Made by a program: the position numbers and the translations under genes. Below the pieces are notes generated by a model, which saw nothing but the letters and a program-made list of their open reading frames with translations, ran no database searches and was not told the origin of the DNA. This document shows, piece after piece, positions 1-36,667 of a stretch of DNA of 36,667 nucleotides. The stretch comes from Roseinatronobacter sp. GTDB taxonomy: Bacteria; Pseudomonadota; Alphaproteobacteria; Rhodobacterales; Rhodobacteraceae. Location: contig JAIUNA010000002.1 in assembly GCA_022565265.1 (NCBI GenBank), positions 1 through 36,667 on the forward strand. The letters run 5' to 3'. The stretch's first letter is position 1. Every line of letters begins with the position of its first letter.

Positions 1-73
<73 letters not shown>

Positions 74-78
74 AGGCC

Positions 79-570
79 GTGACGGTTCTGGCGCTGCAAC
101 GGCCGGAACTGGTTGGGCGGTTGCTGGTGGCTGATATTGCCCCTGTTGCCTATGGGCATAGCCAGTCGCATTTGCTTGCCGCCATGCGCGCGCGGCCTTT
201 GGGTGCATTGGAACGCCGCGCGGCGGCGGATGCCGCGCTGGCCGCGCAGATTGCGGATGCTGGTGTGCGCGCGTTTTTGCTGCAATCGCTGGATATGAAG
301 GCCAGCCCGCCGCGCTGGCGGTTGAATCTGGATGTGCTGGAGCGCGAGATGGCGCAGATCACTGGCTGGCCAGAGGTGGCGGGCCAGTTTGATGGCCCGG
401 CGCTGTTTTTGAGTGGGGCACTTTCGGATTATGTGCGCCCGGAGCACCGCCCTGCCATCAAGGCGCTGTTTCCCGCCGCGAAATTTGCCAAGCTGCCTGA
501 CGCGGGCCATTGGCTGCATGCCGAAGCGCCGCGCCCCTTCGAGGCGACCGCGCGGATGTGGTTTGACTGA
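79..570 (+). CDS. Alpha/beta fold hydrolase, 5'-truncated by contig edge
   Basis: Protein VTVLALQRPELVGRLLVADIAPVAYGHS... resembles the region after the GHSMGGK nucleophile elbow; C-terminal DAGHWLHAEAP carries the catalytic His region. Confidence 0.8.
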   Translation: MTVLALQRPELVGRLLVADIAPVAYGHSQSHLLAAMRARPLGALERRAAADAALAAQIADAGVRAFLLQSLDMKASPPRWRLNLDVLEREMAQITGWPEVAGQFDGPALFLSGALSDYVRPEHRPAIKALFPAAKFAKLPDAGHWLHAEAPRPFEATARMWFD

Positions 571-579
571 GGCTTGGCC

Positions 580-762
580 TTAGGCCGCTATCAGTTTGCG
601 CGCGATGATCCAGCTTGCCCCGACACCCACAAGCGCGCCAAGCGCGGCTGCGATCAGGATGGGGTGCAAGGTATCTTGCCCGATGGTCAGCGCGGCGACA
701 ACGCCGATTCCGGCGAAAGTGACACCGGCAATCGAGTAGATGAGAAAAAACAAACGTGTCAT
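580..762 (-). CDS. Small two-TM membrane protein (often labelled 'CTP synthetase' in Rhodobacteraceae)
   Basis: MTRLFFLIYSIAGVTFAGIGVVAALTIGQDTLHPILIAAALGALVGVGASWIIARKLIAA; internal Met preferred as start. Confidence 0.65.
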   Translation of the reverse strand: MTRLFFLIYSIAGVTFAGIGVVAALTIGQDTLHPILIAAALGALVGVGASWIIARKLIAA

Positions 763-853
763 GGTCTGCCTCCAGAAGATGAAATAGGAGCAGATGGCAG
801 ACAAGCCGGGAGCTGTGCCTTGATCTGGCGCAAATTGGGCCGGGGCGAGACAT

Positions 854-1147
854 TCAGTCGCAGGAAAGCCGCGCGCGTAACACCCCTGTATCTCCGTCGA
901 TGCTGCCGGGATGGAGCGTGCAGCCGGTGGCGGCCTCTGCGGCCTGTGCCATGCGGGCTTTCAACCCCGGCTGATCTGCACGCCGGGCATAGCCGTGGCG
1001 GATGATTTCCACCTCTGTGCCGTTATGCCAGATCGTCAGGCGGTGCCCGGTGATCTGCGTTTCCAGCCTGTCGCCGCCGCGCAAATGGGGCGAGGGCATA
1101 TCGCAGGCGCAGAGCAGGGCCGGGAGGAGGATGAACAGGGGGCGCAT
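854..1147 (-). CDS. Putative small lipoprotein of unknown function
   Basis: MRPLFILLPALLCACDMPSP: signal peptide with lipobox-like LLCAC. Confidence 0.6.
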   Translation of the reverse strand: MRPLFILLPALLCACDMPSPHLRGGDRLETQITGHRLTIWHNGTEVEIIRHGYARRADQPGLKARMAQAAEAATGCTLHPGSIDGDTGVLRARLSCD

Positions 1148-1217
1148 CGGAGCATGAAACGCAAAGATGGTTAAAAATTGGTGAAGATGTCATGTCGTGG
1201 GGGGATCGCAGCGCCCG

Positions 1218-1246
1218 CTTGAATTTTGGCCTCGCATGGGCTATGG
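1218..1246 (+). promoter_or_regulatory. Candidate promoter CTTGAA-N17-CTATGG upstream of peroxiredoxin (RpoH-like)
   Basis: CTTGAA 1218-1223, CTATGG 1241-1246, spacing 17 nt. Confidence 0.4.
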
Positions 1247-1310
1247 TTGCGCGCGGCGCTTATCTGCCCATGATCCCCAAACGAAGACCTCAGACAGGAA
1301 GACCCCAGAC

Positions 1311-1841
1311 ATGACCCAGACCCATGTGCCAGAGTGCATCTTTCACACCCGCCAGCGCAATGGCGCGCTTGGGGGTGACAACCCCTATGAGTGGAAAGAG
1401 CTGAGCACGCGCGATGTTTTCGCAGGCAAGCGGGTGGTTCTGTTTGCGCTGCCCGGTGCATTTACACCCGCCTGTTCGGAAAGCCATTTGCCGGGATATG
1501 AGCGGCTGTATGACCAGATCATCGCCCAAGGGATAGATGCTGTGATCTGTCTGGCGGTGGTTGATGCCTTTGTCATGTTTCAATGGGCCAAGGCGCTGAA
1601 TATCACGAAAGTGCAGATGCTGCCCGATGGCAATGGCGATTTCACACGCCAGATGGGAATGCTTGTGCAGCGTCACTCGCAGGGGATGGGGCTGCGCAGT
1701 TGGCGCTATTCCATGCTGGTGGAAGATGGCGCAATCCTGCAGCTTTTTGCCGAGCCGGGCCGCCGTGACAATCCGCCGGGGGTTCCGTTGCAGATATCTG
1801 CGGCTGAGGTGATGCTGGATTATCTGCAACGCCGCCACTGA
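1311..1841 (+). CDS. Peroxiredoxin (Prx5/AhpE-like redoxin family)
   Basis: VVLFALPGAFTPACSESHLPGYE active-site motif, GMGLRSWRYSMLVEDG. Confidence 0.9.
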   Translation: MTQTHVPECIFHTRQRNGALGGDNPYEWKELSTRDVFAGKRVVLFALPGAFTPACSESHLPGYERLYDQIIAQGIDAVICLAVVDAFVMFQWAKALNITKVQMLPDGNGDFTRQMGMLVQRHSQGMGLRSWRYSMLVEDGAILQLFAEPGRRDNPPGVPLQISAAEVMLDYLQRRH

Positions 1842-1859
1842 CGCGCGGCGGGGTTTTTT
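1830..1859 (+). terminator. Probable intrinsic terminator at peroxiredoxin 3' end
   Basis: CGCCGC / GCGGCG stem followed by GGGTTTTTT. Confidence 0.6.
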
Positions 1860-1895
1860 CTTGACGGGCGCCGCGCGGCGCGGCCATCAGTGTAT

Positions 1896-2828
1896 ATGCG
1901 CATTGTTACGTTCAACGTTCAGAATCTGCGCCTGCGCCGCGTGGCAGGGCGCGCGCGGCTGGATGGGGCGCGCGATGGGGATGTGGCGCAAGATGCCGAG
2001 CGCGCGGGCGCTGCGCTGGATCTGGCGGATCGGCGCCTGACCAGTGCCATTCTGGCGCAGGCCGATGCGGATGTGATCTGCCTGCAAGAAGTGTTTGATC
2101 TGGAAACGCTGGATTTTTTCCATGATCATCTGATGCGCCATGCGGGCGCGCGGGCCTATCCCTACCGGGTATGCCTGCCGGGCAATGATGGAGGAGGGCG
2201 TGATCTGGCAGTGCTTAGCCGCCGCCCCTTGGAGGATGTGCAAAGCCATGCGCAGCTTACGCCCGATGATCTGGGCCTGTCTGCCTTGCCCGGTATTCAT
2301 ATGAACAGGCCTGTTTTCCGGCGGGATTGCCTGACATTTCGGGTGGCGGGGCTGCATTTTTTCCTGTGCCATTTCAAGGCCCCGTGGCCCGATGCCGCCC
2401 AATCCTGGCCCGTGCGGCATATGGAGGCTTTGGCCGTGCGTAAACTGGTTGAAGGGCTTTTGCGCCGTGATCCGGCAGCGCTTTGGCTGGTATTGGGGGA
2501 TCTGAACGAACCTACAAGCGCTGCGGAGGATCGGGCCGCGATTGTGCCGCTTTTGCCGCCGTTTTCGGTTGATCTGCTGGCACGGATGCCGCAGGCCGAG
2601 CGCTGGACATTTTTTGAGGCCGAAAATGGGCACTATGCCTGCCCTGATGCGCTTTTGGCCGCGCCTGCCGTGGCGCAGCGCTGGCCCGATACCCAGCCGC
2701 AGGTGTTGCGGGCCGGGCTGGACAGGGCGGCCACGCGGTCACAGGTGCAACGTCTTGCCGATGTGGGGGCGCATCGCCCCCATGCCAGCGATCATGCCGC
2801 AATAGTGTTGGAGCTGGCTGGCCTGTGA
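1896..2828 (+). CDS. Endonuclease/exonuclease/phosphatase family protein
   Basis: MRIVTFNVQNLRL..., CLQEVFD, LGDLNEP, ASDHAAIVLEL motifs. Confidence 0.85.
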   Translation: MRIVTFNVQNLRLRRVAGRARLDGARDGDVAQDAERAGAALDLADRRLTSAILAQADADVICLQEVFDLETLDFFHDHLMRHAGARAYPYRVCLPGNDGGGRDLAVLSRRPLEDVQSHAQLTPDDLGLSALPGIHMNRPVFRRDCLTFRVAGLHFFLCHFKAPWPDAAQSWPVRHMEALAVRKLVEGLLRRDPAALWLVLGDLNEPTSAAEDRAAIVPLLPPFSVDLLARMPQAERWTFFEAENGHYACPDALLAAPAVAQRWPDTQPQVLRAGLDRAATRSQVQRLADVGAHRPHASDHAAIVLELAGL

Positions 2829-2835
2829 GGTGGCG

Positions 2836-3309
2836 TTATTTGAGTGCCATCGAGGCAAAGAGATAGACGCTGTTCCGGCCCGGATTGGTTTTGTATATCC
2901 CGGCATTGGAGCGATGATCCACGCCCAACCCAAATTCCATGCCACCCTGTTGCGACACGCCCAGATCAAGCGCTGTGCGAAACTGGATCGGCCCGCCAAG
3001 ATATGGGCCAGAGCCGCGCCGATAGACCCCGGCCATTGTGCTGGCGCGCAGGAATATGCCTGCCGCTTCTTGCGCGCGCCATGTCACCGCAGTGCCTGCG
3101 CCTGCCCAGCCGGAACCATTTCCGGCCACAGATAGCCCAATCACGGGCTGGAACTTCCAGAAAACGGGGCTGCCAAGGTAACGAATATACCCTTCAGTGC
3201 TGCGCGCTTCCAGATGTTGGCCCAAGCTTGCGATGACGCGCGGGGAGTCTGCCGCTGCGGGAAATGTGAAGCCTAGCAGCGCGACAAGCGCGTAACGAAG
3301 ATATGTCAT
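2836..3309 (-). CDS. PagL-like lipid A 3-O-deacylase / acyloxyacyl hydrolase family outer-membrane protein
   Basis: Signal peptide; C-terminal FGLGVDHRSNAGIYKTNPGRNSVYLF contains the HxSN motif of PagL-type deacylases. Confidence 0.6.
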   Translation of the reverse strand: MTYLRYALVALLGFTFPAAADSPRVIASLGQHLEARSTEGYIRYLGSPVFWKFQPVIGLSVAGNGSGWAGAGTAVTWRAQEAAGIFLRASTMAGVYRRGSGPYLGGPIQFRTALDLGVSQQGGMEFGLGVDHRSNAGIYKTNPGRNSVYLFASMALK

Positions 3310-3800
3310 GTTGAAGCCTTGCCTGTATCGGTGCGAAATTTGACGATGCTTTTTCAGCGCTGCGTCATAGTCACCAGTTATTTTTAATCTGCCTATACAA
3401 TCTTAACGTGAATATAAGCGACCAGCCAGCCTGAGTGGCGCGGGCCTTGATTTGCCTATTGACTGTAGAGTTTTGGCAACAACGCGTGCGAGAAGGCCCG
3501 CTTAAAACACCGATGCCATGCTGTATCTTGAGGGGTGAAACTGGCGGCAAGCCGCATGGGCGGGCGGTGATGGCTGGATTTGTTTTGGGCGGGGGGGATT
3601 CAAAAACTTTTTGTAACAATGGGTTATGGCTGTGGCTGGCATGCGGTGTTGCAGGGCTAACGCGCAATGCCTAGAATTTGGGCGCAATCGGTGAAAACCC
3701 TCCATTTTTTGGCAAGGTTATCGGAGAATGCGCCGTCAGATTGCTCTGGAGCGTGCCGCGTTCTTTCGCATTCACGCGACCCCCTCTACCCTTACCGGGA

Positions 3801-3851
3801 CGCAGGTCTTTTTGCGCAAAACCGGTTCCCAGTTTTGTGCGACATGCTGTG
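3801..3851. repeat. Alphaproteobacterial dispersed palindromic repeat-like unit
   Basis: GCGCAAAAC CGGTTCCCA GTTTTGTGC (9-bp stem with one wobble, 3814-3840), flanked by ACGCAGGTCTTTTT and GACATGCT; resembles the GCGCAAAACCGGTTCCCACTTTTGCG units common in Rhizobiales genomes. Confidence 0.55.
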
Positions 3852-3917
3852 GAGTGGCAGATGTACGCGGCCCTGCCTGTGCCGCGTGCGCTGTCTTTGG
3901 GCCGCGCCCTTGCGCTG

Positions 3918-5186
3918 TCAGGTGATCTGTTCGCCTGTGTCGCGCTCTGTCTCTGCCTGTTCCGCAGACCATGCTGTCGCAGCCTCTACAGCGACGGGCG
4001 AAGTGGTGGGCAGAATGCCCAGATAGCTGTCGGTTTCCGAGGCCGGGATACCCGCGCGCTGGGTCATGCGATAGGCCGCATATAGCGCGATTGCGGCGAA
4101 GCTAGCACTCAACACCAGCCAAAAGGCGAATGGGCCAAAGCTTTGCATTGCCCAGCCTGTCATCAATGGCCCCAGAATGGCCCCCAGCCCAAAGGTAAAG
4201 ACCAGCCCGCCAGATGCGGCAGGCATATCTTCTGTTGCAAGCGTGTCATTGGTATAGGCCAGAAACAGCGCATATAGCGGCGTTGTGACCCCGCCTGCGA
4301 AAAAGGCGGAGATCAGAAGAAATGCCAATCCCCCTGCCATAACCCAGCCCAAGGCGCAAAAGCCCATCCCGATAACCGAGGCCGCGAAAATCAGCTTGCG
4401 CCTGTCCATCCTGTCAGACAGCCAGCCAATCGGGTATTGCAGCACCAAAGCACCAGCAAACAGCATCGCCACAAACAGCGATATTTCCGCCGCGCTCATC
4501 CCGATCTGGCTGCCAAAGACTGCGCCCATGCCCGATTGCGTGGCATAGACGCTGCCCAGCAGGAATATTCCCACAGTCCCCAACGGAGAGCCTTTGAAAA
4601 GTTGCCCCAAGGGCATGGCGCGCGCGACTTCCGTGGCTGGAACCGGAGTTGCTGATAACAGGATCGGCGCAAATGAGATCGAGACAAGAATCGATGCACA
4701 GATAAACAACACCGATGTAGCCGCATCGCCCAGCGTCAAAAGCCCCTGTGCGCCGATAATCCCCAGCGTCTGCGCGATCATATAGGCCGAAAGCACCTTG
4801 CCGCGCGTTTCATTCGTGGCGGCATTGTTCAGCCAGCTTTCGGCAGCCACATATATTCCAGACATGCAAAACCCGATAAGCACGCGCAGGATTGTCCAGG
4901 CCCAGGGTTCTGTCAGGATGGGAAAGGCAATCAGCCCGGCAGACATGAAGCTGCCAAGCGCGGCAAACACGCGTACATGGCCCACACTGCGGATCATGGC
5001 AGGCGTAATGCGTGCACCCGACAGGAAGCCAAGAAAATATGGCGAAGTCACAACAGCCAATTCAGCCGCCGAGAACCCTTCTATTCCCCCGCGCAAGCCA
5101 ATCAGCGTGAAATGCATGCCATTACCCAGCATGATCAGAAGGATTCCCAGCATCAACGGCCAAACGCCTGCAAATACCTTGATCAT
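3918..5186 (-). CDS. MFS transporter
   Basis: 12-TM hydrophobic protein MIKVFAGVWPLMLGILLIMLGNGMHFTLIGLRGG...; motif GWLSDRMDRRK. Confidence 0.9.
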   Translation of the reverse strand: MIKVFAGVWPLMLGILLIMLGNGMHFTLIGLRGGIEGFSAAELAVVTSPYFLGFLSGARITPAMIRSVGHVRVFAALGSFMSAGLIAFPILTEPWAWTILRVLIGFCMSGIYVAAESWLNNAATNETRGKVLSAYMIAQTLGIIGAQGLLTLGDAATSVLFICASILVSISFAPILLSATPVPATEVARAMPLGQLFKGSPLGTVGIFLLGSVYATQSGMGAVFGSQIGMSAAEISLFVAMLFAGALVLQYPIGWLSDRMDRRKLIFAASVIGMGFCALGWVMAGGLAFLLISAFFAGGVTTPLYALFLAYTNDTLATEDMPAASGGLVFTFGLGAILGPLMTGWAMQSFGPFAFWLVLSASFAAIALYAAYRMTQRAGIPASETDSYLGILPTTSPVAVEAATAWSAEQAETERDTGEQIT

Positions 5187-5465
5187 CGCATGGCCCTTCC
5201 CTGACAGTGCAAAATGCAATGTCTCAGCCGTCACACAGGCTGCTCTGTTCTGCCCTCGCCGTTACGCCGCATCGCAGCGCAAGAGCGACACATCCCGGTC
5301 TATTCTGATATCTGGCAAGATCACTGTGCGACAGGGCGCGCCATTTGCACCACATGGCTGTTCGCCGCGCTATCGGCATTCGCCCGAAGCATTGCCAACC
5401 GCGCGCAACGCAGTAAGCCCCGACAATAGCATTGCCGGGAAATGAGCATTTTTGTCTGTTGGAAG

Positions 5466-5539
5466 TGGAGGCGAGTAGGAGAATCGAACTCCTGTACACG
5501 GATTTGCAATCCGCTGCGTAACCACTCCGCCAACTCGCC
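5466..5539 (-). tRNA. tRNA-Cys (GCA anticodon), CCA encoded
   Basis: Reverse complement GGCGAGTTGGCGGAGTGGTTACGCAGCGGATTGCAAATCCGTGTACAGGAGTTCGATTCTCCTACTCGCCTCCA; 7-bp acceptor stem, GCA anticodon, U73, genomic CCA. Confidence 0.97.
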
Positions 5540-5544
5540 GTTCT

Positions 5545-5568
5545 GCGCGCCTGATTAGACAGGCGCGC
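5545..5568. other. Perfect 9-bp stem-loop between HIT gene and tRNA-Cys
   Basis: GCGCGCCTG-ATTAGA-CAGGCGCGC. Confidence 0.7.
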
Positions 5569-5576
5569 GGGTTCCG

Positions 5577-5960
5577 TCAAGGGCGCATCATCACCATTGG
5601 CCCGATATTGCGCCCTGCAAGGATATGCACATGAAGATGTGGTACTTCCTGTACTCCGTCTGCCCCGGCGTTGGAGATCATACGGTAGCCCGCCCCGCCA
5701 TCTCCGGGCGCGATTCCCAATTGCTCGCAGATGGTGCCGATCGCGCGGGTATAATCCACGATCTCCACATCTGATGCCGCGCGCGCGAAATGGTCGTAGC
5801 ACACATATGCGCCTTTGGGGATGACCAGCACATGATGCGGCGCTTTGGGCGCGATATCGCTGAAGGCCAGCGTATGGGTGCTTTCATAAACCTTCGTGCA
5901 GGTGATTTCCCCGCGCAGGATTTTGGCAAAGATATTCTCAGGGTCGTAGTGGTAATTCAT
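5577..5960 (-). CDS. HIT family (HINT-type) protein
   Basis: HLHVHILAG histidine triad; NIFAKILRGEI N-terminus. Confidence 0.95.
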   Translation of the reverse strand: MNYHYDPENIFAKILRGEITCTKVYESTHTLAFSDIAPKAPHHVLVIPKGAYVCYDHFARAASDVEIVDYTRAIGTICEQLGIAPGDGGAGYRMISNAGADGVQEVPHLHVHILAGRNIGPMVMMRP

Positions 5961-5967
5961 ATTGCTC

Positions 5968-7413
5968 TCATCCTGCTGTGCTGTCCCAGCCCGAAACAGC
6001 TTTGACTTCCAGAAAATCCTCTATCCCCCAGACCCCGCCTTCGCGGCCATTGCCGGAGTGTTTCATGCCACCAAAGGGTGATCCGGCGCTGCGCGAGCGG
6101 CCATTCATCTCTATCATGCCTGCGCGCAACTGCCGTGCAAGGCGGTTGCGTCGTGCGCCATCTTGGGATTGCACATAATTTGTCAGCCCATACACGGTGT
6201 CATTGGCAATGCGCAGCGCCTCTGCCTCTGTCCCGAACGGGATGATCGAGAGCACTGGGCCGAATATTTCTTCACGCGCGATGGTCATGTCATTTGTCAC
6301 ATCGGCAAAGACAGTGGGACGAACGAAATAGCCGCGATTGAAGCCATCGGGGCGGCCGGGGCCACCCGCAACCAGCCGTGCGCCTTCGGCTATGCCCGTC
6401 TCTATCAGTCCTTGGATTTTGTCATATTGTGCCTGAGAGACCACTGGCCCGATATGGCGGCCAGAGGCAGAGGCGGGGCCAACGGTTGTAGCCTCGGCTA
6501 TCTCGCGCGCGGTATCTACCGCCGCATCATAAATCTCGCGCTGCACCAGCATGCGGGTTGGGGCGTTGCACGATTGGCCGGAATTTTGGAAGCAATGTTG
6601 CACGCCGCGTTTCACAGCGCCTGCATCGGCATCGGCAAAGATCAGGTTTGCGCCTTTGCCGCCCAGTTCCAGATGCACGCGTTTGAGCGTTTCTGCCGCA
6701 TTTTTGGAAATCGCAATGCCCGCGCGGGTAGAGCCTGTGAAACTGACCATATCCACATTGGGATGGCCTGACAGCTGCGTGCCAACCCCCGGCCCATCGC
6801 CATTAACCATGTTGTAAACGCCTTTTGGCGTGCCAGCGGCATCCATGATCTCTGACCAGACGATAGAGGACAGAGGCGCGATTTCGGAAGGTTTGAGAAC
6901 CATGGTGCAGCCTGCCAGAAGGGCGGGGATCACCTTCAGCGTGACCTGATTCATCGGCCAGTTCCACGGCGTAATCAGCGCGCAGACGCCCACGGCCTCG
7001 CGGATGATCCGGTCTTCGGGGCTATGTGCGTTTAGCGGCGCTTCAAATTCGATCTGCTCGAATGCCGTGATGAAATTGCTGATATGCCATGTGCCAGCCC
7101 CGTATTGGCTGCTGTGCGCCAGATCAATGGGCGCGCCCATCTCAAGGCTCATGGCCTGCGCCATATCTTCGGCGCGGGCCTTGTATTCCTGCAAGATGCG
7201 TTTCACCAGTTCCAGCCTTTCGGCGGGCGGCGTGTGCATCCAGTCGGGCAAGGCGGCTTTGGCGCTGGCCACGGCCAGATCAGTATCGGCCACACCGCCC
7301 AAGGAAATGATGGCGCAAGGCTCTTCGGTGGAAGGGTCGATTACGGGCAAATCCTGCCCTGCAATCGGGTCGCACCACGTGCCGTTGATATAGAATTGCC
7401 GATGCATACGCAT
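5968..7413 (-). CDS. Aldehyde dehydrogenase family protein
   Basis: PWNWPMNQVTLKVIPALLAGCTMVLKPSE, LELGGKGANLIFADAD, FQNSGQSCNAPTRM, EEIFGPVLSI. Confidence 0.95.
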   Translation of the reverse strand: MRMHRQFYINGTWCDPIAGQDLPVIDPSTEEPCAIISLGGVADTDLAVASAKAALPDWMHTPPAERLELVKRILQEYKARAEDMAQAMSLEMGAPIDLAHSSQYGAGTWHISNFITAFEQIEFEAPLNAHSPEDRIIREAVGVCALITPWNWPMNQVTLKVIPALLAGCTMVLKPSEIAPLSSIVWSEIMDAAGTPKGVYNMVNGDGPGVGTQLSGHPNVDMVSFTGSTRAGIAISKNAAETLKRVHLELGGKGANLIFADADAGAVKRGVQHCFQNSGQSCNAPTRMLVQREIYDAAVDTAREIAEATTVGPASASGRHIGPVVSQAQYDKIQGLIETGIAEGARLVAGGPGRPDGFNRGYFVRPTVFADVTNDMTIAREEIFGPVLSIIPFGTEAEALRIANDTVYGLTNYVQSQDGARRNRLARQLRAGMIEMNGRSRSAGSPFGGMKHSGNGREGGVWGIEDFLEVKAVSGWDSTAG

Positions 7414-7550
7414 ATCGTCTCTCCCTTTGCCTATGGGGAATAACTGGCATTGCAGGGCAGGGCTTGCAAGGGGGCGGGGCATAAGAGAAGGCCGCGCGGT
7501 AGCTTTCTTGCGCAATGAAGGGTGTCATCGCGCCGCCACCAGTTGATGGC

Positions 7551-8288
7551 CTATCGCAGCGAGATCACCTTGCGATCAATCGCCAGCATATAGCCTTGGC
7601 GCGCGATATTCTTTACCAGCACTTCCGAAACAAGCTGATTGCCCAGACTATCGCGCAGCCGCTTGATGCGGGTGGCCCCTGCGGCCTCGTCGCAATCCAC
7701 CTCCGCGCGGCCTGAAATCATGGATTCTATTGCGGCCCCTGTCAGCAGCTCGTCATCTATGCAGGCCTCGGCCAGAACGGCGAGCGTTTCCACCGCGGCC
7801 GGGGTCAGCTTGAATTCCATGTCATTGATCCCCACCGAATTCGTGGCCCGATCAATCACCAGTTGCGACACTTGCAGCCCTTGCTTTTCCACCAGCGCCA
7901 GACGCTTGTTCAATGTCACCAGCATGACGATCACGGCCAGAGATGTCACCAGCAGCGCGGTTGCAAACACCAGCAAAACAAAGATCACGATGCGATAAGA
8001 GACCAGCGTTTCGGAAAAGGCAGTGCCCGATTGCGCAAGGATTTCCAGCAGTTTGATGTCTGATTGCGTGGTCAGATCGGCGTTTTCCACAAACACACGC
8101 TCTACCCGCGCATTGAAGGCACCAGCATCAGGCAGGTTCAGGAATAACAAGACCGACGTCAGGGCCAGAATGCCCACAATCGCAACCAGCCCCCAAATCA
8201 CGGCGCGGCTGCCAAGGCGCGACAGGTCACTGGCGGAGATGGATGGCCCCGGCATTGGCTCTCCTGCGCTGAAATTCGGTTTCATCAA
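7551..8288 (-). CDS. Membrane protein with two N-terminal TM helices and C-terminal OmpR/ToxR-like winged-helix domain
   Basis: TM segments AVIWGLVAIVGILALTSVLLFL and YRIVIFVLLVFATALLVTSLAVIVMLV; C-terminal GATRIKRLRDSLGNQLVSEVLVKNIARQGYMLA resembles the trans_reg_C wHTH core. Confidence 0.65.
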   Translation of the reverse strand: MMKPNFSAGEPMPGPSISASDLSRLGSRAVIWGLVAIVGILALTSVLLFLNLPDAGAFNARVERVFVENADLTTQSDIKLLEILAQSGTAFSETLVSYRIVIFVLLVFATALLVTSLAVIVMLVTLNKRLALVEKQGLQVSQLVIDRATNSVGINDMEFKLTPAAVETLAVLAEACIDDELLTGAAIESMISGRAEVDCDEAAGATRIKRLRDSLGNQLVSEVLVKNIARQGYMLAIDRKVISLR

Positions 8289-8523
8289 GGATGGACTCTA
8301 TTTGCAGCAGCGTCCAGCCAGAACGCGCGATGACCTCGCGCGCATAATCCGCGGCGGCCTGTGCAGAGCTACAGGCCGCTTCGGGCAATTCGATCAGGCC
8401 ATATTGCAGCCGCAAGGGGTTGTCCTGCTTGGCCTTGTAATCCGCATAGCATTGCGCCGAGGCTTGCCCCGCAAGCGCCAGCACCATGACAGAGGCGAAA
8501 AGGAAGGAATATGTTTTTCTCAT
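8227..8523 (-). CDS. Secreted/periplasmic protein of unknown function
   Basis: MRKTYSFLFASVMVLALAGQASAQ signal peptide; overlaps the 5' end of the downstream wHTH gene. Confidence 0.6.
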   Translation of the reverse strand: MRKTYSFLFASVMVLALAGQASAQCYADYKAKQDNPLRLQYGLIELPEAACSSAQAAADYAREVIARSGWTLLQIESILDETEFQRRRANAGAIHLRQ

Positions 8524-8666
8524 ATCCTCAGCTACGCGCGCCCGGCAGTGATATGCAATAGCAGCCAAGCGCCGGGGCTGTTGTTATCGGATAACAAGGC
8601 TTTTGTTGACAAATGCGTTTCCAAGTCGCACCCTTTTCTCACTATTTTGATAATGGAGTTTTTACA

Positions 8667-8993
8667 ATGTCACAGCTTTCCCGCCGTTTTCAGGTTATGG
8701 CCATTGCTGGTCTGGCCCTTGGATTTGTTACTGTCGCAGCCCCACCCGCCAAGGCAGACCCCGGCACCGCAGCCGCGCTGGGCGTGGCCGCTGTGATTGG
8801 CTGGGCGCATTACGAAAACAAGCGAAACCGAACTGCGCGCGCCACCGCCAAGCCCTGCCCGCGTACTGGATATGTGATCCAGACCACCCGCGCGCCCTTC
8901 CATGTGTACCACGAGCCTTATCCCGTGCGCCCGGCTGCGTGCAAAGTGTCGGGCAATGCCTTTGATGTTGGGTGCTTGAAGCGCCATAACTAA
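8667..8993 (+). CDS. Small exported protein of unknown function
   Basis: MSQLSRRFQVMAIAGLALGFVTVAAPPAKA signal-peptide-like N-terminus. Confidence 0.6.
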   Translation: MSQLSRRFQVMAIAGLALGFVTVAAPPAKADPGTAAALGVAAVIGWAHYENKRNRTARATAKPCPRTGYVIQTTRAPFHVYHEPYPVRPAACKVSGNAFDVGCLKRHN

Positions 8994-9033
8994 CCCCCCT
9001 TGCGAGGGTGCGGGGCTATGGTGATAAAGGGCC

Positions 9034-9660
9034 ATGTCGCAGCGCCCCGATTACCACTATGAACAGGCCGCCGCCCTTGCCGGGGCGCGGCGCATCGTGG
9101 GCGTGGATGAAGTGGGGCGCGGCCCTTTGGCTGGCCCGGTGGTGGCGGGGGCGGTGTGGCTTGATCCCGCCGCCATTCCGCAAGGGCTGCACGATTCCAA
9201 ACGCCTGAGCGCGGCTGCGCGTGAGGCATTGCATGACCAGCTTTTCGCCTGTGCCCAGATCGGGATAGGTGCTGCCAGCCCGGCAGAGATTGACGCGCTC
9301 AATATCTTGCAAGCCACCTATCTTGCCATGCGCCGCGCCATTGCCGCGCTGCCCCTCCCGCCTGATGTCTTGCTGATTGATGGCAACCGCCTGCCGCCCG
9401 ATCTGCCATGCCCCGCGCAGGCGATTGTAAAAGGGGATGGCAAGGTGCTGTCCATTGCCGCTGCCAGCATTGTGGCCAAGGTCACGCGCGACCGGATCAT
9501 GGCCGAACTGGATGCCCGCTATCCCGGCTATGGCTGGGCAGAGAATGCCGGATACCCGACAAAGCGTCACAAAAATGCCATAGCAGATTTGGGGCCAACC
9601 CCAGAGCATAGACGCTCCTTCGCGCCCATACGCAAAATCTTGTGTCCAGACATTAGATGA
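9034..9660 (+). CDS. rnhB: Ribonuclease HII
   Basis: [47 protein letters not shown]. Confidence 0.95.
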
Positions 9661-10869
<1,209 letters not shown>

Positions 10870-10923
10870 TCTGTTTTACAGTTTACCGCCGGTGTCGTGA
10901 CGTATGTATCGCGACGCCAACTG

Positions 10924-10950
10924 ACCCCGCCTTTGTGGCGGGGTTTTTTT
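10924..10950 (+). terminator. Intrinsic terminator downstream of ccrM
   Basis: CCCCGCC-TTTGT-GGCGGGG-TTTTTTT. Confidence 0.9.
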
Positions 10951-11009
10951 GCGGCTGGACGGGGGCGGCCCTGCCTTTATATTTCTGATCACAAACAGAA
11001 GAGGGCAGT

Positions 11010-12584
11010 ATGCGCGATTTTCAATCTCCCGGACGTTCCGCTGTATTTGCCATGTCGGGCATATGCGCCACATCGCACCCGCTGGCGGCCAAAACAGCGC
11101 TGGATATCTTGCAGCGTGGTGGCAATGCCGCCGATGCCGCGATTGCCGCCGCACTGGTGCTCAATATCTGCGAGCCGCATATGACCGGGCTTGGCGGGGA
11201 TTGCTTTGTGCTGCTCAAACCCGCAGGCACAGAGGAGATTGTCGCACTCAATGGCTCTGGCCGCGCGCCTGCCGCGCTTGAGGCCGCGCAACTGCGTGCG
11301 CAGGGGCATGCTGCGGTGCCGGTTTACGGGGTCGAGGCTGTTTCCCTGCCCGGCGCGGTCGATGCTTTTTGCCGCCTTAATGCCGATCATGGCCACATGC
11401 CCTTGGCCGAAATTCTGGCCCCTGCCATCCATTACGCCGAAGCGGGGGTTCCCGTTGGCCCGCGCACGGCCTTTGACTGGGCGCGCGCAACCCATCTGCA
11501 AGGGGTGGCGCAGGAGTTCTTCTTGCCGGGTGGCAAAGCCCCGCGCCCCGGCCAGATATTCCGCGCGCCCGGTCAGGCTGAAGTGCTGCGCCGTATCGCA
11601 GCCCAAGGCCGGGCTGGGTTTTATGAGGGCGAGGTGGCCGAAGATCTGATCGACAGTCTGCGCGCCCTTGGTGGCTGTCACACCCATGACGATCTGGCCG
11701 CCAGCCTGTGCAGCTATAGTGCCCCCATTTCCAGCATCTATCGGGGCTATGAACTGGTGGAGCATGCGCCAAATGGGCAGGGGGCCACGGCCAATCTGAT
11801 CCTGAATATCCTGTCGCATTTCGATCTTGCGCGCCTTGATCCCTTGGGGTGCGAGCGCGCGCATCTGGAAGCAGAGGCCACAAAACTGGGCTATGAGGCG
11901 CGCAACCGGCTGTTGGGTGATCCCGACCATACCACCCGCCTTGCCCATTTGCTGAGCATGGATACCGCCGCCCGGCTGGCCGCGGTGATTTATCCCGCCC
12001 GAGTTTTGCCCGATCCGGCCCCCCTGACCGAGGAAATCCACCGCGACACTGTCTATCTGACAGTGGTGGATGGTGACGGAATGGCGGTATCGCTGATCTA
12101 TTCCATCTTCCACCCTTTCGGCTCTGGCATGGCCTCCGAGAAATTCGGGGTGATGTTCCAAAATCGCGGTGCGGGGTTCACGCTGGCCGAAGGGCATCCG
12201 AATGAACTGGCAGGCGGCAAGCGGCCCATGCATACAATCATTCCCGCAATGCTGCGCCATGAGGGGCGGGTGATCCTGCCCTTTGGTGTGATGGGCGGGG
12301 CATATCAGGCCACGGGGCACGCGCGCTTTGTCAGCAATCTGCTGGATTACGGGATGGAGTTGCAAAGCGCGATTGATTGCCCGCGCGCCTTCGCCGAAGA
12401 GGGCAAGCTGGTGCTGGAGCGGCCTTATCCAGAGGCAACCTTTCAGGCGCTGGCCGATCTGGGGCATTCTGTCACCCGTGCAGAAACCCCGATTGGGGGC
12501 GCTCAGGCGATCCGTATTCATGCCGATGGCCTGTTGGAAGGGGCATCAGACCCGCGCAAGGATGGCTGCGCGCTGGGGTATTGA
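11010..12584 (+). CDS. Gamma-glutamyltransferase family protein (Ntn hydrolase)
   Basis: HPLAAKTALDILQRGGNAADAAIAAALVLNICEPHMTGLGGDCF; catalytic-Thr region DTVYLTVVDGDGMAVSLIYSIF. Confidence 0.92.
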   Translation: MRDFQSPGRSAVFAMSGICATSHPLAAKTALDILQRGGNAADAAIAAALVLNICEPHMTGLGGDCFVLLKPAGTEEIVALNGSGRAPAALEAAQLRAQGHAAVPVYGVEAVSLPGAVDAFCRLNADHGHMPLAEILAPAIHYAEAGVPVGPRTAFDWARATHLQGVAQEFFLPGGKAPRPGQIFRAPGQAEVLRRIAAQGRAGFYEGEVAEDLIDSLRALGGCHTHDDLAASLCSYSAPISSIYRGYELVEHAPNGQGATANLILNILSHFDLARLDPLGCERAHLEAEATKLGYEARNRLLGDPDHTTRLAHLLSMDTAARLAAVIYPARVLPDPAPLTEEIHRDTVYLTVVDGDGMAVSLIYSIFHPFGSGMASEKFGVMFQNRGAGFTLAEGHPNELAGGKRPMHTIIPAMLRHEGRVILPFGVMGGAYQATGHARFVSNLLDYGMELQSAIDCPRAFAEEGKLVLERPYPEATFQALADLGHSVTRAETPIGGAQAIRIHADGLLEGASDPRKDGCALGY

Positions 12585-12607
12585 GCCTGCCGCCATCACC
12601 TGCCAAA

Positions 12608-12633
12608 GCCCCCAGCCCGGAACGGGCGGGGGC
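12608..12633. terminator. GC-rich stem-loop in convergent intergenic region (possible bidirectional terminator)
   Basis: GCCCCC(A)GCCCG-GAA-CGGGCGGGGGC; no U-tract. Confidence 0.45.
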
Positions 12634-12671
12634 CGTATCCTATAGGCTTGCGGCGCAGCCGCGCTATTGGA

Positions 12672-13010
12672 TCACGCCGCCGAGAGTTGATCCCAGCATT
12701 CCAGCGCCTTGCCTGCATACATCACCGCAGGCCCGCCGCCCATCTGGATGGCCATTGCCAGCACATCGCCCATTTCTTCGCGCGTGGCGCCGGCTTTCAT
12801 CAGGGCTTCTACATGAAAGGCGATACACGGCTCGCAGCGCACGGCGATGGCAATGCCAAGGGCCACAAATTCCTTTTCCTTCACACCCAGCACCCCGCCT
12901 TGCTTGACGGCCATGGACAATGTGCCAAAGCCGTTCATCGTATCGGGGATTGTTTTTGCCAATGCGCGGCTTTTGTCGCGCGTCTGGGCGATGAAGGCGG
13001 GGTAATCCAT
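12672..13010 (-). CDS. Carboxymuconolactone decarboxylase / AhpD-like family protein
   Basis: GVKEKEFVALGIAIAVRCEPCIAFHVEALMKAGATREEMGDVLAMAIQMGGGPAVMYAGKAL; CxxC and downstream His. Confidence 0.92.
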   Translation of the reverse strand: MDYPAFIAQTRDKSRALAKTIPDTMNGFGTLSMAVKQGGVLGVKEKEFVALGIAIAVRCEPCIAFHVEALMKAGATREEMGDVLAMAIQMGGGPAVMYAGKALECWDQLSAA

Positions 13011-13056
13011 GTCATGTCCTCACATTTTGTTTGCTGAATGTGAGGGCATGACATGG
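13007..13056 (-). promoter_or_regulatory. Large hairpin covering SD and start codon of the AhpD-like gene
   Basis: CCATGTCATGTCCTCACATT-ttgtttgctg-AATGTGAGGGCATGACATGG; 20-nt arms with one non-Watson-Crick position. Confidence 0.8.
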
Positions 13057-13082
13057 CCGCGCCGGGGCCGCGATGATCTGTA

Positions 13083-13745
13083 TCAAATACGGAAAAACGG
13101 TTGCGCCAATCGCGGCAGAAGCGCGCGGAATTTCAACGGCGCATCGGTCACGGCCAGACAGATGCAATCCTCGCCCGGTTCGGCCACGGGTTGATGCTGG
13201 GTTGCTTCATCCGCTATTTCCACATCGCCGCGCCCGAAACGGGCCTCTTCATCCGAGAACGCCCCCTGCAAGACCAGTGTCAATTCCAGCCCGCGATGGC
13301 CATGGTCGGGAACAGCCGCGCCCGCCGGGATATAGAGCAAGCGCGCTGTCGCATGTTCCGAAGTGGGGATCAGCATCTGGCGCACACCGCCGCCCAATGC
13401 GCGCCAGCGAATTTTGTCCACATCCGGGCCGACATATTCACATAGCGGAGCAGGCAAAAGCGCGTTTTGCACCGGGCGTTGCGGGCTGCGCGCCACTGGT
13501 GCGCCCGTCTTGATCCGGGCCAGTGTCGCGGCCAAGGCGCCGGATTCCATACGCGCACTGCTTCCGGCTGCGCCCTCCAGCGCCCGATCCAGAACAGCCC
13601 CGCCCACCGCATCAAAGCTGGCCAGCCGCGCGCGGCACTCATCACACAGCGCAATATGCGTGGCGACAGCCAGATTGAAGGCTTCTGGCAGGGTTCCTGC
13701 GGAATAGGCCATCAACAAAGTGTCGCTCAGATGGTGGGTAATCAT
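13083..13745 (-). CDS. chrR: ChrR-type zinc anti-sigma factor with C-terminal cupin domain
   Basis: MITHHLSDTLLMAYSAGTLPEAFNLAVATHIALCDECRA (ASD zinc ligands) and cupin HGHRGLELTLVLQGAFSDEEARFGRGDVEIADEATQHQP. Confidence 0.93.
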   Translation of the reverse strand: MITHHLSDTLLMAYSAGTLPEAFNLAVATHIALCDECRARLASFDAVGGAVLDRALEGAAGSSARMESGALAATLARIKTGAPVARSPQRPVQNALLPAPLCEYVGPDVDKIRWRALGGGVRQMLIPTSEHATARLLYIPAGAAVPDHGHRGLELTLVLQGAFSDEEARFGRGDVEIADEATQHQPVAEPGEDCICLAVTDAPLKFRALLPRLAQPFFRI

Positions 13746-13759
13746 GGTCGTCGTCTTTC

Positions 13760-14302
13760 TTAACTCAGGGAATGGCGCAAACGCTCCAGTGCCAATCTGA
13801 TGCGGGATTTGATGGTTCCAAGGGGCAGGCCGGTTTGTTCTGCAATTTCGCTATGGCTCAGGTCTCCGAAATAGGCGCGTTCAATCATCACGCGCTGTTT
13901 TTCGGGCAGGCTGGCAATGGCTGCGGCCAGTTGGTCGCTTTCTTGCTGCAAGCCCAGCACATCGAATTGGTCAGGTTCCTCTTCCGGCCCCCAATTCAGG
14001 TCTTCGGGTTCCGGCCTGCGATCGCGGCGCAACATGTCGATACGGCGGTTGCGGGCGATGGTGAAAATCCATGTCGCCACAGAGGCGCGCGAGGGGTCAA
14101 ATTGCGCAGCCTTTTTCCAGACTGTGACCATGACATCTTGCGCGCATTCCTCTGCCATCGCGTGCTCTGCGCCCGATTTCATCAGAAAGGCTTTGACCCT
14201 TGGGGCAAAATGTTCGAACAAAGCGGTAAACGCGTCTGTATCCTGATAATCGGCCACCTTCCTGAGAAGGATAACCCATTCTGCTGACTGTCCTGCATTC
14301 AC
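13760..14302 (-). CDS. rpoE: RpoE-type ECF sigma factor (ECF11, ChrR partner); probable GTG start
   Basis: FAPRVKAFLMKSGAEHAMAEECAQDVMVTVWKKAAQFDPSRASVATWIFTIARNRRIDMLRRDRRPEPEDLNWGPEEEPDQ; ORF opens at 14455 but the homologous N-terminus begins near VNAGQSAEW (GTG at 14302). Confidence 0.92.
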   Translation of the reverse strand: MNAGQSAEWVILLRKVADYQDTDAFTALFEHFAPRVKAFLMKSGAEHAMAEECAQDVMVTVWKKAAQFDPSRASVATWIFTIARNRRIDMLRRDRRPEPEDLNWGPEEEPDQFDVLGLQQESDQLAAAIASLPEKQRVMIERAYFGDLSHSEIAEQTGLPLGTIKSRIRLALERLRHSLS

Positions 14303-14414
14303 TGCCGATTGCCTTTTGTCACGGCGAGTATCCTCACCTTGTGCCAATACCTTATCCGCAGCCAGTGCGGCTTGTCGAGAAATCTGGTCAGGGCGTGCGA
14401 CATCAAACATGTTC

Positions 14415-14444
14415 CTTTTACGCGGTATGCGCGCGGCCAGATCA
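14415..14444 (-). promoter_or_regulatory. Candidate RpoE-dependent promoter of rpoE-chrR
   Basis: Minus strand TGATCT (14444-14439) - N18 - TAAAAG (14420-14415). Confidence 0.55.
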
Positions 14445-14490
14445 CCAGTGGCCAAAAAAAACAGATATGCAAATCACATCTATCGCCGAT

Positions 14491-14520
14491 TGATCCGCGC
14501 GTTTAATCGGCGCGTAAACC
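14491..14520 (+). promoter_or_regulatory. Candidate RpoE-dependent promoter of the divergent operon
   Basis: TGATCC (14491-14496) - N18 - TAAACC (14515-14520). Confidence 0.6.
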
Positions 14521-14550
14521 TATATAGAACGACCACGGAGGACTGGCTGC

Positions 14551-15852
14551 ATGCCATTTGAAAAACTTGATACCCCCGCCCGCAGAATTGCTGTTATCGG
14601 TGGGGGCATCTCCGGGCTGGCCAGTGCCTATCTCATGTCTCAGCATCACCGGGTTACGCTATTCGAGGCCGCGCCGCGCCTTGGCGGGCATGCGCGCACT
14701 GTCATGGCGGGCAAGCGCGGAGATCAGCCCGTGGATACGGGGTTTATTGTGTTCAACTACACGAATTACCCCCATCTGACAGCGCTGTTTGAAAAGCTGG
14801 ATGTGCCTGTAGCGAAATCCAACATGTCTTTTGGGGCGTCTTTCGCGGGTGGGGCGTTTGAATATTCGCTCTCTGGCTTTGATGAAGTGTTTGCCACGCG
14901 CGCCAATCTGGTCAATCCGCGCTATTGGCGCATGGTGCGGGATATCTTGCATTTCAACAAGCACGGTCTGGCGGTGGCGCAGGCCGACCCAACCCTCAGC
15001 ATTGGCGGGCTGTTGGAGCGGCTTGGCACGGGCGATTGGTTCCGCGAGCGGTATCTTTTGCCGTTCTCTGGTGCGATCTGGTCAACGCCCACCCAGAAAA
15101 TTCTGGATTTCCCGGCCCATGCGATGATGGAGTTTTTCCGCAATCACGCGCTTTTGGGTTATGAAGGGCAGCATCAGTGGTACACGGTGCAGGGCGGCTC
15201 TATTGAATATGTGCGCAGGCTGGAAGCCTATCTGGCGCGCGCAGGCGTGAATTTGCGCGCGGCCTGCCCGGTGCAGGCAGTGCGGCGCGGGCCGATGGGC
15301 GTTTTTGTAAAGGCCGAGGGCATGGAGGAAGAGCAGTTTGACGAGGTGATCTTCGCCACCCATTCCGATATCACCCTGCGCCTCTTGGCCGATCCAACCG
15401 GGGCCGAGGCGAAATCCTTGGGCGCGGTGAAATATCAGGCCAATGATGCGATCTTGCATTGTGATACGGATTTCATGCCCAAACGGCGCAAATGCTGGTC
15501 AAGCTGGGTGTATACCGAACGCGGGCCGCAAGACCGCGCGCGCATTTCCCTCAGTTACTGGATGAATTCGCTTCAGCCCATCCCGCAAGATGATCTGATG
15601 TTTGTCACGCTCAACGCCAATCACCCGGTGCGCGAGGAGTGTATTTATGATACATATAGCTTTGATCATCCGGTTTATGACATGGCCGCTTTGCAGGCAC
15701 AGGCCGATATTCGCGCCTTCAACGGCACAAACAGGACATGGTTTTGCGGGGCATGGATGCGCAGCGGGTTCCATGAGGATGGTTTCGCCAGTGCCGTAGA
15801 TGTGGCGCAGGCCATGGAGGCGCGGGCGCGCAAGCTGGCGTCTGTCGCATGA
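14551..15852 (+). CDS. FAD/NAD(P)-binding amine-oxidase-like oxidoreductase (RSP_1091-type)
   Basis: IAVIGGGISGLASAYLMSQHHRVTLFEAAPRLGGHARTV; SGD before GTG-free ATG; GGAGG SD at 14537. Confidence 0.9.
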   Translation: MPFEKLDTPARRIAVIGGGISGLASAYLMSQHHRVTLFEAAPRLGGHARTVMAGKRGDQPVDTGFIVFNYTNYPHLTALFEKLDVPVAKSNMSFGASFAGGAFEYSLSGFDEVFATRANLVNPRYWRMVRDILHFNKHGLAVAQADPTLSIGGLLERLGTGDWFRERYLLPFSGAIWSTPTQKILDFPAHAMMEFFRNHALLGYEGQHQWYTVQGGSIEYVRRLEAYLARAGVNLRAACPVQAVRRGPMGVFVKAEGMEEEQFDEVIFATHSDITLRLLADPTGAEAKSLGAVKYQANDAILHCDTDFMPKRRKCWSSWVYTERGPQDRARISLSYWMNSLQPIPQDDLMFVTLNANHPVREECIYDTYSFDHPVYDMAALQAQADIRAFNGTNRTWFCGAWMRSGFHEDGFASAVDVAQAMEARARKLASVA

Positions 15853-16619
15853 GCATGGTGGAACATATCGCAGGCCAGACCTATCACGGCAGGCGCGGGC
15901 CAGTGCGCAACCGCGTCACCTATGGCGTGGATTATGTGCTGTTCGATGCCGAGGCTGAGTTGCGCTTGCCGCGTTTTCTGTCGCGCAACCGCCGCAATAT
16001 TGCGGCGCTGCATGACCGCGATCATGGCGGCATGCCGGGGCAGGGGCGCGGTGCTGTCTGGGTGCGTGAGGTGCTGGCCGCGCATGGGCTGGCAGATGTG
16101 GCCGGGGGGCGCGTGCTGTTGCTGACACAACCGCGCATTCTGGGCCATCTGTTCAACCCTGTCAGTTTCTGGCTATGCCATGACGCGCAGGGCGGTTTGC
16201 GCGCGCTGATTGCCGAGGTGAACAATACCTACGGCGATCGGCATTCGTATCTGTGTGTGAAGCCTGACCAGTCGGTGATTGGCCCGCAAGATGATCTGCG
16301 CGCGCAGAAGATTTTTCATGTCTCTCCCTTCCAGCCTGCTGAGGGGGAATATTCCTTTCATGTGGATATCACGGCAGAGAAAGTGGCAATTCGCATTGGC
16401 TATAGCCAAGACACAGAGGCCCCCGGCTCTGGGCTGGTGGCAACCCTGACAGGCCCGCGCAAGCCCTTGCGCACGCGCGCCATTCTGGGCGCAATGGTGG
16501 CGCGGCTTGGGTCGCGCCGGGTGCTGGCGCTGATCCATTGGCAGGCGCTGAAACTGTGGTGGCGGGGGGCCAAGTTTCACAACCGCCCAACACCGCCCGC
16601 GCAAGAGGTTAGCCAGTGA
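15849..16619 (+). CDS. DUF1365 family protein (RSP_1090-type)
   Basis: LLTQPRILGHLFNPVSFWLCHDAQGGLRALIAEVNNTYGDRHSYL, KIFHVSPFQP; ATGA overlap with the upstream gene. Confidence 0.93.
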   Translation: MSMVEHIAGQTYHGRRGPVRNRVTYGVDYVLFDAEAELRLPRFLSRNRRNIAALHDRDHGGMPGQGRGAVWVREVLAAHGLADVAGGRVLLLTQPRILGHLFNPVSFWLCHDAQGGLRALIAEVNNTYGDRHSYLCVKPDQSVIGPQDDLRAQKIFHVSPFQPAEGEYSFHVDITAEKVAIRIGYSQDTEAPGSGLVATLTGPRKPLRTRAILGAMVARLGSRRVLALIHWQALKLWWRGAKFHNRPTPPAQEVSQ

Positions 16620-17869
16620 CCACGGCAGCCGCCACCTATCGCCGCCCCGCGCTATGGGGCTATGCGCTGTTTGGCGGGCTGTTGGCCATGGCCGGATTGC
16701 CGATCTATATTCACGCGCCCTATTTCTACGTGAATGAATATGGCGTCTCTTTGGCCGCGCTGGGGACAGTGTTGTTTATGTTGCGCGGGCTTGATTTCTT
16801 GCAAGACCCGGCTTTGGGCTGGCTTGCCGCGCGGCTAAGCGCGCAGCGCGGGTTTGCCGTGGCGCTGACAGCCGCGCTTATGGCGGCGGCGATGCTGATG
16901 CTTTTCGCCATCCCGCCACTCTTTGCGCCGCTGATCTGGTTTGCCATTGCGCTGGTCGTGCTGTTTTCGTGCTATTCCTTTCTGACAATCTGCTTCTATG
17001 CCACGGGTGTTGCGCGCGGCGATGCGCTGGGGCAGGGCGGGCATGTCTTTCTGGCAGGCTGGCGCGAGACGGGCGCGCTGTTGGGTGTGTGCCTTGCAGC
17101 GGCGGCCCCTGTGGCACTGGCGGGGATGATGGCGCAGCCCTTCATGGGCTTTGCGCTGGGTTTTGTGGTGATCACGGTTGCGGCGGTCTGGGCCATGCAG
17201 GCCGAATGGCCGCGCGCGCGCGTCATTTCCGAGGATGCAGGCCTGTCGCTGCGGGATGTCTTTGCAGATGCGACGGCCCGGCGCTTGCTGATCATCGCAT
17301 TGGTGAATGCAACGCCTGTTGCAATCACGTCCACCCTGTTTCTGTTTTACGCCGAAGCGGTGTTGCAGACGGACGGGATGGAAGGGGCGCTTTTGATTCT
17401 GTTGTTTCTGTCGGCCGCTTTGTCTGCTCCGCTTTGGGCGCGGCTTGCGCGCCGTACTGGCGCCAAAACCGCGCTATTGTCGGGCATGGCACTTGCGGCG
17501 GCCAGCTTTGCCTTTGTCATTACGCTTGGCCCCGGTGATCTGGCGCTGTTTGCGGTAATCTGCGTTATCTCTGGCGCGGGCATTGGCGCGGATCTGACAC
17601 TTTTGCCCGCGATCTTTTCGCGCCGCATGGCCGAATTATCCCCCGAAGCCGCCAAGGGCTTTGGGCTTTGGGCCTTTGTTACCAAGGCCACACTCGCGCT
17701 TGCCGCGTTGATGGTCTTTCCCGCGCTGGAATGGTCGGGGTTTGAGGCGGGGCGCGAGAATAGCCCCGCCGCCGTGCAAACCCTGATCCTGTTATATGCC
17801 GCCCTGCCTTCGGCGTTGAAGGCTTTGGCCATCGCGCTTCTGGCGCTGACCCCTTTGAAGGAGAGTTGA
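16616..17869 (+). CDS. MFS / glycoside-cation symporter-like transporter (RSP_1089-type)
   Basis: Multi-TM; LDFLQDPALGWLAARLS motif of GPH/MFS transporters; overlaps the DUF1365 stop. Confidence 0.85.
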   Translation: MTTAAATYRRPALWGYALFGGLLAMAGLPIYIHAPYFYVNEYGVSLAALGTVLFMLRGLDFLQDPALGWLAARLSAQRGFAVALTAALMAAAMLMLFAIPPLFAPLIWFAIALVVLFSCYSFLTICFYATGVARGDALGQGGHVFLAGWRETGALLGVCLAAAAPVALAGMMAQPFMGFALGFVVITVAAVWAMQAEWPRARVISEDAGLSLRDVFADATARRLLIIALVNATPVAITSTLFLFYAEAVLQTDGMEGALLILLFLSAALSAPLWARLARRTGAKTALLSGMALAAASFAFVITLGPGDLALFAVICVISGAGIGADLTLLPAIFSRRMAELSPEAAKGFGLWAFVTKATLALAALMVFPALEWSGFEAGRENSPAAVQTLILLYAALPSALKALAIALLALTPLKES

Positions 17870-17871
17870 GC

Positions 17872-18432
17872 ATGAGCACATTTCTTGCGCTTCTTGTTGG
17901 AATGGCCCTGATGCTTGCGCTTCTCGCATTTGGGCAGCGCTTTATTGGGTTCACAGCGCAAAAACCCACTGATTATGCCAAAGCCACCCCGTCTATGGAT
18001 ATCCGCCAGCACCTCTCTGGCCCGATCCGCTGCGAAGGGGTGATTTATGGGCCGTTAGGGCGTGTCACCTCGCGCTTTGTGGCCGATATGGAGGGGCGCT
18101 GGGATGGCAATCGCGGCACGCTGGCCGAGCATTTCACCTATGACAGTGGTACAAAGCAAGACCGTGAATGGCGCCTTACTTTGGGCAATGATGGCCGCGT
18201 GACAGCAGAAGCCGATGATCTGGTGGGCAAGGGCACAGGCCAGCAAGAAGGCGCGGCGCTGCATCTGAAATATACCATCCGCCTGCCAGACAGCGCGGGC
18301 GGGCATGCGTTGGAGGTGACAGACTGGATGTATCTGGTTGATGACAAGACCATCATCAACCGCAGCCAGTTTCGCAAATTCGGGATAAAAGTGGCCGAAT
18401 TGGTTGCCGTGATGCGCAAGGTCGATGCATGA
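17872..18432 (+). CDS. DUF3833 family protein (RSP_1088-type)
   Basis: HLSGPIRCEGVIYGPLGRVTSRFVADMEGRWDGNRGTLAEHFTYDSGTKQDREWRL; possible TTG start at 17866. Confidence 0.88.
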   Translation: MSTFLALLVGMALMLALLAFGQRFIGFTAQKPTDYAKATPSMDIRQHLSGPIRCEGVIYGPLGRVTSRFVADMEGRWDGNRGTLAEHFTYDSGTKQDREWRLTLGNDGRVTAEADDLVGKGTGQQEGAALHLKYTIRLPDSAGGHALEVTDWMYLVDDKTIINRSQFRKFGIKVAELVAVMRKVDA

Positions 18433-19166
18433 GGGCGTTCAAGGGCAAAACATACTGGCTGGTCGGGGCCTCTGAGGGGCTGGGGCGCGCGCTGGCGCAA
18501 AAACTCTCTGTTGCCGGGGCCACGTTGGTTTTGAGCGCGCGCAACGCAGACAGCCTTGCCGCCTTGGCTGCCAGCCTGCCGGGGCCTGCGCGGGTTGTGC
18601 CCTGCGATGTGGCAGACCGTGACGCCGTAATTGCAGCGGCGCAAGAAGTGGGCGCGGTGGATGGGCTGGTCTATCTGGCTGGGGTTTATTGGCCATTTCC
18701 GGCAACAGCTTGGGATAGTGCGCAGACCGAGGCCATGTTCGACATCAACCTTACCGGGGCCGCACGTGTGCTGGGGCAGGTTGTGCCGGGGATGGTGGCG
18801 CGGGGGGCGGGGCATATCGTGATTACCGGTTCTCTGTCGGGCTATCGCGGGTTGCCCGGTTCGATTGGTTACAGTTCCAGCAAGGCGGGGCTGATGCATC
18901 TGGCCGAATGCCTGTATTGCGATTTGCGCGGCTCTGGTGTGGATGTGCAGCTTGCCAATCCCGGCTTTATCCGCACCCGCCTGACAGACAAGAACAGCTT
19001 TTCCATGCCCTTTCTGATGGAACCGGAACAGGCGGCGGAAGAAATGATGATCCTGATGCGGGGACAGCGCTTTCAGCGCGCCTTTCCGCGCCTGTTTTCG
19101 CTTTTGTTTCGGGGGGCCAATTTCCTGCCGGATTGGGCCTATTACCGCTTGTTTGCGGGCCGATAG
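18429..19166 (+). CDS. Short-chain dehydrogenase/reductase (RSP_1087-type)
   Basis: YWLVGASEGLGRALAQKL, NLTGAARVLGQVVPGM, ITGSLSGYRGLPGSIGYSSSKAGL (YxxxK). Confidence 0.93.
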   Translation: MRAFKGKTYWLVGASEGLGRALAQKLSVAGATLVLSARNADSLAALAASLPGPARVVPCDVADRDAVIAAAQEVGAVDGLVYLAGVYWPFPATAWDSAQTEAMFDINLTGAARVLGQVVPGMVARGAGHIVITGSLSGYRGLPGSIGYSSSKAGLMHLAECLYCDLRGSGVDVQLANPGFIRTRLTDKNSFSMPFLMEPEQAAEEMMILMRGQRFQRAFPRLFSLLFRGANFLPDWAYYRLFAGR

Positions 19167-19320
19167 GGTTTGCGACATGCCAATATCTTTGCCGGGGCCA
19201 AAAGCGTTGTGAAAGCGTGGGGGCAATAACGGGGCAGAGGGCGCGGTGAAGGGCAGGCGATAAATCCGTTGCATGCACCCCGGCTTTGCGCGACACTTGG
19301 CCTGACAGAAGGAGGCTATC

Positions 19321-19650
19321 ATGCTTGCCATAAGCTTGCGGAAAATCGTGCATATCATCTATCTGGCCCGCGAAGGCACTGTGGGAGATGCCGAGGCCCA
19401 TGCTTTCATCGATGCCTTGAATGATGACGAAAAAGCCAGCCTGACAGCCGTGGCATGGATTGGCCGTGGCGCGTTCGAGCCAGAGGATTACGACGAGGCT
19501 GTGGCCACGGCCACTACGGAAGCGACGACGCCCACAGCAGATTATCTGTTGGGAATGCCGCATCTGGCCGAGAATCTGGAAAGCGGGCTGGAAGCGCTGG
19601 GCATTGATGTGACGGGAGAGGAAGAGGATTTCTTGCGTCAGGGATCGTGA
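19321..19650 (+). CDS. DUF3775 domain-containing protein
   Basis: MLAISLRKIVHIIYLAREGTVGDAEAHAFIDALNDDEKASLTAVAWIGRGAFEPEDYDEAV...TADYLLGMPHLAENLESGLEALG. Confidence 0.85.
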   Translation: MLAISLRKIVHIIYLAREGTVGDAEAHAFIDALNDDEKASLTAVAWIGRGAFEPEDYDEAVATATTEATTPTADYLLGMPHLAENLESGLEALGIDVTGEEEDFLRQGS

Positions 19651-20126
19651 CTCTCTGCGCGCGTGCTGGCCTGCCACTGCGCCAGCGCGGCATTCTCTGA
19701 AGTTTGGGCCATGGGTGGTAGCGTGCGGCCGCGCAGATAATGCGTTTCGCGCGCCCCAAAGTAAAACGCCACCACCGCCCCCAAGAGCCACCATAGCGGC
19801 TCTGGCACAAGCGCAAGCGCTGACATGCGCAGGCCAAACCCTTGCGGGTCTGCCATCGCATAGCCAAAAAGCGCCAATGTGCCCAGAGCCAGCAACGGGC
19901 GGGGCAGGCGGTTCAGGCCATTGACCAGCGCATCAAACCTGCCTGCGCGGATATGCGTGAATTCTGCCATATTGCTGGAATGGGCAGCAAGATAGGCGTC
20001 ATGCCCCAATTCCAGCGCGCGTGTGGCATTCGGGCGGAATACTTCTGCCACAGTCGTCACGCTGTGCCCCAGATCGCGCGCCCTGCCAGCGCCACCGAAT
20101 ACAAGCCCGGCCAAGGCGCGCATCAT
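19638..20126 (-). CDS. GTA-type 3TM holin family protein
   Basis: FRPNATRALELGHDAYLAAHSSNMAEF...DALVNGLNRLPRPLLALGTLALFGYAMADPQGFGLRMSALALVPEPLWWLLGAVVAFYFGARETHYLRG. Confidence 0.85.
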   Translation of the reverse strand: MMRALAGLVFGGAGRARDLGHSVTTVAEVFRPNATRALELGHDAYLAAHSSNMAEFTHIRAGRFDALVNGLNRLPRPLLALGTLALFGYAMADPQGFGLRMSALALVPEPLWWLLGAVVAFYFGARETHYLRGRTLPPMAQTSENAALAQWQASTRAESHDP

Positions 20127-20722
20127 GCCCAGGCCCCTGTACGGGCGCGGTGCTGCGCGATGCTCAGGTGATAGCGCGGGCTGATGAAGGCCTCTGCGCG
20201 TAAAATCCAGCCGCCTTTGCCGCCATCACTGCTGCGGGCAAATTTGCGGCTGGCGGGGCGCTGATCTGCAAGCTTGTAATAGTAATCCCGCCGCGCAATT
20301 CCATAAGCATCGACCAGATGCGCGGGCGCCATCCCTTGGGCCTGATATGCGGCGGCGGAGGTTTGCGTGCCGATCACCCCATCCACCGCGAGTGCAAACC
20401 CAAACTGCCCCAGAAGACGTTGCAATATCCGCACCGCATTGGCCCCGGAATGCACATGCATGTCAAAGACACTTGGCCATAGTGGCTGCGGCAGATCGCC
20501 AAGGCGCGGGCGCTCGAAATGCTGGGTGACATAAATTTCAAGCGCCTGTGCGCGCGTAAGTGCGCGCATCTCATCAAGGCCGATTGTCTGGCCGGGCCGC
20601 AGGCGGCGCAACATGTGAATGGAAATGCCGAAATTCGTGGCCCCACCGGGATCATCGGGATCATTCACAAACCCGCCTTCGCGGGCAAGGATCTCTTCGG
20701 CCAGATGCTCTATGGCACTCAT
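20123..20722 (-). CDS. GH108-type endolysin / N-acetylmuramidase, GTA lysis protein
   Basis: EEILAREGGFVNDPDDPGGATNFGISIHMLR, FDMHVHSGANAVRILQRLLGQFGFALAVDGVIGTQT; ATGA overlap with holin. Confidence 0.88.
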   Translation of the reverse strand: MSAIEHLAEEILAREGGFVNDPDDPGGATNFGISIHMLRRLRPGQTIGLDEMRALTRAQALEIYVTQHFERPRLGDLPQPLWPSVFDMHVHSGANAVRILQRLLGQFGFALAVDGVIGTQTSAAAYQAQGMAPAHLVDAYGIARRDYYYKLADQRPASRKFARSSDGGKGGWILRAEAFISPRYHLSIAQHRARTGAWA

Positions 20723-20921
20723 GCTCTTTTCCCTTGTCGAAACGCTGCTTTGCATCAGAATGGCAGCGCTGGGGAAATATCCGGTTTGGCCAGCGTGCGG
20801 TGTTGCAGAGGGGCGCTGTTGTGCCGTGCCTGCGGCCTGTTCACGCAGCCTTGGCGCAACCCCCCTTTTCCCGCCTGTCCCTTTGGGCTATTTGCCAAGG
20901 CCAGAGACAAAGGATCGCCCG

Positions 20922-22049
20922 ATGACATATGAGACCCCCGGAGACGTTGAGCAGAACTGGAAAGATGCCATCTCTTCCACCGAAGAGATCATTGCGGAAG
21001 CGCGCAATGGCCGCATGTTCATTCTGGTGGATCACGAAGACCGCGAGAATGAGGGCGATCTTGTGATCCCCGCGCAGATGGCCACGCCGGAGGTGGTCAA
21101 TTTCATGGCCACCCATGGGAAGGGCCTGATCTGCCTTACCCTGCCGGGAGAGCGGATTGACCAACTGGGATTGCCGCTGATGGCATCCAGCAATTCCTCG
21201 CGCCATGAAACGGCCTTCACCGTTTCGATCGAGGCGCGCGAAGGGGTTTCCACAGGGATTTCGGCCTATGATCGTGCGCGCACGATCGCAGTGGCGATTG
21301 ATGCGGCCAAAGGCGCTGCCGATATTGCGACGCCCGGCCATGTCTTTCCGCTGCGTGCGCGCGATGGGGGGGTTCTGGTGCGCGCGGGTCATACCGAGGC
21401 GGCGGTCGATATCTCGCGATTGGCAGGGCTAAACCCTTCTGGTGTGATCTGCGAGATCATGAATGAAGATGGCTCTATGGCACGGCTGCCCGATCTGGTG
21501 GCCTTTGCTCAGAAACATGGTTTGAAAATTGGTACGATTTCAGACCTGATCGCCTATCGGCGGCGCCATGACAATCTGGTGCGGGTTATGAGCGAGCGTC
21601 AGATCACATCGGAATTTGGCGGCGACTGGGTAATGCGGATTTATTCTGACACCACCCAAGGTGCCGAGCATGTGGTGCTGATCAAGGGAGATATCAGCAC
21701 GCCCGCCCCGGTAATGGTGCGGATGCATGCCTTTGATCCGTTGCTGGATATGGTGGGCACATCCGGCGCAGTGCGCGCAGATGAATTTGGCGATGCCATG
21801 CGCCTGATCGCGGCAGAGGGGCGCGGGGTGATAGTGCTTTTGCGGGACACGCATATGAAGATGTCTGCCTCGGAAACCTCGCCTCAGACGCTGCGTCAAT
21901 ATGGGCTTGGCGCGCAAATCCTCTCGTCTTTGGGCTTGCACGAGTTGATCTTGTTGACAAATTCCGCCACGCCGCGCGTTGTCGGGTTGGAGGGGTACGG
22001 GCTGTCCATTACCGGAACGCGCAAAATTCCCGCAGCAAGGGGGGTCTGA
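20922..22049 (+). CDS. ribB: 3,4-dihydroxy-2-butanone 4-phosphate synthase with degenerate C-terminal GTP cyclohydrolase II-like domain
   Basis: LVDHEDRENEGDLVIPAQ, RHETAFTVSI, STGISAYDRARTI, GHTEAAVDISRLAG; C-terminal domain lacks the zinc Cys motif. Confidence 0.93.
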   Translation: MTYETPGDVEQNWKDAISSTEEIIAEARNGRMFILVDHEDRENEGDLVIPAQMATPEVVNFMATHGKGLICLTLPGERIDQLGLPLMASSNSSRHETAFTVSIEAREGVSTGISAYDRARTIAVAIDAAKGAADIATPGHVFPLRARDGGVLVRAGHTEAAVDISRLAGLNPSGVICEIMNEDGSMARLPDLVAFAQKHGLKIGTISDLIAYRRRHDNLVRVMSERQITSEFGGDWVMRIYSDTTQGAEHVVLIKGDISTPAPVMVRMHAFDPLLDMVGTSGAVRADEFGDAMRLIAAEGRGVIVLLRDTHMKMSASETSPQTLRQYGLGAQILSSLGLHELILLTNSATPRVVGLEGYGLSITGTRKIPAARGV

Positions 22050-22050
22050 C

Positions 22051-22614
22051 ATGGCCGGACATGAAACGCATTATACCCTGCCGCGCCCGGTATTTGACAA
22101 GGCCCCAAAGCTCTTGATCGTTGTGGCCCCTTATTACAAGGATATCGCCGATCAACTTCTGGCCGGCGCGCGCGCAGAGATAGAGGCCGTGGGCGGCAGC
22201 CATGACACAGTCGAAGTGCCGGGCGCGCTGGAAGTGCCCACTGCGATTGGGCAAGCCTTTCGCATGGCCAATTTTGATGGCTTTGTGGCTTTGGGTTGCG
22301 TAATCCGGGGCGAGACCACGCATTATGATACTGTGTGCAACGACAGCTCGCGCGCCATTCAGCTATTGGGGCTGCAAGGGGCCTGCATTGGCAATGGAAT
22401 TCTGACCGTGGAAAACCGCGCCCAAGCGGAAATTCGCGCGGCGGCAGATGGGCAGAACAAGGGGGGCGGTGCTGCGGCGGCGGCCTTGCATCTGATTGCC
22501 CTTTCGCGGCGCTGGGGCGGGGCCAAGCGCTCTGTGGGGTTCTTGCCCGAAAAGGATGAATTTCAGATAGCGCTTCAGGACAAGGCTCTGCTTTCCGGGG
22601 GGGCGCAGATATGA
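22051..22614 (+). CDS. ribH: 6,7-dimethyl-8-ribityllumazine synthase
   Basis: VEVPGALEVPTAIG, VALGCVIRGETTHYDTVCNDSSRAIQ, GILTVENRAQA. Confidence 0.96.
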   Translation: MAGHETHYTLPRPVFDKAPKLLIVVAPYYKDIADQLLAGARAEIEAVGGSHDTVEVPGALEVPTAIGQAFRMANFDGFVALGCVIRGETTHYDTVCNDSSRAIQLLGLQGACIGNGILTVENRAQAEIRAAADGQNKGGGAAAAALHLIALSRRWGGAKRSVGFLPEKDEFQIALQDKALLSGGAQI

Positions 22615-23093
22615 GCGCGCAAAAGGGCCGCCCCTCGCTGCCGGAACGCCGCGCCCGCAAGGGTGCTGCGCGGTTCTATGCTGTGCAGGCGCTGTTTCAG
22701 ATGGAAGCCTCTGATGTGCCTATTGGCGAGATTACGCGCCAGTTTGAGACCCATCGCATTGGCGCTGAAACCGAAACCGAAACATGGGCAGAGGCCGATA
22801 TCCCCCATTTCCGCCGCCTGATTGAAACAGTCGTCTCGCGTCAGGCCGCGATTGACAAGTTGACCGACCGCGCGCTTGTGGCGAAATGGCGAATCGACCG
22901 GATCGACCCCACGTTGCGCGCCGTCTTTCGCGCTGCCGGGGCTGAAATGCTGGGCGCGGAAACCCCGGCGCGGGTGGTGATTTCGGAATTCGTGGATATC
23001 GTGCAGGCGTTTTTTCCCGAAGGGCGCGAGACGAATTTCGTCAATGCCGTTCTGGATCACATGGCGCGCGAGGCCCGCGCGGAAGAGTTCTGA
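22611..23093 (+). CDS. nusB: Transcription antitermination factor NusB
   Basis: RARKGAARFYAVQALFQMEAS, DRIDPTLRAVFRAAGAEML, ARVVISEFVDIVQAFFPEGRETNFVNAVLDHMAREAR. Confidence 0.94.
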   Translation: MSAQKGRPSLPERRARKGAARFYAVQALFQMEASDVPIGEITRQFETHRIGAETETETWAEADIPHFRRLIETVVSRQAAIDKLTDRALVAKWRIDRIDPTLRAVFRAAGAEMLGAETPARVVISEFVDIVQAFFPEGRETNFVNAVLDHMAREARAEEF

Positions 23094-23102
23094 GCCGCCC
23101 CT

Positions 23103-23741
23103 ATGCGGCTGGATCTGACCCCGGATATGGTGTTGCAGGCCTATCGCATGGGCGTGTTTCCCATGGCCGAAAGCCGCGACGACCAACAGCTTTATTGGTT
23201 TGATCCCCTCCAGCGCGGTGTGTTGCCGCTGGAGGGCGTGCACCTCTCGCGCTCGCTGCGCCGCCGTATCCGGGCCGAACCTTTCCGCCTGACACTCGAT
23301 CATGCCTTTGGCGATGTGATTGCAGGCTGCGCGGCGCGCGACAGCACATGGATAAACGCGCAGATTACCGACATATTTTGCGCGCTGCATGCAATGGGCC
23401 ATGCCCATTCCATAGAGGTCTGGGAGGGCGAGGCACTGGTGGGCGGGCTTTATGGCGTGGCCTTGGGCGGGGTATTTTGCGGCGAAAGCATGTTTTCGCG
23501 CCGGACAGATGCCTCAAAGATCGCGCTGGCCACTTTGGTCACGCATCTGCGCGCCTGTGGCTTTACGCTCTTTGATACTCAATATTTAACAGAGCATCTG
23601 GCCAGCATGGGCGGCGTGGAAATTCCGCGCGCCGCATATCGTGCGCGCCTTGCCCAAGCGCTAAAGGTGGATGCCGGTTTTCACCGCCTGCCCTTGCCAA
23701 ATGCTCAGGATGTCGTGCAGCGCAACAGCCACAGATCATAG
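23103..23741 (+). CDS. aat: Leucyl/phenylalanyl-tRNA--protein transferase
   Basis: AYRMGVFPMAESRDDQQLYWFDPLQRGVLPLEGVHLSRSLRR, GGLYGVALGGVFCGESMFSR, FDTQYLTEHLASMGG. Confidence 0.96.
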   Translation: MRLDLTPDMVLQAYRMGVFPMAESRDDQQLYWFDPLQRGVLPLEGVHLSRSLRRRIRAEPFRLTLDHAFGDVIAGCAARDSTWINAQITDIFCALHAMGHAHSIEVWEGEALVGGLYGVALGGVFCGESMFSRRTDASKIALATLVTHLRACGFTLFDTQYLTEHLASMGGVEIPRAAYRARLAQALKVDAGFHRLPLPNAQDVVQRNSHRS

Positions 23742-24100
23742 CGGCGGTGATCCAGCGCATTCAGCGCGGGGCTGGAGGCAATCATCCAGCCGGAAAAGAT
23801 CATATCATCTGCGCGCATGTCAAAAATCTCGATCCACGCATAGGCCTCTGCTGCCGGGTTTTCCACCGGGTAGCGGCAGTCCTGTAGCATGACGCGCAAA
23901 TGGCCCACCTCTGCGCTGCCCCCCAGAGGCAGGGCGATATCGGCGCTTGTTCCTGCCACCCTATCCAGACCGCGCAAAACCGCGCCATCACCCGTGGCGA
24001 TTGTGTCAGAGGCTGTTGGAACCTCTATGTCTTGCGCGCTGGCAGATAAAGCAAACACAAGACCAAATGCAGCCAGCGAAATAGGGACAAGAAAACGCAT
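23705..24100 (-). CDS. DUF2155 domain-containing protein
   Basis: AVLRGLDRVAGTSADIALPLGGSAEVGHLRVMLQDCRYPVENPAAEAYAWIEIFD...FSGWMIASSPALNALDHRRYDLWLLRC. Confidence 0.9.
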   Translation of the reverse strand: MRFLVPISLAAFGLVFALSASAQDIEVPTASDTIATGDGAVLRGLDRVAGTSADIALPLGGSAEVGHLRVMLQDCRYPVENPAAEAYAWIEIFDMRADDMIFSGWMIASSPALNALDHRRYDLWLLRCTTS

Positions 24101-24120
24101 GATCAAGCCCTTGGCCCGCG

Positions 24121-24495
24121 TCATTCCGGCCGCCACGCCTCGTAATCCTTGCGCTGATCGGGGCTTTGGCGGCGGATTGACCCTTGTGGGGCATAGGCCA
24201 GTTGCGTGCCTGTCAGGTTTTCCTGATGCGGCTTTTCCCAGGCCTTGTGCACAAGCGGCTTTTCGCTGGGTGTTTCATCCCATGTGTGATGCAGCCAGCC
24301 ATGCCAATCGGGGGCAATGCGGCTTGCCTCGGATTCGCCGTTATACATAACCCAGCGTTTCTTGCCATCGCGCGAGCGGAAATATGTATTGCCCTGCACA
24401 TCCTCGCCCACTTTCACGCCGTGGCGCCATGTGAAAAAGGCGGTGTTCAGTGTGGAAATGTTCCACCATGTCAGCAGGCGCAGCAGGAATTTCAT
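24121..24495 (-). CDS. NADH:ubiquinone oxidoreductase NDUFA12-family subunit
   Basis: [59 protein letters not shown]. Confidence 0.94.
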
Positions 24496-24659
24496 GGGCA
24501 ACCTCGGATGTCAGGGCACTGTGGACGTTGCGCCCTTATGCATCAGCCCTGCCGGGAAATCCAGTGCCAAGCACAGCACATCTGCGCCAACACTCGCGCG
24601 CTTGCCTTCATGCACAGGCTGGTTACGTTGTGGCGCAGGTTCCACCAAGGAGAGATGCC

Positions 24660-25103
24660 ATGCCCCGCTATGAACGCCGCGCGGAAATCATTGCGGCCCT
24701 CACACCAGAACAATACCATATCACGCAGGAAAACGGCACAGAACGGCCCTGGAGCGGGGAATATAACACCACCAAGCAACCGGGGATTTATGTTGATATC
24801 GTCTCTGGCGAGCCGCTTTTTGCCTCATCCGACAAATTCGAATCGGGCTGCGGCTGGCCGAGTTTCACCAAACCCCTGATCACCGATCATGTGATCGAGA
24901 AGCGTGATACCACCCACGGGATGATCCGGGTTGAGGTGCGCTCGCGCCATGGCGACAGTCACTTGGGCCATGTCTTTCCCGATGGCCCGCGTGATCGCGG
25001 GGGGTTGCGCTATTGCATCAATTCCGCCGCGCTGCGGTTTATCCCGCTGGAAGAGATGGACGCCGAAGGGTATGGGGAATTTATCGATCAAGTAGAAAGC
25101 TAG
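24660..25103 (+). CDS. msrB: Peptide-methionine (R)-S-oxide reductase
   Basis: [64 protein letters not shown]. Confidence 0.96.
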
Positions 25104-25161
25104 ACTGGTCGGTTTGATTTTCTGCCCTACCTGTAAGCCTCAGTTGACAGCCGGGTGTCCA

Positions 25162-26616
25162 ATGTCCCTTTCTATCGCTTTTGATAACAGCTACGCGCAG
25201 GAACTTTCGGGCCTGTATACACCATGGCAGGGCCAAGACTGGCCCGACCCGCAACTTGTTGTTCTCAATTCCGCTTTGGCCACCGCCTTGGGACTGGATG
25301 CATCTGGCCTTGAAAGCCCCGAAGGGGTGGGCCTGCTGGCGGGCCATGCCTTGCCAGATGGTGCGCGGCCTTTGGCGCAGGCCTATGCGGGCCATCAATT
25401 CGGCGGTTTCTCGCCGCAGCTTGGGGATGGGCGCGCGCTTCTGGTGGGGGAAGTTATCGATCCGCAAGGCGCGCGCTGGGATATTCACCTCAAAGGCTCC
25501 GGGCGCACACCTTTTGCGCGCGGCGGTGATGGGCGCGCGGTGCTGGGGCCGGTGCTGCGCGAATATCTGGTTTCTGAGGCAATGGCCGCGCTGGGCGTGC
25601 CCACCACGCGCGCGCTTGCTGCCTGCACCACGGGCGATAGGGTGTTACGCCAGTTCGGGCCAGAGCCGGGGGCCGTGTTGGCCCGGATCGGGGCCAGCCA
25701 TTTGCGCGTTGGAACATTCCAGTTTTTCGCGGCACGGGGCGAGCGTGACAAGCTGCGTCTGCTTCTGGATTACGCGATAGCCCGCCATGACCCTGATCTG
25801 ACAGGCGCAGATCATGCCGCGGCATTGTTTCTAGAGCGTGTGGGCCAAAGGCAGGCGCGGCTTGTGGCGCAATGGATGGGCCTTGGCTTTGTGCATGGGG
25901 TGATGAATACCGACAATACCACCATATCGGGCGAGACGATAGATTACGGCCCCTGCGCTTTTATGGAAGCCTATGATCCCGCCACGGTGTTCAGTTCGAT
26001 CGACAGGATGGGGCGCTATGCCTATGGCAACCAGCCTGCGATTGTGTTCTGGAATCTGGCGCGACTGGCAGAGGCGCTGTTGCCGCTGATTGATCCGCTT
26101 GAAGATCGTGCGATTGCCCGCGCCAGTGAGGTGATAGACCGTGTTCAAACAACCTATCGCGCCGAATGGGCCGCCGTTTTTGCGCGCAAACTGGGGCTGG
26201 ATGCCCCCGATCCCGCGCTGATTGCCGATATGCACCAGCTATGGGATGGGCAGAGGGTGGATTTCACCAGCTTCTTTCAGGCGCTGCCCGCCGCAGTTCT
26301 GGGCGATAGCACTGCCCTGCTGGCGATGTTTGACACGCCAGAGGCCGTGGCGCCATGGTTGGAGCGTTACCGCGCCGCGATTGCTGATCCACAGGCCGCA
26401 ATTGCGCAGATGCGGGCCGTCAACCCGCTTTACATTCCGCGCAATCATCTCGTGGAAGAGGCTTTGCAGGCCGCCAGGTTTCAGGGCGATATGGGGCCGT
26501 TCCATGCGCTTTTGGCACGGGTTCAGGCCCCGTTTGACCCGGTTGCAGGGATGGAGCGTTACGCCAGCCCCGCCCCCGCAGATGCGCCCGCGATTGTCAC
26601 CTATTGCGGAACCTGA
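25162..26616 (+). CDS. selO: Protein adenylyltransferase SelO / YdiU family
   Basis: YAGHQFGGFSPQLGDGRALLVGEV, DIHLKGSGRTPFARGGDGRAVLGPVLREYLVSEAMAALGVPTTRALA, GFVHGVMNTDNTTISGETIDYGPCAFM. Confidence 0.97.
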   Translation: MSLSIAFDNSYAQELSGLYTPWQGQDWPDPQLVVLNSALATALGLDASGLESPEGVGLLAGHALPDGARPLAQAYAGHQFGGFSPQLGDGRALLVGEVIDPQGARWDIHLKGSGRTPFARGGDGRAVLGPVLREYLVSEAMAALGVPTTRALAACTTGDRVLRQFGPEPGAVLARIGASHLRVGTFQFFAARGERDKLRLLLDYAIARHDPDLTGADHAAALFLERVGQRQARLVAQWMGLGFVHGVMNTDNTTISGETIDYGPCAFMEAYDPATVFSSIDRMGRYAYGNQPAIVFWNLARLAEALLPLIDPLEDRAIARASEVIDRVQTTYRAEWAAVFARKLGLDAPDPALIADMHQLWDGQRVDFTSFFQALPAAVLGDSTALLAMFDTPEAVAPWLERYRAAIADPQAAIAQMRAVNPLYIPRNHLVEEALQAARFQGDMGPFHALLARVQAPFDPVAGMERYASPAPADAPAIVTYCGT

Positions 26617-26631
26617 CAGGGGGGCAATGCG

Positions 26632-27468
26632 CTACCCTGCCGCAATCAGTTCATAGCCCTGCCCCTTGCGCGCAACGCGGTTGAAAGCGGGGTGCAAGAA
26701 GTGCCCGCCCGTAAATAGCGTACCATCGCTGGCCAGCATATCCAGCAGGCGCTTGCGGGTGTCGCGGGCGGTGGGAATGTCCAGATCGAAGCTGATGGCA
26801 ATTTCAGGATCGGCCATTTGCAGGGCCGGGGCATGCACAATATCGCCCACATTGATCAGGCTAGCGCCGCCGCTGTCCAACCGCCAGCCGAAATGCCCCG
26901 GCGTATGGCCGGGCAGGGCAAGGCCCGACAGGCCCGGCGCAACCTCTGCCCCGTCGGCCAGAATGACCAACCTGTCGCCATAGGCCGCAAGCACCGCTTG
27001 CGCGAGTTTTGCATTATTGGCCAGCCCCGCAGCCGCGCCTTGAAAATTGGTATCCTCTGACCAGAATTCACATTCTGCCTGCGCGACATGCAATTGGGCG
27101 TTGGCAAACACCGCAGCACCATCCGGGGTGATCATTCCGGCAATATGGTCAGGGTGCAGATGGGTTGCCAGCAGTGTATCGACCTGATCCGCTGTAACGC
27201 CCAGTTCTGACAGCCCTTCGCCCAGATGGCCGCATTCTGGCCCGGCCAGATCACGCAACCCCGCATCTGCCAGAATCACCCGTCCTGCATGCTGTATCAG
27301 TACGGCGTTGAAATTGGTCTTGATCGTGCTGGCGCCTGCGGCTTGCAGCAGGGCTGCGATATGTTCGGGCGCAGTTCCGGCGAAAACTTCGGGGCCGAAT
27401 TCCTTTTCCCCATCCGTGATGATGCTGACGCTTGCATCTCCTATCAGAGTTGTGACGGTTCGGGCCAT
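26632..27468 (-). CDS. MBL-fold metallo-hydrolase
   Basis: LLATHLHPDHIAGM, LPGHTPGHFGWRL; internal Met start MARTVTTLIGDASV. Confidence 0.92.
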   Translation of the reverse strand: MARTVTTLIGDASVSIITDGEKEFGPEVFAGTAPEHIAALLQAAGASTIKTNFNAVLIQHAGRVILADAGLRDLAGPECGHLGEGLSELGVTADQVDTLLATHLHPDHIAGMITPDGAAVFANAQLHVAQAECEFWSEDTNFQGAAAGLANNAKLAQAVLAAYGDRLVILADGAEVAPGLSGLALPGHTPGHFGWRLDSGGASLINVGDIVHAPALQMADPEIAISFDLDIPTARDTRKRLLDMLASDGTLFTGGHFLHPAFNRVARKGQGYELIAAG

Positions 27469-27557
27469 GCGCAGTTCTCCTGTGGTAAGATGCCAATAGC
27501 CTAGCGCGCCGGGGCTGCGCTGGCAAATCCTGCATATGCGGGGGCGCTGAGGCGGGT

Positions 27558-27875
27558 TTATTGTGGTGGAAGGGTAAGGGTATGGCGCAAATCGCCAGTG
27601 CGGCGGGTGTAAAACAAAACCTCTCCCGCGCGCGTCAGTACGATTACCCAATCTTGCGACAAAGTGATTGCCTCTGGCCGCGCGTCTTGGGGCAGGGTGA
27701 TCTCCGCTGGCAACGCCACTGGGGCAGGCGCCATGCCAAGGCGGGTGACAAGCAGCCCGATGATGACTAAGAGGCCAAGGATCATAACGCTTGGCAGCAC
27801 CACCACCAGCCGCTTGATCAGGCGCAGCTCTGGCGGGGGCGGGCCATCAGGCGGTGTAACGGGAGTATCAGCCAT
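27558..27875 (-). CDS. Small single-TM protein (DUF6476-like)
   Basis: MADTPVTPPDGPPPPELRLIKRLVVVLPSVMILGLLVIIGLLVTRLG...ITLPQDARPEAITLSQDWVIVLTRAGEVLFYTRRTGDLRHTLTL. Confidence 0.75.
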   Translation of the reverse strand: MADTPVTPPDGPPPPELRLIKRLVVVLPSVMILGLLVIIGLLVTRLGMAPAPVALPAEITLPQDARPEAITLSQDWVIVLTRAGEVLFYTRRTGDLRHTLTLPPQ

Positions 27876-28920
27876 GCCGGACGCGCCTTTGCGGGAAATA
27901 CAGATCACGATCGGGGCGGAACCGCCCCCCCGGCTAGATAAGGCTTTGGCGCGTGATGCGCCAGAGGGCGAGGGACTGTCGCGTTCGCGGCTGATGAAGA
28001 TGATCGAAGAGGGGCAAATTTTGTGCGCAGGCCGCGTGCTGGACAACCCGCGCGCGAAAGTGGCCGAGGGGGATATCATCACCCTGCGTCTGGAGGCTGC
28101 GCAAGAGGTCGAAACTCGCGCCCAAGACATTGCGCTGACTGTTGTCTGGGAGGATGACGAGTTGATCGTCATCAACAAACCCGCCGGAATGGTGGTGCAC
28201 CCCGCCCCCGGCAGCCCTGACAATACGCTTGTCAATGCGCTGTTGCACCATTGCGGCGATAGCCTGTCGGGTATTGGTGGCGAAAAGCGCCCCGGCATTG
28301 TGCACCGCATAGACAAGGAAACATCGGGCTTGCTGGTGGTGGCGAAATCCGACCGCGCCCATCAGGGGTTGGCCACGCAATTTGAACGCCACACAGTAAC
28401 GCGGCGCTATCTGGCGCTGGTTTATGGTATGCCCGATGCCGCCGATCCCCGCTTGCACGGTGTGCGCGGCGCAAGTTTCGAGGCGGGCAATATCCTGAAA
28501 ATCACCAGTCAGCTTGCCCGCAGCAAGAATGACCGCCAGAAACAGGCCGTTGTCTGGGCCAATGGCCGCCATGCGATTACCCGCGCGCGGGTGCTGGAAG
28601 GGTTTGGCCAGCCTCCTGCGCTGGCCCTGCTGGAATGCTGGCTGGAAACAGGGCGCACCCATCAGATACGGGTGCATCTGGCCCATGCAGGGCATGGGCT
28701 GGTGGGGGATCCTGTCTATGGTGGGCGGCGCAAACTGTCCGAGCGCGCGCTTGGCGCGCCCGCGCTGGCGGCCTGTGGCAATTTCCCGCGTCAGGCGTTG
28801 CATGCGGCCACATTGGGCTTTGTTCATCCCGTAACAGGTGATGATCTGGATTTCGAGGCCCCCTTGCCCGCTGATATGGCAGAATTGCTGGAGGTGCTGC
28901 GCCATTCTGTCCCAAGCTGA
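27874..28920 (+). CDS. RluA-family pseudouridine synthase (RluD-like, S4 domain)
   Basis: VVWEDDELIVINKPAGMVVHPAPGSPDNTLVNALLHHC, IVHRIDKETSGLLVVAKSDRAH, GRTHQIRVHLAHAGHGLVGDPVYG. Confidence 0.95.
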   Translation: MPDAPLREIQITIGAEPPPRLDKALARDAPEGEGLSRSRLMKMIEEGQILCAGRVLDNPRAKVAEGDIITLRLEAAQEVETRAQDIALTVVWEDDELIVINKPAGMVVHPAPGSPDNTLVNALLHHCGDSLSGIGGEKRPGIVHRIDKETSGLLVVAKSDRAHQGLATQFERHTVTRRYLALVYGMPDAADPRLHGVRGASFEAGNILKITSQLARSKNDRQKQAVVWANGRHAITRARVLEGFGQPPALALLECWLETGRTHQIRVHLAHAGHGLVGDPVYGGRRKLSERALGAPALAACGNFPRQALHAATLGFVHPVTGDDLDFEAPLPADMAELLEVLRHSVPS

Positions 28921-29058
28921 CACAACCGCGTGAGGCCCCTGTCGGAAAACCGCGCGCGTTGCGTATAACAGACATAAAGGGATTCATGCCAGTTTCGCTT
29001 GCAGATGAAAAATACGGTCTTATCTGCTAAGCTTGGCCCGCAAGACAGGATATGTTTG

Positions 29059-29955
29059 ATGAGCAGCTATGCCAATCTTCCCGCGCCCAGCCCTGAACAA
29101 GGGCTGAACCGCTATATGCAGGAAATCCGCCGCTTTCCGATGTTGGAGCCGGAAGAGGAATTTATGCTGGCCAAGCGCTGGGTGGATCATCAGGACAGGG
29201 ACGCCGCGCATAAGCTGGTGACAAGCCATCTGCGTCTGGCCGCCAAAATCGCGATGGGGTATCGTGGCTATGGCCTGCCGCAAGCCGAGGTGATTTCAGA
29301 GGCCAATGTGGGGCTGATGCAGGCTGTCAAGCGCTTTGACCCGGACAAGGGCTTTCGGTTGGCAACCTATGCCATGTGGTGGATCAGGGCCAGCATTCAG
29401 GAATATATCCTGCGGTCTTGGTCGCTGGTGAAACTGGGTACGACCAGCGCCCAGAAAAAGCTGTTTTTCAACCTGCGCAAGGCAAAAAACAAGATTGGCG
29501 CGCTGGAAGAGGGCGATTTGCGCCCCGAAAATGTGGCCCAGATCGCGCGTGATCTGAACGTGACCGAAGATGAGGTCATTGCCATGAATCGCCGCCTGTC
29601 GTCGGGGGATTCCTCGCTCAATGCCACAATTGGCAGCGAAGAGGGCGCGTCTAGCTGGCAAGACTGGTTGGAGGATGAAGACGCCGATCAGGCCGGTGAT
29701 TATGCCGAGCGTGATGAGTTCGAAATGCGCCGTGAATTGCTGATGGAGGCGATGGAAGTGCTCAATGACCGCGAGCGCGATGTCCTGTCCCAACGCCGCC
29801 TGAGCGAGGAACCTGTGACGCTGGAAGATCTGTCACAACGCTATGATGTCAGCCGCGAGCGTATTCGCCAGATCGAGGTGCGCGCATTTGAGAAGTTGCA
29901 AGGGCGCATGCGCACATTGGCGCGCGAAAAGGGGATGGTTGTGCCTGTCAATTAA
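29059..29955 (+). CDS. rpoH: RNA polymerase sigma factor RpoH (sigma-32 family)
   Basis: LPAPSPEQGLNRYMQEIRRFPMLEPEEEFMLAKRWV, SEANVGLMQAVKRFDPDKGFRLATYAMWWIRASIQEYILRSWSLVKLGTTSAQKKLFFNLRKAK. Confidence 0.97.
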   Translation: MSSYANLPAPSPEQGLNRYMQEIRRFPMLEPEEEFMLAKRWVDHQDRDAAHKLVTSHLRLAAKIAMGYRGYGLPQAEVISEANVGLMQAVKRFDPDKGFRLATYAMWWIRASIQEYILRSWSLVKLGTTSAQKKLFFNLRKAKNKIGALEEGDLRPENVAQIARDLNVTEDEVIAMNRRLSSGDSSLNATIGSEEGASSWQDWLEDEDADQAGDYAERDEFEMRRELLMEAMEVLNDRERDVLSQRRLSEEPVTLEDLSQRYDVSRERIRQIEVRAFEKLQGRMRTLAREKGMVVPVN

Positions 29956-30129
29956 CGCGCCATGCCATTGGCTGGCCTCTTGGTGTGATCCGCTTTGAGC
30001 GGCCATGTCACTGGCCTTGGCTGTCAATCAGCAAGTAAAAGTGACGCTTTGAGGGGAGATCATCTTGAATTTCCGCTGTGATCAAATTGTTTTTGACGTC
30101 TTGCCGCGTGTTCTCTGAGTGCGGTTTTG

Positions 30130-30620
30130 TCAAGCCATAGATATAACGGCTCTGGGCGGGACGCGGCAGCAAGCGGGCGAGGCGGTACCGGATTTCTGCA
30201 GTGGTGAGGTTATCTGCCCGTCTTAGGCTCAGATCGCAACCAGATTGCCCGAACGCGTTGTGTTCGGCTTGGCCAAACCCGAACGGCGGTGATCCGCGCC
30301 AAGGCGAGCAAGGAAAGCTGCCGCTGCCATGACAAGACTGATGTGGCTATGTCAGCCATGCCATGAGCGGGCTTCCCAATGGTCGAGGCCGAGATCATCC
30401 TTGGCGCGCAGGACGCATTCCTCGATTGTCCAGCGCAGCCCGGCTGCGGCCGCCAGATCGGCAACCATCGTGACCGGGTTCGTCTGGATTAGCGCTCATT
30501 CCTCCATGAACCGCAATGTCTGATTGCCACGCGCCGCCAGCCCGCATAGCTGCTGGCGCACCTCCAGCATATGCCGAAAACGATAGTCCGTACCCTCGAC
30601 GGTATCGGCGAGAACAAACG
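30130..30620 (-). pseudogene. Degenerate IS701-like transposase fragments
   Basis: Minus strand reads AFVLADTVEGTDYRFRHMLEVRQQ...NQTLRFMEE*ALIQTNPVTMVADLAAAAGLRWTIEECVLRAKDDLGLDHWEARSWHG*HSHISLVMAAAAFLARLGAD, then frameshifts into ADNLTTAEIRYRLARLL; in-frame TGA stops. Confidence 0.75.
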
Positions 30621-30696
30621 CGCGCGCCGCGCGCAATATGCCCCTGTTTTCGACAATCTCGAAAAACAACCTCAGATCATTCAGATTGAGTGACAT
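30621..30696 (-). pseudogene. LysR-family regulator N-terminal HTH remnant fused to transposase sequence
   Basis: MSLNLNDLRLFFEIVENRGILRAAR is a typical LysR N-terminus, followed in frame by transposase-like AFVLADTVEGTDYRFR. Confidence 0.65.
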
Positions 30697-31101
30697 GTCA
30701 AAACCCCGGTTCGGCAGCATCTAGACATCTGGTTGTTACAAATTCTTGACGCACCCTTACTGCATTGTCAGCGTGGCGGCTTCTTTTTGAGCTTGGCCGC
30801 GCGCTGGAATGTCTCGCAAGGCGCATGGCCAATATCGGCTATGGATCGAACGGCTAACCGCGATCTGGCCGCTGGGCTTCAAGGGCTGATCCGAAGGCGG
30901 CCCATGTGCTGGCAACAGCTTCGACGCTTCGCGCCGGGGTAATGTGGATATCCGCTACTGGCCTGTGTTTGGGATGTGTCACCCCGACACGACCCGCTTG
31001 TATGAGCTTCATGGCGAGACCTTCATCCTTGATGCGAACGAAGGTGCGCCACGCCATCATATAATTTTACTGCACAGGAAAAGCGCTAACTGACGGAAAA
31101 T

Positions 31102-31121
31102 TGTTACAAAGCGCTGTTACA
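31102..31121. promoter_or_regulatory. Candidate operator TGTTACAAAGCGCTGTTACA upstream of the ABC operon
   Basis: TGTTACA direct repeat at 13-nt period; also near-palindromic; AAAGCGCT repeated at 31080 and 31108. Confidence 0.35.
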
Positions 31122-32203
31122 TGGGCGCCATGTTGGAAAACCCACACAAACCCCGTGCACTGGCGTTGATGGCAACGCAAATCGCCAAATCCTTTGGCGA
31201 TACACAGGTTCTTCGCAATATCGACCTTAACCTTGCTCCGGGCGAAGTTGTCGCCCTTCTTGGCCCGTCGGGCTGCGGCAAGACCACGCTTTTGCGCATC
31301 GCCGCAGGGCTGCTCTCGGCAAGTTCCGGGAAAATGGAAATTGCAGGCAAGCGCGTGGTTGATGGCAGCGCCTTTAACGCCCCGCCCGAAGTGCGCGGGA
31401 TCGGCATGGTGTTTCAGGATTATGCCATCTGGCCACATTTGAGCGTGCTGGAAAACGTGGCCTTCCCGTTGCGCATGCGCAAACTGCCGCATCATGACCG
31501 TGAAACTCGCGCAAGGCGCGCGCTGGAGCGGGTCGGGTTGTCCCATCTCGCAGACCGGTTTCCCGGCACATTGTCGGGCGGGCAACAACAGCGCGTTGCC
31601 CTTGCCCGTGCCATTGTGGCCGAACCACCACTGGTTTTGTTTGACGAGCCGCTGTCGAACCTTGACCGCGAGTTACGTGAGGGGCTTGCGCTGGAAATCG
31701 GCAGTTTGTTGCGCGAACTGGGCCTGTCGGCTGTCTATGTCACACATGACCAATCCGAAGCCTTCACGATTGCCGATCGCGTGGCCGTCATGCTGGGCGG
31801 CGAGATCGCGCAGATCGATACGCCAGAGCAGCTTTTTGCGGCTCCGGCTTCTGTAGAGGTGGCGCAATTTCTTAATATCGGTGCGCGGATCGAGGGGCGG
31901 GTTTGCCATTTACGGGGGTTTACCTGCAACCGCGACCGGCTGAACCTGCCCAATCTGGCAAATTCTGCGCCGGAAGGGCCAGCGCGCATTCTGATTCCGC
32001 GAACGGCCATTCGCCCCGCCACCGAGGGTGCGTTGATGGCGCAAGTGCTGCGCTGTCAGTTTCAGGGCGATCGCTACCTTCTGCATCTGGGTCTGGACGG
32101 GGAAGGCGCAAGCCTTGTTTGCCCAACCGATCATGCAGTGGCGTTGAACAGTCATATCCCGCTGGTAATCGATTCTGATCGCCTGCGTGTCTTTCCGCAA
32201 TAA
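31121..32203 (+). CDS. ABC transporter ATP-binding protein (FbpC/PotA-like)
   Basis: LLGPSGCGKTTLLRIAAGLL, LSGGQQQRVALARAIVAEPPLVLFDEPLSNLD, VTHDQSEAF; start may be 31130 or 31169. Confidence 0.95.
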   Translation: MGAMLENPHKPRALALMATQIAKSFGDTQVLRNIDLNLAPGEVVALLGPSGCGKTTLLRIAAGLLSASSGKMEIAGKRVVDGSAFNAPPEVRGIGMVFQDYAIWPHLSVLENVAFPLRMRKLPHHDRETRARRALERVGLSHLADRFPGTLSGGQQQRVALARAIVAEPPLVLFDEPLSNLDRELREGLALEIGSLLRELGLSAVYVTHDQSEAFTIADRVAVMLGGEIAQIDTPEQLFAAPASVEVAQFLNIGARIEGRVCHLRGFTCNRDRLNLPNLANSAPEGPARILIPRTAIRPATEGALMAQVLRCQFQGDRYLLHLGLDGEGASLVCPTDHAVALNSHIPLVIDSDRLRVFPQ

Positions 32204-32223
32204 TCTTAAAAGGAAGAAAACCC

Positions 32224-33183
32224 ATGCTACGCACAACTGCTTTCGCTGCAACCCTTGGGCTGATGGGCAGCATCGCCCACGCAGACACACTGACATTCTA
32301 CACAGCCGGCCCCGGCGGGCTGGCCGATGCACTGGCCGAAGCGTTCAAGGCCGAAACCGGTATCACGGTGAATGTGTTTCAGGGCACGACTGGTCAGGTC
32401 ATGGCGCGGCTGGAAGCCGAAGAGGCCAATCCGCAGGCCGATGTGGTTGTCTCGGCCAGCTGGGGTTCCGCTGTGGATATGCACGAGCGTGGCTTGCTGA
32501 TGGACTATCTGTCCCCCAATGCCGCCGAAGTGCCGGATTTCCTGAAGCACAGCCATTATGCGGCACAAGGCATCTCTGCTCTGGCTATGGTCTGGAATAG
32601 CCAAAGCGGAGTGCCGCGCCCCGCCGAATGGTCTGATCTGACCGATGAGGTTTACCGCGACCTGATCACCATGCCCGATCCGGCGCAATCAGGTGCCGCC
32701 TTTGACCTTGTTGCCGGTCTGGAAGCTGCGCTGGGGGATGGCGCGTGGGAATTGCTGGGCAATCTGGCCGATAACGGCATGATCGTGCCCGGCCCAAACG
32801 CGGCCGCGCTGAACCCGGTGTTGCAGGGGGCTGCGGCGGTTGTCTTTGGCGCTGTGGACTATATCAGCTACGGTCAGGCCGCGAGCGGTGAGACGATTGA
32901 GGTGATCGTGCCCGCCAGTGGCACTGTGATCGCCCCGCGCCCGATGATGATCCTGCAATCCACTGCGAACCCCGATGCAGCGAAAGCCTTTGTCGATTTC
33001 GTGCTGTCAGATGCTGGTCAGGAACTGGTTGCGGCGACGTGGATGATGCCCGCACGCGCTGATATCGAAGGGCTGCGCCCCGGTATCAATGATCTGAAAG
33101 TGATCGAGGTTGATGAAGACGCAGTTGCCGCGCGGCGTGACGAGATCATCGCAAGGTTCAACGAGACCGTGATCAACCGCTAA
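32224..33183 (+). CDS. ABC transporter periplasmic substrate-binding protein (FbpA/PhnS-like)
   Basis: Signal peptide; LTFYTAGPGGLADALAEAFKAETGITVNVFQGTTGQVMARLEAEEANPQADVVVSASWG. Confidence 0.93.
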   Translation: MLRTTAFAATLGLMGSIAHADTLTFYTAGPGGLADALAEAFKAETGITVNVFQGTTGQVMARLEAEEANPQADVVVSASWGSAVDMHERGLLMDYLSPNAAEVPDFLKHSHYAAQGISALAMVWNSQSGVPRPAEWSDLTDEVYRDLITMPDPAQSGAAFDLVAGLEAALGDGAWELLGNLADNGMIVPGPNAAALNPVLQGAAAVVFGAVDYISYGQAASGETIEVIVPASGTVIAPRPMMILQSTANPDAAKAFVDFVLSDAGQELVAATWMMPARADIEGLRPGINDLKVIEVDEDAVAARRDEIIARFNETVINR

Positions 33184-33199
33184 GCTGTGATGACTTGCA

Positions 33200-33232
33200 G
33201 CATATGGCCCCGATGCATTCGGGGCCATATGC
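33200..33232. other. 14-bp perfect intercistronic stem-loop
   Basis: GCATATGGCCCCGA-TGCAT-TCGGGGCCATATGC. Confidence 0.9.
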
Positions 33233-33250
33233 CTTTCCGAAAGGCCTGCC

Positions 33251-34924
33251 ATGTTCCGCGCGCAATCCATACTGACCTCGTTTGCCGCCGCAGCGCTGAT
33301 TGTATTGGTCGGCCTGCCTGTGCTTTTCATCCTGTTGCAGGCCGTGTTCCCCGAATTTGCGCGCGGGTCGTATGCAGGGGCGTTCTCGAAGCTGGTTATC
33401 CTGACAGAGAATGACCGGCTGATGATGCAGGCGCGCAATACCCTGCTGCTGGCTTTTTCGGTCATGATCGGCTGCCTGATCTTCGGGCTGCCCATTGGCA
33501 TCCTGCGCGGGTTGTTTCATGTGCCCGGCGCGCGGGTCTGGGATGTGGTTTTCCTGATCCCCTTCCTGATCCCGCCCTTCATTGCCGCGATTGCATGGAT
33601 GATGACGTTGCAGCCGCGCGGCTATCTGTTCCAGCTTGCGGGCTTTGATCTGGGCCGCTTCCTGTTCAGCTTTACCGGCGTGGCCTTTGTTATGACGCTG
33701 AACCTGTTTCCGCTGGTCTATTTCGCCGTGTCACGCGCGCTGGAAATGGTCGGCGGGCGTTTCGCCGCTGCTGCGCGCGTGCATGGCGCGCGGCCCTTGC
33801 AGGCGTTCTTTCTAATCACGCTGCCGCTGTCGATCCCCGCAATTGCCGCTAGTCTACTGATCGTGTTTGCCATGTCGATCGAGGAATTCGGCACGCCGGC
33901 CGCATTGGCGGCACGCACGGGTTTCGAGGTTCTGGTTACGGGTATTTATACACGTCTGTCGGACTGGCCGATTGACCTGTCGGGCGCGGCGCTTGGGTCG
34001 GTCATGTTGATGGCGATGGTGGTTGCAGCGTTTGCGCTTCAAAACTGGATCGCCACGCGGCGTTCCTATATCAGCCAGACCGGCAAGCCCGCCGATCTGG
34101 AAAAGGCCGATCTGGGGCCATGGCACTGGCCCGTGCTGGGCCTGTTTGCACTGGTGGCGCTGATCGGCGTTGTGATCCCATTGGTGGCGATTGCCGTGAC
34201 ATCCGTTATGGGCACAATCTCCGGCGGGTTGACTTGGTCGAATTTCGACCTGCGCCATTATGAACCGATCTTCCGCAGTGGCAGCCGGGCTTGGCAGGCG
34301 CTGATGACAAGCGGTTGGCTTGCTGTTCTGACCGCTTTTGCTACAGCTGCGATTGGTGGATTGGTCGCCTATATCGTGGTGCGCGGCACCGGGCGCGGGC
34401 GGGCGGTGATGGACGGGCTGTCGGTGCTGCCCAACGCCATTCCGGCTATTGTTCTTGCGGTGGGTATCATCCTGTTCTGGAACTCGCCCTATCAGCCGAT
34501 TTCGCTTTACGGGACTGCCGCTATTTTGCTGATTGCCTATATTGGCATATTGTTGCCCTATCCGATCCGCTATGCCGTGGCGCGGCTCCGACAGATTTCC
34601 GGCTCGCTTGATGATGCCGCGCGGGTGGCAGGCGCAGACCAGATGCAGGCGCTGCGCCATGTGACACTGCCACTGATGGCGCCGTCGCTGATCGCGGCGA
34701 TGATGCTTGTCTTTGCCATCGCCTCGCGCGAACTGGTGGCCTCGATCATGCTGGCGCCCGCAGGGATACGCACAGTCGGCACATTCGTCTTTTCTCAATT
34801 CGAACAGGGGTCTGTCCAGACCGGCATGGCCATGAGCATGGTCGCAATCACCATCACATCGGGCATTCTGCTGGCGGTCAACCTGTGGCTTGCGCGGCAG
34901 GGCAGCAGCGCGTTTTCCGGGTGA
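33251..34924 (+). CDS. ABC transporter permease, fused two-domain (FbpB-like)
   Basis: 557 aa, two BPD_transp_1-like halves, each with EAA-type loop (AAARVHGARPLQAFFLITLPLSIPAI; DDAARVAGADQMQALRHVTLPLMAPSL). Confidence 0.94.
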   Translation: MFRAQSILTSFAAAALIVLVGLPVLFILLQAVFPEFARGSYAGAFSKLVILTENDRLMMQARNTLLLAFSVMIGCLIFGLPIGILRGLFHVPGARVWDVVFLIPFLIPPFIAAIAWMMTLQPRGYLFQLAGFDLGRFLFSFTGVAFVMTLNLFPLVYFAVSRALEMVGGRFAAAARVHGARPLQAFFLITLPLSIPAIAASLLIVFAMSIEEFGTPAALAARTGFEVLVTGIYTRLSDWPIDLSGAALGSVMLMAMVVAAFALQNWIATRRSYISQTGKPADLEKADLGPWHWPVLGLFALVALIGVVIPLVAIAVTSVMGTISGGLTWSNFDLRHYEPIFRSGSRAWQALMTSGWLAVLTAFATAAIGGLVAYIVVRGTGRGRAVMDGLSVLPNAIPAIVLAVGIILFWNSPYQPISLYGTAAILLIAYIGILLPYPIRYAVARLRQISGSLDDAARVAGADQMQALRHVTLPLMAPSLIAAMMLVFAIASRELVASIMLAPAGIRTVGTFVFSQFEQGSVQTGMAMSMVAITITSGILLAVNLWLARQGSSAFSG

Positions 34925-34928
34925 GTTC

Positions 34929-35570
34929 ATGGCCCTGATCGCGCAACTGACCGACCCGCATTTACGTGACGATGGCAAGGACCCGTTCCATGATCCGGCA
35001 GTCGCCATGCAGCAGGCTTTTGCGCAGATTTCTGCCATGGACAGGAAGCCGGATGCGATTATCCTGACAGGGGATATCATCGACCGCAGTGCGGCGGGGT
35101 ATGGCCATGCTCTGCCAATTCTGCGCCGCGCCCCGGCCCCAATTTTGCCAATGCCCGGAAACCATGATGACCCGCTTGCCTTTCGGGCTGCCTTTACCGA
35201 TTGGGCTGCATTCGCGCCCGATCATCTGAGCTTCACAGCCCGGATCGCTGATCTGGATATGATTGCGCTGGACAGCACGCTACCAGACGGTCGGCCAGGG
35301 CTCGATCCAACGCGACTGGACTGGCTGGCAGGTGTTCTTGGCACGCTACAGCGGCCGTCAGTCTTAGCGCTACACCACCCGCCCTTCCCAACCCTGGCCC
35401 CCCATCTGGATAAACCCGGCTTTCAAAACGTGGACGCCTTCGCGCGTATGATCGCGTGCAGCGGAGTGCGCCGTATCATCGCCGGGCATAGTCACCGCGC
35501 AATGCAAACTGTCTGGGCAGGAACCCTCGCCAGCACAGCCCCGGCACTAGGGCACGGCCTGAGCCTGTAG
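34929..35570 (+). CDS. Metallophosphoesterase (CpdA/GpdQ-like phosphodiesterase)
   Basis: QLTDPHLRDDG, ILTGDIIDR, PMPGNHDD, LALHHPPFP, IIAGHSHR. Confidence 0.93.
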   Translation: MALIAQLTDPHLRDDGKDPFHDPAVAMQQAFAQISAMDRKPDAIILTGDIIDRSAAGYGHALPILRRAPAPILPMPGNHDDPLAFRAAFTDWAAFAPDHLSFTARIADLDMIALDSTLPDGRPGLDPTRLDWLAGVLGTLQRPSVLALHHPPFPTLAPHLDKPGFQNVDAFARMIACSGVRRIIAGHSHRAMQTVWAGTLASTAPALGHGLSL

Positions 35571-35704
35571 CTTTCAGGTGATGAAAACCACAAGCCAATT
35601 GCGACGATGCCGGCTTTTGAGCTTCATCTCGTGGGTCAGAGGGATATGATCATCCATTATATTGCGGTTGATTGATTGGCGCATCCTGTTCAGGATACCA
35701 CACG

Positions 35705-36178
35705 TGTTTATTGTCACTGCGAACTGACCCGGCATTGTCACCGAGATCTGACCCACCCAGTTATTATGTTCTGCGTGTCATGTTGGCGTTAATGGTGGTG
35801 TTTCCTTCCGTTTCTTTTTCGCTGTTTCGGAGCTGGCCTCGAAGCGATAGCTGTCGTTGCCGGTTTCCAAAATGTGGCAGCGATGGGTGAGACGATCGAG
35901 AAGCGCTGTTGTCATTTTGGCGTCGCCAAAGACGCTCGCCCATTCACTGAAGCTCAGGTTGGTGGTGATGATGACGCTGGTGCGCTCGTAGAGTTTGCTG
36001 AGAAGATGGAGTGAGGAGGATCAGGAATTGATCTGGGCGTGAAGGGGAAAAGCAAATTATCCGGGGGATGATTTGACCCCGAACGCAATTCTCCGACGAA
36101 CCAAGGCCCCACCCGTGGCGCTGAACGGTAGGTATCCCAGTTCCTCCAGGAATGAGGCATCAGCCGCCATTGATGGAG
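35705..36178 (-). mobile_element. IS21-family remnant: terminal repeats plus interrupted istB
   Basis: Repeats ATTGTCACTGCGAACTGACCC (35710-35730) and ATTGTCACCGAGATCTGACCC (35734-35754); IstB-like [59 protein letters not shown] and EELGYLPFSATGGAL. Confidence 0.85.
35778..36178 (-). pseudogene. istB: istB ATPase, interrupted by a 93-nt non-homologous segment and 5'-truncated
   Basis: GGAL ends at 36102 and HLLSKL resumes at 36008; intervening reading contains in-frame stops. Confidence 0.8.
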
Positions 36179-36254
36179 TGGATGGCTCCCGCTTCCGGCA
36201 TCGCAATGTGCCATATTGGGTGCTGTGAACATCACCAATAAAGGGAGCCATCCA
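36179..36254 (+). promoter_or_regulatory. 12-bp inverted repeat in the leader of the IS110 transposase, sequestering its SD
   Basis: TGGATGGCTCCC (36179-36190) and GGGAGCCATCCA (36243-36254). Confidence 0.75.
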
Positions 36255-36667
36255 TGGACAAGGTTACCACGCTCGGGATCGATCTGGCGAAATCTATGTT
36301 TCAGTTACACGGCGTTGATGCGCAAGGCTGCACTGTCTTGCGCCGTCAGTTACGGCGTAGCCAGATGCTGGAATTCTTCCAACGCTTGCCACCCTGCCTG
36401 ATCGGCATCGAAGCTTGCGGCAGCGCGCATTACTGGGCGCGCGAACTGACTAAGTTCGGTCATGAGGTGCGACTGATGCAGCCCAGTTACGTGAAGGGCT
36501 ATGTGAAACGGGGTAAAACCGATGCTGCCGATGCCGAGGCAATCTGCGAAGCCGTGTCGCGCCCATCTATGCGGTTTGTTCCCGTGAAAAGTGAGGACAC
36601 GCAGGCGCTTCTGATGACGCACAAGGCGCGGGAATTTCTGGTGCGTCAGCAGACCCAGATTGTGAAC
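36254..36667 (+). mobile_element. IS110-family (IS1111-like) transposase, 3'-truncated by contig end
   Basis: MDKVTTLGIDLAKSMFQLHGVDAQGCTVLRRQLRRSQMLEFFQRLPPCLIGIEACGSAHYWARELTKFGHEVRLMQPSYVKGYVKRGKTDAADAEAICEAVSRPSMRFVPVKS. Confidence 0.95.

Follow-up and report, generated by a model that had tools for sequence, protein, structure and literature searches.

A palindrome across the start of an AhpD-like gene in Roseinatronobacter is a candidate SqrR-type operator

Introduction

What might a long palindrome do when it lies across both the ribosome-binding site and the start codon of a gene? The window analyzed here, a stretch of 36,667 nucleotides from a Roseinatronobacter sp. contig (JAIUNA010000002.1), raises this question on its minus strand, where an inverted repeat at 13007-13056, with 20-nt arms (13007-13026 and 13037-13056) that pair at 19 of 20 positions (95% complementary) around a 10-nt loop, covers the start of an AhpD-like gene next to chrR. 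A preliminary description of this DNA proposed chiefly that the hairpin is an RNA switch locking the Shine-Dalgarno (SD) sequence and AUG, and secondarily that it is a palindromic DNA operator. The arms, position, and strand it gave for the hairpin agree with the sequence; of its two options, it is the operator that our analysis supports.

The known regulatory system that bears most closely on this locus is SqrR. SqrR is an ArsR-family repressor that senses sulfane sulfur (persulfide). It binds the site ATTC-N8-GAAT, according to a passage of PMC9774250 that cites this word as the RcSqrR recognition site, and it leaves the promoter once a tetrasulfide bond links its two cysteines (PMC9995734).

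Results

The palindrome covers the translation start of a CMD/AhpD-like gene (12672-13010, minus strand) whose 112-residue product carries a CxxC motif (CEPC) and matches PF02627 (E 1e-19), the ahpD_dom model TIGR00778, and the AhpD structure PDB 5dik (E 1e-24). Because the N-terminal sequence MDYPAFIA is kept in relatives, the ATG at 13010-13008 is well placed as the start codon, and it lies beneath the palindrome together with a Shine-Dalgarno-like AGGA (13017-13020, minus strand) read directly in the GTGAGGA of the right arm, just as first proposed. Also correctly recognized was the upstream neighbor chrR (13083-13745, minus strand; TIGR02451, E 1e-69), encoding an anti-sigma factor with a cupin domain; the CMD reading frame starts 76 nt downstream of it on the same strand. 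chrR is paired with an ECF sigma factor gene (13760-14407, minus strand; PF04542/PF08281 and TIGR02937), whose start was taken at the ATG at 14407.

This inverted repeat is the longest and strongest of short range in the window. The chance expectation for its exact pattern is 0 occurrences, none of 100 dinucleotide shuffles matched its score in a stem search, and the 121-nt region around it folds as RNA with a minimum free energy of -51.6 kcal/mol (z = -5.6). Pattern searches of the whole genome, a check already suggested in the preliminary description, found a single copy, which excludes a dispersed repeat or mobile palindrome. A known RNA family was likewise rejected, there being no Rfam match at the palindrome (the window's only match is a tRNA), and a terminator search called no intrinsic terminator at the hairpin.

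Conservation is confined to the inner 24 bp of the palindrome, TCACATTC-N8-AAATGTGA, with the outer arms CCATGTCATGCC and GGACATGACATGG not conserved in sequence. This core, TCACATTC-AGCAAACA-AAATGTGA (13020-13043, minus strand), is a SqrR/BigR-type dyad made up of ATTC (13039-13036), an 8-nt spacer (13035-13028), and AAAT (13027-13024), and thus has 7 of the 8 positions of ATTC-N8-GAAT; the consensus across CMD orthologues is TCAYATKC-N8-GMATRTGA, and all 8 positions are present in eight relatives. We scanned the window with a symmetric matrix built from 51 distinct sites at the sqrR and persulfide dioxygenase promoters of the genus, with zero CMD sites among them, and the palindrome (13018-13045) ranked first at 15.2, the next site scoring 6.5. 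Two features of the core count against an operator: the AAAT half-site in place of GAAT, and a matrix score that falls below the training-site mean of 26.5. Operators of the NsrR and IscR types were considered and set aside because ATTC-N8-GAAT fits better and is backed by neighboring genes and the literature. Upstream of the CMD gene of Gemmobacter aquatilis, a perfect palindrome with 12-bp arms, CCTGTCATTCTG-cccg-CAGAATGACAGG, lies over the SD and includes ATTC-N8-GAAT.

A pattern built from the CMD palindrome cores and scanned over 37 genomes of the genus recurs at other sulfane-sulfur genes. Matches lie upstream of persulfide dioxygenase genes at four loci (MBL-fold proteins whose PDB relatives include ETHE1), upstream of TsoY genes at three (NF047644 for one of them, L109), upstream of one gene for a two-cysteine SqrR, and at two YeeE/YedE loci beside a SqrR paralogue; further matches inside coding regions look like chance. 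The closest PDB relatives of the SqrR-like ArsR gene beside YeeE/YedE are 6o8k-6o8o, an ArsR-family regulator that we take to be R. capsulatus SqrR. Furthermore, about 150-195 nt ahead of many sqrR genes of the genus lies ATATTC-N8-GAA or ATATTC-N8-GCA, and a dioxygenase-like gene in the same genome as the window is preceded by ACATTC-N8-CAATAT.

The position of the core among CMD orthologues helps separate a DNA site from an RNA structure. In 19 orthologues it lies at -29 to -32 from the ATG, abutting the SD, and in 12 others, which lack chrR, at about -21/-22 or -36/-41. The site thus keeps its sequence and internal spacing yet shifts relative to the SD and ATG, and its placement is independent of the ribosome-binding site. 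A hairpin over the SD and AUG is found only in a chrR-linked subset, the remaining orthologues having the motif elsewhere or not at all, and the full 20-nt arms occur only in the window; the nearest relative, L004, has a shorter, 8-bp version of the outer stem (arms CCATGGCA/TGCCATGG). The preliminary description had asked for compensatory changes in relatives. These do exist, both in the inner stem of 6-7 pairs that abuts the SD in the 19 relatives (for example, C-G to T-A) and as one G-C to T-A double change in the outer arms of L004, but we rejected them as proof of an RNA structure because the dyad symmetry of an operator yields an identical signal. Two aspects of the comparison speak against an operator: about half of the CMD orthologues, including one clade within the genus, lack the site though SqrR is present, and dyad symmetry is tighter in the CMD group than among control operators and extends in part into the SD, which a pure operator need not do. 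On a CMD protein tree that is weakly resolved, with few columns, members of a position class group together, though the classes are patchily retained, and some clades have no site.

The DNA from the chrR stop codon into the palindrome carries the signals of a predicted local promoter. An FNR/FixK-type box, TTGATACAGATCAT (13073-13086, minus strand), overlaps the chrR stop codon (13083-13085) at -76 from the ATG, and its pattern TTGAYNNNNRTCAW matches two places in the window, one of them this box. The orthologue form TTGA(T/C)nCAGATCAA is found in 51 of 68 orthologues at -67 to -80 from the ATG (mode -72), including orthologues without an upstream chrR. When sequences are aligned on this box, a -10-like word appears at offsets 33-38 with a conserved A at offset 37; in the window it reads TGTCAT (13048-13053, minus strand; TGCGAT or TGCGAC in relatives) and falls within the outer left arm. 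Judging from class II FNR spacing, transcription is predicted to start within the left arm, at about 13038-13041. Because of this overlap, local transcripts should begin within the arm and would be missing half of the 20-bp stem. Positions 13042-13056, which make up the outer left arm, should be promoter DNA that is absent from the local mRNA. A leader that begins at the predicted start could form no more than a short, weak stem (about -7 to -9 kcal/mol). That the pairing continues almost perfectly across the AUG is probably a local extra, due in part to a fortuitous complementarity between the -10 word CATGTCATG and CATGACATGG around the start codon. The genome also encodes an FnrL-like protein of the FNR family with N-terminal cysteines CKDCPIRHRAVCARC, whose gene adjoins a hemN-like gene.

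Homologues of SqrR are present in 36 of the 37 genus genomes, and two-cysteine orthologues are widespread in the genus. The exception counts against an operator in the window, as the homologue search across these 37 genomes did not find sqrR in the assembly from which the window comes, which is 88% complete. In the relative G007, the two flanks of sqrR match contigs C146 and C84 of this assembly, with sqrR lying between them; C146 ends six bases past the flank match and C84 shortly past its own. Since the matches end at contig ends, sqrR is probably present and unassembled in the gap between them. A repeat of about 170-200 bp, seen in G007 at L211:7902-8107, is dispersed over some 30 places in the genome of the window with 74-97% identity, some of them at contig ends. 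Also found in the genus is a second SqrR-like ArsR family (L129-L146), which has a CERDHSV cysteine and no second, C-terminal cysteine and which lies beside YeeE/YedE at least twice.

Discussion

It seems likely that the palindrome is a transcriptional operator and that the AhpD-like protein is made from a promoter activated by FnrL and repressed by SqrR. This reading draws on features of the sequence: the motif, which recurs at sulfur genes, together with the FNR-type box, the spacing, and the pattern of conservation. An FNR-type activator, putatively FnrL, would bind at 13073-13086 and drive a promoter with its -10 element at about 13048-13053 and its start inside the left arm, while a dimeric SqrR-type repressor on TCACATTC-N8-AAATGTGA would cover the start site and block transcription. 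A rise in sulfane sulfur (persulfides and polysulfides), the presumed inducer, would bridge the repressor's two cysteines by sulfur and release it from the DNA. Synthesis of the AhpD-like CxxC protein would then follow, mainly at low oxygen.

In regard to known systems, the locus resembles the operators of SqrR (Rhodobacter capsulatus), BigR, and YgaV in having an ATTC-N8-GAAT dyad close to the promoter and transcription start, and in this genus such operators seem to serve sqrR itself as well as genes for persulfide dioxygenase, TsoY, and YeeE/YedE. It differs from them in its AhpD-like CMD target, its AAAT half-site, its extended 20-nt palindrome, and the added FNR-type box. With the FnrL/FixK-type class II promoters of alphaproteobacteria it has in common the TTGAY-N4-RTCAA box, centered near -40, and a -10-like word near the expected spacing, whereas here a repressor operator also covers the predicted start, and the binder is putative. 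Among the papers searched, none named both SqrR and carboxymuconolactone decarboxylase; the AhpD-like CMD gene is a likely new target of the known SqrR-type system.

Alternatively, the element may be dual, a DNA operator that in addition forms an RNA hairpin to block CMD translation on transcripts that read through from the sigma factor gene and chrR. The gene order and the short gap permit such read-through, and the greater symmetry of CMD sites over control operators would be in keeping with a second function in RNA. The cognate outer arms also pair better than arms permuted among species (-9.35 versus -7.92 kcal/mol, p = 0.005; p = 0.02 without the window), but this effect fades when both the window and L004 are left out (p = 0.09), the test was post hoc on related species, and the outer stems are short or interrupted in most relatives. 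We consider a dual element unlikely on balance. It is similarly unlikely that CMD is, by this means, made only from its own regulated promoter and that the same palindrome insulates two stress circuits from each other.

Another regulator that recognizes a similar word, such as the ArsR-type SqrR paralogue beside YeeE/YedE, could be the true binder. This second family occurs in about half of the genus genomes, and at two of its loci a similar palindrome lies between the paralogue and YeeE/YedE. Yet G007 and G006 possess the CMD palindrome and, among these homologues, only the two-cysteine SqrR, and the paralogue lacks the second sensing cysteine, all of which makes this alternative improbable. 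The RNA switch, in which a 20-bp hairpin in the 5' leader would keep the SD and AUG hidden unless opened by temperature, a protein, or an sRNA, is the least probable reading and finds no support as the principal role despite the very stable fold and the paired changes. In other orthologues the motif lies at -22 or -37/-41 and forms no SD hairpin. Full outer arms extending to the AUG are peculiar to the window, where the left one overlaps the predicted -10 element, and no Rfam family matches.

The preferred reading, a SqrR-type operator, also bears on how such loci are interpreted. RNA thermometers and other leader hairpins that sequester the SD resemble this palindrome on paper, in that a stem spans the SD and AUG, but here what is conserved is a DNA word that also occurs at other positions, and transcription from the local promoter should miss part of the left arm. 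Thus, a DNA operator over a start region can mimic a riboswitch-like hairpin. The locus likewise resembles the ChrR-sigma E singlet-oxygen operon of Rhodobacter, with the sigma factor gene and chrR directly upstream on the same strand; it differs in that CMD has promoter signals of its own, retained where orthologues lack chrR. The adjacency noted in the preliminary description holds, and the functional link to singlet oxygen that it suggested is doubtful because orthologues without an upstream chrR keep the FNR-type box, several of them the operator too. We found no common functional theme among the CMD neighbors where chrR is absent. These observations speak against presuming a role in singlet-oxygen defense merely from a neighboring chrR. 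The operator model instead predicts an inducer of the AhpD-like protein, and it would tie this uncharacterized CxxC protein of haloalkaliphilic, sulfur-oxidizing Rhodobacterales to sulfane-sulfur sensing and oxygen limitation.

Related motifs occur at other genes in the genus. In two relatives, a kynureninase-like gene is preceded by a similar palindrome (TTATATTCAACTGTTTGCATATGA at L115:1783-1806 and TCATATGCGGACAACCGAATATTA at L119:1744-1767), and the motif TCACATTCGGCAATTGACATGTGA is found in G022 (L110:1826-1849) about 260 nt upstream of a gene for cytochrome oxidase subunit I.
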